Source: Alphaproteobacteria bacterium
Lineage (GTDB): Bacteria; Pseudomonadota; Alphaproteobacteria; Micavibrionales; Micavibrionaceae
Assembly: GCA_021775915.1 (NCBI GenBank)
Contig: JAJFGW010000039.1
Coordinates: 1-64,000 of the forward strand
Direction of reading: 5' to 3'
Length of the DNA: 64,000 nucleotides
Shown here one piece after another: positions 1 to 64,000 of the stretch. The notes below the pieces were generated by a model. The model searched no databases. It had not been told where the DNA came from and saw only the letters and a list, made by a program, of their open reading frames with translations. Position 1 is the stretch's first letter. The number at the start of each line of letters is the position of its first letter. Made by a program: the position numbers and the translations under genes.

Positions 1-3000
1 ACAAAAGCTCTGTCAGGCTGCCGTCATCAAAGATGACATCAGCAAGACCGAAGGCCAGATCCAGAACAGTACCAAAATCAAAAGTTTCCGCGTCCCATGT
101 CATGGAATCGATGCCGGCAGTATAAACTTCGTTTTCTTCAATCAGCGTTGCGCCGCTGTTTAGAACTTCGATGCCGTGTCCGCCTGTGGCCGTTACATTA
201 TTGTCAGCAATAACGACCGAGTAATCGTCCTGTGCGGTGAAGGTACCCTCAACCCGGATACCGGCCCCGTCCGCGAATGGAACGGTGATTGTGTCTTCTA
301 CATCGTCATAGAAGCTTTCCAGTGTGGTAAATAAGCCTTCCAGATCGCCGAAGTCAAAACCGTCTTCAAGATCAAATTCTTCGCCCAGCCAGTTAGTGAA
401 GCCAATACCGGTCAGGAATAAATCGTTACCCGCAATAACGGTCATCGCGCCGTCCAGCACTTCGATACCGTCGCCGCCCGTTGCGGCAATCTCGTTACCG
501 AGGATATTCAGGCCAGCGCCGTATCCCTCAAATTCACCTTCCCATTCACTATCTTCGCCAACACCATCCGCGTGGATGCCGTCTTCGCCGGTCAGGAATA
601 TCTGGTTTTCAATGATAGCAATATCGCCGCCGCCATTGACATTCATGCCGTGGCCAAGAATGCCGCCTACAAAGTTACCGGCGATTTCAACGTTCCAGCT
701 ATTGCCGACATTTACGCCGTTCCCGGCGCTAAGCCCGACAAGGTTATCATAAATTCCGATCCATGAACTGCCGGTGACATCAATGCCGTTGCCACCTGTC
801 AACATGACCATGTTCTCATAAACATAGCTATTATTAACAGTGTTCAGCGCGATGCCATGACCGCCGATCGGGCCGAATTCAAAGTCGAAGAAGTCAGCGC
901 CAAGCACGTTGCCATAGACATCAACTTCATTGCTGTTACTGACAACTATGCCGTTATTTGTCGTGCTGAAAATGTCATTGTTGGAAATCGTTGCGCCATT
1001 ATTACCGTATACATCGATACCATCATCGCCCGCTCCGGCGATGTAGTTGTAATCGATATAAGCGTCTTCGCCGCCGAGAACATTAATACCGTCCTGACCA
1101 GCGTCATAAATTTCGTTCATGGAAATTTCGACATTATTGCTCGGATTAACCTTGATACCGTGCCAGTCAGCACCATTGACATTGTTACCGAAGATATCGC
1201 TGTCATGGCTACCTGAAAGGTAAATGCCGTTCTCATCGGTGTCATTAACAGTGTTCCAGCTGACATAAGCCTCATCGCTGTTCTCGACATAAATGCCGTT
1301 GCCACCTGTATCACGAACCTGGTTATCAAAGACAGCGACGTCATAACCGCCATTAACCTCGATACCGTTATCCGTAGTGCCGCGAACGCGGTTGCCGTGA
1401 ATGCTAACGTCTTCGCCGCTGACGCTTACGCCGCCGCTGAATGATACGTGAATACCTTCATCACCGGCACCATCGACATCATTATCTTCAATCTCGACAT
1501 TGGCGTTGCCTTTAACGCGGATGCCGTCATCACCGGAGTTATCAACGTCATTATCAAAGATGTAAGCGTTCTCACCGCCTTCAACCCGGATGCCGTCAAC
1601 AGCGGCATTTGTTACAGTGTTGTATTGGATTGTTACCCCATCGCTGTCGGTTGAGAGAATGCCATGAGCACCAGCATTGCTAACTGTGTTACCGGAAATA
1701 GTAGTACCAGAACTCGGGTTAATAGAAATACCGTTGGAAACGGTTTGGTTAACAGCGTTACCAGAGATGTTAGCATTCGAGGAATTGTTAACGTCAATAC
1801 CTTCGCCTTTGATATTGTCGACGCCGCCAAATGTACCAACCTCGTTATTGGTGATAATAATACCCGCGCTGTTCGTGGCTTCGATGCCATCGCCGGTATT
1901 GTTGTAAACTCTGTTTGCCGTGACGCCGCCGACTGTAATACCCGTGCTGTCTGCAATAGTAATACCGTTCAGAGCTGTTTGTCTGGCTGTGTTACCCCTC
2001 AGCTCTGCGCCATTGCTGCCATTATGTACGAAAAAGCCGTGGCCCAATGTATCTTCAGCAAAGTTGCTGAAAAGAGTAGCGTTCGTAGAGCCGTCAATAT
2101 TGAATCCGTGTCCGCCAATGCTACCGGCAGAGCCGAAGGCACCCACACTATTGCCAGCCACAGTACTATTATTGCCACCTAAAACACGGACGCCATCTGC
2201 GCCGGTATTATCAATTTTGTTGTTGGTGACAGAAATATCATCGCTGCCTTCTACATTTACACCGTGTGATCCGGTGCCCCTTACTTTGTTGCTGAATACC
2301 CGAAGATTGTCAGCGCTGTCAGCGTGAATACCTTCGCCGCCAATATTGTTGTTACCAAGAAATGTTCCGGTGCTGTCTGTACCGACGTAGTTTAGGCCAA
2401 CATCTACATTGTTACTGTTGGTTATAAAAATACCATCCGCATCACTGCCGGCAACGGCATCACGCACAGTGTTATGGGCGATGAAGTTCGCGCCGATATT
2501 AACACCTGAAGCAGTATCAAGTTTGATACCCACAATACTGAAGCCTGTGACTATATTGCCACCTGCCAGAACGCCGTCGCCGATTCTAATATTATCGCTA
2601 TTTTTGACAGAGATGCCGGTTGCAAAGTCATGGATGTCGTTGCCCTGAATTTTGATCCAATCACTGTCATCAACATCGATACCTGTGACGCTGTTACCGA
2701 ACAGATGGTTGCCAACAACGCTTAAGCCATCAACGGACTTTGCGATCACGCCATAATCAACGCTGGTTATCGTGTTACCTGAAATGCTGTTCGTACCGGT
2801 TGTGCCGTTCATATCAACGCCGGTTTCAAAATCATCAATCGTGTTGTTCGTGACATTAATATTGCTGCCGTCATTCACATCAACGGCTGTTTCATCGTTG
2901 TCGCCATAGATGAAGTTGCCATCAAGATCGACGTTACTGCTGTCTGAAATGTTAACCGCGGTATGCTGTACTTCCTCGATAGTGTTACCGGAAATTGTAA

Positions 3001-5692
3001 CGCCGTCAGAATCTGTAAGCACGATCGCTGTCGTTGAAATACCGTTACCATCAATAACATTGTTGCTGATACTGCTCACACCTGTCAGGAACGAGAAGTT
3101 TACGCCCTGCGCCGTAGTGTTTTTGATCAGGTTGTTCAGCAATGAGACATTTGTTGCGCCATTACCAAAGGCACCCCAGAGGCCGCCTGTGAAGATATTG
3201 TTTTGGACAGTGGCATTGTTGCTACCGGAAAGATCAACACCGGCAAGGCCGTTACCAACGGTAAAGCCGTCAACTGTGACGCCATCACCTGTAACCGTAA
3301 AGCCAGCGGCCAGACCCGGGAGAACCGTAGTTTCAGCGCTGCGCACGCCTGTGTTCGGATCAATACCTGCATTGGCACCATTTAAAGTAATGTCGTCCTT
3401 GCCGACCGTAACAGCTTCAGCATAAGTGCCTGCTGCTACATTTACCACAGCACCAACACCAGAACCGGCAACAGCAAGCCCGTCCATGATTTGCGCGGCA
3501 TTACTTTGAACATTAACAGTTGTGCCCGTACCATTAATCACGCCTGAATCAAGATCAGCGTTCAGGTTGATGTCCGGTGCATTAAAATCAATACTGTCAG
3601 CCGTTACCGTGCCATTAACATTAATCTCATCCGTATTAACATCGAGATCAGCAAAGCTGGATGCATTATCAAAGTTAACCGAAGAGGCCGCCAAAGCGTT
3701 CAATTCAGTCAGACCAATATGTGTCAGATCAGCAAAAGAAGTATGAATGTCTGTGGTATTGGAGCTTCCCGCATCCGCATTACCAACAACCAGTTTAGCG
3801 GCTGTGATGTTATCAAGCTCGTTCTGGTTCAGGTTCAGACCAACACCGGAGGTGCCAAGGCCAATCTTGCCAAGCGTCTTACGGAAGAAAGAAACCGTAC
3901 CCGTCCCAGCATCAAGATCACCGTTAAGGGCAACAATATCCGTTGTAATAACAGCATCGCCATTATTTGTATCAACAGACCCCGCACCAGATTGAACCGT
4001 GAGGCTGTCGGCCGTAAAATCAACACCCGTCGTTGATAACGCCGCATTCACAAAGATGTCATCCGTATTCACAACAAGGTCACCAAAGCTTGCCGCATCA
4101 GAGAAAGTTACGGAAGAAGCGGCCAGCGCGTTCAGTGTTGTCGTGCCAAAGGCTGTCATATCAACGGTGCCGACAGTGATGTCAGTTGTGTTTGAAGTTC
4201 CGGCATCGCCAGAGCCAATAACAAGAGAACTTGTCATGATATTATCAAGCTCACCTTGGTCAAGACCAAGACCCATCGCCAGCAACTCCGCACTTGCCTG
4301 ATCGGATGCGGCCTGCGCCAATACTACACCGAGAGCCGCCTCCGCCCTACGCACGCGAATGTTCGCCCGCGCCAAATCTGCTTCAGCTTGCGCCACAGCA
4401 AGCGCCCGGTCCTGTGGGTTGCCTATAGCTTGTGCATCTGCCAAGTCCTGCAGCGCTATCACCAGCCCCGCATCTGCGGCATCTATTGCTATTTGTGCGT
4501 CACCTGCCGTTAGTCCAGGATCCACAGTTAAGCCTGAGTCAGTAGCTTCTTGTAACGCTGCGGCCAAAGCAGCATCTGCATCTGCCGCTGCCTGCTCTAT
4601 CGCTGATGTATCAGCATCGGTAAGAGTAATGACACCGTCGGTTCTGCGCAGGATGGCAACTAAATTAGCTGTCATGTCGCCCTTAACATCGAGACTATCT
4701 GTTTCCAGTGTGATGGTATCAGCATCTACATCAGCGCCCGCTTTAACACGGATAGACGCGCCGCTTGCATCAACGCTACCGGCGTCAATATCACCGGCAA
4801 GCTGAACACGACCGGCACTGCCGCCGCGCAGGACGATTTTACCGTCGGCTTCTGTGGCAGAGGTAACATCGACAACTCCGTCAAGGTTAATAACATTATT
4901 AACAATCGCCTTCGCGGCATCGACCGTCATTAAGACATTACCACCTTCAGCGTTTATTGTACCGGCAGCAGCATTAACAAGCCGGGCTTCTGCAAGCTGG
5001 CCATCTACGGCGATTTCGTACAGCCCATCACCATACATATCTACAGTCACTTTGTTACCGGCAGCAAAAGCAACCGTACCAAGGCGGGCGTTAATAACGC
5101 CGCGGTTTACGACATTCGGAGAAACAAAAGCAGCAAGACCACCATCAGCGACCGTCATCGATCCACGATTGATAATTTCACCACTGCCGAAATTACCAAT
5201 TTCAACACTGGTGGCTCCGGCAAGAAATCCAGGAACATCGAGAATTTCACCTGTAGACACAACAAATTTAGTAGAATCAACCATTGAATCTGCGCCAAAA
5301 ACTACACCATTCGGATCCATCAGCCAGCACTCACCGGAACAACTCAGGTGCCCCATAATAAAGGTTGGATCATTCTCAGTATCTTTTCCGTAAAATCTGT
5401 CGGCGTTAACGCGCACTTTCCAATCTGCGTTAATATCCAAATCACCCTCGATAGAACAGGAGCTCCCCACACAATCAAGTGTCGTTTCATTAACGCCAAC
5501 CGTTGTGTTTGATGAAGTGCCATGCGTATCTGTTGTTGTGCCCGGAACCCAGTTATCCGCATTTGCCGGACTCGCCGAAAGCAAAACCGCACCGGCTGCT
5601 GCAATGGCAGTTGATGCCATGAGCGCCTTGAGCTTTTTGCTCGTATATCTAAGTGTGTCTTCTTTTTGATCCGGGGTGATGAATTTGGTCAT
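1..5692 (-). CDS. TpsA-type two-partner secretion exoprotein, C-terminus beyond window
   Basis: Large secreted adhesin-like protein; about 1897 codons are visible and the frame is still open at base 1, so the 3' end lies outside. The ATG at 5692 has AAGGAAGAG just upstream. Residues 1-45 form a long signal peptide ending SPANA. A TPS (haemagglutination-activity) domain follows, with the hallmark DPNGVVFG near residue 127 and the STKFVVST segment after it. Residues about 358-470 are an alanine-rich, probably helical insertion. About 470-720 hold two related units of roughly 140 residues. From about 758 onward come very many short parallel beta-helix repeats of the type GI-V--S--V-I--N-I, as in NosD/PbH1 proteins. 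The divergent gene at 6115 encodes the matching TpsB transporter. Ligand and role (adhesion, biofilm, contact inhibition) cannot be told without the C-terminus. Confidence 0.9.
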   Translation of the reverse strand, partial: MTKFITPDQKEDTLRYTSKKLKALMASTAIAAAGAVLLSASPANADNWVPGTTTDTHGTSSNTTVGVNETTLDCVGSSCSIEGDLDINADWKVRVNADRFYGKDTENDPTFIMGHLSCSGECWLMDPNGVVFGADSMVDSTKFVVSTGEILDVPGFLAGATSVEIGNFGSGEIINRGSMTVADGGLAAFVSPNVVNRGVINARLGTVAFAAGNKVTVDMYGDGLYEIAVDGQLAEARLVNAAAGTINAEGGNVLMTVDAAKAIVNNVINLDGVVDVTSATEADGKIVLRGGSAGRVQLAGDIDAGSVDASGASIRVKAGADVDADTITLETDSLDVKGDMTANLVAILRRTDGVITLTDADTSAIEQAAADADAALAAALQEATDSGLTVDPGLTAGDAQIAIDAADAGLVIALQDLADAQAIGNPQDRALAVAQAEADLARANIRVRRAEAALGVVLAQAASDQASAELLAMGLGLDQGELDNIMTSSLVIGSGDAGTSNTTDITVGTVDMTAFGTTTLNALAASSVTFSDAASFGDLVVNTDDIFVNAALSTTGVDFTADSLTVQSGAGSVDTNNGDAVITTDIVALNGDLDAGTGTVSFFRKTLGKIGLGTSGVGLNLNQNELDNITAAKLVVGNADAGSSNTTDIHTSFADLTHIGLTELNALAASSVNFDNASSFADLDVNTDEINVNGTVTADSIDFNAPDINLNADLDSGVINGTGTTVNVQSNAAQIMDGLAVAGSGVGAVVNVAAGTYAEAVTVGKDDITLNGANAGIDPNTGVRSAETTVLPGLAAGFTVTGDGVTVDGFTVGNGLAGVDLSGSNNATVQNNIFTGGLWGAFGNGATNVSLLNNLIKNTTAQGVNFSFLTGVSSISNNVIDGNGISTTAIVLTDSDGVTISGNTIEEVQHTAVNISDSSNVDLDGNFIYGDNDETAVDVNDGSNINVTNNTIDDFETGVDMNGTTGTNSISGNTITSVDYGVIAKSVDGLSVVGNHLFGNSVTGIDVDDSDWIKIQGNDIHDFATGISVKNSDNIRIGDGVLAGGNIVTGFSIVGIKLDTASGVNIGANFIAHNTVRDAVAGSDADGIFITNSNNVDVGLNYVGTDSTGTFLGNNNIGGEGIHADSADNLRVFSNKVRGTGSHGVNVEGSDDISVTNNKIDNTGADGVRVLGGNNSTVAGNSVGAFGSAGSIGGHGFNIDGSTNATLFSNFAEDTLGHGFFVHNGSNGAELRGNTARQTALNGITIADSTGITVGGVTANRVYNNTGDGIEATNSAGIIITNNEVGTFGGVDNIKGEGIDVNNSSNANISGNAVNQTVSNGISINPSSGTTISGNTVSNAGAHGILSTDSDGVTIQYNTVTNAAVDGIRVEGGENAYIFDNDVDNSGDDGIRVKGNANVEIEDNDVDGAGDEGIHVSFSGGVSVSGEDVSIHGNRVRGTTDNGIEVNGGYDVAVFDNQVRDTGGNGIYVENSDEAYVSWNTVNDTDENGIYLSGSHDSDIFGNNVNGADWHGIKVNPSNNVEISMNEIYDAGQDGINVLGGEDAYIDYNYIAGAGDDGIDVYGNNGATISNNDIFSTTNNGIVVSNSNEVDVYGNVLGADFFDFEFGPIGGHGIALNTVNNSYVYENMVMLTGGNGIDVTGSSWIGIYDNLVGLSAGNGVNVGNSWNVEIAGNFVGGILGHGMNVNGGGDIAIIENQIFLTGEDGIHADGVGEDSEWEGEFEGYGAGLNILGNEIAATGGDGIEVLDGAMTVIAGNDLFLTGIGFTNWLGEEFDLEDGFDFGDLEGLFTTLESFYDDVEDTITVPFADGAGIRVEGTFTAQDDYSVVIADNNVTATGGHGIEVLNSGATLIEENEVYTAGIDSMTWDAETFDFGTVLDLAFGLADVIFDDGSLTELL

Positions 5693-6114
5693 TTTAACAC
5701 TCTTCCTTTTCTTTTACGTCCTTGCGGTCACACGCGTTTTCGGCGCAAATTTTAAGTCTTGTTACTTCTAATGTTTTTTTCCGTTTTTGTATCTATTTTT
5801 CTTCACTTAATCCTCAATTGATTAGACTTAAAATATGCCCATCCGAGATTAGATGATGATGTTATAACGCCGTTTAAAAGAAAAATGCAAGAAAATACAT
5901 TAAGGAAAATAAACTATTTTAGATCACGTTTTATTACATGTTTCGGAAAATGAAAGAACACCTGCGTATTTGACTGCAAATTAGAAAAAACTAATATTGT
6001 TGGCTTTTTGTAAAAGATAGCGCAAAATCACATATAAAGCTTTTCAATGAATCGTTTTTATCATACAACACCATCCAGAATAGTTTTTTAGATGAAGGCA
6101 GAAGGAAAAAATCC
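5693..6114. other. tpsA/tpsB divergent intergenic region
   Basis: AT-rich 422-base region with no credible gene. It holds the two divergent start regions. An exact 11-base inverted repeat (ATTTTAAGTCT at 5749-5759, AGACTTAAAAT at 5824-5834) lies on the tpsA side and could be a leader stem or a pair of regulator half sites. A sigma-70-like promoter for tpsB is listed separately. Confidence 0.6.
5970..5998 (+). promoter_or_regulatory. candidate sigma-70 promoter of tpsB
   Basis: TTGACT (5970-5975), a 17-base spacer, then AATATT (5993-5998). The -35 matches consensus at five of six positions and the -10 at four of six. It would leave a leader of about 110 bases before the start at 6115. Confidence 0.45.
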
Positions 6115-7842
6115 ATGAATAAGGTGCTAACACGCGCACTAAAAGGTGCAGTTTTCTCACTTGCTTTTATGGGCATGGCCACACAGGCCATCGCGCAAGT
6201 ACCACCACCACAACAAACCGGCATCGCCAGCCCGGGCCGGGCGAAGGATCAGTTCCTTGAAGAAAAATTTGTGCCGCGCGTTACGCCTAAAGTCGAAGTA
6301 AAGAAACTACGCATTGAAGGCGCCCCTGCCGGTGCCGAAGATATAAAATTTGAGCTTGGCGGCATTACGATGGAGGGGGCAACAGCCTACCCCAAACAAG
6401 AGCTGCGCATGCTTTATGGCGCGCAAATCGGAAAAACAGTTACTTTGGCCGACCTTTATGCCGTTGCGGCTGACCTGACCCGGAAATACCGGAATGACGG
6501 TTATATCCTGACACAAGTTGTTGTACCGCCTCAAACCATTGAAGGTGGCATTGCCCGCTTAAAGGTTATTGAGGGTACAGTCGATAATATTGAGGTCAGA
6601 GGGCCAAAAGACGGAACGCTCGATCTGATTCGTAAATATGCCTCACAGATAAAAATAAACGGGCCGCTAAATTCCAAAGATTTGGAACGCGCCCTGCTCC
6701 TGATTAACGACCTTGCCGGTGTCGATGCGCGGGGCGTTCTTAACCCCTCTCCGGATAAATCAGGGACAGCCGACCTTATCATTATTGTCGAACGCAAAGG
6801 CTACGATGCCCAAATCGGCGTTGATAACTTCGGCACACGTTTTCTCGGCCCCGTACAACTTAGCGCGGCAGCAGTGCTGAACTCATTTTTTGACAATAAT
6901 GAGAAAATAACAGCGCAAGCTGTGATGGCACCGGAAATGGACGGCTTTAAAGAGCTGTTATACGGATCATTGTCCTATGAGCAACCTATCTGGTCTCGTG
7001 GTACAACACTGGGCCTGTCTGCTAGCCATACAATTACAGACCCCGGATTTTCACTAAAACAGTTCGGTGTTAAAGGCCGCTCCACTAGCTTAAGCGCGAA
7101 AATCGAACATCCTTTTGTCCGTTCACGCTCTTTGAATATAAGTGGCCGTACAATATTTGATTACCGCGAAGTCACCTCAAAGAACAACATTCCTGTTGAT
7201 CCAACGCGAAAAGACCATATCCGCTCGCTGCGCGTTGGCGGAACAGTGGAAACACTGGATAACTTCATGGGCGTTGCCTACAACGTCTTTGATCTGGAGC
7301 TTTCAAAAGGTCTGGATGTTCTCGGCGCTAGCGGCGAAAACCGGGCAAATGTTAGCCGCCCTGCTGCCGACACGACTTTCTTCAAAATGAACGCTGAAAT
7401 ACAAAGATTGCAACGCGTCTTATCCGATGTAAATCTGTTAGTTGGTGTTACCGGCCAATGGTCTAATAACGCGCTGCTGAGTTCCGAAGAATTTGGCGTA
7501 GGCGGCATGAATTATGGTCGCGGGTTTGATTCATCAGAAATCATTGGCGATGACGGTATTGCCGGCAAGCTTGAAGTACAATGGAGCGAGCCTTACGCGC
7601 TCTCTTTGCTTGATACTTACCAGCTTTACGGCTTTTATGATGCTGGCCGCACCTGGAACGACGATGCCACGACCCGCGCAACCCAGAAAGAAACACTGGT
7701 TTCAACCGGCCTTGGTATTCGCGCTGACTTCAGCGACGTAACGACAGCGGGCTTTATGATGGCCTTCCCCTTACGGAACACACCGCAAACACAGGGCGAC
7801 AAAGACCCACGCTTTTTTGTAAATTTGAACCGCCAGTTCTAG
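6115..7842 (+). CDS. TpsB/ShlB-family outer-membrane transporter
   Basis: Omp85-superfamily pore that secretes the divergently encoded TpsA across the outer membrane; 575 residues is usual for the family. A signal peptide ends near AIAQ (about residue 28). POTRA-like modules follow (VKKLRIEGAPAG, then LTRKYRNDGYILTQVVVPP around residue 125 and IEGTVDNIEVRG). The second half is a 16-strand-type barrel. The segment GGMNYGRGFDSSE near residue 470 corresponds to the VRGY/F motif of loop L6. The protein ends in phenylalanine (LNRQF), the usual outer-membrane insertion signal. AGAAGGA lies eight bases before the ATG. It converges with the lipoprotein gene at 7882. Confidence 0.93.
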   Translation: MNKVLTRALKGAVFSLAFMGMATQAIAQVPPPQQTGIASPGRAKDQFLEEKFVPRVTPKVEVKKLRIEGAPAGAEDIKFELGGITMEGATAYPKQELRMLYGAQIGKTVTLADLYAVAADLTRKYRNDGYILTQVVVPPQTIEGGIARLKVIEGTVDNIEVRGPKDGTLDLIRKYASQIKINGPLNSKDLERALLLINDLAGVDARGVLNPSPDKSGTADLIIIVERKGYDAQIGVDNFGTRFLGPVQLSAAAVLNSFFDNNEKITAQAVMAPEMDGFKELLYGSLSYEQPIWSRGTTLGLSASHTITDPGFSLKQFGVKGRSTSLSAKIEHPFVRSRSLNISGRTIFDYREVTSKNNIPVDPTRKDHIRSLRVGGTVETLDNFMGVAYNVFDLELSKGLDVLGASGENRANVSRPAADTTFFKMNAEIQRLQRVLSDVNLLVGVTGQWSNNALLSSEEFGVGGMNYGRGFDSSEIIGDDGIAGKLEVQWSEPYALSLLDTYQLYGFYDAGRTWNDDATTRATQKETLVSTGLGIRADFSDVTTAGFMMAFPLRNTPQTQGDKDPRFFVNLNRQF

Positions 7843-7881
7843 GGTTAATTAGACATCGCTATCAGGGCTGATAAATAGCTC

Positions 7882-8490
7882 TTAGTGCAAATGCATCTTC
7901 TCGCTAAGGGTTCTGACTACGGTCTCATCAACATCCTTCATCAGGCTCTCAAGAAACAGGAATTTTTCCTGCTCCTTTTCTGCCAGCGAGTACCCTTGCG
8001 GAATGGCTATTGAACGCCGCATATTCAAAATGGAATGCACACTCTGGGCGCCGTCATTAGAAACCGTGTAAAGCCTGATTTTCATCGAAACTTCGTAAAG
8101 ATCCTTGCGCTTCACCCCAAGCCAACCTGCAAAATTGCCAATCGGCTGCACCAGGCTATGGTGAATATTAACATCATCAATGATAAATTTAAGCGTCCCT
8201 TCCGATCCCGCCGGGTGGATACGATTTTCAGCATAGCGCCGCAAAGCAATATCCGGCGGTGTCGGGAAACTTGAAGACACATCCTGAGCGTCTATCGCAG
8301 GGTCATAACGATTTTCTATCTCTATAGAAGCGACATTCACAGAAAAAGGCTCCACATGCGCAAATGTCATGTCCGGCAGTGGCTTTCCTTCCGGAGATGA
8401 AGACGAACACGCCCCCAGAGCCAGAACGCTGCCCAAAATTAACAGGCAAACAGAAAAACAACGAAACCTAGAATAGTTAGATAAACTCAT
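7882..8490 (-). CDS. outer-membrane-type lipoprotein of unknown function
   Basis: About 202 residues with a lipoprotein signal; the lipobox LGAC puts the acylated Cys at residue 28. The ATG at 8490 is preferred over the one at 8526 because GAGG lies upstream, overlapping the stop of the permease gene, and because it gives a standard signal length. The mature part has a PPDIALRRYAENRI helix followed by beta-rich sequence (LKFIIDDVNI). From memory this resembles a widespread alphaproteobacterial family with no known function; I cannot confirm it. It lies 13 bases behind the permease gene and is almost certainly cotranscribed with it. Confidence 0.75.
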   Translation of the reverse strand: MSLSNYSRFRCFSVCLLILGSVLALGACSSSSPEGKPLPDMTFAHVEPFSVNVASIEIENRYDPAIDAQDVSSSFPTPPDIALRRYAENRIHPAGSEGTLKFIIDDVNIHHSLVQPIGNFAGWLGVKRKDLYEVSMKIRLYTVSNDGAQSVHSILNMRRSIAIPQGYSLAEKEQEKFLFLESLMKDVDETVVRTLSEKMHLH

Positions 8491-8503
8491 TTTATACGTA
8501 ACC

Positions 8504-9322
8504 TCAGCTCTTAATTTTATAACCACTGCGCAACATCCACAGGCAAAGCATAACCAGAAGGAAATTAATCACAACCAGAAACATTACCCCTATGGCAGGA
8601 TTGCCATCAGACTGCCCAATAAAGCCGTAACGAAACCCGTCAATCATATGAAAAAACGGATTGTAATGAGCCACCATCTGCCACGCGTCGGGCAAGCGAT
8701 CAATTGAATAAAACGTCCCTGAGAGAAAAGTCAAAGGCGTCACAACAAAATTTGTTACAGCCGCAATATGATCGAATTTTTCAGACCATATTCCCGCCGC
8801 CAGCCCTAAACTAGACAGCATCATGGTTCCTAAAAAGGCAGAGGCCATAATATAAAAAACGGAATGGATAGAAACAGACACAAAAAAGCTCATCGCTATG
8901 CATGCCGCCAGCCCGACAAACAAGCCCCGCAATATACCGCCTATGACAAAACCTATAAAAAGTTCCCCGGCGCTTAAAGGCGGCATCATCACATCAACGA
9001 TATTGCCCTGAATTTTTGAAATAACCAGAGACGACGATGTATTGGAAAATGAGTTTTGTACCATCGTCATCATAATCAGGCCCGGCGCAAGAAATTGAAG
9101 GTAAGGAACATCTCCTATAAATTGCGTCAGCCCCCCAAATGCCAGCGCAAAGATGGCATAAAACAGCAATGTGGTAATAACCGGCGCGGTAATTGTCTGA
9201 GTATAAACACTTAAGAAGCGCCCAACCTCCTTATTAACCAGCGTCATTAGCCCTCTTCCGTTAATACCCTTTATTTTTCTGGGCTGGAGGGCTTGCTGTT
9301 TTACTGCTAAATCTGACATCAT
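8504..9322 (-). CDS. ABC-2 type transporter permease (YadH/NodJ-like)
   Basis: Integral membrane component of an ABC exporter, 272 residues, with about six hydrophobic segments from residue 45 on. The central part (FLAPGLIMMTMVQNSF, LVISKIQGNIVDVMMPPLS) and the TFLSGTFYSIDRLP segment are typical of ABC-2 permeases of the YadH/NodJ group, which export polysaccharide, lipid or drugs. Two adjacent ATGs (9322, 9319) are possible starts. No ATP-binding subunit is encoded next to it or elsewhere in the window, so its partner must be elsewhere. A lipoprotein gene follows directly. Confidence 0.9.
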   Translation of the reverse strand: MMSDLAVKQQALQPRKIKGINGRGLMTLVNKEVGRFLSVYTQTITAPVITTLLFYAIFALAFGGLTQFIGDVPYLQFLAPGLIMMTMVQNSFSNTSSSLVISKIQGNIVDVMMPPLSAGELFIGFVIGGILRGLFVGLAACIAMSFFVSVSIHSVFYIMASAFLGTMMLSSLGLAAGIWSEKFDHIAAVTNFVVTPLTFLSGTFYSIDRLPDAWQMVAHYNPFFHMIDGFRYGFIGQSDGNPAIGVMFLVVINFLLVMLCLWMLRSGYKIKS

Positions 9323-9348
9323 AAGACCTGAAGGAAGCGATTAAGTTC

Positions 9349-9957
9349 ATGTTTAAAGTTAATTCAAAAGACAAAAATAGCAAGGTGGAAAAAAAGCTCC
9401 GCAATCCACGGAAGATAACAGAAACCTACCTGCATAATGCCGGGCTTTATTATCTCCAGCGCTTTGCCGCCAGCAGCGCCCATTTTAAAACGGTTATGAC
9501 GCGCAAAATTGACCGTTCCTGCACCTTTCATAAAGACCAGAACAGGGATGATTGTATTGCCCTGCTGGAAAAGCTGATCATCAAATTTGAGGATGTTAAG
9601 TTACTGGACGATGAGGTTTATACACGCGGCGTCGTACACTCGCAACGACGCCGGGGCCTATCCAGCCGCATGATCCAAACAAGATTACAAGCCAAAGGAC
9701 TTGAACAGTCTGTCATAAAAAAAGCGCTTCAAGATCATGCAGAGCACCTCGAAAATGATGCAGAGCTTGTTGCCGCCCTGCGCCTTGCCCGCCGCAAGAG
9801 AATTGGGCCCTATTTAAGAAAAGAGCCGGTAGAAAATCAATTTCAAAAATCTCTCGGCATCATGGCGCGTGCAGGTTTTAGCTACAACATCGCACGTCAG
9901 GCTCTGGAGATGGATCAGGAAGAAGCAGAACTCACTAGTGAATCTGGTGGGAACTAG
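9349..9957 (+). CDS. recX: RecX-family regulatory protein
   Basis: Modulator of RecA filament activity, 202 residues. The three-helix RecX repeats are visible: LEKLIIKFEDVKLLDDEVYT, then RRRGLSSRMIQTRLQAKGL and a weaker C-terminal repeat (GIMARAGFSYNIARQAL). The N-terminal 60 residues include the typical YLQRFAASSAHFKTVMTRKI segment. The start is supported by GAAGGAAG a few bases upstream. It is divergent from the permease gene, 26 bases away, and its end overlaps the convergent sensor kinase gene by 23 bases. recA is not in the window. Confidence 0.85.
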   Translation: MFKVNSKDKNSKVEKKLRNPRKITETYLHNAGLYYLQRFAASSAHFKTVMTRKIDRSCTFHKDQNRDDCIALLEKLIIKFEDVKLLDDEVYTRGVVHSQRRRGLSSRMIQTRLQAKGLEQSVIKKALQDHAEHLENDAELVAALRLARRKRIGPYLRKEPVENQFQKSLGIMARAGFSYNIARQALEMDQEEAELTSESGGN

Positions 9958-12535
9958 AACCACTGTCTCTATCATTATCAGACAGTGCCGCACCTTCCGT
10001 ATCAACATCACCGGCAACACGCTTCGCCGGGAAAATAATTGTTACAGTTGTACCAATACCTTTTTGGGAAAATATCTCAAGTTCACCCTCATGCAAAGTC
10101 ATCAAAGAATCAACAAGAGTAAGCCCCAGTCCTGCTCCTGACCCGGAACGACTAAGTGATGTTTCAACCTGACCAAAGGCAGACAAAGCTTTTTCAACCT
10201 CATGTTCCTCCATACCAATTCCTGTGTCCGTAACAGAGAGGCGTAAGCGGCCATCATTTTCTATTTCGTGCGACAAAGTAATTCGCCCTTCTATCGGTGT
10301 GTATTTAATAGCATTGCCCAATAAGTTAACAATAATTTGCTTAATCGCAATTTCTTCACCAATCACATTCGGCACCTTGCCGCTCATCATATTTGCAATC
10401 ACCAGGTTACCGTCTTCTGCCTTCTGCGCCATGAAATCGACACAGGACTTTACAACCCCATCGACATTAACAACGCTTTCATTAATCTGACGGTCTCCCG
10501 TTTCAATACGCGACACATCAAGTATCTCGTTAATAATGGTCAGGAGCCTTTGACCACTTTCATGAATATCGCGGGAATATTCCCAATATTTCTTATTCTC
10601 CAATGGCCCCAAAACTTCATCCTTAATAATTTCGGCGAACCCTATAATCGAGTTAAGAGGCGTGCGCAGTTCGTGACTTATATTTGTTAAAAATTCAGAC
10701 TTAGCCCGGTTAGCAAGATCAGACTCAATCTTGGCTTCTTGCAGACTTAGCTCCGCCCGTTTGCGCGAGGTTATATCCTCCATGCTACCCTCGTAATAAA
10801 GGATATTTCCGTCATCATCCTTAACAGCGCGCGCATTTTCATTGACCCATATTTTTGCACCCTCTCTGGTTTTGACCTCTGTTTCAAAATTCTGCGCCAC
10901 ACCGACAGTCTCAAGATCACGAATAAAATTGGCTCGGTCTCTGGAGCTAACGTACAAATTATCGTGAGCATTTTTAACTTCTCGTAACATTCGTTCCGGC
11001 GTTTCATACCCCAAAATTCTAGCCATGGAAGGGTTTGCACTCAGAAACTGGCCTTCTGGTGTCACTTGATAAATACCGCCCGCAGCATTCTCCACAATCG
11101 TCCGGTATTTCTTCTCAGCTTCGCTCAGAGCCTTTTCCGCCCGGCGCCTTTGCTCAACGTCGGTGAAAGTTCCGACAACACGCATATTCTGGTTTTCATC
11201 CTGCCGCAACATCGACATCGCCAGTTCAACAGAACGAAAAGTGCCGTCAGAAGTACGAAGCCGGGTAAAGCTTCTGTATGCCGTTTTTTTACCTTTCACG
11301 AGCTTATCAAAATTTGTGTGCTGCTCCTCCTGATCCTGCGGATGCAGTAAATCAAAAAGGTTGCGCCCTGTAACCTGGTCAACTTCAAAACCAGTAACTT
11401 TTTGCCACGTATCATTCAGGAAGATGATCTCACCCTCAACGGAGGTCTCAAATATAATATCACTAACCGAGTCAATAATCGCCCGGTACTCCCTTTCGGC
11501 CTTACGAACAGCCAGGTCAAGACGCTCCCGTTCTGAAACTTCACTACCCAGCTCATAATTTTTCTGAGCCAGCTCCCGGTTCATAACAGCCAGCTTATAT
11601 GACTGGCGCTGGTTATTACGAACATATAGCGTCCCAATCAAAGTTAGGGTCACGCCAAAAACAAGCATTAACCATGGCGTATTTTCAAGCAAACCGGTTT
11701 GCTTGCTTTTACCCAGTAATATATTAAGAAGCCACTGACTCCCCCCCATTTTGAACTGAATATTACTGCCAGTGTTATTAAGATTTATATATTCATTTTC
11801 TACCATATCGCGATTCATGTAATAGATACGCTGCTTTGACTCTGCGTCACGAATAACAAGACGCGATATAGCCGTTCTGTTGCCGAGCCACTCATTACCA
11901 AGAACACGGCTGATACGAGTAAGACCTACAATCATCCCCAAATCCTTGCCGCCCACTCTCATTGTTTTTGCCAGGATAAAGGGCTGTCCCTTGATGAGAG
12001 GACCGGTATTCTCTTGCCAATATTGCGTACCCGGCGGGTTTGTAATGACTATAATGGCGTCATTCCCCTCCTCTTTTTTAGCAAGAACCGTATGAATAAG
12101 GCTCTTTAACGAGCCTTGAGATAAACTACTGCTGTCTTGCATCAGAATACTAACGGCTTGCCCTTCTTTATCCGGCAAAGGCTTTATCCAGAAAACACGG
12201 TCAAAATCTCTTATCCCGCCAACAGAAGATAATATAACTTCTCTTGATTCTGCTTCAGCCTCCTCAGCCGAAAGGCTTAGAATTATTGCAGCCGTATTAA
12301 TGGTCTGCCCCAAATTTTCTAGATTTTCGCCGATTGATTGCTGCGTACTGTTTATCTGGCGCTGCAAATCATCTTTTATCATTTGCTGAATAAGAACATT
12401 CAAAATGGCATACGCGCTCACCGCAAGAACAAGCCCGGTTAAAAAAACCGTAAGCTGTGCCATATTGCCGGACGTCCAGCTTCCTCTGGACATCTTTTGT
12501 TCAGATATGAATTTTGTGTCGTTAACTTCGTTCAC
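9935..12535 (-). CDS. membrane PAS-domain sensor histidine kinase
   Basis: Orphan sensor kinase, 866 residues, starting at GTG with AAGG upstream. Residues about 28-55 and 285-305 are membrane segments enclosing a periplasmic sensing region of about 230 residues, possibly CHASE-like. Two PAS domains follow (AIIDSVSDIIFETSVEGEI, then IVENAAGGIYQVTPEGQF) with PAC motifs such as YYEGSMEDITSRKRAE. The HisKA domain has the phosphoacceptor at His621 in SHELRTPLNS. The HATPase has the N box (NLLGNAIKYT), DTGIGM and GAGLGL. There is no receiver domain and no response regulator beside it. The arrangement resembles PleC/DivJ-like kinases but the ligand is unknown. Confidence 0.9.
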   Translation of the reverse strand: MNEVNDTKFISEQKMSRGSWTSGNMAQLTVFLTGLVLAVSAYAILNVLIQQMIKDDLQRQINSTQQSIGENLENLGQTINTAAIILSLSAEEAEAESREVILSSVGGIRDFDRVFWIKPLPDKEGQAVSILMQDSSSLSQGSLKSLIHTVLAKKEEGNDAIIVITNPPGTQYWQENTGPLIKGQPFILAKTMRVGGKDLGMIVGLTRISRVLGNEWLGNRTAISRLVIRDAESKQRIYYMNRDMVENEYINLNNTGSNIQFKMGGSQWLLNILLGKSKQTGLLENTPWLMLVFGVTLTLIGTLYVRNNQRQSYKLAVMNRELAQKNYELGSEVSERERLDLAVRKAEREYRAIIDSVSDIIFETSVEGEIIFLNDTWQKVTGFEVDQVTGRNLFDLLHPQDQEEQHTNFDKLVKGKKTAYRSFTRLRTSDGTFRSVELAMSMLRQDENQNMRVVGTFTDVEQRRRAEKALSEAEKKYRTIVENAAGGIYQVTPEGQFLSANPSMARILGYETPERMLREVKNAHDNLYVSSRDRANFIRDLETVGVAQNFETEVKTREGAKIWVNENARAVKDDDGNILYYEGSMEDITSRKRAELSLQEAKIESDLANRAKSEFLTNISHELRTPLNSIIGFAEIIKDEVLGPLENKKYWEYSRDIHESGQRLLTIINEILDVSRIETGDRQINESVVNVDGVVKSCVDFMAQKAEDGNLVIANMMSGKVPNVIGEEIAIKQIIVNLLGNAIKYTPIEGRITLSHEIENDGRLRLSVTDTGIGMEEHEVEKALSAFGQVETSLSRSGSGAGLGLTLVDSLMTLHEGELEIFSQKGIGTTVTIIFPAKRVAGDVDTEGAALSDNDRDSGSSSHQIH

Positions 12536-12617
12536 GCAACTAAACCTTCCCTCTTAAATTTGCGCAATTACAGTTAAGTAATTGCTAATTTTGAAAAATT
12601 TTTATGCTGCACTGCAC

Positions 12618-12646
12618 TTGACAAAAAGCCACAATGAGAATATTGA
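12618..12646 (+). promoter_or_regulatory. candidate promoter of the phasin gene
   Basis: Perfect -35 TTGACA (12618-12623), 17-base spacer, weak -10 TATTGA (12641-12646). Transcription would begin close to 12653, which leaves too little leader for a start at 12659 and favours the start at 12695. Confidence 0.5.
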
Positions 12647-12694
12647 TATTAAGGAGCTATGCTGCAGAGCAATAAAACAAACATGGAGAATACT

Positions 12695-13102
12695 ATGTCA
12701 CAGAATGATTTTATGAAATTTTTTGACCCTGATCTTGCCAAAAACCTATCTGGTTTTAATGGATTTCCTTTAGATATCAACGCCTTCACGGAAAACCAGC
12801 GCAAAAACTTTCAGGCTTTCACCGAAGCCGGACAACAGGCAATGGAAGGAATTCAGGCCATAGTGCAAAAACAAAGCGAGCTTATGTCCCAAATGACAGA
12901 AGATAACTCCGCTATCGCTCATGAAATTATGGCTGACGGTACGCCAGAGCAAAAAATCGCCAAACAGGCAGACTTGATGAAAAAGAACTACGAAAAATCT
13001 ATTGCCAATATGAAAGAGATCAGCGATATGCTGGGTAAATCCAATCAGGAAGCAACGGATATTATTAACAAACGCGTTACCGCTTCGCTGACAGAAGTTT
13101 AA
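12695..13102 (+). CDS. phasin-family protein
   Basis: Small helical protein of about 135 residues resembling Phasin_2 (polyhydroxyalkanoate granule-associated) proteins: NQRKNFQAFTEAGQQAMEGI, then an amphipathic, Ala/Gln/Lys-rich C-terminal half with NMKEISDMLGKSNQEATDII. Phasins coat storage granules; some relatives have other roles. An in-frame ATG at 12659 exists, but the start at 12695 has GGAG six bases upstream and fits the mapped promoter. No PHA synthase gene is in the window. A strong terminator follows. Confidence 0.8.
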   Translation: MSQNDFMKFFDPDLAKNLSGFNGFPLDINAFTENQRKNFQAFTEAGQQAMEGIQAIVQKQSELMSQMTEDNSAIAHEIMADGTPEQKIAKQADLMKKNYEKSIANMKEISDMLGKSNQEATDIINKRVTASLTEV

Positions 13103-13170
13103 TCAGCGCTGGGAAAAACCGGTACAAAAGCAAAAAAAGCGGCTTGATTTAACGCCGTGCATTATCTAAA

Positions 13171-13196
13171 AAAGGCCGCTTGTCAGCGGCCTTTTT
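13171..13196 (+). terminator. rho-independent terminator after the phasin gene
   Basis: Stem AAAGGCCGCT / AGCGGCCTTT with a four-base loop (TGTC), running straight into TTTTT. It separates the phasin gene from csaA. Confidence 0.85.
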
Positions 13197-13214
13197 ATTG
13201 AGCAAGAGAATATA

Positions 13215-13550
13215 ATGACCATTTCCTTTGATGATTTTTTAAAAATTGATATCCGGGTCGGCACCGTTATTGACGTTCAGAAATTTCCCGAAGCGCGCAT
13301 TCCTGCCTATAAATTACAAATCGATTTTGGTAACGACATCGGCATCAAAAAAACATCGGCACAAATAACGGACAACTACGCCCCTGAAGATTTAAAAGGA
13401 AAACAAATCGCCGCTGTCATAAACTTTGAACCCAAACAAATCGGGAAATTCATGTCAGAAGTTCTTGTGCTAGGCTTCCCTGATGAGAACGGCAAAGTAA
13501 CGCTGATTGAACCTGACCAACCAATTTCAAACGGCGTACGGCTCTATTAA
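13215..13550 (+). CDS. csaA: CsaA-like tRNA-binding-domain protein
   Basis: 111-residue single-domain protein with the tRNA-binding OB fold found at the C-terminus of methionyl-tRNA synthetase. Family features are DFLKIDIRVGTVIDVQKFPEA at the start, IGIKKTSAQIT in the middle, VINFEPKQIGKFMSEVLVLG and the end PISNGVRLY. CsaA proteins are proposed export-linked chaperones; the tRNA-binding fold is the firm part. It follows the phasin terminator and converges with the sensor kinase gene, overlapping by four bases. Confidence 0.92.
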   Translation: MTISFDDFLKIDIRVGTVIDVQKFPEARIPAYKLQIDFGNDIGIKKTSAQITDNYAPEDLKGKQIAAVINFEPKQIGKFMSEVLVLGFPDENGKVTLIEPDQPISNGVRLY

Positions 13551-14878
13551 ACCGGTATCTGTATAATAACGCGCAACCCGCCACGGTCACTCTTATGTAG
13601 CGTTATTTCACCGCCGTGACTGTGAACAATGTCCTGCGCAATAGGAAGACCAAGCCCTACCCCGCCCGTTGCCGCATTCCGCGATTCATCAACGCGATAA
13701 AAAGGCCGGAATACATCCTCCATTTTATCATCAGGAATACCGGGGCCGTTATCATCAACTGTGATCTCCAGAGCGTCATCCGTTCTGCGCGCAGACACCC
13801 ATATATCTTCGCCATACTTACGAGCATTATTGATGATGTTACTTAAGACACGCTCAAAAGCCACAGGCCGTAAATGCAAGGAAAGATCGCCTTCAACCTC
13901 CATCTCAATGTTGACAGCCTGACGTTTTATGCCAGCCACAACCCTTTCAAGTATGGCCTGCAGATCCGTATGAACAGGCTGCTCCCCGCCTTCACCGCGC
14001 GCAAAATCAAGATAAGCATCAATCATACGCTCCATGTCGGCAATGTCAGTTTTTAAAGCCTCAATATCCGGGCAATTTTCCAGCATCGCTACCTGCAACT
14101 TCATCCGGGTTAGCGGCGTACGTAAATCATGAGAGACACCGGAGAGCATCGCCGTGCGCTGCCCAATCTGCCGCCTGATCCTCTCCTGCATATCCAGAAA
14201 GGCTTGCGAGGCCTGCCTGACTTCCCGCGCCCCTTCCGGCTTAAAAGAAGACGGCGCATCCATGCCCCTGCCAAAACGCTCAGCCACAACGGCCAAACGC
14301 CGGATAGGTCTAATTTGATTACGCATAAACAGGACGGCCACAGACAAAAGCACAAGGGAAATAGAAAACATCCAGAGCAGAAAAATATAACCGGACGAAG
14401 AAAACAAGCGCCTTTGCGGCAGGGAAACCCTTAAAAGCCCCTCATCCAGTTGCAGGCTTACCTCAATCCATTTTTCCCGTTCATCAACATTAATCCGGTA
14501 CGGGCGGCGCACCTGCTCGTCCATCGCCTTGGAGAGAGTGTCCGCAATAACAAAGCTTTTTAAACTGCTCTTACGATCGCCTTCTTCTTCAGCCAGCAAA
14601 ATATCAGGCTCATAGCTCGTCAGAAGCTGTAAATTCTGCCCGGCATAGCTCGTGATTTCCTTTATATTTTCAATATCCGTATCTTTTTCGATTCTAGCCG
14701 CGATCACAGCAATTTCACCGGCAACGGCAAAAGCAAGCCGGTCTGTCATTCTGCCCCAGTGCCTGTCAAAAAACACAAACGTTGTAATGATCTGAATCAA
14801 CAAAATCGGTGTCACTAAAATAAGAAACGACCGACCAAAAAGCGTGCGGGGCAAAAATTTCTTTATACTAAAGTTCAT
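13547..14878 (-). CDS. EnvZ-like sensor histidine kinase
   Basis: 443-residue inner-membrane kinase. Membrane segments lie at about residues 15-35 and 160-180, with a periplasmic domain of about 120 residues between them. A HAMP linker follows (RPIRRLAVVAERFGRG). The phosphoacceptor is His250 in GVSHDLRTPLTR, the EnvZ-type motif. HATPase boxes NIINNARKYGE, DNGPGIPDD and GGVGLGLPIA are intact. It overlaps the upstream response regulator gene by ATGA, so the pair is translationally coupled. By similarity it senses osmotic or envelope conditions; the real signal is unknown. Confidence 0.9.
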   Translation of the reverse strand: MNFSIKKFLPRTLFGRSFLILVTPILLIQIITTFVFFDRHWGRMTDRLAFAVAGEIAVIAARIEKDTDIENIKEITSYAGQNLQLLTSYEPDILLAEEEGDRKSSLKSFVIADTLSKAMDEQVRRPYRINVDEREKWIEVSLQLDEGLLRVSLPQRRLFSSSGYIFLLWMFSISLVLLSVAVLFMRNQIRPIRRLAVVAERFGRGMDAPSSFKPEGAREVRQASQAFLDMQERIRRQIGQRTAMLSGVSHDLRTPLTRMKLQVAMLENCPDIEALKTDIADMERMIDAYLDFARGEGGEQPVHTDLQAILERVVAGIKRQAVNIEMEVEGDLSLHLRPVAFERVLSNIINNARKYGEDIWVSARRTDDALEITVDDNGPGIPDDKMEDVFRPFYRVDESRNAATGGVGLGLPIAQDIVHSHGGEITLHKSDRGGLRVIIQIPV

Positions 14879-15585
14879 AATTCCTCGATACGCAATAAAT
14901 AGCCCTTACCGCGCACAGTTTGCAAACAGCGCGGCGCTTTCGGATCTTGTTCAATCTTGCGGCGCAAGCGCGTAACCTGAACATCAATCGTGCGTTCTCC
15001 GGCCTCCATACCACACATATCGGCAAGTTCCTCACGGCTAACAGCTACGCCCGTACGACCGGCCAAAGCGCAGAGCAGCTTATCTTCAACATTTGTCAGC
15101 CTTACGGTTTCATCTTCATCGCACAGCTCATTATGGTCCGGGTCATAAGTCCAGCGTCCAACCTTGAAAGAATCCGGGGCCTCCTGTATCCGGGGCCTGC
15201 GCCTTAAAATGGCCTGCAACCGCAGAACCAGCTCTTTAGGCTCAAACGGTTTGGATAAATAATCGTCAGCGCCCATTTCCAGACCTGCGATCCGGTCATC
15301 TGTCTCGCCCAGCGCCGTTAAAAGCAACACAGGGATATCGCTACGCACGCGCAATTCCTTTGTAAACTCCAACCCGCTCTGCCCCGGCATCATAATATCA
15401 ACAATCAGCACATCAAACTCAAGGCGCTGCAAAATAGCACCTGCCTGCTGCGCATCTGCCGCTGTACTGACAATAAAACCGTTTTCGTGCAGATACCGTG
15501 AAACAAGCTCACGGATACGGTCATCATCGTCAACAATCAACACATGCGGTAAATTTACCAATTTTTCCTGTGTAACCTGCTTCAT
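14875..15585 (-). CDS. OmpR-family response regulator
   Basis: Partner of the EnvZ-like kinase. The receiver domain has the acidic pocket VDDDD (residues 18-22), phosphoacceptor Asp63 in LIVDIMMPG, and Lys112 in LSKPFEPKEL. A winged-helix DNA-binding domain occupies about residues 140-235 (LTNVEDKLLCALAGR, RTIDVQVTRLRRKIE, QTVRGKGYLL), as in OmpR. The ATG at 15585 is chosen; an upstream TTG at 15615 would add ten residues outside the conserved fold and lies next to the inverted repeat at 15618-15637. Divergent from ilvE. Confidence 0.92.
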   Translation of the reverse strand: MKQVTQEKLVNLPHVLIVDDDDRIRELVSRYLHENGFIVSTAADAQQAGAILQRLEFDVLIVDIMMPGQSGLEFTKELRVRSDIPVLLLTALGETDDRIAGLEMGADDYLSKPFEPKELVLRLQAILRRRPRIQEAPDSFKVGRWTYDPDHNELCDEDETVRLTNVEDKLLCALAGRTGVAVSREELADMCGMEAGERTIDVQVTRLRRKIEQDPKAPRCLQTVRGKGYLLRIEEL

Positions 15586-15617
15586 GGCACTTTTTCGCTT
15601 TAAACCCTGATTCAAAG

Positions 15618-15637
15618 TCTGATAGTGTTTTATCAGA
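15618..15637. promoter_or_regulatory. operator-like inverted repeat between ompR-like gene and ilvE
   Basis: TCTGATA-N6-TATCAGA, a perfect 7-base dyad in the short divergent intergenic region. The symmetry and position fit a binding site for a dimeric regulator, though a small transcript hairpin is equally possible. Confidence 0.4.
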
Positions 15638-15671
15638 ATTACAGGCGTAATGAACTACAAAAGTGAATACT

Positions 15672-16571
15672 ATGACTAGTGCCCCTTTCGATGATCGTGA
15701 CGGTTTTATCTGGCTTGACGGTGAAATGCTCCCCTGGCGGGAAGCAAAGCTTCACGTTCTGTCGCATGGCCTACATTATGGAGGCTCTGTTTTTGAAGGA
15801 GAGCGTGTCTATGACGGCAATGTTTTCAAACTCCGCGAGCATTCGCAGCGCCTGATTGATTCTGCAAAAATGCTTGATATGAAAATTGTGACAAGCCTAG
15901 AAGAAATTGAAAATGCCTCCCGTGAAGTACTAGAAGCCAACAAGATCACTAACGGATATCTTCGTCCCGTCGCCTGGCGCGGCTGCGAGGAAATGGCCGT
16001 GTCCGCTGAAAATGCCAGCATCCATATAGCCTTTACCTGCTGGGAATGGCCAAAATATTTCTTTCCCAAAGGCGGCGAAGATAGTGGCATCACCCTAAAA
16101 ACAGTGAAATGGCGCAGACCAGACCCCCTAACCGCCCCGGTTCATGCCAAGGCGGCCGGTAACTACGCCATCGGCACCATGGCCAAACACGAGGCCATGA
16201 ACGCCGGTTATGATGATGCCTTCATGCTTGATCACAAAGGGCGCGTTGCAGAATCTTCCGGCTCTAATATCTTCTTTATCAAAGACGCAATCATGAAAAC
16301 GCCGTACACTGAATGCTTCCTAAATGGCATTACCCGCCAGACTGTTCTAAAAATGGCAAAAGATATGGGGATAGAGGCCATTGAGGCCACCATCATGCCT
16401 GATGAAATTGGCGACTATGAAGAAGTATTCGTAACCGGCACCGCTGCTGAAATCACAGCTGTCGGCAAAATCGATGACAATAACTATGAAATAGGCCCCC
16501 TGACCAAAAAAATGCAGGACGCCTATGCCGACTTAACAAGACAAAAAACGGCCTCCAAAAACGTCGCTTAG
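15672..16571 (+). CDS. ilvE: branched-chain amino acid aminotransferase
   Basis: Class IV PLP-dependent transaminase for the last step of Leu/Ile/Val synthesis and the first of their degradation; about 299 residues. Seen: the substrate-loop segment LSHGLHYGGSVFEGERVYDG, the PLP lysine at residue 160 in VHAKAAGNYAIGTMAK, the cofactor segment AESSGSNIFFIKD and a C-terminal EEVFVTGTAAEITAV. An alternative GTG lies nine bases upstream at 15663; neither start has a strong ribosome-binding site. Stands alone. Confidence 0.95.
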   Translation: MTSAPFDDRDGFIWLDGEMLPWREAKLHVLSHGLHYGGSVFEGERVYDGNVFKLREHSQRLIDSAKMLDMKIVTSLEEIENASREVLEANKITNGYLRPVAWRGCEEMAVSAENASIHIAFTCWEWPKYFFPKGGEDSGITLKTVKWRRPDPLTAPVHAKAAGNYAIGTMAKHEAMNAGYDDAFMLDHKGRVAESSGSNIFFIKDAIMKTPYTECFLNGITRQTVLKMAKDMGIEAIEATIMPDEIGDYEEVFVTGTAAEITAVGKIDDNNYEIGPLTKKMQDAYADLTRQKTASKNVA

Positions 16572-16624
16572 ATAATACCTCTCCCCACTTTTAAGCATAA
16601 GAATGCAACGAAATTTGCAATATG

Positions 16625-16639
16625 TTAACCTTTTTGTAA
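16625..16639 (+). promoter_or_regulatory. CtrA-like half-degenerate site upstream of the lysozyme-domain gene
   Basis: TTAACCTTTTTGTAA fits TTAA-N7-TTAA with one mismatch (GTAA). It lies about 75 bases before the start at 16712. AT-rich sequence makes chance matches likely. Confidence 0.25.
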
Positions 16640-16711
16640 TAATAGTACAAAAGGAAAACCTGTATAACAGGCAAATAAAAAGTAAATTGTATAAGTAATA
16701 GAGGTGTTTAG

Positions 16712-19700
16712 ATGGCTTATACTGACTATGATCAGGGCCAAATAGTAGCGCAAATACAAAGTTTCTTTCAGCTTAAACAAGAAGCTGATTCCGGCTTTTT
16801 GAAGGGCACAAAGTTAAGCTCAATCGACGGCAGTTTGGGCGGCGCGAACTCCAACACAAATAAATCTATGCAAGCATGGCTTGAAGAAAAAGGCTTAAAC
16901 GGCGACATAAGCCCAAGCGATCCGAATTATCTCGAAAAAGTCTATAATGCTGTCCGCGTCGATATGGAATCAGACCCGGCTGTTATAAACCGGCTACAGG
17001 AAATGTCCGGCGACCCAGCATCTCTAAGCGAAGAACAGCGCATGATGCTCCGCGCCGGAAACGCCCTGCAAGGCCATGGCGGGATGGTTCTTATCAATGA
17101 TCCGGCGGCTGAACAGGAAGCAACGCAGGCTACGGCAAAAACCCTGCAAAGCGGCGCGAAAACATTTTCCGTTAAAGGCATGGAAGATGAAGACCCTCTC
17201 TCTGATATGCAAAAAGAAGCGGCGACCCATGCTATGGGTTTCCTGAAGCAAAACGGGCTGGCATCGCAAGCGCTGCAAGACCAGGTTGGCGAAGAAATTG
17301 ACAGCGCCGGTGACTACCGCGCTATTCAGGGTGCTATCAAAAATAACGAGCAAGCACTTAAAAACAAGGCTGGAGAAATGGCAAGCAATCCTGCCGGCGC
17401 AGACGTCATGAATATTTTCATGATGCAGGCTGCTCTCGGCATGTTTGACCAGAAATATGCGACAACCGTTGACGGTTCCTTAGGTTCGATCGCACGGTCC
17501 GGCGCTGAAAACACATGGGGTTCCCATACCCTCTCGGTATTGCAAAATTTTATGAGCGCTGAAAGCACACAAACACCAACCGCAGAGCAGAATGAATCTC
17601 AAATACCGAGTACGACCTCAGAAAATTACGCCAGCTATTTCATCAATAATGTTGTGCTAAACCGGAACGATTATGGCATCCATGCCCGCAAAGTCTGGGA
17701 AGACATGCAGGAAAACAAAGACCTTGGCGCAGGTGAAGCCATTGAAAGCTACCTAAAAGAATATGGAGAGCTATACAGCGCCGCTAATGATGGTGCCGAA
17801 ATTCCCGATATAGATGTAGCGGCCATTCGTGGACAGCTCGTTCCCCAGATTAAACAGTTACAAGGCATAGAAGCTTCAATTGAGGGTGTCCGGCCAACAC
17901 CAGAACTTATAGCTGATAATTTTATTGAGACCCATGCGCTGCCGAATATGAGCGAGCCTACAAAAATTGCCTGGAGAACCATGCAGGAAGATGGCTTGTC
18001 TGCCGAAGAAGCGATTAATCAATACAAGAAAGATATAGGCGAAGAAGGACATAGTGGGCCCAAAGAAGGAGATAGTTACCTGCAAGGCGTGACAAACGAA
18101 GTGCTGCAAAAACTTACGAACGAAATCCAGTTACTGGATAACGCGCACAAAGCCATCATTGACTATGAGAATATGGGAGTCACCCCGCAGGCAACTATAG
18201 ACACCATACGCGCTGGCTGGGTGCGTAATGGCATTGAACCAGAGAGAATGGAAAATTATGGTGCCATGCTTGAACAAAAAATAGGGCACTACCAATCAGA
18301 CGAAGGCGGCAATCTGGATGCTGCAACAGCCAGCGCCCGCGCTGCGGTAGATATTCGCGCACAAATTGACAGAGATAACGGCGTTCCCGAACGAGCCATT
18401 GTTGATGAAAACCATACCTACTATCAGAGCGACATTCTAAAAATGGGCAACTGGCTACATGACAAAGCTTATGTTCAGCAGCAAACAGAAGCGGCAGCCG
18501 CCCGCGGTGAAAGCGTCCAACAGGAAGATATCATGCGGCCCATGACCGGCTTTGGCTACAGCGTTTACAGAAGAAGTAATCTAGAACAGGCCATGGGCAA
18601 AGCCTACGAGGAGGCCGCTAAAAACCCCGCACCAGAAACAAAGACCGAGCAAAACTCATGGCAAAAAGATTTCGACAAAGCCGCAACAACAGAACATGCA
18701 GACATCAACAAGGTCGAGGGAGCAGACCCAAAATGGGAAAAACCGTCTGCGCCTGAAGAAGAGTCTGAGGTTACGGCTACGGCTAGCGAACCGCCACACG
18801 AAACAATGGAAAAGAAAACGCTCGAACAAACAAAAATAGAAACAGTGCGCACCGATAATAGTATCCAATTACAATCCGAACCAAAAGGCGCATGGAACGA
18901 ATTTACAGATGAACTCGTAGCAACGATAGAAAGAAAATATAACGATTTTATGTCCGGTGGGAAAAGCGCAGAACCCGAACAAAAAGATCCACAAAAAATA
19001 GACTTAACGCCGGAATTCAAGAAAATGAGTGCAGAGTCTTCTAAAACTCCGGTAGAAACAAGCGAACCAAAACCTGAACAGGAAAATCTGTCCTCTGTTG
19101 CAACACAGTCGAAAGTCAAACTGGCGTCCTACAACCCGGCCTCGATAAATGGCGAAGTATGGGAGAAATTTCTTAACCACTTAACAGACCGCGAAGGATA
19201 TAGAAACGATGTTTATCCTGAGAAGACCTCCAACCAACTACACGTTGGCGTAGGACATTTGGTAACACCAAAAGATAATTTACAGCTTGGTGATGTAATA
19301 TCGGATGAGCGCGTTCAAGAGCTTCTGAAACAAGATGTGGAAAAAGCCCACAACGCAGCCATTAAACAAGCCAGCGAACTTGGTGTTAGCAATAATAGTG
19401 ACTTCACTATGGCACTCACCTCCGTTAACTTTCAACTCGGCACAAACTGGCGCGAAGACTTTAGCGACACCTGGAAACATATGAAAAATGGTAGCTTTGA
19501 TCAGGCCATCAATAATATTGGAAATTCCCTATGGGCACAGCAAACCCCGATACGAACAGCCGATTTCACCGCTGCCATTAAGCAAATATCAACAACAGAC
19601 CACGGTTTCAGTGCAAAACCTATAAGGCCCGAATTTGAGGCTCAAGTCGCTGGGCTGCCGTCGAAAACCCCCGAAAAAACACCACAAGCGGATATTTCCC

Positions 19701-19732
19701 AAGGGCCTGAAACACCAAAAACGATGGTCTAA
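16712..19732 (+). CDS. large protein with C-terminal T4-type lysozyme (GH24-like) domain
   Basis: 1006 residues. Residues about 810-965 resemble phage T4 lysozyme: LTDREGYRNDVY gives the putative general acid Glu828, then Glu837 near the position of T4 Asp20, His844 at the place of T4 Thr26, and VGVGH with His849. The rest is mostly helical, acidic and unrecognised. Two stretches (IDGSLGGANSNTNKSMQAWL near residue 39, VDGSLGSIARSG near 255) resemble peptidoglycan-binding type 1 repeats. About residues 620-800 are low-complexity, rich in Glu, Lys, Pro and Thr. No signal peptide or membrane segment is visible, so export would need a dedicated route or the protein acts after lysis. GAGGTG precedes the ATG. 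It stands alone between ilvE and ychF. Confidence 0.75.
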   Translation: MAYTDYDQGQIVAQIQSFFQLKQEADSGFLKGTKLSSIDGSLGGANSNTNKSMQAWLEEKGLNGDISPSDPNYLEKVYNAVRVDMESDPAVINRLQEMSGDPASLSEEQRMMLRAGNALQGHGGMVLINDPAAEQEATQATAKTLQSGAKTFSVKGMEDEDPLSDMQKEAATHAMGFLKQNGLASQALQDQVGEEIDSAGDYRAIQGAIKNNEQALKNKAGEMASNPAGADVMNIFMMQAALGMFDQKYATTVDGSLGSIARSGAENTWGSHTLSVLQNFMSAESTQTPTAEQNESQIPSTTSENYASYFINNVVLNRNDYGIHARKVWEDMQENKDLGAGEAIESYLKEYGELYSAANDGAEIPDIDVAAIRGQLVPQIKQLQGIEASIEGVRPTPELIADNFIETHALPNMSEPTKIAWRTMQEDGLSAEEAINQYKKDIGEEGHSGPKEGDSYLQGVTNEVLQKLTNEIQLLDNAHKAIIDYENMGVTPQATIDTIRAGWVRNGIEPERMENYGAMLEQKIGHYQSDEGGNLDAATASARAAVDIRAQIDRDNGVPERAIVDENHTYYQSDILKMGNWLHDKAYVQQQTEAAAARGESVQQEDIMRPMTGFGYSVYRRSNLEQAMGKAYEEAAKNPAPETKTEQNSWQKDFDKAATTEHADINKVEGADPKWEKPSAPEEESEVTATASEPPHETMEKKTLEQTKIETVRTDNSIQLQSEPKGAWNEFTDELVATIERKYNDFMSGGKSAEPEQKDPQKIDLTPEFKKMSAESSKTPVETSEPKPEQENLSSVATQSKVKLASYNPASINGEVWEKFLNHLTDREGYRNDVYPEKTSNQLHVGVGHLVTPKDNLQLGDVISDERVQELLKQDVEKAHNAAIKQASELGVSNNSDFTMALTSVNFQLGTNWREDFSDTWKHMKNGSFDQAINNIGNSLWAQQTPIRTADFTAAIKQISTTDHGFSAKPIRPEFEAQVAGLPSKTPEKTPQADISQGPETPKTMV

Positions 19733-19737
19733 ATTTC

Positions 19738-20838
19738 TTAAACGTTAAAGCGGAACAGGACGACATCGCCATCTTTGACAGTATAGTCCTTGCCTTCCTG
19801 CCGCATTTTACCGGAATCCTTGCAAGGTTGTTCTCCGCCCAGAGTAACGTAATCATCCATGGCAATGACCTCGGCCTTGATGAAGCCTTTTTCAAAATCA
19901 GTATGAATACACCCGGCCGCTTGCGGCGCTTTTGCGCCTGTATGCATTGTCCACGCCCGTGCCTCTTTCGGTCCGACGGTAAAGAATGTCTGTAAACCCA
20001 GTAAATTATAGCCTGCGCGGATGATTTTATTCAGACCCGCTTCTTCCAACTCTATTGTTTCCAGAAACTCTTTCTTCTCTTCTTCTGTAGATAGCTGGGC
20101 AATTTCAGACTCAATCTTGGCGCTAATGATAACGCATTCCGCGCCCTGCTCTTTGGCCATGGCTTCGACCTTTGCCGTCCATTCATTGCCCGTGGCCGCA
20201 TCATCTTCAGAAACATTGCAAACATACAAAACCGGCTTACTTGTCAGGAGTCCCAACAATTTAAAAGCTTTCGCGTCGTCCTCCGATACATCAATAATAC
20301 GGGCAGGCTTGCCGTCATCAAGCACGACCTTGGCCTCCCGCATCAAATCAAGCTGGGCATTGAGCTCTTTATCACCGGATTTTGCCTTACGGGAAATATT
20401 GTCAATCTGTTTACCAAGACTATCAATATCGGCCAGCATCAGCTCTGTTTCAATCGTATCGGCATCGCGCAACGGATCGACCGAGCCATCGACATGGGTA
20501 ATATCGCCATCCTCAAAACAGCGCAGAACCTGAATAATCGCGTCCGTTTCCCGGATGTTACCCAGAAACTGGTTCCCCAGTCCCTCGCCCGTACTCGCGC
20601 CCTTGACCAGCCCGGCAATATCAACAAATTCAAGCTGCGCCGGAACGAGCTTAGCAGACCCAGCCAGCGCCGCGATTTTCTCAAGCCGTTCATCTGGCAC
20701 AGAAACACGGCCAATATTTGGCTCAATCGTACAAAAGGGGAAATTTTCCGCCTGTGCCGCCGCTGTCGCTGTTAACGCATTAAACAACGTTGATTTTCCA
20801 ACATTTGGCAGTCCTACAATTCCACAATTAAAGCCCAT
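19738..20838 (-). CDS. ychF: redox-regulated ATPase/GTPase YchF
   Basis: Obg-family P-loop protein, 366 residues, that binds ribosomes and hydrolyses ATP. Visible: N-terminal GIVGLPNVGKSTLFNALT (G1), the NFPFCTIEPN switch, FVDIAGLVKGASTGEGLGNQ (G3 region), an inserted coiled coil around residues 130-170, and a C-terminal TGS domain (AWTMHTGAKAPQAAGCIHTD through KDGDVVLFRFNV). It converges with the lysozyme-domain gene five bases away. In many alphaproteobacteria it is linked with pth and rplY, as here. Confidence 0.97.
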   Translation of the reverse strand: MGFNCGIVGLPNVGKSTLFNALTATAAAQAENFPFCTIEPNIGRVSVPDERLEKIAALAGSAKLVPAQLEFVDIAGLVKGASTGEGLGNQFLGNIRETDAIIQVLRCFEDGDITHVDGSVDPLRDADTIETELMLADIDSLGKQIDNISRKAKSGDKELNAQLDLMREAKVVLDDGKPARIIDVSEDDAKAFKLLGLLTSKPVLYVCNVSEDDAATGNEWTAKVEAMAKEQGAECVIISAKIESEIAQLSTEEEKKEFLETIELEEAGLNKIIRAGYNLLGLQTFFTVGPKEARAWTMHTGAKAPQAAGCIHTDFEKGFIKAEVIAMDDYVTLGGEQPCKDSGKMRQEGKDYTVKDGDVVLFRFNV

Positions 20839-20922
20839 AACAGTTTCCCTTTTTTTCAGACGTCAAAAGTGCTACCACAATGGCCTGCAATAATAAAAGA
20901 ATTTTTACAGGAAGAAGCAATA

Positions 20923-21213
20923 ATGGGCATTATCAAGGACGCGACCGACATTACAAATAACACCGGAAAAATTATAACCGGTATAAAAGGGTTATTTGCA
21001 GGCCTTGCTGCAGCTTATATCATCGCCATTCCCGTCCACGACATATGGACAGGTGAAAGCCTGCTGAGCAAGACATGGAATTCTGCCATTGTCGCCAATG
21101 TAGACGACACGAAACTCTGTGGTAAAAGCAAATTTCTGGAAAATAGCTTCGTATGCAAAAAGCGCGGCAACGGCGCAGGGATGGAAACGCTTAAGCCCTC
21201 ATTCCTGAAATAG
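20923..21213 (+). CDS. small single-pass membrane protein, unknown
   Basis: 96 residues: a polar N-terminus (MGIIKDATDITNNTG), one hydrophobic segment (GLFAGLAAAYIIAIPVHDIW, residues about 25-44) and a basic C-terminal region with two cysteines (KLCGKS, FVCKKR). The ATG at 20923 is preceded by AGGAAG; a GTG at 20869 would add 18 residues with no ribosome-binding site. It sits between ychF and pth on the opposite strand. I do not recognise the family. Confidence 0.6.
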   Translation: MGIIKDATDITNNTGKIITGIKGLFAGLAAAYIIAIPVHDIWTGESLLSKTWNSAIVANVDDTKLCGKSKFLENSFVCKKRGNGAGMETLKPSFLK

Positions 21214-21216
21214 AAG

Positions 21217-21825
21217 CTAAGCGGCTTTGATATCCATCACCACTTTGCTCATATAATCATTCACCTCACCTTGCACCAGCAATCCAGCATGCCGCGCGCA
21301 AGCATCCAATAACGGCTCCAGCCACTTTTGTTCGGTTTTCGCAAAATCTTTTAAAACATAGGAATGAACTTTGTTCCTGTCACCCGGATGCCCGATCCCC
21401 ATACGCACGCGCCAGAAACCAGGACTCCCCATATGCGCCTGCACAGATTTAAGGCCATTATGCCCGGCATTGCCGCCACCCTGCTTTATACGGATTTTTC
21501 CCGGCTCTAAATCCAGCTCATCATGAAACACAACGATACGTTCCGGTTTTATTTTAAAGAACTTTGCCGCCGCCTTTACAGACTGACCGGAATTGTTCAT
21601 GTAAGTTATTGGCTTAAGCAGGATAAGTTTTTGATTTTCAAGCTTTCCTTCTGAAAGGTGGCCTTGAAACTTCGAACGAAAGGACGAAAAATTATATTCA
21701 CTGGCAAGAGCATCAATCAGCATAAAGCCAATATTATGACGATTACCTTGATGTTCATCGCCGGGATTTCCTAGCCCGACGAACAACCATGTATCATCAT
21801 TATTATTTTTTAGAAAAGGTAACAT
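21217..21825 (-). CDS. pth: peptidyl-tRNA hydrolase
   Basis: Releases tRNA from prematurely dropped peptidyl-tRNA. 202 residues, standard length. Seen: LFVGLGNPGDEHQGNRHNIG with the catalytic His in NRHNIGF, LLKPITYMNNSGQSVK, the catalytic Asp in VFHDELDLEPGKIRIKQGG and GHNGLKSVQAHMG. Lies downstream of rplY on the same strand, separated by a hairpin region of heptamer repeats. Confidence 0.97.
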   Translation of the reverse strand: MLPFLKNNNDDTWLFVGLGNPGDEHQGNRHNIGFMLIDALASEYNFSSFRSKFQGHLSEGKLENQKLILLKPITYMNNSGQSVKAAAKFFKIKPERIVVFHDELDLEPGKIRIKQGGGNAGHNGLKSVQAHMGSPGFWRVRMGIGHPGDRNKVHSYVLKDFAKTEQKWLEPLLDACARHAGLLVQGEVNDYMSKVVMDIKAA

Positions 21826-21830
21826 AAGAT

Positions 21831-21902
21831 GATTAGTGGTCAGCGATTGGTGATTAGTAAAGAAAAAAATTCAACTAACCACTCAATCACTAAAAACTAA
21901 TT
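21831..21902. repeat. long imperfect inverted repeat built from heptamers (rplY-pth spacer)
   Basis: The left arm, 21831-21858, is four heptamers (GATTAGT, GGTCAGC, GATTGGT, GATTAGT). The right arm, 21874-21902, is close to its reverse complement (ACTAACC, ACTCAATC, ACTAAAA, ACTAATT). A loop of 15 bases lies between. The right arm overlaps the rplY stop codon. In RNA it would form a long stem that could end or process the rplY-pth transcript. Confidence 0.6.
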
Positions 21903-22596
21903 ACTTCTCTTTCTTATCGTCGCCGCCTTCGGCTTTCTCTTCACTGCCTTCTTCACCTTCGGCACCTTCTTCAGCGCCCTCAGCACCTTCTTCGCCCTCG
22001 GCATCTTCATCTTCGATGATTTCTTCCATAGCGCGCGGTGCATTAATGACGGCAATGGTAAAGTCACGGTCATCAATGACCGGCTTTGCGCCCTCAGGCA
22101 ATACAGCGTTACTGATATTGATAGAATCGCCAATATTAAACGGCGTTAGGTCAATTTCAATGTTTTCAGGGATATTCGTTGCCTGACAAACCAGCTCAAC
22201 TTCATAACGAATAACATTCATATTCCCTTTTTCTATCAAACCGGGGCATTGCTCTTCATTAATGAAGTTCACTGGCACATTGACGGCAATCTTGGTTTTC
22301 TTCGTCACACGCAGAAAATCAACATGCTCTACCGTATCCTTAACAACGTGCATCTGTACATCACGAGCCAGAACCTGATGTTTATCGCCAGCCACATCAA
22401 GCTCACAGATCATTGTAAACATGTGCCCCTTGTTATATTCCAGATTTATTTCTTTGCCCGGTAACGTAATTTTGATGGCTTCTTTGCCATCACCATAAAT
22501 TACACCAGGAACCTTATATTCGCGGCGCAAAGATCGTGCTGCCCCCTTACCGGCCACCTCTCTTGCTTCCGCTTTTATTGCATAGTTTTTAGCCAT
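21901..22596 (-). CDS. rplY: 50S ribosomal protein L25/Ctc
   Basis: 5S rRNA-binding ribosomal protein of the long TL5/Ctc type, 231 residues. The N-terminal L25 domain has AREVAGKGAARSLRREYKVP and GVIYGDGKEAIKI; the C-terminal beta domain follows (VDFLRVTKKTKIAVNVPV, CPGLIEKGNMNVIRYEVELV). The last 40 residues are an extremely acidic Glu/Gly/Ala tail ending in Lys-rich DDKKEK, common in alphaproteobacterial L25. AGAGGAC lies upstream of the ATG. Followed by pth. Confidence 0.96.
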   Translation of the reverse strand: MAKNYAIKAEAREVAGKGAARSLRREYKVPGVIYGDGKEAIKITLPGKEINLEYNKGHMFTMICELDVAGDKHQVLARDVQMHVVKDTVEHVDFLRVTKKTKIAVNVPVNFINEEQCPGLIEKGNMNVIRYEVELVCQATNIPENIEIDLTPFNIGDSINISNAVLPEGAKPVIDDRDFTIAVINAPRAMEEIIEDEDAEGEEGAEGAEEGAEGEEGSEEKAEGGDDKKEK

Positions 22597-22625
22597 TTCT
22601 CTGTCCTCTTATCAAGATTTACAAA

Positions 22626-22651
22626 GGAGCAGCCTCCAGGGGTGCCGCTCC
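22626..22651 (-). terminator. putative terminator or leader hairpin upstream of rplY
   Basis: On the minus strand GGAGCGGC and GCTGCTCC form an eight-pair stem (one G-T pair) with a ten-base loop, followed by TTTGTAAATC. The T tract is short. It could end transcription from the gene at 22688, or act as a leader structure for rplY. Confidence 0.4.
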
Positions 22652-22687
22652 AAAACAGGCGATATAGAACAGAAAACCACTGGAATT

Positions 22688-23485
22688 TCAAGGAAAAAGC
22701 TTCGAAAACCGCGATAAAAATGATTTTCTTTTATCCAGAAGATTGTAAATAACGACAATTCTGACATCACCCTCAACTATCTCCTCGCGCGGAGGCGCCG
22801 TATGCATCACAGGTTTTTCGGCATTCTTCATATTTGTTAGCAATGTCAGTGCCCCCGTCGGCACTTGCCAGAACCTTGTTTTTTCTTCCTTTAAATGAAT
22901 TTTGTTAAAGCCCGCACCAAAAACAACCTGCTTGTCATCAATAAGGCATGTCGCGCCGCCAGCTATCGTTTCAATGAAACGCACCTCCGTACTGCTAACG
23001 CCTTTATCAATATGAGGGTTTCCTCCTGGCGCACATTTTGATTGCGTATCCAGAATACTGGCATGAATGGTTAAAAAGACTCTTTTGTCCGGAAAGATAG
23101 AAGATAAAGCACGCAGTCTTTCCCTAATATGGTTTTCAAAAGGCTTTAATAACTTTTCTGTTCCCTTGGGCCGCTTACCGGCAACCTTATTAAAAAGCCG
23201 GGACAGCGCTTTAAAATTTTTCTTCCGGGGTATTTCTTTTTGGACCAGACTAAAACCGAACTGCTTGCACCACTCTTCTATACCCTGCCTTTGCTGCGCA
23301 TCAAGCGTCTTTGACGGAGTGTCCTTCCAAACGGCAGCATTAACAGCGCCATCACTATCATGCACAGCCTTAAACATCGCCTTGAGCGCATGAGTCGTGT
23401 TCCCCACCTCCACAAAAGTAACATTTTGCGGGCAATCAGGCTCATCAGACGACAAAGGCCGTATTTCATAAGATTTTGAAGACAC
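22688..23485 (-). CDS. uncharacterised protein with H-x-D...H metal-site pattern (DUF1826-like?)
   Basis: 265 residues, GTG start with GGGAAAC upstream, no signal peptide. The C-terminal half has HIDKGVSSTEVRFIETIAGG, later VPTGALTLLTNM and HTAPPREEIVEGDVRIVVIY. The spacing of His-x-Asp, the PTG turn, and the later His before PP recalls DUF1826 and other cupin/2-oxoglutarate oxygenase-like folds; this is pattern memory, not a search. The N-terminal half is basic around residues 85-125 (KKNFKALSRLFNKVAGKRPK). Lies between prs and rplY on the same strand. Confidence 0.55.
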   Translation of the reverse strand: MSSKSYEIRPLSSDEPDCPQNVTFVEVGNTTHALKAMFKAVHDSDGAVNAAVWKDTPSKTLDAQQRQGIEEWCKQFGFSLVQKEIPRKKNFKALSRLFNKVAGKRPKGTEKLLKPFENHIRERLRALSSIFPDKRVFLTIHASILDTQSKCAPGGNPHIDKGVSSTEVRFIETIAGGATCLIDDKQVVFGAGFNKIHLKEEKTRFWQVPTGALTLLTNMKNAEKPVMHTAPPREEIVEGDVRIVVIYNLLDKRKSFLSRFSKLFP

Positions 23486-23536
23486 TTTAGTTTCCCAAAA
23501 GTTACCTGCCAGATATTTTTTATAGGTGAAAAACCC

Positions 23537-24469
23537 TTATTTAAAAAGGGCTGAAATGGATTTTTCTTCGCTAATACGCTTGATCGCTTCGCCTATCAGC
23601 GGGGCCACCGTCATCTGTTTAAAGGTACTGGAAGTACGCACGGCCTCTGTTGCCTCAATGGTATCCGCAATCACCATCTCTTCTATCTCAGAAGACGAGA
23701 TACGCGCCACCGCGCCACCCGAAAGAACACCGTGAACGACGTAGGAATGAACAGACTTGGCTCCATTTGCCTTTAGCGCCACCGCTGCATTACACAGCGT
23801 ACCACCAGAATCGACAATATCATCGACCATAATACAAACTTTGTCCTGAACATCGCCGATCACATGCATCACTTCTGAAACACCGGCTTTTTCGCGGCGC
23901 TTATCAATAATCGCAATATCAGCCTCAATGCGCTTGGCCATGGCCCGCGCCCGCACCGCGCCGCCCACATCCGGCGATACCATCACCAGCTTTTCACTCT
24001 CAAAGCGCTTTTGTATTTCCGGCATAAAAACCGGGGAAATGACCAGATTATCAACCGGAATATCAAAGAAACCCTGTATCTGCCCGGCATGCAGCTCCAT
24101 CGTCAGCACCCGATCAACACCCGCCGCCGTAATCAAATTGGCGACAAGTTTGGCCGAAATCGGTGTCCGTCCGCCCGTTTTACGGTCCTGCCGCGCATAA
24201 CCAAAATAGGGAATCACCGCCGTAATCCGCCGCGCCGACCCGCGCCGCAGCGCATCAATCGTAATCAGCAGCTCCATCAAATTATCATTTGCCGGATAGG
24301 ATGTAGGCTGGATAACAAAAGTATCCTCCCCCCGGACATTTTCAAGGATCTCGGCAAAGACTTCCATATCAGCGAAGCGATGGATACTGGCCTCCGTCAG
24401 AGGTGTTTTAAGATAATCAGCTATGGCCTGTGCCAAAGGACGGTTTGCATTCCCAGAGATGAGTTTCAT
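23537..24469 (-). CDS. prs: ribose-phosphate pyrophosphokinase
   Basis: Makes PRPP from ribose 5-phosphate and ATP for purine, pyrimidine, His and Trp synthesis. 310 residues, class I. Seen: [18 protein letters not shown], the [19 protein letters not shown] loop, the flexible-loop segment [20 protein letters not shown], and the PRPP-binding motif [15 protein letters not shown]. In line with pgeF, midA and lgt upstream on the same strand. Confidence 0.97.
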
Positions 24470-24543
24470 TTTTTTACTCGGTTATTTTTCCTGCGTGTGT
24501 ATTCGGAAAGACTATAAAAAATCAGCGAAATAAATCAACTACA

Positions 24544-25230
24544 TTATTGGGATTGAATGGAAATAACTGAAATTTGTCGTCCCTCATCCGGCTCATTACC
24601 CAACGCCTTACGATGTGTGCTGCGCCGATAACTAAAATAATCCATTTCGTTAAAATAGGTGTCCATACCCGTTTCAGAGATTTGCGCCAGCCCGGCAAGC
24701 ATCAAACGCCGCATCACATAGCCCGGCAAATTAAACATCAGATGCCCTTCCCGTTTTGCCGGGATAAAAAGCTCCGCATTTGCTAAATCCTGCTCCAAAA
24801 ACGGTTCCTTAAACTCATCCGAGACTTCATAAGAACCCTGCCTGATACAAGGGCCAATAGTTGCCTTTAACGCCCCCTTGACCGCACCGCGCTGCTCCAT
24901 AACGCTGACAGTGCTTTCCAGCACTCCTTTGAGCGCCCCGCCCCATCCGGCGTGCGCCGCGCCAATCACAGGCTCACCCGTACTCTTTTCACCGTAAAAT
25001 AATACCGGCGCACAATCGGCCGTCACAATCCCCAGAGACAACTCTGGCATATCCGTTACCATGGCATCGGCCTCTGGCCTGTCTTCAAATTTCCATGGCT
25101 CTATAACCGTGATGCATTTACCGCTATGCACCTGACGTAACTTTGAAATGTCACCCTCAGGCTCACCCTTGCGACCAAAAAAGCCGTGCGTAATATTATC
25201 ATTCGTAAAATGACTGTCTTTGATAAACAC
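24544..25230 (-). CDS. pgeF: PgeF/YfiH-family multi-copper-oxidase-fold protein
   Basis: 228 residues, GTG start one base past the stop of midA. The family was named for polyphenol oxidase activity; members act on purine nucleosides or correct peptidoglycan composition (E. coli PgeF). Seen: GFFGRKGE, the Cys in IVTADCAPVLFYGE, the metal/active-site His in GAAHAGWGGALKGV, and GPCIRQGSYEVSDEF. Downstream of lgt and midA. Confidence 0.93.
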   Translation of the reverse strand: MFIKDSHFTNDNITHGFFGRKGEPEGDISKLRQVHSGKCITVIEPWKFEDRPEADAMVTDMPELSLGIVTADCAPVLFYGEKSTGEPVIGAAHAGWGGALKGVLESTVSVMEQRGAVKGALKATIGPCIRQGSYEVSDEFKEPFLEQDLANAELFIPAKREGHLMFNLPGYVMRRLMLAGLAQISETGMDTYFNEMDYFSYRRSTHRKALGNEPDEGRQISVISIQSQ

Positions 25231-25231
25231 C

Positions 25232-26233
25232 TTAAAACCCCGCCAGATTTATATCATCAGAACTAAACGCCATAACCTTAAACAATTCGCCCATCTGATC
25301 TGTGGAAGTTAAGCGCCCAACCGCTTCATCAATATCTTTGGCTTGCGATTCTGTCGCCTTTTGTTTAAGCATCGCCGCGCGCTGACTAATTCCCAGCGCA
25401 CGCAAAAATTCGCCCTGCGTTGTAACGAGCCCCTCCGATAGCGCTGCAAAATCCACATGCGCGGTTAAATCAGCTTCACCGACTTGCTCCAGCACCGGCA
25501 CATAGTCATGGTTTTTCACCGCTTGCAAGGTATCTCCATGCCCCTCAACATAACCGTAATCTATGAACAGCGCCGCGCCGCCCTGCGCTTTCAGGCGCTC
25601 ACAGGTGTTTTTGACGAATAATTCACACGCCGGGGACGTTTCATAGAAATCGCCCTCAATATTTTGAGGCTGCGCAGTCGGAATTAAACCAAAATGAAAG
25701 TTTCCTGCCCCGTCCACCCCGATAACCCGCTCCTTCCATTTCCCATCCGCGCGCTGAAACTGCCGGATGGGTAGCGCATCCAGAAACTCATTGGCCAGCA
25801 ATATGAGCGGCGCATTATCAGGCACCCCCTCCAGCCCGTCATGCCAGCTCACATCAAAGTCCTGCAACACATCACGTTGCCGGGCTTTCAAACTTTCACT
25901 GTTTTCAATCAGATGGATTTGCGCCGCTTCGTGAAAACCCGGGATTTTGGCTGTCGCCCGCAAAGCATCCACCATCAACGTCCCGCGCCCCGGTCCGCAT
26001 TCAACCAACATAAATTTTGATGGTCTGCCCATCTGCGTCCAGCAATCCGCCGCCCACGCACCGAGTAATTCACCGAATATTTGGGAAATCTCCGGCGCTG
26101 TTGTGAAATCACCGCCTTCGCCAAAAGGATCACGACTATTGTAATAGTACGCCACAACACGCGCCATAAAAGCGCCAACATCCATAGGCCCGTTATGTTG
26201 TATTTCCTGCTTTATGGTGTCTTCAAGTCTCAT
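25232..26233 (-). CDS. MidA/NDUFAF7-family SAM-dependent methyltransferase
   Basis: 333 residues. Homologue of NDUFAF7, which methylates an arginine of respiratory complex I subunit NDUFS2 in mitochondria. Family marks: DPFGEGGDFTTAPEISQIFG, the SAM-binding stretch LVECGPGRGTLMVDALR, ANEFLDALPIRQFQ and LFIDYGYVEGHGDTLQA. It overlaps the end of lgt by 11 bases and is followed after one base by pgeF, an arrangement common in alphaproteobacteria. Confidence 0.93.
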   Translation of the reverse strand: MRLEDTIKQEIQHNGPMDVGAFMARVVAYYYNSRDPFGEGGDFTTAPEISQIFGELLGAWAADCWTQMGRPSKFMLVECGPGRGTLMVDALRATAKIPGFHEAAQIHLIENSESLKARQRDVLQDFDVSWHDGLEGVPDNAPLILLANEFLDALPIRQFQRADGKWKERVIGVDGAGNFHFGLIPTAQPQNIEGDFYETSPACELFVKNTCERLKAQGGAALFIDYGYVEGHGDTLQAVKNHDYVPVLEQVGEADLTAHVDFAALSEGLVTTQGEFLRALGISQRAAMLKQKATESQAKDIDEAVGRLTSTDQMGELFKVMAFSSDDINLAGF

Positions 26234-27038
26234 GACCGCGCCGCAACCCCAAAATAATCAACACCGCGCCGCCTAAAACCATCGGTACGCTTAAGAGCTG
26301 CCCCATCGTGAAGGTATCCGCAATAAAACCAATCTGAACATCCGGCTCCCGGAACTGCTCTATAAACATACGCGCCATAGCATAGCCAATCAGAAAAACA
26401 CCGGAGAGTATCCCCGGCCTGCCGCGCACAGTCGCAATCCGCGCGAGCACAGCCAACACAAGAAAGAGCACAAACCCTTCCAACGCCGCCTCGTAAAGCT
26501 GGCTGGGGTGACGCAAGACGTCCCCGCCGCGCGGGAAAGACATCGCCCACGGCACGTCTGCCGCCCGGCCAAATAACTCACCATTTATAAAATTTGCGAT
26601 CCGGCCAAAAAACAAACCAATCGGCACCGCGCAGCAAACGATGTCCGTTAGCCGGAGCAAAGGCAGCTTACGATAGAGAGCATAAAAAATCATCGCCGCA
26701 ATAACCCCAAGCGCGCCGCCGTGAAATGACATCCCACCATGCCAGACTTTCAATATTTCGAGAGGGTCATCCAGATACAGCCCAAACTGATAAAACAGCA
26801 CGTAACCTATCCGCCCGCCGAGTATGACGCCAAGAATAGCCCAAGGCAAAAAATCATCTATATCCGTTTTTTGAAGAAAGGAGCTTTGTGGCTTTTTATC
26901 TTTATCAAGCCCAGCCAGATACAGCGCATACTGCCAGCCGAGCAAAAACCCCGCCAGATAAGCCAGCGAATACCAGCGAATTTCAAGCGGGCCGAGGGCC
27001 AGAGCTACCGGATCTATGTCGGGGAATTGTAAAGCCAT
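26223..27038 (-). CDS. lgt: prolipoprotein diacylglyceryl transferase
   Basis: Inner-membrane enzyme that transfers diacylglycerol from phosphatidylglycerol to the lipobox cysteine, needed for the lipoproteins seen in this window. 271 residues, seven hydrophobic segments. Family signatures: IRWYSLAYLAGFLLGW, the essential His in GMSFHGGALGVI, and the signature GRIANFINGELFGRAADVPW. The distal half includes HPSQLYEAALEG and FREPD. First of the lgt-midA-pgeF run. Confidence 0.96.
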   Translation of the reverse strand: MALQFPDIDPVALALGPLEIRWYSLAYLAGFLLGWQYALYLAGLDKDKKPQSSFLQKTDIDDFLPWAILGVILGGRIGYVLFYQFGLYLDDPLEILKVWHGGMSFHGGALGVIAAMIFYALYRKLPLLRLTDIVCCAVPIGLFFGRIANFINGELFGRAADVPWAMSFPRGGDVLRHPSQLYEAALEGFVLFLVLAVLARIATVRGRPGILSGVFLIGYAMARMFIEQFREPDVQIGFIADTFTMGQLLSVPMVLGGAVLIILGLRRGHET

Positions 27039-27049
27039 GTCCTACTTAA

Positions 27050-28039
27050 CTAACGATAAGAATCATCCATTGCCATGAAGTCCTGCACATACCGGCGGAT
27101 ACCTTCTTCCAGTTCCGTAAAAGGCTTATCGTAGCCAGCCTCTCGTAACTTGCTCATGTCGGCTTCAGTAAAGTACTGATACTTATGGCTCAACTCTTCC
27201 GGCATTTCTATGTAATTAATTTTAGGCGTCATATCTAAAGCCTTAAAAACACCTTCGGCCAAGTCCTTAAAGCTACGCGCTTTCCCTGTGCCCACATTAT
27301 ACAAACCATTAACATCGGGGTGGTCATAAAACCACAACATAACGTCAACACAATCCTCAACATAAATAAAGTCGCGTAATTGCCCGCCATCCTCATAATC
27401 CGGATTATGAGATTTAAAAAGTCGAGCTGCAGCGCCTACCTCAACCTGAGGATATAGCTTACTGATGACACTCGCCTGCTCACCTTTATGATGCTCATTC
27501 GGGCCGTAGACATTGAAAAACTTTAAGCCCACCCGTTGCGGCGGATATTTCTCGCTCTTATCACTAACGATGCGGCTAATGCGGCGATCAAACACATGTT
27601 TTGACCAGCCATAAGCATTAAGCGGCTGCAACTGCGCCAGCGCATCCGGCGTATTATCATCCTTAAAACCGTGAGTTCCATCACCATATGTCGCCGCAGA
27701 AGACGCATAGATAAAGCGCACTTCATGCTCGGCACACCATTTCCAGAGCTCCCTTGAGAGATAAAAATTTGTCTCGATTATGAGATCCGCATCCGCCTCT
27801 GTTGTCGAAGAAATCGCCCCCATATGAAATATGGCTTCAATATCATCCTTATGCTTATCCATATATTCTAAAAGCCGCTCCGGCTTGATGATGTCACGAA
27901 CTTCGCGCTTTGCGATGTTTTTCCATTTGTCATCACTGCCCAGCAAATCACAAACGACAAGGTCATTCAGCCCCTTGTCCTGCAATCCCGCAATCAAGTT
28001 GGAACCAATAAACCCCGCACCGCCAGTTACAATAATCAT
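27050..28039 (-). CDS. hldD: ADP-L-glycero-D-manno-heptose 6-epimerase
   Basis: NADP-dependent short-chain epimerase that makes the heptose precursor of the LPS inner core. 329 residues. Seen: Rossmann IIVTGGAGFIGSNLIAGL, IFHMGAISSTTEADAD, the YGWSKHVFDRRI segment with the catalytic Tyr-x3-Lys, and FNVYGPNEHHKG. AAGGGGAAAT lies before the ATG. Presence implies a heptose-containing lipopolysaccharide, in keeping with the GT25 and O-antigen-ligase-like genes at 33.6-35.6 kb. Confidence 0.95.
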   Translation of the reverse strand: MIIVTGGAGFIGSNLIAGLQDKGLNDLVVCDLLGSDDKWKNIAKREVRDIIKPERLLEYMDKHKDDIEAIFHMGAISSTTEADADLIIETNFYLSRELWKWCAEHEVRFIYASSAATYGDGTHGFKDDNTPDALAQLQPLNAYGWSKHVFDRRISRIVSDKSEKYPPQRVGLKFFNVYGPNEHHKGEQASVISKLYPQVEVGAAARLFKSHNPDYEDGGQLRDFIYVEDCVDVMLWFYDHPDVNGLYNVGTGKARSFKDLAEGVFKALDMTPKINYIEMPEELSHKYQYFTEADMSKLREAGYDKPFTELEEGIRRYVQDFMAMDDSYR

Positions 28040-28180
28040 AGTATTTCCCCTTTTTCTCTCACTGTTTTATAACGCCATTCTGGATATCTACAAAACTTTT
28101 TTAACCCGCGTCTTGCCTGCATACACGACTCCTGTTACTCAGTTTAACTCATAAACAAATAATTAGAGAGCGTAGAAACT

Positions 28181-28429
28181 ATGGGCCCTGACCCAAAGAT
28201 TTTTGATGATATTGCGCGGGTTGCCGGTGGCGCCGTTAACATTCTCGGCGGCTTGCAGCAACAAATACACGAGGAAATAAAATCCCGTATGGAAGAGATG
28301 GCAAGCAAGATGGACCTTGTCCCGCGTGAAGATGTAAACCGTGCCGAATCAAGAATAGATGCTCTGGAAAAACGGGTTAAAGCTCTGGAAGGCAAAAAGA
28401 AAACACCAAGCAAAAAGAAAGCATCATGA
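28181..28429 (+). CDS. ubiK: UbiK-family (BMFP) ubiquinone biosynthesis accessory factor
   Basis: 82-residue coiled-coil protein. UbiK helps assemble the Ubi complex for aerobic ubiquinone synthesis. Features: DPKIFDDIARVAGGAVNIL with the amphipathic N-terminal helix, then a leucine-zipper-like C-terminal coiled coil (VNRAESRIDALEKRVKALEG) and a Lys-rich tail. Overlaps the next gene by ATGA. Divergent from hldD. Confidence 0.88.
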   Translation: MGPDPKIFDDIARVAGGAVNILGGLQQQIHEEIKSRMEEMASKMDLVPREDVNRAESRIDALEKRVKALEGKKKTPSKKKAS

Positions 28430-28929
28430 GCGACAACTTTGATCTTTATACAGATGTCAGCAACCCGCTCGATAACATCGAAGAAGTTATGGCCAGTCAT
28501 GACTGGTCTTTTGAACGGCCCAATGATGACGAACTTATGGTGCAAATCACCGGCAAACACGGTAATTACCGCATGACATTCCTGTGGCAAGAAGAATACA
28601 GCGCCATGCAGTTTTTCTGTGAATTCGACCTTGAAATCCCAGCAGAGCGCCATGACATGACCAGCAAAGTTATCAGAGAAATTAACGAAAACCTCTGGCT
28701 CGGCCATTTTGACGTTCCCGAAGATTCCCGTATGCCTTACTTCCGGCACACGACCCTGTTCCGGGGCATGAATCACACATCCGGCACAGACTATATTGCC
28801 GACCTGATCGAAGTGGCCTTGGCAGAGTGCGAAAAATATTATAGCGCCTTTAATATACTATCCAGCCACCTTTACCTCAATGACAACCTCCTGACCCTGG
28901 CTTTGGCTGACGTTGATGGAGAAGCTTAA
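28426..28929 (+). CDS. YbjN-domain protein
   Basis: 167 residues, soluble, acidic. It fits the YbjN family (bacterial sensory transduction regulator-like): an N-terminal DNIEEVMASHDWSFERPND, core WQEEYSAMQFFCEFDLEIP, and NENLWLGHFDVPED. Function poorly known; in enterobacteria YbjN affects motility and stress responses. Its start is inside the ubiK stop and its end overlaps the proC start by 14 bases, so the three genes form one operon. Confidence 0.82.
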   Translation: MSDNFDLYTDVSNPLDNIEEVMASHDWSFERPNDDELMVQITGKHGNYRMTFLWQEEYSAMQFFCEFDLEIPAERHDMTSKVIREINENLWLGHFDVPEDSRMPYFRHTTLFRGMNHTSGTDYIADLIEVALAECEKYYSAFNILSSHLYLNDNLLTLALADVDGEA

Positions 28930-29737
28930 TATAACATTGGTCGGATGCGGAAAGATGGGCGGCGCTATGCTGCGCGGCTGGCTTTCGGCCAGAATTGCAA
29001 ACAAAATTTATACTCTCGACCCACAAGGTCTTCCCCCAGAATTTGAGAGTTACACGGAAGATACAATCACCCACTTCAAAAACGCGGCGCAATTTTCAGA
29101 GGCACAGCCAAACACCGATGTTTTCGTTATTGCCCTCAAACCGCAAATAATGGACACCGCCTGCAAATCAATTGCCAGCACCATACCGGAAAGCGCCCTT
29201 GTCCTATCTATCGCCGCCGGACAAACGATTGCTGCTTTTGAAAAAAGATTCAGTGAAACCCAGCCCATCATCCGTGCCATGCCCAACACTCCCGCCGCCA
29301 TTGGCAAAGGCATTACCGTTGCCGCAGCCAGCCGCCATGTAACAACGGAACAAAAAGAACAAGCCGAAATCATCCTGAAGTCCGTTGGCCTTGTTGAATG
29401 GGTGGATGAGGAGAGCCTTCTTGATCCTGTAACCGCAGTCTCTGGCAGCGGCCCGGCTTATATATTTCTAATGATAGAGGCCATGGCAGAAGCAGGGGAA
29501 GCGGCGGGATTAACGCCTGATTTTGCTATGAAGCTCGCCCGCCAGACTGTCATAGGCAGCGCCGCCCTTGCCGAAACAGAATCAAACACCGCCGCTTCAA
29601 CATTACGCGAGAATGTCACCAGCCCCGGCGGCACTACAGAGGCCGCCCTTAAAGTCCTGATGAATGGTAAGTTTCAAAATATTCTGAATAAGGCCATCGC
29701 CGCCGCTACGGCCCGCAGTAAAGAACTTAGCAATTAA
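28916..29737 (+). CDS. proC: pyrroline-5-carboxylate reductase
   Basis: Last step of proline synthesis, NADPH-dependent. 273 residues from the ATG at 28916 (a TTG immediately before it is unlikely). Seen: N-terminal dinucleotide-binding LVGCGKMGGAMLRGWL, ALKPQIMD, RAMPNTPAAIGKGIT, and the family signature spanning AVSGSGPAYIFLMIEAMAEA and NVTSPGGTTEAAL. Third gene of the ubiK operon; its stop lies two bases from the convergent mucR stop. Confidence 0.96.
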   Translation: MEKLNITLVGCGKMGGAMLRGWLSARIANKIYTLDPQGLPPEFESYTEDTITHFKNAAQFSEAQPNTDVFVIALKPQIMDTACKSIASTIPESALVLSIAAGQTIAAFEKRFSETQPIIRAMPNTPAAIGKGITVAAASRHVTTEQKEQAEIILKSVGLVEWVDEESLLDPVTAVSGSGPAYIFLMIEAMAEAGEAAGLTPDFAMKLARQTVIGSAALAETESNTAASTLRENVTSPGGTTEAALKVLMNGKFQNILNKAIAAATARSKELSN

Positions 29738-29738
29738 A

Positions 29739-30146
29739 TTATTTTCTACCGGTCGTGCCCAGACCAATCTCCTTGGCCAGACGACTACGTTGCTGCGCAT
29801 AATTCGGCGCAACCATCGGGTAATCAGCAGGCAACCCCCAGCGCTCCCGATACTCCTCAGGAGACATGCCATAAGCCGTTTTCAAGTGGCGCTTAAGCAT
29901 TTTGAGCTTTTTACCATCTTCCAGACAAACAATAAAATCAGGTGTCACTGACTTCTTAATCGGCACAGCAGGCTGTGGCCTTTCGGTTATGGAAGCGCCC
30001 TCTGCACTAACACCCGCCAATGTCTTGTAAACTTTTTGAATAACAGCCGGAATATCTTCGGCAGCAACCTGATTATTTGATAAATGAGAAGACACAATTT
30101 CCGTTGTAAAGGAAAGCAAATCTACGTGATCAGGTTGTTCAGTCAT
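29739..30146 (-). CDS. mucR: MucR/Ros-family transcriptional regulator
   Basis: 135-residue DNA-binding regulator typical of alphaproteobacteria, acting as a global regulator of envelope, motility and cell-cycle genes. The N-terminal helical part (DHVDLLSFTTEIVSSHLSNN) matches the oligomerisation region. The C-terminal domain has VCLEDGKKLKMLKRHLKTAY then GMSPEEYRERWGLPADYPMV. The Ros zinc site is incomplete here: Cys-x2-Asp in place of Cys-x2-Cys and only one clear His, like Mesorhizobium homologues that fold without zinc. Confidence 0.93.
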   Translation of the reverse strand: MTEQPDHVDLLSFTTEIVSSHLSNNQVAAEDIPAVIQKVYKTLAGVSAEGASITERPQPAVPIKKSVTPDFIVCLEDGKKLKMLKRHLKTAYGMSPEEYRERWGLPADYPMVAPNYAQQRSRLAKEIGLGTTGRK

Positions 30147-30264
30147 TGTAATGAATCTCTACACTTTGTTTTAGTTACTGCTATGCGCAAGTATTAATCA
30201 CACTAATATAGATGTCACAAGGAAAAAATAAAGATAAAAAACAATAAAAGTCGGTTTACCCGCC

Positions 30265-30960
30265 CTACTCTTCAAGTATTACCCGTTGCTCCTTTTTAGA
30301 TGAACTCACATCAGCACCGCGCAAATAAAGCGGTTCCGGTGGCCGTATATTATTTTTTTCATAGCGCTCCAGCGCCATAGAAGCGATTAGGCAAGGATCA
30401 GGCAATTCATACCCCTTACATACCTTTGTACTATCATCCGCAAAACGCTCTTCTGAAAAACGCTTTATGGCATCACCGATATACAAAGCCTCTTTCTCTC
30501 CCTGAATATCCCGCACGGCTTCGCCCGCCAAAGCCTGCGGCTCTGTATATTCTGTGCCGTCCGCATTAAAGAACTGGCAATAATAATCCTGCCTTTTGGT
30601 TTCAATCAGCACGCAAAGCAATTGTTCTGATAATTCATTGTCAGCAAAATATTGAGCGGCCAATATTTCCAGCGTTGTGACGCCCGCAACCGGCTTTTTC
30701 AGGGCCAACCCAAAAGCCTGAGCCGTAGACAAGCCAATACGCAACCCCGTAAAAGCGCCCGGTCCCACGGTCGTTGCGATCAAATCAACATCGGAAAATA
30801 CCCCGCCCGCCTTTTCAAGAACCTGCTGGACCGCAGGAACCAAGGCTTCTGCCTGCCCGCGCGGCATCGATTTCTGCTCCGATACGCACGAATCCTCCTG
30901 CGCATCATAAAGAGCCACAGAGCAACCAAACAGGGCCGTATCAAACGCTAGAACTTTCAT
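30265..30960 (-). CDS. tsaB: tRNA threonylcarbamoyladenosine biosynthesis protein TsaB
   Basis: ASKHA-fold partner of TsaD/TsaE in t6A37 tRNA modification. 231 residues. Seen: MKVLAFDTALFGCSVAL, the QAEALVPAVQQVLEKAG helix, and TVGPGAFTGLRIGLSTAQAF, the family signature. Its ATG directly follows the stop of the nitroreductase gene, implying cotranscription. Confidence 0.92.
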   Translation of the reverse strand: MKVLAFDTALFGCSVALYDAQEDSCVSEQKSMPRGQAEALVPAVQQVLEKAGGVFSDVDLIATTVGPGAFTGLRIGLSTAQAFGLALKKPVAGVTTLEILAAQYFADNELSEQLLCVLIETKRQDYYCQFFNADGTEYTEPQALAGEAVRDIQGEKEALYIGDAIKRFSEERFADDSTKVCKGYELPDPCLIASMALERYEKNNIRPPEPLYLRGADVSSSKKEQRVILEE

Positions 30961-31563
30961 CTAAAGAATCTTGCAAATATCATCGAAATCAAAGCGCGGA
31001 CTGCGCGGAAATATGCTTTCCGGATCGCCGTAACCCAGATTACAAATAAAATTAATCTCTATTGGCTCATCCGAGAAGAATTCCTCCTTCACACCTTTTT
31101 TACTAAAACCGGACATCGCCCCGCAATCAAGCCCCAGCGCCCGCGCCGCAATCATCAGGTATGCGCCCTGCAGGCTGCCGTTACGCATAGCGGTTTCCTG
31201 TATAAATTTCTCTTTGCCCTCAAACCAGTTTTTAGCATCAGGGCTATGCGGAAATAATTTAGGAAGATGCTCGTAAAACTTCATATCATTCGCAATAATA
31301 ACGGTGACTGGTGCCGCCATTGTTTTATCGACATTACCCTCCATTAAATGAGGTTTGAGCCTTTCTCTGGCCTCATCCGATTTTAAAAACAAAAACCGCG
31401 ATGGAGAACAGTTCATACTGGTCGGCCCCCATTTCACCAGATCATAAATAGCCTGCAACAAAACATCAGAGACTTCAGCATCTTTCCAGCCGTTATAGCT
31501 CCGCGCCTCCCGGAACAAAATGTCCATACCCCGGTCATCTATGATTTTACTCTCTTCGCTCAT
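30961..31563 (-). CDS. nitroreductase-family protein (RutE/HadB-like)
   Basis: About 200-residue FMN-dependent oxidoreductase, closest in pattern to RutE-type malonic semialdehyde reductases. Seen: LFREARSYNGWKD, WGPTSMNCSPSRFLFLKSDE, the NGSLQGAYLMIAARALGLDC helix and PMSGF-like AMSGFSKKGV. The ATG at 31563 is preceded by AAGGGG; a GTG at 31590 is less likely. No other pyrimidine-degradation (rut) gene is near, so the substrate is open. Confidence 0.87.
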   Translation of the reverse strand: MSEESKIIDDRGMDILFREARSYNGWKDAEVSDVLLQAIYDLVKWGPTSMNCSPSRFLFLKSDEARERLKPHLMEGNVDKTMAAPVTVIIANDMKFYEHLPKLFPHSPDAKNWFEGKEKFIQETAMRNGSLQGAYLMIAARALGLDCGAMSGFSKKGVKEEFFSDEPIEINFICNLGYGDPESIFPRSPRFDFDDICKIL

Positions 31564-31632
31564 AAAAACGCCCCTTTTACTGATCCGCACGATTTCACTG
31601 GTTTTTTAACATCGAGGAACTATAGTCAGCCC

Positions 31633-32700
31633 ATGCATAGACATATCATGAAAATAATGTTCTGTCTTTTCCTGTTTCTGTCGCCTTTTTCGGCCACAGC
31701 ACAAACGATCTCTGCTGACAAAAATGCGGCGGTGATCTTTGCCTATCACCGCATTGGCGAAGACCAATACCCGGAAACAAACATCAGACGCGAACAATTT
31801 GAGGCACATATAAAGGAACTTGTCTCCGGCGCTTATAATGTTCTTCCTCTTCCTGAAGTTATCGCAGCGCTTAGAAACGGTGACACTCTGCCACCGCGCA
31901 CTGTTGCGCTAACTTTTGACGGCGGCCATAAATCCATTCTGGATAATGCCGTGCCCCTGCTAAAGAAAAACGACCTGCCCTTTACGCTGTTTATTTCAAC
32001 CGATCATATAGACAGGCAGTCCGCGCAATATATGAGCTGGAGCGGCCTTAAAAGCTTACAACGCCATAAACTTGCAACCATTGGCCTTCATCCTGCCAGC
32101 TATATCCGTCTTTACAATAAAGATGACGGAGAAATGGCAAGACAGCTCAACAAGGCACGCACCAAATTCAGAGAAAAACTGGAAAAAGAGCCTGACTTAT
32201 TCGCCTATCCCTTTGGTGAATATAGCAAAGCCTATCGTGATCTTGTGAAAAAGCAGGGCTTTGATGCCGCCCTCGGCCAGCAATCCGGCGCGGCCTATGG
32301 CGGCAGCGACATTTACGCCCTGCCGCGCTTTACCATGACAGAAAGCCATGGCGGCCTTGATCGCTTTCGCTTGACGGTCAACGCGCTCCCCCTGCCTGTG
32401 ACAGAGATACAGCCCAAAGATCCTCTGCTACAAACAAAAAAACCTTCCATCGGTTTTACCGTCGACAAAGAATTAACCGCGCAGATAAAAAACATAAGCT
32501 GCTTTGTCTCCGGTCAGGCAAAACCGGAGCTGGAAATTATCGGCGAAAGCAGGGTTGAATTACGACTGGAAAAGCCTTTTGAAACCGAGCGTATCCGCGT
32601 TAATTGTACAATGCCATTGCCAGTTGATGATAACTACGAAGACCCAAGCTGGCGCTGGTTTGGCATGTTGCTTATTGCGCCGGATAAGCCCGGGAATTAA
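31633..32700 (+). CDS. polysaccharide-deacetylase-like protein with degenerate metal site
   Basis: 355 residues, signal peptide ending ATAQ (about residue 24), so periplasmic or secreted. The NodB-like domain covers about residues 35-260: AVIFAYHRIGEDQYPE, VALTFDGGHKSI, then IGLHPASYIRL, FAYPFGEYSKAYRD. In active members the first motif is TFDDG and the second H-x3-H. Here the second Asp is Gly and the second His is Tyr, so two of three metal ligands are lost; the catalytic-base Asp remains. The last 90 residues form a separate beta-rich domain with two Cys. Alternative ATG at 31648. Confidence 0.82.
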   Translation: MHRHIMKIMFCLFLFLSPFSATAQTISADKNAAVIFAYHRIGEDQYPETNIRREQFEAHIKELVSGAYNVLPLPEVIAALRNGDTLPPRTVALTFDGGHKSILDNAVPLLKKNDLPFTLFISTDHIDRQSAQYMSWSGLKSLQRHKLATIGLHPASYIRLYNKDDGEMARQLNKARTKFREKLEKEPDLFAYPFGEYSKAYRDLVKKQGFDAALGQQSGAAYGGSDIYALPRFTMTESHGGLDRFRLTVNALPLPVTEIQPKDPLLQTKKPSIGFTVDKELTAQIKNISCFVSGQAKPELEIIGESRVELRLEKPFETERIRVNCTMPLPVDDNYEDPSWRWFGMLLIAPDKPGN

Positions 32701-32777
32701 ATTCTCTTCAATGCCATTTCAAGCGTATACGAGAAATCTCACATTCGCTCAGGATGACAACAGAGAAAAGAAAAAAC

Positions 32778-32806
32778 TTGCACCCTCCCAAGAAATATTA
32801 TACATT
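32778..32806 (+). promoter_or_regulatory. candidate promoter of the 59-residue protein gene
   Basis: TTGCAC (32778-32783), 17-base spacer, TACATT (32801-32806). It lies just upstream of the strong ribosome-binding site at 32821. Confidence 0.35.
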
Positions 32807-32831
32807 ACGGAAATACTCAGAGGAGAAAACA

Positions 32832-33011
32832 ATGTTATATAAAGCAGCGAACAGAGTATTTAATTCCCTGGAACAACGCATGGGATACGTCATTAACGAC
32901 ACAGTTGAACGCCTCAGTGGAATAGATCTTACAAAACTAAATGAAATGTATAAAACTACAAATCGTGTATATAAGCAGGATCAAGTTTACCAGTCCCGTA
33001 AACCACTCTAA
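32832..33011 (+). CDS. 59-residue basic protein, unknown
   Basis: Starts MLYKAANRVFNSLEQRMGYV and ends QSRKPL; no membrane segment or cysteine. The ATG at 32832 has a near-perfect AGGAG six bases upstream and a candidate promoter before it, which supports it as real despite its size. Its stop overlaps the stop of the convergent nfu gene by four bases. No family recognised. Confidence 0.55.
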   Translation: MLYKAANRVFNSLEQRMGYVINDTVERLSGIDLTKLNEMYKTTNRVYKQDQVYQSRKPL

Positions 33012-33556
33012 TACTCCACCGGCTCCACACTCTCTACTTCAGGAATAAAATGCTTGAGCATATTTTCAATGCCCTGCTTTAGGGTCATGGAAGAGCTAGG
33101 ACAACCGGCGCACGCGCCCTCCATCCGCAAATAAACAACGCCGTCTGAAAATTCCACGAATTCTATATTACCGCCATCCTGCGCCACGGCGGGCTTGACC
33201 CGCGTATCCAGCAGTTCCCTGATTTGCAGCTCAATCTCGCTGGCACCCTCTATGACCGCAGCCACTTCTTCTTCATCAACCACAGGCGTGCCGGAGGTAA
33301 AATGTTCCATTAGCGCCGTAAGAATCACCGGCTTTAAATCATCCCAGTTCGTTTCCTCTGTCCGACTGACCGAGACAAAGTCAGTGGCAAAGAAAACAGC
33401 CCCTACCCCATCAACATCAAATAAACGCTGCGCTAGCGGCGAACTACCGGCCTCACTTTTACCTTTAAATTCCCGCGTACCACGCTTGAGCACTGCCCTA
33501 CCGGGCAAAAACTTCAACGTATCAGGGTTGGGCGTTTCTTCAAATTCTATAAACAT
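33008..33556 (-). CDS. Nfu/NifU-domain iron-sulfur cluster carrier
   Basis: 183 residues. An N-terminal Nfu_N domain begins MFIEFEETPNPDTLKFLPG, as in mitochondrial NFU1, and a C-terminal NifU domain carries the cluster-binding Cys-x2-Cys in GACAGCPSSSMTLKQGIE. It delivers 4Fe-4S clusters to target enzymes. The start at 33556 is chosen because it matches the family N-terminus exactly; the frame continues upstream to 33631 over unrelated sequence that overlaps the GT25 gene. Confidence 0.94.
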   Translation of the reverse strand: MFIEFEETPNPDTLKFLPGRAVLKRGTREFKGKSEAGSSPLAQRLFDVDGVGAVFFATDFVSVSRTEETNWDDLKPVILTALMEHFTSGTPVVDEEEVAAVIEGASEIELQIRELLDTRVKPAVAQDGGNIEFVEFSDGVVYLRMEGACAGCPSSSMTLKQGIENMLKHFIPEVESVEPVEY

Positions 33557-33587
33557 GGGGAGAAATATAACCCTTTGTAATCTGGAA

Positions 33588-34376
33588 TCAAGACCTGCTG
33601 TGATCACGAGGCCAGGCCGACCAGTACACATAGCGCTTCCCTATATTTTCATATATTTTAAACCATGCCCGAAAAAGCGGAAACAGTTTCTTTTGCCACC
33701 CTTCTATTTGTAGGGTTTTATCAAGGCGGCTATCGCCAATCGTTGTTTCCGCGCTCTCATCTATATGAAGCGGCGCAGGATGCAAGACCAGCGTTTCCAG
33801 CCCGGTTTCCCATATGCGCCCTTGCAGCGTATCAATAGGCACCCAATTTGTTTTCATGTGTTTGAGCATCACCCGCGCCGCCTTTAGCGTCAAAACATAG
33901 CCATGAGCGCCCCCCGGCGCCGTCGGCAAACGCGCTGTCCAGTATTGCCCCAAAAGCGGCGCAATCTTACGACACCCCCGCGCATAAACCTTCTTACTAC
34001 CCAAAAAGCGCACAACATCCCACGGGACTTTAGTCTCAACCAGAGCGCACAACACGTCCTTAAACTCAGGCTCGAAAACAACGTCATCTTCCAAAATGGC
34101 AGCGAAGGGAATGTTTTCCCTATCCATTTTTTCATAGATATTGCGATGGGAAAGCAGGCAGCCGATTTCTCCGCCAATCATGTCCCGCCCGAAATAACGC
34201 AGGCGTTTCTTGCGATTATAAGCAGGCGTATTGGCCAGATCGAATTCTCGTCCGTTAACTGCTTCAATGAACTCATAAGGCACGCCGGTAGGCTCTAGGC
34301 GTTCCTGCATTATTTTCCGCCGATCAGTATCTTCCGGCAAATTTATAATAAAAACAGGCGGGCAATTTTGTGTCAT
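33588..34376 (-). CDS. glycosyltransferase family 25 (LOS/LPS)
   Basis: 262 residues. GT25 enzymes add galactose or similar sugars to lipooligosaccharide. Seen: VFIINLPEDTDRRKIMQERL, FIEAVNGREFD, GEIGCLLSHRNIYEKM and the metal-binding AILEDDVVFEPEF. AAGGAT precedes the ATG at 34376. Divergent from the O-antigen-ligase-like gene, about 60 bases away; the two likely serve surface-glycan assembly. Confidence 0.9.
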   Translation of the reverse strand: MTQNCPPVFIINLPEDTDRRKIMQERLEPTGVPYEFIEAVNGREFDLANTPAYNRKKRLRYFGRDMIGGEIGCLLSHRNIYEKMDRENIPFAAILEDDVVFEPEFKDVLCALVETKVPWDVVRFLGSKKVYARGCRKIAPLLGQYWTARLPTAPGGAHGYVLTLKAARVMLKHMKTNWVPIDTLQGRIWETGLETLVLHPAPLHIDESAETTIGDSRLDKTLQIEGWQKKLFPLFRAWFKIYENIGKRYVYWSAWPRDHSRS

Positions 34377-34435
34377 TATGTGCAAATCCTTAAGTCAGGT
34401 TTTTATTGTCTTATAATCTGTTTCAAAATATAGCT

Positions 34436-35638
34436 ATGGGCATGAAAAAGAAAGAAACTATATTTTTCGGACTTCTCATTGCATTGCTGGCGATAATGCC
34501 GGTTCTGGCAATCTCAATTCCGCGCTTTCTTGCTTTTGGCCCCGGCATCATCGGTACCGTCTTTTTTGTTTTGTACCCCTTTATATTTAAAGCAAAAGTC
34601 TCTTTGCTTAAACCCGCCTTTATTATTGCGGCGGCAATTATAGCTTTGGCCGCGCTCAGCTCCCTGTGGGCTGTTGACCCTGACTTTGCCCTAAAAAGAA
34701 CAATAAAGATAAGCGCCGTATTATTGCCGGGCGGGCTTTTACTCAGCCTCATAAACTCAATGCCTTTTGACAAAACAAAGCCCTATCTGTGGTTCATTCC
34801 CGCTTCCATAGCAGCGGCTTCCCTGTTGATTTTTCTAGATCAAAACACGGGAGAGCCTTTTTACAGAACCGTAAGGGGAATGAGTAATAACGAGTCTTTT
34901 TCCCACGCCGTTTATAACAGGGCGACTGTAACCGTCATTATATGCCTGTTCTCTGCGCTGGCGCTTGTCAAAAAACCGCTATGGAAGGCGCTTTTTGCAA
35001 CCTCTCTTCTCCCTATGCTTTATATTACGCAAAGCCAGTCAGCGCAGCTCGCGCTTATTCTAGGGCTTATCTTCATGTTTGCATTTCCCTACAAGTCAAA
35101 AACGGCATGGTACAATTTTATAGGCTCTATATTCGTACTAATACTTGCCGCGCCCTTTATTGCGATCTGGTCATTTAACGAGTTTGCGTCCTCCGTCGAT
35201 TCCATGTCCATTATGAATCAAGCTTACGCCGCAAACCGTATGGAAATATGGGATTATGTTAGTCGCTATGCGCTACAGAATCCTTTATACGGATTTGGCA
35301 TAGAAGCTACCCGGTCTATTCATGATTTTGATGCGCACGAAATATACCAAGCCGGAAAAGGAATTCTGCACCCCCATAATTTTGCTCTTCAGCTCTGGAT
35401 AGAATTTGGTGTTATCGGCGCGTTGGCAGGCGGTGCTTTTACCTCTTATCTGCTATGGTCTATGCGGCATCACTTAACACCGCAACAGTGCAAAATTATG
35501 TTGCCAACATTTATTGCCGCCCTGTCTGTCAGTGCTACCGGCTATGGTATGTGGCAAGGCTGGTGGCTCGGCATGTTGTTTTTAGCAACGGCTTTTTGTA
35601 TTCTCGCCGGGAAACAAGTTAAAGAGACTGAAACATGA
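34436..35638 (+). CDS. O-antigen ligase/polymerase-like (Wzy_C) membrane protein
   Basis: About 400 residues with ten or more hydrophobic segments. The Wzy_C/WaaL pattern is visible: ALSSLWAVDPDFALKRT near residue 80, LYITQSQSAQLALILGLIF, and the periplasmic loop YGFGIEATRS to HPHNFALQLWIEFGVIGAL with the His seen in ligases. It probably joins O-antigen or another glycan to lipid A-core, or polymerises it. Start uncertain: ATGs at 34436 and 34442, a TTG at 34406; none has a good ribosome-binding site. Overlaps the next gene by ATGA. Confidence 0.85.
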   Translation: MGMKKKETIFFGLLIALLAIMPVLAISIPRFLAFGPGIIGTVFFVLYPFIFKAKVSLLKPAFIIAAAIIALAALSSLWAVDPDFALKRTIKISAVLLPGGLLLSLINSMPFDKTKPYLWFIPASIAAASLLIFLDQNTGEPFYRTVRGMSNNESFSHAVYNRATVTVIICLFSALALVKKPLWKALFATSLLPMLYITQSQSAQLALILGLIFMFAFPYKSKTAWYNFIGSIFVLILAAPFIAIWSFNEFASSVDSMSIMNQAYAANRMEIWDYVSRYALQNPLYGFGIEATRSIHDFDAHEIYQAGKGILHPHNFALQLWIEFGVIGALAGGAFTSYLLWSMRHHLTPQQCKIMLPTFIAALSVSATGYGMWQGWWLGMLFLATAFCILAGKQVKETET

Positions 35639-36303
35639 ATGATCAGATAAAAAAACTATGGTGGCTGTGGCTACCGATTTTGGTTTTTGCCGTGCAGATT
35701 ATCATGGAGCTTTTTCTGCCTCTAAAGCTTATGGACCCTTATTATGCCGAAAACGGTATTTTGGAACAGGCGCAATTTCTGGTTATCGGCAGCGCTTTTA
35801 TCTTTTCTCTGCTCATCCTATGGGCACTGCGCCATCAAAATCTTCCCTGGGTCATGGCATGGACAAGCATAGCCGCGCTTGGCAGTTTCTACATCGCCGG
35901 TGAAGAAGTAAGCTGGGGCCAACATATACTAGGGTGGGGAACCCCGGAACAATGGGCACAGGTCAACGATCAGGGCGAAACCAATCTACACAACACAACC
36001 TCATGGCTTGACCAAAAACCGCGTATCTTGCTGATTGTAGGCATAGCTGTCGGCGGTTTAGTGCTGCCTTTGCTCAAAAAATACAAAGAAGACTGGCTGC
36101 CCAAAAAATTCACGCTCATATACCCGCCATCTTGTATGGCTGTTATTGCGGCCTTAGCCATTTTCCCCAGCCTGACCGTAAAAATCGGTGAATTATTTGA
36201 TATAGTTCTCTTTGGCCGCGTCAGCGAACTTCAAGAGCTTTATTTATATTACTTCGTTCTTGTTTACCTTATGGCCCTTAAAAAACGTATTGAGAAAGCC
36301 TAA
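35635..36303 (+). CDS. polytopic membrane protein with GEEVSWGQ motif, unknown
   Basis: 222 residues with about six membrane segments. Between the third and fourth lies a conserved-looking loop, AGEEVSWGQHILGWGTPEQW followed by GETNLHNTTSW. I recall similar GEE-SWGQ...ETNLHN proteins as an uncharacterised bacterial family; the acidic and His residues could form a membrane active site. Translationally coupled to the O-antigen-ligase-like gene, which suggests a role with surface glycans. Confidence 0.75.
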   Translation: MNDQIKKLWWLWLPILVFAVQIIMELFLPLKLMDPYYAENGILEQAQFLVIGSAFIFSLLILWALRHQNLPWVMAWTSIAALGSFYIAGEEVSWGQHILGWGTPEQWAQVNDQGETNLHNTTSWLDQKPRILLIVGIAVGGLVLPLLKKYKEDWLPKKFTLIYPPSCMAVIAALAIFPSLTVKIGELFDIVLFGRVSELQELYLYYFVLVYLMALKKRIEKA

Positions 36304-36306
36304 CCC

Positions 36307-37428
36307 TTACGCCACATCCGAGACTTTAGGCACTCCCGCGAGTACCCCTTCCGCCATTTGATCGGCGGCACGATCGGGAGCGAGAGAACGTTCTTCCGCA
36401 ATATTGAAAACCTCATCAATCGTTTTCTCTATCGTTTCAACATGCTTCATCATATTTTCGCGGGTCAGATCATGGGAGAACGGGTTTTTGCCGGTTTGCT
36501 CAAAGTACTCATAGCCCACAGCAATCACGCCGCCCGCATTAATCACGTAATCCGGCGTATAAAGAATATTACGCTGCGCCAACAAATCGCCAATATCTTC
36601 CGTGGCAAGCTGGTTGTTCGCTGCTCCCGCGATAACATCAAATTTCATCTGTGGAACAGTTTGCTCGTTAAGCTGCGCGCCCAGAGCACACGGCGCAAAA
36701 ATATTGGCATCAACACTAAAAATATCGTCCAGCCCGACAATTTCTAGCCCTTCAAATTCGCCCTTCGCCTTTTGCAGAACATCATCGCGTACATCAGTAA
36801 CAAAAAGCTCTACGCCCTGCTTATGCAACTGGCGGCACAGATCATATCCGACCGCGCCCAGCCCCTGCACTGCGGCCTTCAAACCCATCAAATTATCACT
36901 GCCATAACGTCGCCGGACCGCTGTCTTTAAACCGCAGAACACGCCGTAAGACGTCACCGGAGACGGATCACCGCCCAGCGCCCCGTCTTCACTTTTTAGC
37001 CCCATAACATAAGGCGTACTACGCGCCATCAGCGCCATATCAGCCACATTCGTACCGCTATCTTCGGCAGAAATATAATCGCCGCCCATCGTATGAACCG
37101 CACGCCCCATTGCTTCCATTAACGCTTCAGTTTTGACGGAGGCAGGATCGCCAATAATAACGCTTTTACCGCCGCCCAGCGGCAAGCCCGCCAATGCATT
37201 TTTGTAAGTCATACCACGAGACAAACGCAGCACATCACGAATAGCATCTTCTTCTGATTTGTAATCATACATACGGCAACCGCCAAGCGCCGGGCCTAGA
37301 GTTTTGTCATGAACGGCAATGTAAGCCTTTAGCCCCGTTTCCGAGTCCGTAAAATGGCGCACCTTATAGTGATTATCATAGTCGGTGAATCCGCTTAACA
37401 ACGCTGCATCAAGATCATTATACTCCAT
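36307..37428 (-). CDS. Leu/Glu/Phe/Val-type amino acid dehydrogenase
   Basis: NAD-dependent oxidative deamination of a hydrophobic amino acid; 373 residues, closest in layout to leucine dehydrogenase. Seen: the substrate Lys region GPALGGCRMYDYKSEEDA and LSRGMTYKNALAGLPLGGGK, dimerisation/NAD domain AVQGLGAVGYDLCRQL, and APCALGAQLN, PDYVINAGGVIAV. With ilvE it could interconvert branched-chain amino acids and keto acids. GAAGGTAGAG precedes the ATG. Confidence 0.93.
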   Translation of the reverse strand: MEYNDLDAALLSGFTDYDNHYKVRHFTDSETGLKAYIAVHDKTLGPALGGCRMYDYKSEEDAIRDVLRLSRGMTYKNALAGLPLGGGKSVIIGDPASVKTEALMEAMGRAVHTMGGDYISAEDSGTNVADMALMARSTPYVMGLKSEDGALGGDPSPVTSYGVFCGLKTAVRRRYGSDNLMGLKAAVQGLGAVGYDLCRQLHKQGVELFVTDVRDDVLQKAKGEFEGLEIVGLDDIFSVDANIFAPCALGAQLNEQTVPQMKFDVIAGAANNQLATEDIGDLLAQRNILYTPDYVINAGGVIAVGYEYFEQTGKNPFSHDLTRENMMKHVETIEKTIDEVFNIAEERSLAPDRAADQMAEGVLAGVPKVSDVA

Positions 37429-37885
37429 AGCTCTACCTTCGCCTGATTTTGCCCTATAATTACAATTATAAGGGAATGCTTATAAAAAGGCATGACATGG
37501 CGCAGCATTTTTAGAAGTTTAGTCTAATCTTTTTGATTACATGCTTTTTACGTAATATATTGTCGTCTGCGGACAATTTTCTGATATTTTTATTACCCCG
37601 CTCACGTAAAACAACCAAAAAAGAAACCGCCGACTTGCGTCGAGCGGTTTAGGAAGGGAACAGATACCAGATTGGTCAAAGGGTAAAGTGGGTAATTCTA
37701 AATTTATTCCTTATTTGTTTTTTCTTGTTTCTCTTACTTGTCTAAGTTGTCCTCCTTAGCCGTATTTTGTAGTTTAAAAAGTCCTCGTTAGTCACACACC
37801 TGTCTCAACTCATCACCTCATACTTAATGATACCTAAAATTTTATGTAAATTCAAATCTTTTTTTATGGTAATTGTTTTTATTTT
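37429..37885. other. 457-base gene-poor region between leucine-type dehydrogenase and rluD
   Basis: No convincing protein gene. The dehydrogenase side carries a perfect -10 (TATAAT on the minus strand, 37465-37470) with a poor -35. A terminator facing leftward sits at 37617-37650. Between it and the rluD stop, on the minus strand, are two copies of GRCTAASGAGGAC 32 bases apart (about 37789-37801 and 37751-37763). This could be a long 3' leader-like tail or a small RNA. Confidence 0.5.
37617..37650 (-). terminator. rho-independent terminator
   Basis: On the minus strand AAACCGC-T-CGA ... TCG-GCGGTTT forms a ten-pair stem with one bulge, followed by CTTTTTT. It ends transcription coming from rluD or from a small RNA in the region between, and isolates the dehydrogenase gene. 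Confidence 0.8.
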
Positions 37886-38872
37886 TTAAGTGTTTGATTT
37901 TAAACAATTAATCAGGAGGGTTATATCATCCGGTATAGGAGACTCAAAGCTCATCACCTCTTCTGTCAGAGGATGAACAAAGCTCATTTTCCACGCATGC
38001 AGGGCCTGGCGCGGGAAATTAAGGACTTGCGCCGCTACTTCCGCGCTATAATCCCCTTTTTTCAGCAACGATTGCCCCCCATTACGCTGCAAGCCATATA
38101 AGGGGTCACCAACCAGCGGATAGCGTATATGCGCCATATGCACCCTGATCTGGTGCGTCCTGCCGGATTCAAGCTTACAATTCATTAAACTAGCTGTTTC
38201 ACCGTAACTTTCAACAAGCTGATAATGCGTGACTGCCTCACGGCCATTCCTATGGTTTACCGCCATTTTCAAACGATTACCCGGATGCCGCCCGATAGGC
38301 TGGTCAACATGCCCCTTACTATTGCGCGGCTTCCCCCAGACCACAGCCCTATAATGCCGCCCCAGCGTTCTATCAGAAAGCTGGCTTGAGAGCGCTTGAT
38401 GCGCCTTGTCTGATTTGGCCACTACAAGCAAACCGCTTGTGTCTTTATCCAGCCGATGAACAATCCCCGGACGCCGGACACCACCAATCCCGGACAGGCT
38501 ATCACCACAATGATAGAGCAGCGCATTAACCAATGTACCATCGTGGTGCCCCGCTCCCGGATGAACAACCAGCCCGGCAGGTTTATTAATCACAAGAAGC
38601 GCTTCATCTTCGTAGAGTATATCCAGCGAAATATTTTCCGGTACCGGCGTGTCATCAACCGGCGGCGGTACAACCAGAGACAAAGCCATCCCTTCTTTCA
38701 CCTTGAGAGAAGGGTCGGTACAAATTTCATTATCAATATGAAGACGGCCCTCCAGAATAAGGGCTTTAAGACGGGAGCGGGATAAATCCTGAAAACATGT
38801 GGCCAGCATTTTATCCAGACGCTGGCCGTGGTCTTCCGTTTGTACGCTATATATCAGGCTGTTTTCACTCAC
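37886..38872 (-). CDS. rluD: RluD/RluC-type large-subunit pseudouridine synthase
   Basis: About 328 residues from the GTG at 38872, two bases past the stop of the upstream gene. N-terminal S4 domain (RLDKMLATCFQDLSRSRLKA, LILEGRLHID) and RluA-family catalytic domain: INKPAGLVVHPGAGH and the signature GIVHRLDKDTSGLLVVAKSD with the catalytic Asp. LESGRTHQIRVHMA follows. RluD modifies helix 69 of 23S rRNA; assignment to RluD rather than RluC is by overall look. An upstream GTG at 38935 would overlap the neighbour. Confidence 0.9.
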   Translation of the reverse strand: MSENSLIYSVQTEDHGQRLDKMLATCFQDLSRSRLKALILEGRLHIDNEICTDPSLKVKEGMALSLVVPPPVDDTPVPENISLDILYEDEALLVINKPAGLVVHPGAGHHDGTLVNALLYHCGDSLSGIGGVRRPGIVHRLDKDTSGLLVVAKSDKAHQALSSQLSDRTLGRHYRAVVWGKPRNSKGHVDQPIGRHPGNRLKMAVNHRNGREAVTHYQLVESYGETASLMNCKLESGRTHQIRVHMAHIRYPLVGDPLYGLQRNGGQSLLKKGDYSAEVAAQVLNFPRQALHAWKMSFVHPLTEEVMSFESPIPDDITLLINCLKSNT

Positions 38873-38874
38873 AA

Positions 38875-40266
38875 TCAGCGGCGCCCCAAACAAGGGTCTT
38901 CGTAAGGGTCCAGCGCTGTCGCGACAAAAACCCACCCTATATGAACCGGTGCAGAAGGAACTATCGGCGCACTCTTTTCTTCCTCTGATTTCTCGGTAGC
39001 GGCAAGCCCTACAACAACAATAGGCGTCTCCTCATCTTCCAGCTCGCCCATATCATCCTCAATAACGGCGGTAAAAATACGCTCACCATTCCAGCCGGGA
39101 ACGTAATCCGTTGCCCTTGCCCCCAACCCTTCGTAATACGCTTCGTCCTGTATCAATATGCCGCGCGGCGATAAGGTCAACATACGCAGATGATTACGAC
39201 CACTACTATCTTCTGTGGCTTTGGCATTCATCATCAAAACCATACGCCCGTCTTTCTGCGTCACGATCCAGTTTCCGGTCAGCTCGTAATCAGGTCGCCG
39301 GAAATAACGCTGCCAGCGCGGCTCACCCAGCGCATCTATCGCCATAACCCATGACGATACCGGGCCGTCATCATAAGGCTCCGAATCCCCCGCCAGAACA
39401 AATCCCTGCCCTTCGACCGTATATCCGGGAGACATCGCAGCATGACGAAAAATAGAAGACGCGCCACGCGGATATGTTCTCTGCCAGTGGACAGCACCAT
39501 CAAAACCCAGTTTCATCGCCCAGCCCGCCATACGCCCGTCATCCATACGTATAGTCCCGACCGCGAGGTAATTTTTTTCATCAATGGGCATCAAATTATA
39601 CAAGACATTAGGAATACCGGGCCTGTAAGCGCGCCGCCATAACAACTCCCCTTGCGGCGTAAAGCGCATAAGAACACCGTTTTGGTCCTCTTCATCATCG
39701 CGGCTTATCGCATGAAGCAAGGCTATAAAGCCGGGCTGTTCCACCGATGAAGAAAGGCTGAGGCTTTTATAATCAAAAACAGAGTCTTTGAGAATTTTTT
39801 CCCTTTTATAATTTCCGTCCCCGTCATACCAGCTCAGCCGCGCCCACTTTTCAGCCCGCCCAGCGCCGCCACGTATGTTGGAAATAGCCACAAACTCATT
39901 ACCAAGCTGAATCATCTTAATGGGCTCTTCAGCATCTTTTGCCGGAAAGCTTGTTTCTTTTAAAGCCCGTCCACGCCGGTTCAGTTCAACAAGAACAATT
40001 TCCTCCGGCCTAAAATCATCCTTTGACAGCCGCCGCCCAATAGCCATAACCGTTCCGCCATCCTGCGGAATACCTGAGCCGAGCTGAACCATACTATCTC
40101 TAATGCCATATTTAGCGTCCCAGACCGTAGGGAAGCCAAAGGTTGGCGGCCGCAATGTAACAATAGTCTCATAAAGCGTGTCACACATCTGCGCCCTTGA
40201 TGAATGGGGAAACAAGACTAATGTGAAAAGGAATGCTATAAAAAGAAATCTTGAAATGCGGGTCAT
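38875..40266 (-). CDS. secreted beta-propeller-like protein, unknown
   Basis: 463 residues with a signal peptide ending SSRAQ (about residue 25). The body has repeating beta-blade-like segments with aromatic anchors: GELLWRRAYRPG, GAVHWQRTYPRG, GEPRWQRYFRRPD, each followed by a glycine-rich loop, like PQQ/WD-type propellers. The C-terminus is Glu-rich then ends in a hydrophobic stretch and GRR. No catalytic motif seen. Directly upstream of rluD, and divergent from the GT4 gene. Confidence 0.65.
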   Translation of the reverse strand: MTRISRFLFIAFLFTLVLFPHSSRAQMCDTLYETIVTLRPPTFGFPTVWDAKYGIRDSMVQLGSGIPQDGGTVMAIGRRLSKDDFRPEEIVLVELNRRGRALKETSFPAKDAEEPIKMIQLGNEFVAISNIRGGAGRAEKWARLSWYDGDGNYKREKILKDSVFDYKSLSLSSSVEQPGFIALLHAISRDDEEDQNGVLMRFTPQGELLWRRAYRPGIPNVLYNLMPIDEKNYLAVGTIRMDDGRMAGWAMKLGFDGAVHWQRTYPRGASSIFRHAAMSPGYTVEGQGFVLAGDSEPYDDGPVSSWVMAIDALGEPRWQRYFRRPDYELTGNWIVTQKDGRMVLMMNAKATEDSSGRNHLRMLTLSPRGILIQDEAYYEGLGARATDYVPGWNGERIFTAVIEDDMGELEDEETPIVVVGLAATEKSEEEKSAPIVPSAPVHIGWVFVATALDPYEDPCLGRR

Positions 40267-40317
40267 TTTATTCGCCTGAGTTTTATTTGAGTTTATAATG
40301 AGCCAGAGCCTATTTCT

Positions 40318-41364
40318 ATGAAAATTTTAATTATCAGCGACGCATGGAAGCCGCAAGTCAACGGCGTAGTCAGAACCTATGAGCATATAGGTAATGAACT
40401 GGAAAAAACAGGGCATGAGTTCCATGTGATCGGCCCTGCTGACTTTCCTTTTCGTATTCCTATGCCCGGCTACCCCGAAATAAAACTGGCGCTCGCCCCC
40501 TATGGACGCCTGCAAAGAATGATAAAATCATTCTCTCCCGATGTCATCCATATTGGCACCGAAGGGCCGCTAGGGCAGGCTGGTCGCCAATACTGCATAA
40601 AAAATAACTTACGATTTACAACGATATACCACTCTCATTTTCCAGATTACGTGGCCGGGCGTGTTGCCAAGTTCGCACCTTGTATGGCCAGCCCTGTTAG
40701 AAATTTTGCAATCAAAAAACTGCGGCATTTCCACGGCAGCGCTGCCGCTATGATGATTGCCACGCAAAGCCTTGAAGACGAGCTAAAAGAGTGGGGTTTT
40801 AAAACCCCGATGCACCGCCTGACACGCGGCGTCCACTTGCATCTTTTCAAACCAGGAGAGGTAGAACTATTTCACGATATGCCCCGCCCGGTCGCGCTTT
40901 ATGTCGGCCGCGTTGCGGTTGAAAAAAATCTGGAGGACTTTCTATCAATGGACTGGAAAGGCTCAAAAGTCATTGTAGGCCACGGCCCCGACTTTGATAA
41001 GCTTAAAAATAAATATCCGGATCCTTATTTTACCGGCACCAAAGAGGGAGAAGAGCTGGCCGCACATTACCGCTCTGCCGATCTTTTCGTATTCCCCTCA
41101 AAAACAGACACATTCGGCATGGTTTTAACCGAGGCTTTGGCTTCCGGGCTACCTGTCGCCGCTTACGATGTCACAGGCCCGCGCGATATTATTACCGCAC
41201 CTCACCTGGGCGCTCTGCACGAAGATAATCTGGCTCATGCCGCAAACAAAGCGCTGGAAGTTATGGATCAGAAAAAAGAACGCCACAAACATGTACGTGA
41301 AAACTACACATGGCCTAGTGTCGCAAAACAGTTTTTAAAGGTTCTTGAAGAAACGGGACTGTGA
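40318..41364 (+). CDS. GT4-family glycosyltransferase
   Basis: 348-residue GT-B enzyme. N-terminal acceptor domain starts ISDAWKPQVNGVVRTYEHIG, a pattern seen in SQD2/PimB-like mannosyl or sulfoquinovosyl transferases. C-terminal donor domain: VALYVGRVAVEKNLEDFL, then FVFPSKTDTFGMVLTEALAS with the E-x7-E motif, and GLPVAAYDVTGPRD. Probably builds a glycolipid or surface glycan. The ribosome-binding site is weak. cpdR follows after 16 bases. Confidence 0.9.
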   Translation: MKILIISDAWKPQVNGVVRTYEHIGNELEKTGHEFHVIGPADFPFRIPMPGYPEIKLALAPYGRLQRMIKSFSPDVIHIGTEGPLGQAGRQYCIKNNLRFTTIYHSHFPDYVAGRVAKFAPCMASPVRNFAIKKLRHFHGSAAAMMIATQSLEDELKEWGFKTPMHRLTRGVHLHLFKPGEVELFHDMPRPVALYVGRVAVEKNLEDFLSMDWKGSKVIVGHGPDFDKLKNKYPDPYFTGTKEGEELAAHYRSADLFVFPSKTDTFGMVLTEALASGLPVAAYDVTGPRDIITAPHLGALHEDNLAHAANKALEVMDQKKERHKHVRENYTWPSVAKQFLKVLEETGL

Positions 41365-41380
41365 TAGAGTTTGTAAAATC

Positions 41381-41743
41381 ATGGCAAAAATATTGATAGC
41401 AGAAGACGACTCCTCAATGCGGCAGTTTCTGGCGATGGCCCTGAAACGTGCCGGACACGATGTTGAATCATGCGAAGACGGCCTAAGTGCTCTGACAGCT
41501 TTGGAAAAAGATAATGATTTCGACCTGCTGTTGGCTGATATTGTTATGCCCGGCATGGACGGTATTGAGCTTTCACAAAAAGCAACAGATGCCTGCAACT
41601 CCCTTAAAGTTATGTTTATCACAGGATTTGCAGCCGTTGCTCTGGGGCAGCGCAACCCCGAACATAAAGAAACGCACGTGCTTTCAAAGCCTTTCCACCT
41701 GAAAGAGCTAGTGGATCAGGTCGAAGATCTTCTGGCGGCCTGA
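41381..41743 (+). CDS. cpdR: CpdR-like single-domain response regulator
   Basis: 120 residues, receiver domain only. The acidic pair is Asp9/Asp10, the phosphoacceptor Asp53 (LLLADIVMPGMDG), and Lys103 in VLSKPF. It matches Caulobacter CpdR in length, in the start MAKILIAEDD and in the C-terminal Ala-Ala, which in Caulobacter takes part in its own ClpXP turnover. CpdR, when dephosphorylated, primes ClpXP for destruction of CtrA and other cell-cycle proteins. The start at 41381 fits the family; the frame extends upstream into the GT4 gene. Confidence 0.85.
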   Translation: MAKILIAEDDSSMRQFLAMALKRAGHDVESCEDGLSALTALEKDNDFDLLLADIVMPGMDGIELSQKATDACNSLKVMFITGFAAVALGQRNPEHKETHVLSKPFHLKELVDQVEDLLAA

Positions 41744-41751
41744 AAAAAAAC

Positions 41752-41780
41752 TTGAAAAAATCCAGATGACTGTCTACTGA
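41752..41780 (+). promoter_or_regulatory. candidate promoter of tRNA-Val
   Basis: TTGAAA (41752-41757), 17-base spacer, TACTGA (41775-41780). It would start transcription about 10-15 bases before the tRNA. Confidence 0.35.
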
Positions 41781-41797
41781 TAACAATCCTTATACAA

Positions 41798-41872
41798 GGG
41801 CGCGTAGCTCAGTGGGAGAGCACTTCGGTGACATCGAAGGGGTCGTAAGTTCAATCCTTACCGCGCCCACCA
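41798..41872 (+). tRNA. tRNA-Val (anticodon GAC)
   Basis: 75 bases including an encoded CCA. Acceptor stem GGGCGCG / CGCGCCC, D arm TAGCTCAGTGGGAGAGCA, anticodon stem CTTCG / CGAAG around loop GTGACAT (T33, anticodon GAC reading GUC), T arm with GTTCAATCC. Lies between cpdR and the Tad locus. Confidence 0.95.
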
Positions 41873-41988
41873 TTTAAACCTTATTTTAAAGCACCCCTAG
41901 CACACCAAAAAAAAGGGGTGATCTTTCGATCTTTCAGCGTTATAATCAGTCTGTTACGTCTCGTTTTCCTTCTTGATAATGGTTCATT

Positions 41989-42606
41989 ATGACATTTTTT
42001 CAAAAATTAAGATGTGTGGCCATAAGCGCTGTTTTTGTTTTTGCGACCTGTGCTGGCACATTGCAAGCACAAGCTCAGAGCGGGGACAGACTGCCTCCAC
42101 CGGATGCCGCAACAATTTCCATTGATTCGGAATTGTCTTCTACAGAAGAGACACACCCGCCCTTGCGCCTGACACCTGATAAATCACGGATATTGACGCT
42201 GGATAAAAACATCGAACGCGTTATCGTTGGTAATGAAGCCCACCTGAATATCCTGATGGATACAGCGAAGCGACTAATTGTAGTGCCTCGCATACCCGGC
42301 GCCACTCACTTTACCCTGCTAGGTGAAAACGGAGAGATCATTATGCAACGCCACGCCATTGTTGGTAGCGCACAAGAAAAGTATGTGAGAATAAGAGAAA
42401 CATGCAGGGGCGCTGACGGCTGTATGCCCGTAAGAATGTTCTATTGCCCGGGCGCATGCCACGAGATTGCTATCATCGGCGAGAATAATACCGCGTTCAG
42501 TGGAAGTATCGCTTCTGCGCCAAGCGAAGAAAATGTTAATAGTGGCCTACCGCCAACCATGCCAATCGGTGGGCCATCAGGCGCCGCTCCAGAGGATGAG
42601 CAATAA
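41989..42606 (+). CDS. pilus-assembly N-terminal-domain protein (RcpA/CpaC N-domain-like)
   Basis: 205 residues, signal peptide ending QAQAQ (about residue 30). Residues about 55-125 match the short beta domain found before secretins in CpaC/RcpA: LRLTPDKSRILTLDKNIERV, then VVPRIPGATHFTLLGENGEI. It has no secretin domain. Four cysteines in the C-terminal part (ETCRGADGC, FYCPGACHE) likely form disulphides. Overlaps the tadD-like gene (TAATG). It may be a periplasmic helper of the Tad secretin. Confidence 0.8.
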   Translation: MTFFQKLRCVAISAVFVFATCAGTLQAQAQSGDRLPPPDAATISIDSELSSTEETHPPLRLTPDKSRILTLDKNIERVIVGNEAHLNILMDTAKRLIVVPRIPGATHFTLLGENGEIIMQRHAIVGSAQEKYVRIRETCRGADGCMPVRMFYCPGACHEIAIIGENNTAFSGSIASAPSEENVNSGLPPTMPIGGPSGAAPEDEQ

Positions 42607-43430
42607 TGATGAAATTTTCCGGAAAAATTCTAACGATTGCTTTTGTCCTTGCCACGTCTGTATCGCTTTCAGCTTGTAGCTCAACGGCCCCCGGCCAAAA
42701 AGAAAGAGCTTCAAAAATAGAAACCGTCATGCAAAGGGCTGCCGCAGAGGCTAAAAGTCAGGGTAATATACAGCAATCGCTTGAAATTTTAGAAAAGCTC
42801 TATAAAGGGCAAAGCAACGATCCGGATGCGGCTATGAAATACGCCCGCGCCCTACGGGAAGAGGGATATTTCAACAGAGCCTCTCTTGTTCTTGCTCCCT
42901 TTGCAACAGATGAAGACATCGAAAATGCAGATCTAATTATAGAATATTCTGCCCTGCTGGCCGCCATGGGTAATTATACAGACTCTGAAGAAGCCGCACG
43001 CAGAACCGTTCTTCTTGCTCCTGAATCAGGAAAGGCCTACCACGTTCTTGGTGTTGCTCTTGATGCGCAAGGGTATCACGAACAAGCACAAGTGGCCTTT
43101 GAAAGGGGACTTGATTACTGGGAAGGCGACCCCAGCCCTATCCTTAACAATATCGGCCTAAACCTTGCGGCCCAGGGATTTCTTGATGAAGCCATAGAAA
43201 CGCTTCGCAAAGCGCTTGATACAGCGCCAAACCGCGTAGAGATAGAACGTAACCTACGCATCGTTTCAGCCCTGCAATATCAACCGCCCAAAAGAGGGAC
43301 GCGTCTTGTGCCTAAACCGTCGAAGAAGCCAGATGCGGCGGCGATAACGACAGAGACCACTGCTGAGGTTATAGAAGTCATGGAAGCTGTAGAGGTTATA
43401 GAGGTTGAAGAAGAGCCTGCCGCTGAATAA
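42606..43430 (+). CDS. tadD: TadD-like TPR lipoprotein
   Basis: 274 residues with a lipobox SLSAC (Cys24). Tetratricopeptide repeats occupy about residues 45-215 (GKAYHVLGVALDAQGYHEQA, PSPILNNIGLNLAAQGFLDE). TadD acts as an outer-membrane pilotin-like factor for Tad pilus assembly. The C-terminus is a Val/Glu/Ala-rich low-complexity tail. Coupled to the upstream pilus N-domain gene and convergent with tadC, 23 bases away. Confidence 0.85.
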   Translation: MMKFSGKILTIAFVLATSVSLSACSSTAPGQKERASKIETVMQRAAAEAKSQGNIQQSLEILEKLYKGQSNDPDAAMKYARALREEGYFNRASLVLAPFATDEDIENADLIIEYSALLAAMGNYTDSEEAARRTVLLAPESGKAYHVLGVALDAQGYHEQAQVAFERGLDYWEGDPSPILNNIGLNLAAQGFLDEAIETLRKALDTAPNRVEIERNLRIVSALQYQPPKRGTRLVPKPSKKPDAAAITTETTAEVIEVMEAVEVIEVEEEPAAE

Positions 43431-43453
43431 CTTAAAATTCCAGCTTTCAAAAG

Positions 43454-44404
43454 TTACATCTCCATAAACTGCAAAATAGCAGGCCCCAAGATCACGATAA
43501 AAAGAACGGGCAGAAAAAATACGATCATAGGTACCGTCAGCTTCGGCGGCAAAGACAAGGCCTTTTCTTCGGCCGCCTGCATTCGTGAGTCCCTTAGTTC
43601 TTCAGACATCACCTTCATGGCCTTTGAAACGGGCGTACCATATTGCTCGGCCTGAACAAGCGCTGTGGCAAAAGACTTTGCCGCGCCGCTACCGACACGC
43701 CGGGCAAAATCCATCAAGGCCGCACGGCGGTCATTAAGCATGGCCATTTCCGCACTAAGAATGCCAAGCTCCTCTGCCAGCGTTTCTGACATTTCAGCCA
43801 TTTCTTCGGCAATCCGCGCTACCGTTTGCTCTAGGCCTATACCACCCTGAACACAAATCAGCATCATATCAAGAGCGTCAGGAAAACTAAGGTTGATCTC
43901 TTCGGACCGTTTTTGAATCTGGTTTTTAATGATAATCGAAGGCAGCTTGTAACCGATTAGAACCGCGCCGCCTAAAATCAAAAGAGCTGTACTGCTGTCC
44001 ACCTCTTCTTCCCCTGACGATATTATAATCATAGAAAATACCATCAGCACCAACGGCAAAACAATACTGGCAACAATGAACTTAAGTGGTGCTGTCGGAC
44101 TACGAATACCAGCTTGCAGCATCTGGTCCCTAACCTTCTCACCCATGCTACCCATTATTTTTTCAACTTTGAAAAAAATTGCCATTGACTGCTGAGCAGT
44201 CATCTCAGCCTCTCCGCCGGGATTATTTATTTTGTCCTTGGCTTGCTCAAAAAGATCCTTGCGACGCTTTTCAATGATAGACTGATAGCGTTCCTTTTTC
44301 TCGGAACGATTAAGAAGCGGCAGGGCAAACGCGGCAAAAGAGCCCGCCGCTGCCAGCGCACTGAGAATAATAATAACCGTATCTGCCATTTCACCGTCAA
44401 ACAC
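43454..44404 (-). CDS. tadC: Tad pilus inner-membrane platform protein TadC
   Basis: 316 residues, type II secretion F-family protein. N-terminal membrane segment, two near residues 110-160, and a C-terminal one (VPMIVFFLPVLFIVILGPAI). The T2SSF domain has SFPDALDMMLICVQGGIGLE and ALVQAEQYGTPVSKAMKVMS. GTG start at 44404 with AAGGGAG upstream; an ATG at 44389 is possible. Last gene of the cpaA-tadC run; with TadB it forms the platform on which CpaF drives pilus growth. Confidence 0.93.
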   Translation of the reverse strand: MFDGEMADTVIIILSALAAAGSFAAFALPLLNRSEKKERYQSIIEKRRKDLFEQAKDKINNPGGEAEMTAQQSMAIFFKVEKIMGSMGEKVRDQMLQAGIRSPTAPLKFIVASIVLPLVLMVFSMIIISSGEEEVDSSTALLILGGAVLIGYKLPSIIIKNQIQKRSEEINLSFPDALDMMLICVQGGIGLEQTVARIAEEMAEMSETLAEELGILSAEMAMLNDRRAALMDFARRVGSGAAKSFATALVQAEQYGTPVSKAMKVMSEELRDSRMQAAEEKALSLPPKLTVPMIVFFLPVLFIVILGPAILQFMEM

Positions 44405-44419
44405 GAAGCTTCGCTCCCT

Positions 44420-45403
44420 TTAAATTTTAAAATTAATCATGACCTTCATAACCATGACACCGCAAAACATCCAAAACGCCCCTCCGGCTATCATAATATT
44501 CCCGGTCATCGTCTCAAAAAGAATATTGATATAATCCGGGTTAATAAGAAACATGCCCCCCCCCACCAAAAACGGCAGACAACCAATAATCATCGCGGAT
44601 GCCTTAGCTTCCGAAGACAGGGCCTGTACTTTTTTTCTCAAACGAAACCTCGCTTTAATAACGCCGGCCAGATTTGTTAGCACTTCAGAAAGACTGGCTC
44701 CGGTTTGCGTTTGAATAGCTATCCCTGTCGCAAACATTTGCATTTCCATGAGAGGCATACGCACCGCGGCCTCCATCGTCGCATCTGGCAGAGACACACC
44801 AACTTTTTGGGCGTCATAAATCATCAGCATTTCATCACCAACAGGGCCTTCATATTCACGCCCTGCCATAGCAATCGCTTCTGTTACAGGCATTCCCGCT
44901 TTTAAAAGGCGCACCATGGCCTCAAGGGCATCCCCAAAATCTAAAAGAAATTTTTTCTGCCGTTTCTTTATTTTGCGCCCAACAAATATCTTGGGCATCC
45001 CCATAAACCCAAAAAACCAAATAAGAGGCAATGCTATTTTAGGAGCCCCTGCAAACATTAAAACAAAAGTAAAAACACAGGAAAAAATTAGAGAAAAGAT
45101 ATAAAACTGTTTAACGCTAACACTCATACCGGCCTGTTTCAGCTTGGCCTTTGTTGATACAGTCTTCCCCTTTTTTCCTTCCGTTTCATTTGAATCTTTT
45201 AGTTTTTGCGCTATCTCCGCACGCCTTTTATCCTGCGCTTCCCTGTCATTTTTACCGCTATTTTCATCCGGCGGCGCCTGCCCTTTGATAACGGCAAGCG
45301 CTCGCGCTTTTTTTGAGGCCTCGTTGCTCATCATAAATGCAGCGACCATACCAACAAGAACCAGGACAATAAGAAGAGCGATGATAAGAGTTAGAGTGTC
45401 CAT
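44420..45403 (-). CDS. tadB: Tad pilus inner-membrane platform protein TadB
   Basis: 327 residues, T2SSF family. One N-terminal membrane segment, a charged linker (KNDREAQDKRRAEIAQKLKD), a pair near residues 100-145, and two C-terminal segments. Core: LLDFGDALEAMVRLLKAGMP and VGVSLPDATMEAAVRMPLME. Its ATG overlaps the cpaF stop (TAATG), so translation is coupled. Confidence 0.93.
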   Translation of the reverse strand: MDTLTLIIALLIVLVLVGMVAAFMMSNEASKKARALAVIKGQAPPDENSGKNDREAQDKRRAEIAQKLKDSNETEGKKGKTVSTKAKLKQAGMSVSVKQFYIFSLIFSCVFTFVLMFAGAPKIALPLIWFFGFMGMPKIFVGRKIKKRQKKFLLDFGDALEAMVRLLKAGMPVTEAIAMAGREYEGPVGDEMLMIYDAQKVGVSLPDATMEAAVRMPLMEMQMFATGIAIQTQTGASLSEVLTNLAGVIKARFRLRKKVQALSSEAKASAMIIGCLPFLVGGGMFLINPDYINILFETMTGNIMIAGGAFWMFCGVMVMKVMINFKI

Positions 45404-47055
45404 TACCCGTAAGCCTCCTCCATAGCATCAAGAACAAGCTGCTCAACACCGTATTGACGCGCCTTATCGAAAAATTTAGGCCGCATGCCCGTGGAGCGCT
45501 GCGTTGTGATAAGGTTGCCGTCATCATCTTCGCCATCCATATCAAGCACGAATAAATCCTGCAAAGTTACAACGTCTCCCTCCATTCCTGTAACCTCAGT
45601 CACATGCGTTGTCTTACGAGAACCATCACGCAAACGTTGTACCTGAATAATAACATTCACCGCAGAAGCAATTTGTTCTCTGACAGCAGTAATCGGCAGG
45701 TTAAGACCACCCATAGCGATCATGTTTTCAAGCCGGGAAAGAGACTCACGAGGGTTGTTCGCATGAACAGTCCCCATAGATCCATCGTGACCGGTATTCA
45801 TAGCCTGCAGCAAATCAAAGGCTTCGGGTCCCCGCACCTCACCAACGATAATACGTTCAGGGCGCATCCGCAGACAGTTCTTAACAAGATCCCGCATCGT
45901 CACCTCTCCCACACCTTCAAGGTTAGGCGGGCGCGTTTCCAAACGCACAATATGGGGCTGCTGCAACTGAAGTTCCGCAGCATCTTCGCAGGTGATAATC
46001 CTCTCACCCGGATCAATATAACGCGTGATACAGTTTAGCATGGTTGTTTTACCAGACCCCGTACCGCCAGAGACAAGGACATTTACCCGGCATCGACCAA
46101 TCGCCATGATAAGCTTGGCGCAACTCGGTGTCATAGAACCAAAACCAACAAGCGTCTCCAATGTAAGTTTTTCTTTTTGGAACTTACGAATGGTCATACA
46201 AGAACCATCGATAGCCAGAGGTGGAATAATAACATTCACGCGCGAACCGTCAGGCAAACGCGCATCACATATCGGCGAAGCTTCATCAACACGGCGACCA
46301 ATCGCGCCCACAATACGCTGACATATTGTTGTCAAATGTTGGTTATCACGAAAATTAACCTCGGCCCTTTTAATTTTACCGTCAATTTCAATATAGGTCG
46401 TATCCGGTCCATTAATCATGATATCGGCGATACCATCCTGCTCCAGCAGCGTTTCAAGAGGGCCGTAACCCAACATGTCATCACCACATTCTTTGGCAAT
46501 TTGCTCCAACTCTGCCGGCGTCACATCAAGATTTCTGAAACGGGCAATCTCCTCAACAGCAGACCCCACCTCATCACGCGCCGCCTTGGCATCCATACGC
46601 GCCAGCGCCTTCAAATCAATACCGTCTCTTAAATCCAGCCAAATACGATTACGCGCCCTTTGCAAACGCAGGGAAGATATACTGTCCTTTTGTTTACCGT
46701 CACCTCCCTCTTCTTCATCCGCAAGAAGGACATCATCTTCCATAGTTTTTGTTGGCTTCTTATTCCCTTTGGCCTGCGACAACTCATCACCCATAGGTTC
46801 GGGTGTATGGTCCTCATCTACCGTCTTGACTTCTTTTACCCCCCCTGTTTCTTCTGAGATAGCTTGCAGCATAGCCATTTGGTTATCCGCCGCAGGAGCA
46901 TCATCTTGAGAGTTTTCTTTATTTTTTTTCTTCGGAGATTCCTTTTTAGGCGCCTGCTTTTTAACATCATCCGCAGTTTTTTCAACCTTCGGCGAAGGAG
47001 CCGCCGCCGGTTTCTTTTTCTTTGTTCCTGATGCTGATTTTTTTCCAAAAGCCAT
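45403..47055 (-). CDS. cpaF: Tad pilus assembly ATPase CpaF/TadA
   Basis: 550-residue hexameric traffic ATPase powering Flp pilus extension and probably retraction. Residues 1-130 are a long charged, low-complexity Lys/Pro/Glu extension. The ATPase core has [19 protein letters not shown], Walker [12 protein letters not shown] with Lys336, the Asp/His boxes in [20 protein letters not shown], Walker B region [20 protein letters not shown] and [16 protein letters not shown]. Between cpaE and tadB. Confidence 0.97.
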
Positions 47056-47067
47056 AAATATTCCCGC

Positions 47068-48315
47068 CTAAGATTTAGCCTTGAGCTTTGTCAAAATTCC
47101 ACCTATACCACCCTTTTTAACATCAGATCCCTGCCCCTCAACAACAGATATTGCCAAAAGCTTTCGAACAGGCGCCAGAAGGCTTTCAACAATCGAGCCG
47201 CCCTGATTATGATCCCCGAGCTTAACGGCTTCGCTTTCTGTGCTCACAAAAATAGCAGGGTCAAAAGGAATGGTCACCGAAGGTGGCCTTTCCAAGCCTT
47301 CCTGTATTTGCGCCTTAGGCACTTCAAATTTAGGGGCATAATTCTGCATATTTAAAACAACTTCGACATCATCGATATCGCCGCCGCGCAATTCTTTTAT
47401 TTCCTGCAATAATGTTCTAGCGGCCCTAACGGAGGGCAATGTCGGCGTTGTAACCAGCATAGTCAGATGCGCGCGCGTTAAAATAGTTCTTTTTAGTGCG
47501 GCTGTTCCCCCCGACAAATCGACAACCACAACAGGGTAAAGCCCCATCAAATATTCCAGTAGCGCTTCAAATTTTTCCTGTTCAACACTATCGTCAAGCA
47601 TAACATCGCCGCCGCTACTTAAAACAAAAAGCTTCTCATCTGCCTGATAAACCATACGGCTAAGGCTGTCTTCATTGCCTTCCGAAGCAGCACGCACAGC
47701 CTCGCCCAGCGTTGTGCTTGGCTCAAAATTCATCCCCACACTCAGCGTCGACCAGCCACCAGAGGCATCCATTAAAAATGTTTTTTGGTTCAAATCACTC
47801 GCAGAACCCCATGCTAAAGCTTCCGCCAAAACCGTCGTACCGACACCACCCTTGGCCCCCATCACAGCGATAAGGCGACTATCGGAAGTCCCCACCTGCT
47901 CTATCAGGGTTGAAGCAATTTCATTGCCTAACATGTCTGTTTTAACGGGCCTTACGAGATAATCGCTAACCCCCATCGCCACAAGCTTGCGGTATAAATT
48001 AACATCATTATCAGGGCCAATAACAATGGCAGAGGTATGTTCGGATAGACTTCCGGCCAATGCCTCCAGTCTATCCGAAAAGCCATCATCAATATCCTCA
48101 GTCTGAATAATAATGAGATCTGGCGACTCACCTGCAGAACAAGACTTTATAGCCGTTTCCACATCCCCTTCAATTGTTTCCAACACAACACGCGCAAAAC
48201 GCCAGTCGCTTTCCAAAGCATGGAAAGCCTCCTTTGTTTCACTATCCGTTGTAAACAAGGCAACGCGCGCGCCCGGCAACAAAATGGATGTATGTGACTT
48301 GTCCTCCTCACTCAT
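47068..48315 (-). CDS. cpaE: CpaE/TadZ pilus localisation ATPase
   Basis: 415 residues. A degenerate receiver-like N-terminal domain (about 1-135, ending DYLVRPVKTDMLGNEIA) is followed by a MinD/ParA-like domain with the deviant Walker A in VMGAKGGVGTTVLAEALAWG and VVVDLSGGTAALKRTIL. TadZ/CpaE places the Tad machine at the cell pole. The conserved Lys of KGGVGTT is present; the second Lys is replaced by Thr, as is common in TadZ. Confidence 0.92.
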   Translation of the reverse strand: MSEEDKSHTSILLPGARVALFTTDSETKEAFHALESDWRFARVVLETIEGDVETAIKSCSAGESPDLIIIQTEDIDDGFSDRLEALAGSLSEHTSAIVIGPDNDVNLYRKLVAMGVSDYLVRPVKTDMLGNEIASTLIEQVGTSDSRLIAVMGAKGGVGTTVLAEALAWGSASDLNQKTFLMDASGGWSTLSVGMNFEPSTTLGEAVRAASEGNEDSLSRMVYQADEKLFVLSSGGDVMLDDSVEQEKFEALLEYLMGLYPVVVVDLSGGTAALKRTILTRAHLTMLVTTPTLPSVRAARTLLQEIKELRGGDIDDVEVVLNMQNYAPKFEVPKAQIQEGLERPPSVTIPFDPAIFVSTESEAVKLGDHNQGGSIVESLLAPVRKLLAISVVEGQGSDVKKGGIGGILTKLKAKS

Positions 48316-48420
48316 AGTAACTCTTACCTATATTCTCACACATTAAACCTCATGGTTATAATGACCTGATTTTATTACTAAATGATTGATAATAGATAAA
48401 ATTTGTAGGATCGGGGCTCA

Positions 48421-49080
48421 TTAATCCCCACTGGCTTGCTCACCTTCAAGCGGAGCTTTAGGATCTCCTGTCCTATAGCCCCACTCTACAACATTACCAA
48501 GCCTACGACCATCAGGGTCATCCATACCGGCACGCCCCAGTAAATCCCTTGGTTTAGCAACTTGTTTTGCTAAATAAGTCTCCGTTGAACAGCCCAGCTT
48601 GTAATCATCGTAATTCCGATGTGAACTATCATCAATATCCGTAATTACATTACAATCCGCAGGTGCCTGCGCCCTATAGCTTTTAAAGCTAAAATAAGAA
48701 ACAGACTTTTCTAAATTCCTGATCGGCAAGATTTCAGTCTTAATGTCATGAACACCGTTTTTTCCAAAAATACGACCGATACGAGACGCATTCTCTGTTG
48801 CCGTCATCGCTGAGTTATTACGCGAGCTAGGATTATAGGACACGACAACTTCTACCGTCCCCGCTCCATTAGAATCATAATGCCGCGCTATTCCCTCCAG
48901 TATCGCCTCATCAAGCTTTCCCGTTTCTATTTCAGTACTATAAAGCTCCTGAACCACCTCCGCGCGCTTTCCTGAAAAAGCCGTAGGAGAGTCCAGAGCA
49001 CACCCGGCGACAAAACCTGCCATAGCAAGCGACAGGCTAACAAACAGAACTTTTATTTTTTTATGGCTGTTTTGATTCAT
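48421..49080 (-). CDS. cpaD: CpaD-like pilus lipoprotein
   Basis: 219 residues with lipobox FVAGC (Cys27). CpaD-family sequence: a Gly-Thr-Val-Glu-Val-Val-Val-Ser-Tyr beta strand, SRIGRIFGKNGVHDIKTEIL, and ADCNVITDID with conserved Cys. The C-terminus has RDLLGRAGMDDPDGRR. In Caulobacter and relatives it is an outer-membrane partner of the CpaC secretin. Eleven bases separate it from cpaC. Confidence 0.88.
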   Translation of the reverse strand: MNQNSHKKIKVLFVSLSLAMAGFVAGCALDSPTAFSGKRAEVVQELYSTEIETGKLDEAILEGIARHYDSNGAGTVEVVVSYNPSSRNNSAMTATENASRIGRIFGKNGVHDIKTEILPIRNLEKSVSYFSFKSYRAQAPADCNVITDIDDSSHRNYDDYKLGCSTETYLAKQVAKPRDLLGRAGMDDPDGRRLGNVVEWGYRTGDPKAPLEGEQASGD

Positions 49081-49091
49081 TTTAAACTTCC

Positions 49092-50582
49092 TTAATCCAG
49101 GATATAGCCATAGGTCTCATCATCCCCGAAAAGACCGGATATTTTTAGAGCACCATATGCACGGCGAATATTTTTTGAAAACGCAGAGGCAAGGTAATTC
49201 TTTTCCCGCGCCGGCATAGGCGCCTCTTCTTTCGCGTTATTTCTATCAGCAAACGGCTGCACAAGATATGGAGTCACAAGAACCACAAGCTCTGTCTCGT
49301 CACGCTGAAAACTCTCAGATGATATCAACTGACCTATGATAGGTGTCCTTGTCATACCGGGAAGGCCCGACATACCATTTACCGTCTCCGACTTCAGCAA
49401 ACCCGCGACCATAAGCGTTCCACCACTTCCCAGCTCAACCGTCGTTGCCGCCCTGCGAATATCAAGACCCGGTATATTCGTATCCGCGCCCAGTTGAACG
49501 TTTTGATCCAGCGCCAACGAAGACACCTCGACCTGCATTTGCAGACTTATGCGATCTTCAGACAAAACAACCGGTGTAAAATTCAGAGACACACCAAACT
49601 CTCTGAAAGTAATTTCAATACGGCCCTGATTGTCGCGCCCTGACGGCACAGGAAACTCACCGCCCGCCAAAAAGCTGGCAAGTTCCCCGGAAATAGCTGT
49701 CAAATTAGGCTCGGCAAGAACCTTAGCCAAGCCTTCCTCTTCAAGAAGGTCAAGCACCGTATTCAAAGGGCCAAAAGCGCCGAAACTTTCAAGCAACCCA
49801 AAACTGGCAAAAGGACCGTTTGCCAGTCCCGTATCAATCACACCGCCAAACACGCTCGCCCCAACCGCATCTGTAATTCGGCCCGAGTTATTAAGGTTAC
49901 CTTTGAGGTTAAGACCAAGGTCATCGATCACAGTATCAGAACCACGTTGCCGCAAAAGCGTACGAGACACTTCCATGATCTTAACGCGCAGCGTTACCTG
50001 AGATCTGCTTTTTACACTCATAAGATTAACAATATACTCATCAGGCGTGCCGTCCGTCCCCTCCACATCAAGAACATAATGCGTAACAAGATTCTGAATC
50101 TTCTGTGCCACATCAGGAGTAGAGACATTACCACTGAGAATAAGCTGTCCGCGCACAGCCTCTATCTTTACGCCCTCATCGGGGAAAAACCTGTCAACCG
50201 TTTCCTGTATACTATTAGTATCCATTGTGACATGAATATTAAGCCGCTTAACAACATCGCCATTTTCATCAATCGCGATCAAATTTGTTGACCCCAAATT
50301 AACACCGACAACATAAAGACGGTTCGATTGCAGCGCCGTTACATCTACAATAGAAGGGTCGGCGACCATCATATCTGCGACCGGGCCACTAACATCAATA
50401 ATTTCGGCGGTGCCCTGAATAAGAAAAATAGTAGGGTCTCTAGTTTGCGCATCGGAAGCAATTGTCACAAGGTCTGTTTTAGAAGCATAACTCTGCACAG
50501 CACCACAAAACACCACCACCAACAGCAAACATACTGCGAGCAGAATCCTCGAACGAGATAGCTTTGTAAACAGTACAGACAT
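49092..50582 (-). CDS. cpaC: Tad pilus secretin CpaC/RcpA
   Basis: 496-residue outer-membrane channel for the Flp pilus. Signal peptide ends near SYAS. N-terminal pilus domain (GTAEIIDVSGPVADMMVADP), a BON-like stretch (VKIEAVRGQLILSGNVSTPD), then the secretin domain with EEGLAKVLAEPNLTAISGEL, ASFLAGGEFPVP and the GTLMVAGLLKSETVNGMSGL signature, ending PGMTRTPIIGQLI and ETELVVLVTPYLVQP. Preceded by cpaB. Confidence 0.96.
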   Translation of the reverse strand: MSVLFTKLSRSRILLAVCLLLVVVFCGAVQSYASKTDLVTIASDAQTRDPTIFLIQGTAEIIDVSGPVADMMVADPSIVDVTALQSNRLYVVGVNLGSTNLIAIDENGDVVKRLNIHVTMDTNSIQETVDRFFPDEGVKIEAVRGQLILSGNVSTPDVAQKIQNLVTHYVLDVEGTDGTPDEYIVNLMSVKSRSQVTLRVKIMEVSRTLLRQRGSDTVIDDLGLNLKGNLNNSGRITDAVGASVFGGVIDTGLANGPFASFGLLESFGAFGPLNTVLDLLEEEGLAKVLAEPNLTAISGELASFLAGGEFPVPSGRDNQGRIEITFREFGVSLNFTPVVLSEDRISLQMQVEVSSLALDQNVQLGADTNIPGLDIRRAATTVELGSGGTLMVAGLLKSETVNGMSGLPGMTRTPIIGQLISSESFQRDETELVVLVTPYLVQPFADRNNAKEEAPMPAREKNYLASAFSKNIRRAYGALKISGLFGDDETYGYILD

Positions 50583-50646
50583 TTACTTTTGACTCAGATT
50601 AACGGGGCGAATGCCCCTGTGAATAAAAAACAGAAAAGGTAAAAAC

Positions 50647-51537
50647 TTATGGACTTACAGATATATCTTCAACAACGTCACCTCTATAGATTCGCACAAT
50701 CTTGGCCGCTTGGCCAGTAATTTTTGTCATCTCGTCATATACCTCATCAGATATATTGGTTACACGCGCGTCAGTCGTGACCGGAGGCCTTTCAGTTAAA
50801 ATACCATCATCCCCCAAGCGCCGCAGAGACAGGCTTAGCTCCCCCATCTTCGAAGCCAAAGCAAGAACCTCAACACCCTTGTAATCAACTTCAAGCGTTA
50901 CAGTCTTACCCACTTTAATTTTTTCATCATCATCCGAACGGCTGGCCGTCTGATCAACGGCCATAACTTTTACATTCTCAAGGATGGTTTCCGTTGCCAG
51001 CTTATTGATGTTCTTTTCAATCATATTCGTTATTTCTACATTTTCCGGGCCGTTATAACGGATCGTTTGCTTATAGGTCATCAAAATATCAACATAATCA
51101 CCCGGCCCCACAAACCCGCCAACCATACTGGAAGCATTAACACTTATTGCAAACGCCCTCATACCCTCACCAAGAGAGGCAGCAAGAAAGTTCCCCTGCG
51201 TTTCAGGAACAAGAGCCGACTTCACAACCGGCTCCCCTTCCTTAATATCCCGCAGTAAACGACCATCGAGCGTCTCTGATGGCTTTTTATCACCCTTCCT
51301 TAAAACAGCACCGGGAAAAACGGCATTTTTAGGCCACTCCTGCCATTTCATATTTTCATCAGAAAGCTCTGCACCTATTTTTAAATTTTTAGACGCGACG
51401 ATAATTTGGACTTTCGGCTCCTCTTTCAAAACAACAGGCTCCTCTTTGCCACCGCTTAAGCTAGCCTGCACAAGTAACGCAACAAGCACGGCAATCAAAA
51501 AACCACCAGCCAGAACTATCATGACATTTCTATTCAT
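50647..51537 (-). CDS. cpaB: CpaB/RcpC pilus assembly protein
   Basis: 296 residues. A membrane segment at residues about 5-27, then SAF (antifreeze-like) domain (VIVASKNLKIGAELSDENMK) and a RcpC/CpaB domain (MRAFAISVNASSMVGGFVGP, GDYVDILMTYKQT). CpaB is a periplasmic component near the secretin. The last region, VVEDISVSP, is short compared with some relatives. Confidence 0.93.
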   Translation of the reverse strand: MNRNVMIVLAGGFLIAVLVALLVQASLSGGKEEPVVLKEEPKVQIIVASKNLKIGAELSDENMKWQEWPKNAVFPGAVLRKGDKKPSETLDGRLLRDIKEGEPVVKSALVPETQGNFLAASLGEGMRAFAISVNASSMVGGFVGPGDYVDILMTYKQTIRYNGPENVEITNMIEKNINKLATETILENVKVMAVDQTASRSDDDEKIKVGKTVTLEVDYKGVEVLALASKMGELSLSLRRLGDDGILTERPPVTTDARVTNISDEVYDEMTKITGQAAKIVRIYRGDVVEDISVSP

Positions 51538-51654
51538 CAGTAAACCTCTTGAAGCACTCTTGGAATTGACGCCACCGGGCGCAAAGAAACATTAAAAAAC
51601 AGGAGAAAAAGATATCCCCTAACTTATCCACAAACCATAGTACCAAACTTTTTT

Positions 51655-52203
51655 CTAATTTGGCATTAAAAATAGAGATAAGTTTCCCGGCGATAAAAAA
51701 CCAAGCTGAACAAAGGCCACAAAAGCCCCTATTACAATAGGTATACCGTAAGGCACCACACTCTCCCCAGCCTGCACACGGGCTATCCAGCTGCCCTCAG
51801 CAGGCCCCTTACACGGTTTTTTCTTTTTTAAAATTATAGCCGCAACGCCAAACAAGGCTCCCGTAAACGCCATATAAAACAGAAAAATTGGCAAACCTTT
51901 TAAACCAACCCAAAAAGAAAACGCCACCGCCAGCTTAGAATCGCCGCCCCCAATCATTTTTATAGAAAACATAAAGAATGTAATAATCAGCGTTAAAACC
52001 CCGGCAACAAGGTGCCATTTAAGGTCTGAAAATATTTCAACTTCTCCGAAATAAAGAGCGCCGTAGCTAACAAAAAAGAGCGCCGACACAGAGACAATGA
52101 TGTAATTGGGTATAGTCATACCCTTATAATCAGACCATCCTGCCAAAAAACCAAGACCAAGCACCACCATCATAGAAAACATATAAACAATCAGCAAAAT
52201 CAT
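51655..52203 (-). CDS. cpaA: CpaA/TadV prepilin peptidase
   Basis: 182-residue membrane aspartic protease that cleaves the Flp and TadE/F prepilin leaders. Six hydrophobic segments; catalytic Asp25 in AGWSDYKGMTIPN and Asp88 in MIGGGDSKLAVAF. It lacks the N-methylation domain, as usual for TadV. CAGGAG precedes the ATG. First gene after the flp terminator. Confidence 0.94.
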   Translation of the reverse strand: MILLIVYMFSMMVVLGLGFLAGWSDYKGMTIPNYIIVSVSALFFVSYGALYFGEVEIFSDLKWHLVAGVLTLIITFFMFSIKMIGGGDSKLAVAFSFWVGLKGLPIFLFYMAFTGALFGVAAIILKKKKPCKGPAEGSWIARVQAGESVVPYGIPIVIGAFVAFVQLGFLSPGNLSLFLMPN

Positions 52204-52253
52204 TACAAAGCTCCTGAAAAAATATTAGCAGAGATCACAAGGTTCAGACAGAA

Positions 52254-52287
52254 AGAAACCCACCCGGTAAGTGGCGGGTGGGTTTCT
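52254..52287 (-). terminator. strong hairpin terminator between flp and cpaA
   Basis: AGAAACCCACCCG / CGGGTGGGTTTCT, a perfect 13-base stem with an eight-base loop, followed on the minus strand by TTCTG. Its position just after the pilin stop suggests that most flp transcripts end here with partial read-through into cpaA. Confidence 0.8.
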
Positions 52288-52307
52288 AAAATTAAGACAA
52301 AGCGGCA

Positions 52308-52502
52308 TTAGTCAGCACGAGCAGCCGCTGCAGTCATCTGTGTACCAATGTTTGTAAACAGAGTATTCAAATCATCACCAAAGGCAAAAACAGCAGCCAC
52401 AATAGCGAGTGAAATACCACCAGCGATCAGACCATATTCAATAGCCGTTGCACCATCTTGGTCCATAACATAGGCTTGTATTTTTGCGATAAACTTATTC
52501 AT
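52308..52502 (-). CDS. flp: Flp/Fap-type major pilin
   Basis: 64-residue prepilin. Leader MNKFIAKIQAYVMDQDG with cleavage after Gly17, then ATAIEYGLIAGGISLAIVAA; Glu22 is the mature Glu5 and Tyr23 the Flp-typical Tyr. The C-terminal part is short and Ala-rich. The ATG at 52502 has AAGGAG eight bases upstream; the frame extends to 52553 but that start has no ribosome-binding site and breaks the leader. A CtrA-type box and a perfect -10 lie upstream. Confidence 0.96.
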   Translation of the reverse strand: MNKFIAKIQAYVMDQDGATAIEYGLIAGGISLAIVAAVFAFGDDLNTLFTNIGTQMTAAAARAD

Positions 52503-52598
52503 AGTATTTCTCCTTCGTTTGTGTTTTCCAGCAAGTTTAAAAATTTTAAACACTTTGGGAAGTCATAAAAAAATCAAAGCGCCTAACCGTATAATTCT

Positions 52599-52631
52599 AT
52601 TATATACACTAATTTTTTAAGGAGAGGTTAA
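52599..52631 (-). promoter_or_regulatory. flp promoter with full CtrA-type box
   Basis: On the minus strand TTAACCTCTCCTTAA (52617-52631) is an exact TTAA-N7-TTAA box, the alphaproteobacterial CtrA consensus. Twelve bases downstream is a perfect -10, TATAAT (52599-52604). The box covers the -35 area, as at CtrA-activated promoters such as Caulobacter pilA. Confidence 0.65.
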
Positions 52632-52817
52632 AAATATTTAGTATTGTTACTAATTTTTAAAGAAAAACTACAGTACTATCAAATCCCTCTCTTATAAAGC
52701 ACACTTTTACTGTAAAAAAATTAAGGAAATAAGTAATAATTTGAAATAAAAAAATATTTACTTTAAAAAATAAAATTTTATAAAGTAAAAGAAATTATGT
52801 CTTTTTTGTGACAAAGT

Positions 52818-52851
52818 AAAAAGGCGCTATATACTTTAAATATATAGCGCC
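52818..52851 (-). terminator. terminator of the tadE-tadF-tadG run
   Basis: On the minus strand GGCGCTATATA / TATATAGCGCC, an 11-base perfect stem with a seven-base loop, then TTTTTAC. It lies about 20 bases after the tadG stop and insulates flp from upstream transcription. Confidence 0.8.
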
Positions 52852-52871
52852 CTCAAAAAACATTATGTCTA

Positions 52872-54425
52872 TTAACTTCGGATGTGAATCTGACTTAACT
52901 CACGACTGATTTTCTCAAAAACACTAATCAGATCATCCTGAGACGGCGCATCGTAATACTGGTCTTCCGATGTAGCGCAGCTCCTGTAATAACCCTTCGT
53001 CGTATCACTAATATTGGAGTAAAATGTAACGGTATAGATCAGTACATTCTGTGCCTTTAAAGCCTCACAGGTTTCAACAAATCTTTCATTATAATCGGTA
53101 ACATTGATTTGGTTTTTTTGCGCATCTCCAAAATATGAGTACTGACTGTGTCTGGTATTATTACCATCAGTCATCATAATAATAGCCTTACGCCATTTCG
53201 GATCATCCCACGCAGCGCCTTCATCAAAAGGAGCTTCCGGCGAAATAAGACGACGCCCCCAGATCATACCAACATTACCCAGCGTATGACCATGCGCAAG
53301 CATGTCATCCACACGAGACAACAAGGAGTCACGATCACTGGTTAGTGGCATAACATAAGCATAAGGGCAGCCGTAATTAGGGACACGGTCAAGACGCCAT
53401 TCATAATCCCCTGTTCCTTCATATCTCCTACAGCGCGTCCGTCCTCTCCAGTCAGTATAGGTCTCGACACATACCCGCTCCTCCTGAACATCACCGGACA
53501 TGTAAATATCCCACGGCCCGGTATAATCATCCTCTACATCCGTTGGATAAGGGTCGTTGTTACTTAAGGTCGCGTTCCAGCCATGACCGTCCAAAATACC
53601 GCCGCTCTCCCAGAGCTGACCATAAGAGTTTTCAGGGTCTATAACATGATCGGCATTGGGGTCATAATTCTGAGAGTGGTGAGCCACAACACAGCCGTAC
53701 CATCCCTCACCACTATTGTGATCTGTCGTATAATTAACCTCAGGCGGCAGAGTAACAAATGCCTCCGGGTTACCGCGCGGACTACCATCAGGGTTAAGCC
53801 CCAGACCATAATTCCCGATGCGCACAGAATTAGCATAAGGGACAAGGCCCATTTTTACGAATTCAGGATTGCTCGTCGCATCAAAAAGAATATTAACAAA
53901 GCTCGTGGTCGCATCACGCAAAGCACCAATATTATTATTCGTGCTCATAGATCCGGTATTATCAAGCACGAGAACCACTTCAAGACCGCGTACTTCACGA
54001 TGAACAATTGTCTCACAATAAATAACCATCTCATCTATGCCAAGAACGCGCATAAATGACGTGTCGTATCGCGCATGAGCGGAAACAATAACATCATCCG
54101 CATCAACCACTGCGCTAAGATCATAAGTAAAGCCCAGCGCGTCCTCCGGATAATTCGCATCAAAGAAATCTGTTACACGCGCCACTATCTCAGCTTCATC
54201 AGCAGAAGATGCGGCAGCAGCAAGCGCAGAGGCGTCAAGAGAACTACAAAGGCGCTGGCGCACATTATAACTTTGCGCAAGATCAAGCGCCATACCTGTA
54301 GAGCCCACCAAAACCGGGGCCAAAACAGCAAAAACAACAGCAATCGCCCCTGCTGTACAAACAACATAAGACCTTATTTTATCTCTGAATTTTTGCCCTA
54401 CCTTATTTATAATATTCCCAGACAT
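52872..54425 (-). CDS. tadG: TadG-like VWA-domain pilus protein
   Basis: About 518 residues. TadE/G-type N-terminus with one membrane helix (CTAGAIAVVFAVLAPVLVGS, residues about 22-42) and ALDLAQSYNVRQRLCSSLDA. A von Willebrand A domain follows with the MIDAS motif in VVLVLDNTGSMS near residue 160 and ATTSFVNILFD; a long Tyr/Asp/Gly-rich insertion interrupts it, and the domain resumes at KAIIMMTDGNNTRHSQ. The ATG at 54425 is chosen for its GAGAGG and normal N-terminus; the frame runs on to 54539 within the spacer and tadF end. Confidence 0.88.
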   Translation of the reverse strand: MSGNIINKVGQKFRDKIRSYVVCTAGAIAVVFAVLAPVLVGSTGMALDLAQSYNVRQRLCSSLDASALAAAASSADEAEIVARVTDFFDANYPEDALGFTYDLSAVVDADDVIVSAHARYDTSFMRVLGIDEMVIYCETIVHREVRGLEVVLVLDNTGSMSTNNNIGALRDATTSFVNILFDATSNPEFVKMGLVPYANSVRIGNYGLGLNPDGSPRGNPEAFVTLPPEVNYTTDHNSGEGWYGCVVAHHSQNYDPNADHVIDPENSYGQLWESGGILDGHGWNATLSNNDPYPTDVEDDYTGPWDIYMSGDVQEERVCVETYTDWRGRTRCRRYEGTGDYEWRLDRVPNYGCPYAYVMPLTSDRDSLLSRVDDMLAHGHTLGNVGMIWGRRLISPEAPFDEGAAWDDPKWRKAIIMMTDGNNTRHSQYSYFGDAQKNQINVTDYNERFVETCEALKAQNVLIYTVTFYSNISDTTKGYYRSCATSEDQYYDAPSQDDLISVFEKISRELSQIHIRS

Positions 54426-54453
54426 GACTCTATCCTCTCTCTTTTTTAAATAT

Positions 54454-54990
54454 TTAATCCCTGCCGACAACGGCAGTTTTTCTGCCCCGGCCAAATGAAA
54501 CTTCGCTAAAATCAATCGCATTAATAATAGTCCCGGCAAAAGAAGGCGTGTAAGTATAAGTAGTCTGAACAGCTATAGCGCCACCGCCAGGCCCGCCAAG
54601 ACCAATCGTTCTGCCGGACAAATCCGGGTCACCGCCACCACCGGCACTATCTTCCTGCCAGCGCACCACCGGATTACCGTCATCATCAAAAGTAACACTG
54701 ACAACATCAATGACCAGCGTATCAATGGGAAAGGGCATTAAAGCCAGCCGGGCGGCCTGATAGGCTTGCGCCAACTCCTGATCGTTAACAGACAACTGCC
54801 GGCCAATCAAATCAGCCGCAATTTGCGAAGCAGCGAGCGTCTTTTGGTTGGCAACGATACCATTACCCAAATCCCACAGCCCGAGCATCATCAAAAACAA
54901 CAAAGGAAAAACAAGGCCAAACTCAGCGGCAGCACTAGCCTCTTCGTCTGTTGTCCATCTCTGGACTTTATAATTTACATTACACAGCAT
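54454..54990 (-). CDS. tadF: TadE/TadF-type pseudopilin (second copy)
   Basis: 178 residues. Prepilin-like N-terminus ASAAAEFGLVFPLLFLMMLG with the Glu at the expected place, then DLGNGIVANQKTLAASQIAADL. The distal part is beta-rich with a Gly-rich patch (GLGGPGGGAIAVQTTYTYTP). TadE/F are minor pseudopilins cleaved by TadV and needed for pilus assembly. In line with tadE and tadG. Confidence 0.87.
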   Translation of the reverse strand: MLCNVNYKVQRWTTDEEASAAAEFGLVFPLLFLMMLGLWDLGNGIVANQKTLAASQIAADLIGRQLSVNDQELAQAYQAARLALMPFPIDTLVIDVVSVTFDDDGNPVVRWQEDSAGGGGDPDLSGRTIGLGGPGGGAIAVQTTYTYTPSFAGTIINAIDFSEVSFGRGRKTAVVGRD

Positions 54991-55002
54991 TATTTTCTTT
55001 TC

Positions 55003-55554
55003 CTATACGCTACATGTAGGATCTGTAACGTCAAAATCATAAGGCTCCGCTTGAAAAACAACCGTTGCCATCTGTAATCTTCTATTTCCCGAGTAATTGC
55101 TCCACATATCACCAAAAAACGGCGTTATAAACTGAAAGCGATACGTAATACGCACCATGGCCATACAGCCGGCGGTAATCTGATCCAGTTCAAATAAATC
55201 GGGGGGAGTGATGTTGCCATCCGCATCAATTTGCGGCGTCAAATCATCATCGAAATCATCAAGTTTCTGAACCTGGTATTGAAAATTATCACAGTCAAGA
55301 AAAACCCCGGCATGGTCGCAAAGCTCATCTAAAAAAACAGTAAGGGGGTCGGCGTTCGCCTGCAACTGCCCCGTCCGTATGGTCCGAGAGGCATCAGCCA
55401 CAGCACCTTCTAGCAGTGACCCCGAAACAAAGAAAAGAGCTAACTCAATAAGGGCGATAGAGCTAAGCATAAAAGGAAGCGCAAGCAGGCTAAACTCAAT
55501 AGCCGTCGTCCCATCGTCCTTTTTCACCCACCTATTAAACATTTTCATGTGCAT
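55003..55554 (-). CDS. tadE: TadE-type pseudopilin
   Basis: About 183 residues. N-terminal KKDDGTTAIEFSLLALPFML carries the processing site and conserved Glu, then ELALFFVSGSLLEGAVADAS. The C-terminal half contains Cys pairs and an aromatic YRFQFITPFF segment. Several ATGs (55554, 55548, 55542) are possible; the first lies within a perfect 7-base hairpin arm (GCATTTG / CAAATGC at 55551-55567), which may hide it. Twelve bases from tadF. Confidence 0.87.
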   Translation of the reverse strand: MHMKMFNRWVKKDDGTTAIEFSLLALPFMLSSIALIELALFFVSGSLLEGAVADASRTIRTGQLQANADPLTVFLDELCDHAGVFLDCDNFQYQVQKLDDFDDDLTPQIDADGNITPPDLFELDQITAGCMAMVRITYRFQFITPFFGDMWSNYSGNRRLQMATVVFQAEPYDFDVTDPTCSV

Positions 55555-55709
55555 TTGATTCAAATGCTCCCATACCTATAAACATAAAAAAACACGCCTT
55601 CAAAAGAGACATGCCGGGCACCCATACCCATTTTCAATAGTAACTACAAAAACCTAAAGAAGCGTTTATTACACAAATAATTTTATTTAAATTTCAAATG
55701 CTTACAGGA

Positions 55710-56255
55710 TTATTCCGCTGTTTTCTTATCATCACCTTCATCAGCCTTCTCTTCAGCATCATTTTTGTCTTGTGTTTCAATAGGAAAGCCATAAGCGTCC
55801 AAATGAACCTCGCCGGTCACCTCAACCCCCCAACGCTCAACCATCTTTTCCTGACGCCGTTTAATATCCTCAATTCTAATGGCTCCGCGTTGAACCATCA
55901 TTGTTCCAACAAGTCCCGACATAGCCCAGCTAATCAGATACCCGACACCTGCCGCCGCATACATAACACTCATAACCCGCGGGTCCGAAATAATGGTTAC
56001 AGCTATGTCAGGCGTATGACCCTTACTCCACAAATCAATTAAAAAAGGCGTGCACCCGGCTAAATTCATAGCCCCCACAGTAAGGGCCTTCGTACCCTTG
56101 CCGCTTCGATCCACAACAGCGGCAACAACTGTAGGGATCATACCCATCAACAAAACAATTGTTGTCGGCATAAAAATGACTGCCGTAAACAGACTGACGA
56201 TCCCCATCAATCGGCTTTTACCACTAGCTTTTTTTCTTCTTACGCCCTTCGCCAT
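55710..56255 (-). CDS. membrane protein in the Tad locus, unknown
   Basis: 181 residues with a basic start (AKGVRRKKASGKSRL), about three or four hydrophobic segments between residues 17 and 120, and an acidic Asp/Glu/Lys-rich tail after residue 155. No family recognised. Its ATG immediately follows the stop of the pseudokinase gene (TAA-ATG), so the two are coupled and probably function together, on the same strand as tadE-F-G. Confidence 0.75.
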   Translation of the reverse strand: MAKGVRRKKASGKSRLMGIVSLFTAVIFMPTTIVLLMGMIPTVVAAVVDRSGKGTKALTVGAMNLAGCTPFLIDLWSKGHTPDIAVTIISDPRVMSVMYAAAGVGYLISWAMSGLVGTMMVQRGAIRIEDIKRRQEKMVERWGVEVTGEVHLDAYGFPIETQDKNDAEEKADEGDDKKTAE

Positions 56256-58394
56256 TTAAAAAATCGCAGCCTCCGTAAAATGCATAAACGCAAAACTCAA
56301 AATAATAATCCCGGCTAAAACCCCCGAAACAATGGCCGCAATTTCCTGACCTGTTTCCTTGCCAAAAATTTCAGGGTTTTCCATCTTTTTTCTAAGCTCT
56401 AAATTCTCTTCACCAAGCGCTCTATATTCTTCCATGGCCTTTCTAAAATTCAAAAAATCGCGCTGCTTAATATCATTCTTATCAAGGAGCGTTATCATTT
56501 TGACTAAATCGCCTTCCTCTTTCATTTTTTCTATTTTTTTACGTATGCTCACTTGTAACTCACGGTCATGATAATGTTCATAAACCGGTTCCAAAATATC
56601 AACGATCCACCCTGCAATACCGGGAAACATCTCCATACGTGATCTTTTTTGAATAGTCGCGAGCGTCTTGATGTTGCCAAGAATCTTTCTGTGATATTCC
56701 TCGGCGCCCAGCTCTACAAAAAAAGGATCTATCATACGCCGGTCCTTGACCGAGAGAAAAGCAGCAATATGCCTATCTATAAACAAGTCAGGCCTATTCG
56801 GCTTTTCTGCAATATCCTCAAAAGCATACATAATATCTTCCGGATTCCGCACATAGTAACCTTCTAGTTTTTCGCTAATACACCGACATTCAGGGTTGAG
56901 GAAATACAAACAACGCTCGACACCGTAACCCATAGTATTCTGACGCAAAAAAGCGCGGCAACTATCAAATCTTGAAGTCAGATTACCAACATCAAACCTT
57001 CCTTCCTGTTGCACGCCCAACCAAAACATAATCAATTGTTGGTTAATAATATCAACGAACGGCATTAGATCTTTTTTTAACATGTAGGTTTCCGCAAGGG
57101 CGCCCGCAAACCCCTCCGGATTAATTCTCATTCCCTTAAACCTGATCGGCGCGTCAACATCCAAAGCCACCGAAACACGGGGAAGCAAACGATCCCAATA
57201 CCCTGGCCCCCTCCCATCTTCTCGCGCTTCCTCAAGCGCTTTTTCGAGACGCCCTCCGGCTAAATTATCTTCTAACGAACGGCTAATCCACTGCTCAAGA
57301 GTACCATCATCAATCATCTGCATCGCTTCTGACTGATCAGCTTCAAGGTCCATTGCCAGCAATACCGATCTAAAATAACGCTCTCCATTAAAATGAATAG
57401 GCCTGCTCGCCTTTTGCTTCTTCGCGCTCTGCTTAGGACTTAAACGCTGGCCATCCAGCCAGGACTCAACTTCATCAAGAGTCCAGCGCTGCACTCTGTC
57501 ATCGTATAGCAGGCCTCTAAGTAACTCCAAAATAGACCCCGTAAAACGGTCCTTACCGGTCAAGGATACATAGCTGCCAAGCTCTATCTTCTGCCGAATA
57601 ACATCCTCATCACTCATACCAGCGAGAGGATCCTTGCTCCGTAAAATCATGACAAGTGTTACACCAAACGCATATATATCGTCTTCAGACGTCCCCGGCC
57701 CTTTTGCTATGGGATCAACCATCGCCCGCTCAATAGGTTCAAACATGGCGGGCTGCAGATAAGAAGTCGGAGTCGAAAGACATTCACCGAGCATCACACG
57801 ATCAACACCATCTTTCGAACCAGCTCCAAATATATTCATAGGATTAATAGCGCCATGAACCATATCTACATCTCTTAAATCCATCAGTACATTAATCATA
57901 GGCACTACAATGCTATTCATAACAGCATCCTGCTTCCAACCCAGGCCGCCCTCTTCAATATTTTTCATGATCGGTTTTGCAGATACGCTCTCATAAACAA
58001 AAACATATCTTTCCTCCTGCGCAGGGGGCCAATAGACAACACCGGACGCCACAAGGTTAATTAATCCCGAACTCATAATGCCGGAAAATTTTCCAGCATC
58101 CGCAGACCGCGGCACCAAGTGATTTTCACAAACCAGAGCAAAACATCCCTCATGAGACTGGCCAGAAGCTCTAGTGGCGTAAGCGAGAGAAGGCCCTCTA
58201 TCCAGATGAGGAATCCGCTTATCGACCAAAATTTCCATTTCACCGCTTAAAACGGCAATATTGGACGGCTTGCTCTCATTAACCTTTTTATCATCAGGAT
58301 TTTCAGTAGAAGTACCGTCCTCCTCAACAGGAAGAGGCGGCTCCTCTGCACCTTCAGTACCTTCAGCGCTCTGTGACATTTCGTCTGTCATCAT
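56256..58394 (-). CDS. membrane-anchored kinase-fold protein lacking catalytic motifs (pseudokinase)
   Basis: About 712 residues. Residues 1-45 are acidic and disordered. About 60-330 look like a Ser/Thr kinase fold: MVHGAINPMNIF near residue 177 sits where HRDLKPxN belongs, LGECLS where DFG belongs, EDDIYAFGVTLVMILRSKDP as the alphaF region and DDRVQRWTLDEVESWL at the domain end. The glycine loop, catalytic Asp and DFG Asp are absent. A long helical region follows and a membrane helix lies at the C-terminus (AAIVSGVLAGIIILSFAFMH). ATGs at 58394 and 58391 are the likeliest starts; neither has a strong ribosome-binding site. First gene of the run leading into the pseudopilins. Confidence 0.75.
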   Translation of the reverse strand: MMTDEMSQSAEGTEGAEEPPLPVEEDGTSTENPDDKKVNESKPSNIAVLSGEMEILVDKRIPHLDRGPSLAYATRASGQSHEGCFALVCENHLVPRSADAGKFSGIMSSGLINLVASGVVYWPPAQEERYVFVYESVSAKPIMKNIEEGGLGWKQDAVMNSIVVPMINVLMDLRDVDMVHGAINPMNIFGAGSKDGVDRVMLGECLSTPTSYLQPAMFEPIERAMVDPIAKGPGTSEDDIYAFGVTLVMILRSKDPLAGMSDEDVIRQKIELGSYVSLTGKDRFTGSILELLRGLLYDDRVQRWTLDEVESWLDGQRLSPKQSAKKQKASRPIHFNGERYFRSVLLAMDLEADQSEAMQMIDDGTLEQWISRSLEDNLAGGRLEKALEEAREDGRGPGYWDRLLPRVSVALDVDAPIRFKGMRINPEGFAGALAETYMLKKDLMPFVDIINQQLIMFWLGVQQEGRFDVGNLTSRFDSCRAFLRQNTMGYGVERCLYFLNPECRCISEKLEGYYVRNPEDIMYAFEDIAEKPNRPDLFIDRHIAAFLSVKDRRMIDPFFVELGAEEYHRKILGNIKTLATIQKRSRMEMFPGIAGWIVDILEPVYEHYHDRELQVSIRKKIEKMKEEGDLVKMITLLDKNDIKQRDFLNFRKAMEEYRALGEENLELRKKMENPEIFGKETGQEIAAIVSGVLAGIIILSFAFMHFTEAAIF

Positions 58395-58513
58395 ATCAAG
58401 TGGAATCCATAGCAGAATTAACAAAGAACGCCGCAAGCACTCGCGACGCACGCCCCATTGTAATGTTCTTTACGGAAGAAGTAAAACAACCGCTGGAAAG
58501 AAGTATGTACCGG

Positions 58514-59830
<1,317 letters not shown>

Positions 59831-59946
59831 TTACGACCCAAGAAAGCATGAAACTTATCTATTCACAAGAATTGAATGCCCTTCCTTACCACCGTTCTGG
59901 ATATTAGGTAAGGACACCATCTAATATTATTCTGAAAATAAAAAAA

Positions 59947-60237
59947 TTAAGCGCGTTTTTGACCTTCAGTTTTAACCTGATAAAATTCAGCCGGATCTTC
60001 GCCGAGTTTTTGCGCGAATTGCATTTCCCGTGCTGCCAGAATTGTTGTTGCTGCCTCGGAGTGACCATGCTGAGTCGCAACATTAAAAGCCGTGAAACCT
60101 TCCGCGTTACGCGCATCAATATCAACACCGCTCATAGTAAGAACACGAATTGTCTTACAGTCGCCATTCGCCGCCGCAATCCACAACCTATTTTGCAATT
60201 CTTTCTGATTAACGTCTTGATTAATATAACTAGACAT
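59947..60237 (-). CDS. small ankyrin-repeat protein
   Basis: 96 residues, mostly two ankyrin repeats: LQNRLWIAAANGDCKTIRVL, then GVDIDARNAEGFTAFNVATQ and GHSEAATTILAAREM. No signal peptide. GAGAGGGAAG precedes the ATG. Likely a protein-binding module; partner unknown. Lies upstream of purA. Confidence 0.85.
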   Translation of the reverse strand: MSSYINQDVNQKELQNRLWIAAANGDCKTIRVLTMSGVDIDARNAEGFTAFNVATQHGHSEAATTILAAREMQFAQKLGEDPAEFYQVKTEGQKRA

Positions 60238-60305
60238 GGCTTCCCTCTCCTCAATTCCTTAACAACAGAGAGATACATTATATAAAATTACGGAAAATGT
60301 CAAAT

Positions 60306-61130
60306 TTACGCCGTGTGTCTTTTTTCTAATACAGGCACAGAGACACTATGATTAACCGGCCCGAAACCAGAACCAATAACATCCGCACTGACAATAGCGT
60401 CGTTCAAATAAGCGCGCACAACATCAAAACTCGTCCTCGCATCCATACCCTGCGCCAAGCAAGCAGCAAGACCGGCTGACATCGTTGTTCCGGCACCATG
60501 CGTAGCCTTTGTGTCCATACGTTCATTACTATGAACCTCTACGCCATCATCATCGGCAAAAACATCATAAACGAGATTACCTTCTATAGACAGAGCGCCG
60601 CCCTTTAAAATAACAACCTTGGGCCCCAATGTGCGCAAAATTTCTGCCGCATGACACATATCATCTATATCCTTGATCTGCATGCCGGTCAGAACCATGG
60701 CCTCCTGAATATTAGGCGTTAAAATATCGGCATAAAGAAGCAAGCTGCGCTTCATAATATCCCTTGCCTCTTTATCAAGAAAATCATCGCCTGTGTGACT
60801 GGTCATGACAGGGTCAACAACAACTTTAACCCGGTCAGGGCCAAGGCTATCAAAAAACTCACCGACCACTCTAATGTTATCAGTATTAGCCATCATGCCT
60901 GTTTTGATAACAGCAGGCGCCAAATCGTCCATTACCGCCTTAATCTGCGCAATAACAAGGTCACTGGAAACTGCCTGCATATCCTGGACGCCACACGTAT
61001 TCTGAGCCGTAACCGCCGTAACGACAGTCGCCGCATAAACACCAAAAGCCTGGGCTGTCTTAATGTCAGCCTGAATACCCGTCCCGGCACATGAATCAGA
61101 TTGTCCAATGCATAAAATCTGCGCAACCAT
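60306..61130 (-). CDS. thiD: hydroxymethylpyrimidine/phosphomethylpyrimidine kinase
   Basis: Ribokinase-fold enzyme that phosphorylates HMP and HMP-P for thiamine. 274 residues. Seen: GQSDSCAGTGIQADIKTAQA, VTAVTAQNTCGVQDMQAV, VDPVMTSHTGDDFL and THGAGTTMSAGLAACLAQGM. In typical ThiD the last motif is HGTGCTLS with a functional Cys; here Cys is Thr, so substrate preference may differ (for instance a pyridoxal-kinase-like role). No other thi gene is near and no riboswitch is visible in the 30-base spacer. Confidence 0.85.
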   Translation of the reverse strand: MVAQILCIGQSDSCAGTGIQADIKTAQAFGVYAATVVTAVTAQNTCGVQDMQAVSSDLVIAQIKAVMDDLAPAVIKTGMMANTDNIRVVGEFFDSLGPDRVKVVVDPVMTSHTGDDFLDKEARDIMKRSLLLYADILTPNIQEAMVLTGMQIKDIDDMCHAAEILRTLGPKVVILKGGALSIEGNLVYDVFADDDGVEVHSNERMDTKATHGAGTTMSAGLAACLAQGMDARTSFDVVRAYLNDAIVSADVIGSGFGPVNHSVSVPVLEKRHTA

Positions 61131-61160
61131 ATTTACCCTCTATTCTCAATGCTTAATAGA

Positions 61161-62531
61161 CTAAGCTTTCTCACCGACTCTTTCAATTATAGCACATAAC
61201 TCACATACAATTGTCTTTACTAATTCAAGGTCATCGCCTTCCGCCATAACACGAATAAGGGCCTCCGTTCCCGAAGGGCGAACAACAAGCCGCCCGTCAC
61301 TAACCAGAGTTTCTTCCGCCTTTTTTATAGCTTGCTTAACCTGCTCATTGTTCAGGGGTTGCGCACCCTTACCGAATTTTACATTTTGCAAAATCTGCGG
61401 CAGGGGGTCAAAAAGATGCAAAAGCGCGCTCGCTTTTTCATCCTGTTGCTTCAAAACACTCAAGACCTGCAACGCCGCCAGCACACCATCACCGGTCGTG
61501 CAAAAATCAGACAATATAATATGGCCGGACTGTTCACCGCCCAAATTAAAACCACCAGCGCGCATTCTCTCAACAACATAGCGATCACCAACCGCCGTGC
61601 GTTCCATGCTCAGACCCAGCCCTTCAATAAAGCGCTCCAGCCCCAGATTTGCCATAAGAGTCGAAACGACGCCCCCGCCCTTGAGCGTTCCGGCATCCTT
61701 CATGGATTTCGCCAACAGCGCCATAATCTGGTCGCCATTCACAACACGGCCAAGCTCATCAACCATGATAAGACGGTCAGCATCACCATCGAGCGCCAGC
61801 CCTATATCCGCGCCTTCTTCAACGACTTTTTCCTGCAACAGAGCCGTATCGGTCGCCCCGCATCCCGCATTTATATTTTTCCCGTCCGGCTGATCGCCGA
61901 TGACAATGACCTGCGCTTCCAGCTCCTTTAAGGCCTGCGGCGCGACTTTATAAGCCGCACCATGGGCACAATCGACGACAATTTTCAGTCCTTCCAGATT
62001 TAACTCTGCCGGAAAGCTACTTTTCAAAAACTCCACATAACGTCCCGACGCATCATCCAGACGACTGGCCTTGCCAAGCCTTTCACTCACAGGCAGCGCG
62101 CTCTCATCATCAAGACGGCTTTCAATGCTAAGCTCCAGATCATCGGAAAGCTTGTAACCGTCACCGCCAAAAAGCTTGATCCCGTTATCTTCATAAGGAT
62201 TATGTGAGGCAGAAATCATCACCCCAAGGTCTGCCCGCAACGACCGCGTCAGCATCGCCACCGCCGGGGTCGGCAACGGCCCGAGAAAAATAACGTCCAT
62301 GCCGATAGCTTCAAACCCGGACGCCATCGCCTGCTCTAACATATAACCGGACAGGCGCGTATCCTTGCCGATCACAACCCGGTTTTGGTGCAAGCCGCCA
62401 TTATCGTGCTTGAGTGTCATCGCCGTCGCCATGGCGACTTTCAGCGCCATGTCCGCCGTCATCGGAAACTCGCCCGCCTTGCCGCGAATACCATCTGTGC
62501 CGAAATATTTTTTAGAACCAGCCATGGTCAT
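61161..62531 (-). CDS. glmM: phosphoglucosamine mutase
   Basis: Converts glucosamine 6-phosphate to glucosamine 1-phosphate for peptidoglycan and LPS. About 456 residues. Seen: [20 protein letters not shown], the active-site phosphoserine Ser109 in [17 protein letters not shown], metal-binding [13 protein letters not shown], and [12 protein letters not shown]; a C-terminal [14 protein letters not shown] binds phosphate. Starts at 62531 or 62525; an upstream TTG at 62561 adds residues outside the fold. Confidence 0.96.
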
Positions 62532-62705
62532 TTTATTAGCGCAAAAAAAGCTGAAAACCAAAGAAAAAGCAGGGATTTAAAAAAAATAATTTTTATATGA
62601 AAATTATGCTTGACTATATATAAATATATATGTATATGTATTACATAATAATAAAAAGGTCGGACAAGCAGGTTTCACAAACCGTTTATAAAGGAGAGTT
62701 ATATT

Positions 62706-63017
62706 ATGAGTGATGGCCTAAGTGATTTAATGGGAACCATAGTAGGAGCGGGCATTGGTATATTGGCTGTAGCTGCGCTAACATTAAACAACACTGCGGA
62801 GCCCCCTGTTGATCTCGATGACTTTATAAAAAAGGACGGCATTACCGCCTGCCAGATGTATCAGGAATTCGCTAAAAAGGCCGACCCCTACATCACAAAA
62901 GACGGACAAAGCGCCACAGTGCAAGTAAAGCTCGGCGACGGAACGACATGCGATTTTCAGCATGTTCCCAAAGCACCCGTTATCGTTGTGCCCCTGCCCG
63001 TGGCAAATATCAGCTAG
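62706..63017 (+). CDS. small membrane-anchored protein, unknown
   Basis: 103 residues. A hydrophobic segment at about residues 8-28 (GTIVGAGIGILAVAALTL), then a soluble domain with two cysteines (ITACQMYQ, TTCDFQH). AAGGAG nine bases before the ATG is a strong ribosome-binding site. An AT-rich region with TATATA-like stretches lies upstream. About 100 bases before the SPFH gene and probably cotranscribed. No family recognised. Confidence 0.65.
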   Translation: MSDGLSDLMGTIVGAGIGILAVAALTLNNTAEPPVDLDDFIKKDGITACQMYQEFAKKADPYITKDGQSATVQVKLGDGTTCDFQHVPKAPVIVVPLPVANIS

Positions 63018-63122
63018 ACGGCAAATACAGCTGATTTTCTTGACAATGTTCTGGCAATGGCTAGAAATGACCCAGTATGAATTATGGATTTACAGCTTAA
63101 AACCAACCAAGGGAGAAACAAA

Positions 63123-64000
63123 ATGGACTTAGGTACTATATTTACAGCAGCGGCCATAGGCATTCCCGCCTTTATCCTAATAGCTAGAAGCTTGGTCATG
63201 ACAGAACCCGCCCATGAAACACTCGTTACCAGTTTTGGTAAATTCAAGGGTATTAGGGAGCCTGGCCTCAGCTATAAACATTTCTGGCAAAAAGGTACGG
63301 AAATCGGCATTTTCACAAGGACGGAGTCAGACGACCTTAATGTTGCGACAACGGATACAAATGACACCAAACTACCTGTCAGGATCAGCTGGTCTGTTTC
63401 AGATTCCAACCGGTTTGCATTTGAAAATAACAACCCCCGGGAAGAAATGATAAGCATTATTTATGCCGCTGTGCGTGAACAAGCTCATAGTATGTCAGTT
63501 GAAGATTTGTTTGGCGAAAAAGATTCAATCAAAAAAAGCATTCTCGAAGATCAGGACATGCTCTCCAGCATGGAAAAACGCCTTGGCATCAAGATAGAAA
63601 ATATTATTATTGATGAGCCAAAACCGCCGCAGGAAATCATCAATGCCAAGAAACGAATTGAAACAGCAAACCTGGAACTACAGGCCGCCGAAAAAGAAGC
63701 AAAGACATTAAAAATCAAAATTGTTGCCAAAGCGGAAGCAGACATGGAACGGCGTGATCTTGAAGGTCAGGGTGCCGCTAAATTTAAAGCCAATATAGTA
63801 CAAGGCATTGCCTCCGAGGCTAAATCAATCGTCGACGGTTCCGGCGGTAACATTACAGCCAAGCAAGCAATGGATATTGTCTTGAGAATGCTCGAACTGG
63901 AAGTGCAGGAAAAGGCCGCAGGAAGCAACAACAAAGTGTTCTTTATGGGGACTGGCGGAAGCTCCTCCGGCGGCGTCAGTTTGACCAAAGAAGACTTAAT
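63123..64000 (+). CDS. SPFH/band-7 domain protein, C-terminus beyond window
   Basis: 292 residues visible, frame open at the window end. One N-terminal membrane helix (TIFTAAAIGIPAFILIARSL), then the band-7 domain: ETLVTSFGKFKGIREPGLSY, VRISWSVSDSNRFAFENNNP, AAVREQAHSMSVEDLFGEKD. A coiled-coil region with LQAAEKEAKTLKIKIVAKAE follows, typical of stomatin/HflK-like proteins, which form membrane rings and regulate proteases or channels. AGGGAG precedes the ATG. The end, GTGGSSSGGVSL, suggests that little is missing. Confidence 0.9.
   Translation, partial: MDLGTIFTAAAIGIPAFILIARSLVMTEPAHETLVTSFGKFKGIREPGLSYKHFWQKGTEIGIFTRTESDDLNVATTDTNDTKLPVRISWSVSDSNRFAFENNNPREEMISIIYAAVREQAHSMSVEDLFGEKDSIKKSILEDQDMLSSMEKRLGIKIENIIIDEPKPPQEIINAKKRIETANLELQAAEKEAKTLKIKIVAKAEADMERRDLEGQGAAKFKANIVQGIASEAKSIVDGSGGNITAKQAMDIVLRMLELEVQEKAAGSNNKVFFMGTGGSSSGGVSLTKEDL

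Follow-up and report, generated by a model that had tools for sequence, protein, structure and literature searches.

A predicted membrane-anchored pseudokinase and its co-occurring membrane partner in Alphaproteobacteria, beside a Tad locus in one lineage

What is the role of a degenerate kinase that is encoded together with a small membrane protein directly ahead of a Tad pilus locus? The question arises from the window, the whole stretch of 64,000 nucleotides of alphaproteobacterial DNA analysed here. The initial annotation described a membrane-anchored protein with the outline of a kinase domain, coupled to a membrane protein and followed by tadE-F-G, and proposed that this undescribed pair, which standard Tad loci lack, could control pilus assembly. 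The kinase-like protein is referred to here as PSK. The features of the locus are the following:

58514..59806, minus strand: purA, the gene that usually precedes the pair in the class (neighbourhood comparison)
56256..58394, minus strand: PSK, gene of the predicted membrane-anchored pseudokinase (712-residue open reading frame from the ATG at 58394; kinase-fold model)
57447..58265, minus strand: predicted pseudokinase domain of PSK, residues 44-316 (model, fold search and profile)
57834..57857, minus strand: HGAINPMN at residues 180-187, where kinases have HRDLKPxN, with the catalytic Asp replaced (sequence and homologue conservation)
57780..57788, minus strand: GEC at residues 203-205, aligned with DFG (conservation and alignment to kinases)
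56475..57419, minus strand: C-terminal helical domain of PSK, residues 326-640 (model and conservation)
56280..56345, minus strand: C-terminal transmembrane segment of PSK, about residues 684-705 (model helix 674-708 and hydropathy)
55710..56255, minus strand: obligate membrane partner, 181 residues (open reading frame, zero gap to PSK)
55591..55615, minus strand: terminator-like hairpin with a T run, between the partner gene and tadE (hairpin search)
52872..55548, minus strand: tadE, tadF and tadG, outside the PSK-partner module (Pfam TadE/Tad matches and distribution)

The coupled reading frames, of 712 and 181 residues, are found where they had been placed and meet at TTT TAA ATG with zero gap. 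An in-frame GTG at 58451 is a possible alternative start of PSK to the ATG at 58394, and a promoter-like pair is located upstream of the gene at 58485-58457. The tad genes do follow on the same strand, though only after 161 nt containing the hairpin with its T run: tadE occupies 55548-55003 (minus strand), tadF and tadG come next, and other Tad genes lie beyond. Adjoining the Tad cluster at 41989-43430 (plus strand) are two open reading frames, the second of which is TPR-like and by eye resembles a TadD-type lipoprotein.

Kinase fold and degenerate motifs of PSK

The AlphaFold2 model of PSK, built with 70 homologues in the alignment, has a mean pLDDT of 89.5 and a pTM of 0.83. Residues 1-42 are disordered, residues 44-316 adopt a protein kinase fold, as the initial annotation had suspected from the sequence, and residues ~330-640 are mainly helical, followed by a long helix and a C-terminal transmembrane helix. 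In a VIA fold search of the PDB, in which rows within one Z unit count as ties, the best match of the kinase part is WNK3 (Z 23.1 and rmsd 2.9 for 253 residues); PknA, PknB and the pseudokinase domain of TYK2 come just below (Z about 21). The profile of PSK also matches solved kinases with an E-value of 7e-12, so that fold search and profile both assign a bilobal protein kinase fold.

The replacement of HRDLKPxN by HGAINPMN and of DFG by GEC, already recognised in the initial annotation, was confirmed. In the profile alignment, A182 corresponds to the catalytic Asp, N184 to the catalytic-loop Lys, N187 to the metal-binding Asn and E204 to the Asp of DFG. Conservation was assessed in two partly overlapping sets, one of 99 order- and class-level sequences and one of 70 mostly named sequences. 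The catalytic Asp, replaced by Ala182 in the window, is absent in 98/99 and 70/70 homologues; the commonest residues at position 182 are Ala, Asn, Ser and Gly. The window PSK has no beta-3 Lys, and a Lys at positions 86-89 is found in 1/99 and 0/70 homologues; the family carries V/I/L-C at beta-3 and E/D-C at DFG. Several other positions are retained, namely the metal-binding Asn187 (94/99 and 69/70), Glu or Asp at residue 204 (91/99 and 70/70), His180 followed by Gly/Arg (95/99 and 68/70), and Arg96 (93/99).

Because the catalytic Asp occurs in only 1/99 and 0/70 homologues and the beta-3 Lys is missing, PSK is classified by its motifs as a pseudokinase across the whole family, the loss being no local accident. 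Assignment as an active Ser/Thr protein kinase was rejected on these two residues; the Asn and the acidic residue at DFG are as expected for such an enzyme. Judging from these motifs, PSK very probably cannot carry out conventional protein phosphorylation.

The retained Asn187, Glu/Asp204 and Arg96 could nevertheless point to nucleotide binding or to unusual catalysis. WNK3, the closest fold match, is itself a kinase without the usual beta-3 Lys. PSK might accordingly be an enzyme with atypical chemistry, performing either WNK/POMK-like phosphotransfer with a rebuilt active site or AMP transfer in the manner of SelO. The latter is conceivable because SelO, whose kinase fold lacks the usual Asp, transfers AMP and carries the motif HGVMNTDN, as summarised in a 2025 review of bacterial pseudokinases (PMC12599244). 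Both families have an HGxxxxxN catalytic loop and an acidic DFG position. This likeness is one of motif only, as the PSK family lacks a conserved Lys and has other domains. The absence of the beta-3 Lys, the replacement of the catalytic residue at position 182 and the location of many of the most conserved residues outside the kinase domain all argue against catalysis, and an atypical enzyme is regarded as unlikely.

The most conserved part of PSK is the helical domain (residues 326-640), with the motifs GxGxER...Y...C.S and DRHxAAF. Its most strongly conserved residues include G491, E493, R494, Y497, C505, S507, D540, R541, H542, A545, F546, Q582 and G628. The domain belongs to no Pfam family, and comparison with PDB sequences gave no convincing match, the best being designed armadillo repeats (E 0.056). 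Among 398 genomes of the phylum, all highly complete and possibly a biased sample, it was found in this class only. The domain is likely to be the target-binding face of the protein. The proposed membrane anchor was borne out by model and hydropathy, since the C-terminal transmembrane segment is the sole hydrophobic segment in the PSK family profile.

The loss of canonical motifs might also mark a decaying relic without function. Many residues are, however, invariant across very diverged homologues, and PSK is present in 56/58 genomes of the window's order, most of which measure about 2 million bases. Decay is therefore considered highly improbable.

The membrane partner and the neighbourhood of the pair

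The partner model is confident, with a pLDDT of 88.8. No match was obtained in a fold search against the PDB, nor any stable Pfam or PDB sequence match. Matches to EMC3, DAGK and SLATT were scattered over 1-2 of 62 members and were dismissed as chance. In the family profile, positions 17-42 and 101-113 are hydrophobic, and a moderately hydrophobic stretch near position 64 contains Asn. We infer from this pattern two transmembrane helices with a re-entrant stretch between them.

PSK and its partner co-occur far beyond chance. In a class sample of 385 genomes, PSK is found in 131, about a third of the sampled Alphaproteobacteria, the partner in 132 and both in 130, making the membrane protein noted beside PSK in the window an obligate companion. 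The genes are adjacent in 39/40 loci of the window's order, with a gap of usually -4 to 40 nt, and in the majority of 79 named loci, and they stay together where the neighbourhood changes. In a few loci, only one of the two genes was detected. Pairwise distances of the two proteins correlate with r 0.95, and with 0.74 after removal of the purA distance (Mantel p 0.001), a correction that is incomplete because purA evolves slowly.

Multiple copies occur in several genomes. Locus L129 contains a complete PSK-partner-PSK-partner array, and genome G333 (L236) has two copies of each gene within about 5 kb; pairing is retained in both tandem arrangements. Genome G071 (L223, L224, L225) encodes one PSK and four partner homologues, three of them distant from PSK, and the homologue in L225 adjoins a large hybrid histidine kinase. 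Extra PSK copies at unrelated places, with no partner detected alongside, are found in L122, L126 and L234. No convincing functional partner was recognised among the neighbours of the stray copies (YchF GTPase, DUF3141, DUF4424, purD/folD and others).

Named carriers include Micavibrio, Azospirillum, Magnetospirillum, Thalassospira, Thalassobaculum, Rhodovibrio, Pelagibius and a SAR116 genome. The pair also occurs in records titled Asaia, Rhizobium, Stygiobacter, Candidatus Marinimicrobia and Mesoflavibacter (L168, L171, L176, L205, L215, L217), titles that are doubtful as these are metagenome assemblies.

The usual gene order outside the window's order is serC-serA-hisZ-purA-PSK-partner, with rpoH and rluD beyond on the opposite strand; the annotation of Azospirillum thermophilum lists hisZ, purA, PSK, partner and rpoH. 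In two other families of the window's order (L059, L060, L061, L062, L067, L068), an aldehyde dehydrogenase, in L062 one of the succinate-semialdehyde type by NCBIfam, replaces purA before PSK. The old linkage to purA and rpoH could point to a sensor for purine metabolism or stress: purA is near the pair in 71/80 named and 26/43 class loci, always upstream, and rpoH in 47/80 and 27/43. Yet the linkage has been lost in many loci that still hold the pair, the rpoH match in the window's genome lies on a different contig, and long-lived housekeeping neighbourhoods need not mirror function. Such a sensor thus appears improbable.

Relation to the Tad locus

A regulator of Tad pili, in the form of a general module recruited in the window's order to govern the assembly of the pili encoded next to it, is the explanation closest to the initial annotation. 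Within the order, its expectation that orthologues occur near tad genes held: the pair adjoins two or more tad genes in 23/40 loci, and 24 of the 56 carriers have TadE at a distance of 10 kb or less. The adjacency is no one-off, because it recurs in three families of the order, and it is sometimes present where the purA linkage is lost. TadE itself is encoded in 53/58 genomes of the order, and across the class PSK and TadE are weakly associated, with an odds ratio of 1.9 that ignores phylogeny.

Against this, TadE lies elsewhere in 28 of the 56 carriers and is absent in 4, counts in which contig breaks may hide some linkages. Outside the order the expectation failed, as two or more tad genes are near the pair in 0/43 fetched loci. 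Tad genes were found in 9/80 named loci, which are Micavibrio records or alphaproteobacterial assemblies close to the window by PSK identity, and no TadE match was obtained for 62/131 PSK carriers of the class sample. In 18 loci, the gap between the partner gene and tadE measures 129-209 nt. A T-run hairpin of -7 kcal/mol or lower was detected in 8/18 of these gaps, and in 1 on the other strand; shuffled gaps yielded a mean of 1.5 and a maximum of 4 hairpin sites in 40 runs. Because of the long gaps and the terminators before tadE, the sequences suggest that the pair is a transcription unit separate from tadE where the two are adjacent.

Given the distribution, the carriers without TadE and the gaps with their terminators, a Tad-specific module was rejected as a general explanation, and the proposed control of piliation is not supported. 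The absence of the pair from standard Tad loci, as initially noted, is supported. As a reading confined to the window's order, recruitment for Tad control is given a low probability and is at most a lineage-specific possibility. In the best reading, the pair is no part of the pilus machinery and stands beside the Tad locus in one lineage. In the window, rluD (37886-38935) is found on the far side of the Tad locus, an arrangement that would fit an insertion of the Tad locus between the partner gene and rluD.

Comparison with known systems and proposed role

Searches of protein families identified PSK only as kinase-related. Pfam returned a weak Pkinase match alone, for the window protein and for 64/70 members, and NCBIfam and PADLOC gave weak matches centred on the kinase part. 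Those to LanL (NF038150) and MAD6 (NF047741) cover only the kinase region of the window PSK and recur in 69/70 and 54/70 members, at scores far under the curated cut-offs. A class IV lanthionine synthetase was rejected, given 26.6 bits against the NCBIfam cut-off of 650 for LanL, the rest of which is unmatched. With the bacterial Ser/Thr kinases PknA and PknB and with TYK2 JH2, PSK shares the kinase fold over residues 44-316, but it lacks the catalytic Asp and the beta-3 Lys and adds the helical domain and the C-terminal anchor.

Two pseudokinase families were excluded on the definitions given in the 2025 review (PMC12599244). The GLW pseudokinases of proteobacteria have GLW in place of HRD and LLLL/W in place of the Lys, whereas PSK has HGx/HRx, with the conserved His180 followed by Gly/Arg. 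The DYD family has Arg for the beta-3 Lys and a DYD motif, as opposed to V/I/L-C and E/D-C in the PSK family. No family with the motifs of PSK appears among the family definitions of that review, as distinct from the kinase atlas underlying it. EssB/YukC of type VIIb secretion, described there as a scaffold in a membrane machine, is likewise a membrane pseudokinase on a single transmembrane helix. It differs in organisms, motifs and partners, and is likened to PSK by description. Membrane-anchored pseudokinases are thus already known; measured against these definitions, what is new is the way in which motif, helical domain, partner and synteny are combined. The literature search, which took in few subscription papers, yielded no paper that names the pair and no experiment on any member, and within the families and literature searched the pair is undescribed, as had been supposed.

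By analogy with EssB/YukC, the anatomy of PSK would best fit a scaffold or switch tethered to the membrane. The evidence leans, if not strongly, towards an undescribed, vertically inherited complex of a pseudokinase scaffold and a membrane partner, with a general role and a position beside the Tad locus in one lineage. In the predicted topology, a single C-terminal helix would hold PSK to the inner membrane, and both the pseudokinase and the helical domain would lie in the cytoplasm. The former may serve as a scaffold or as a ligand-controlled switch, as other pseudokinases do, and the helical domain is proposed to bind the main target through its conserved face, at about residues 489-546. The small polytopic partner, presumably through direct binding to PSK, would anchor the complex or relay its state to the membrane. 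This role would be general, without need for Tad pili, and the Tad locus would have been placed beside the pair later in the window's order.

The distribution of the pair corrects the idea of a Tad-specific regulator. It is kept in about a third of the sampled Alphaproteobacteria, including small genomes and cultivable genera such as Azospirillum, Magnetospirillum and Thalassospira, where existing annotation offers only a protein kinase and a hypothetical protein. On balance, the tail-anchored pseudokinase and its co-evolving partner probably form a core membrane complex of many Alphaproteobacteria, whose role would be that of a scaffold or switch in an envelope process. Laboratory strains that carry the pair make a conserved and probably non-catalytic kinase readily accessible to genetic tests.
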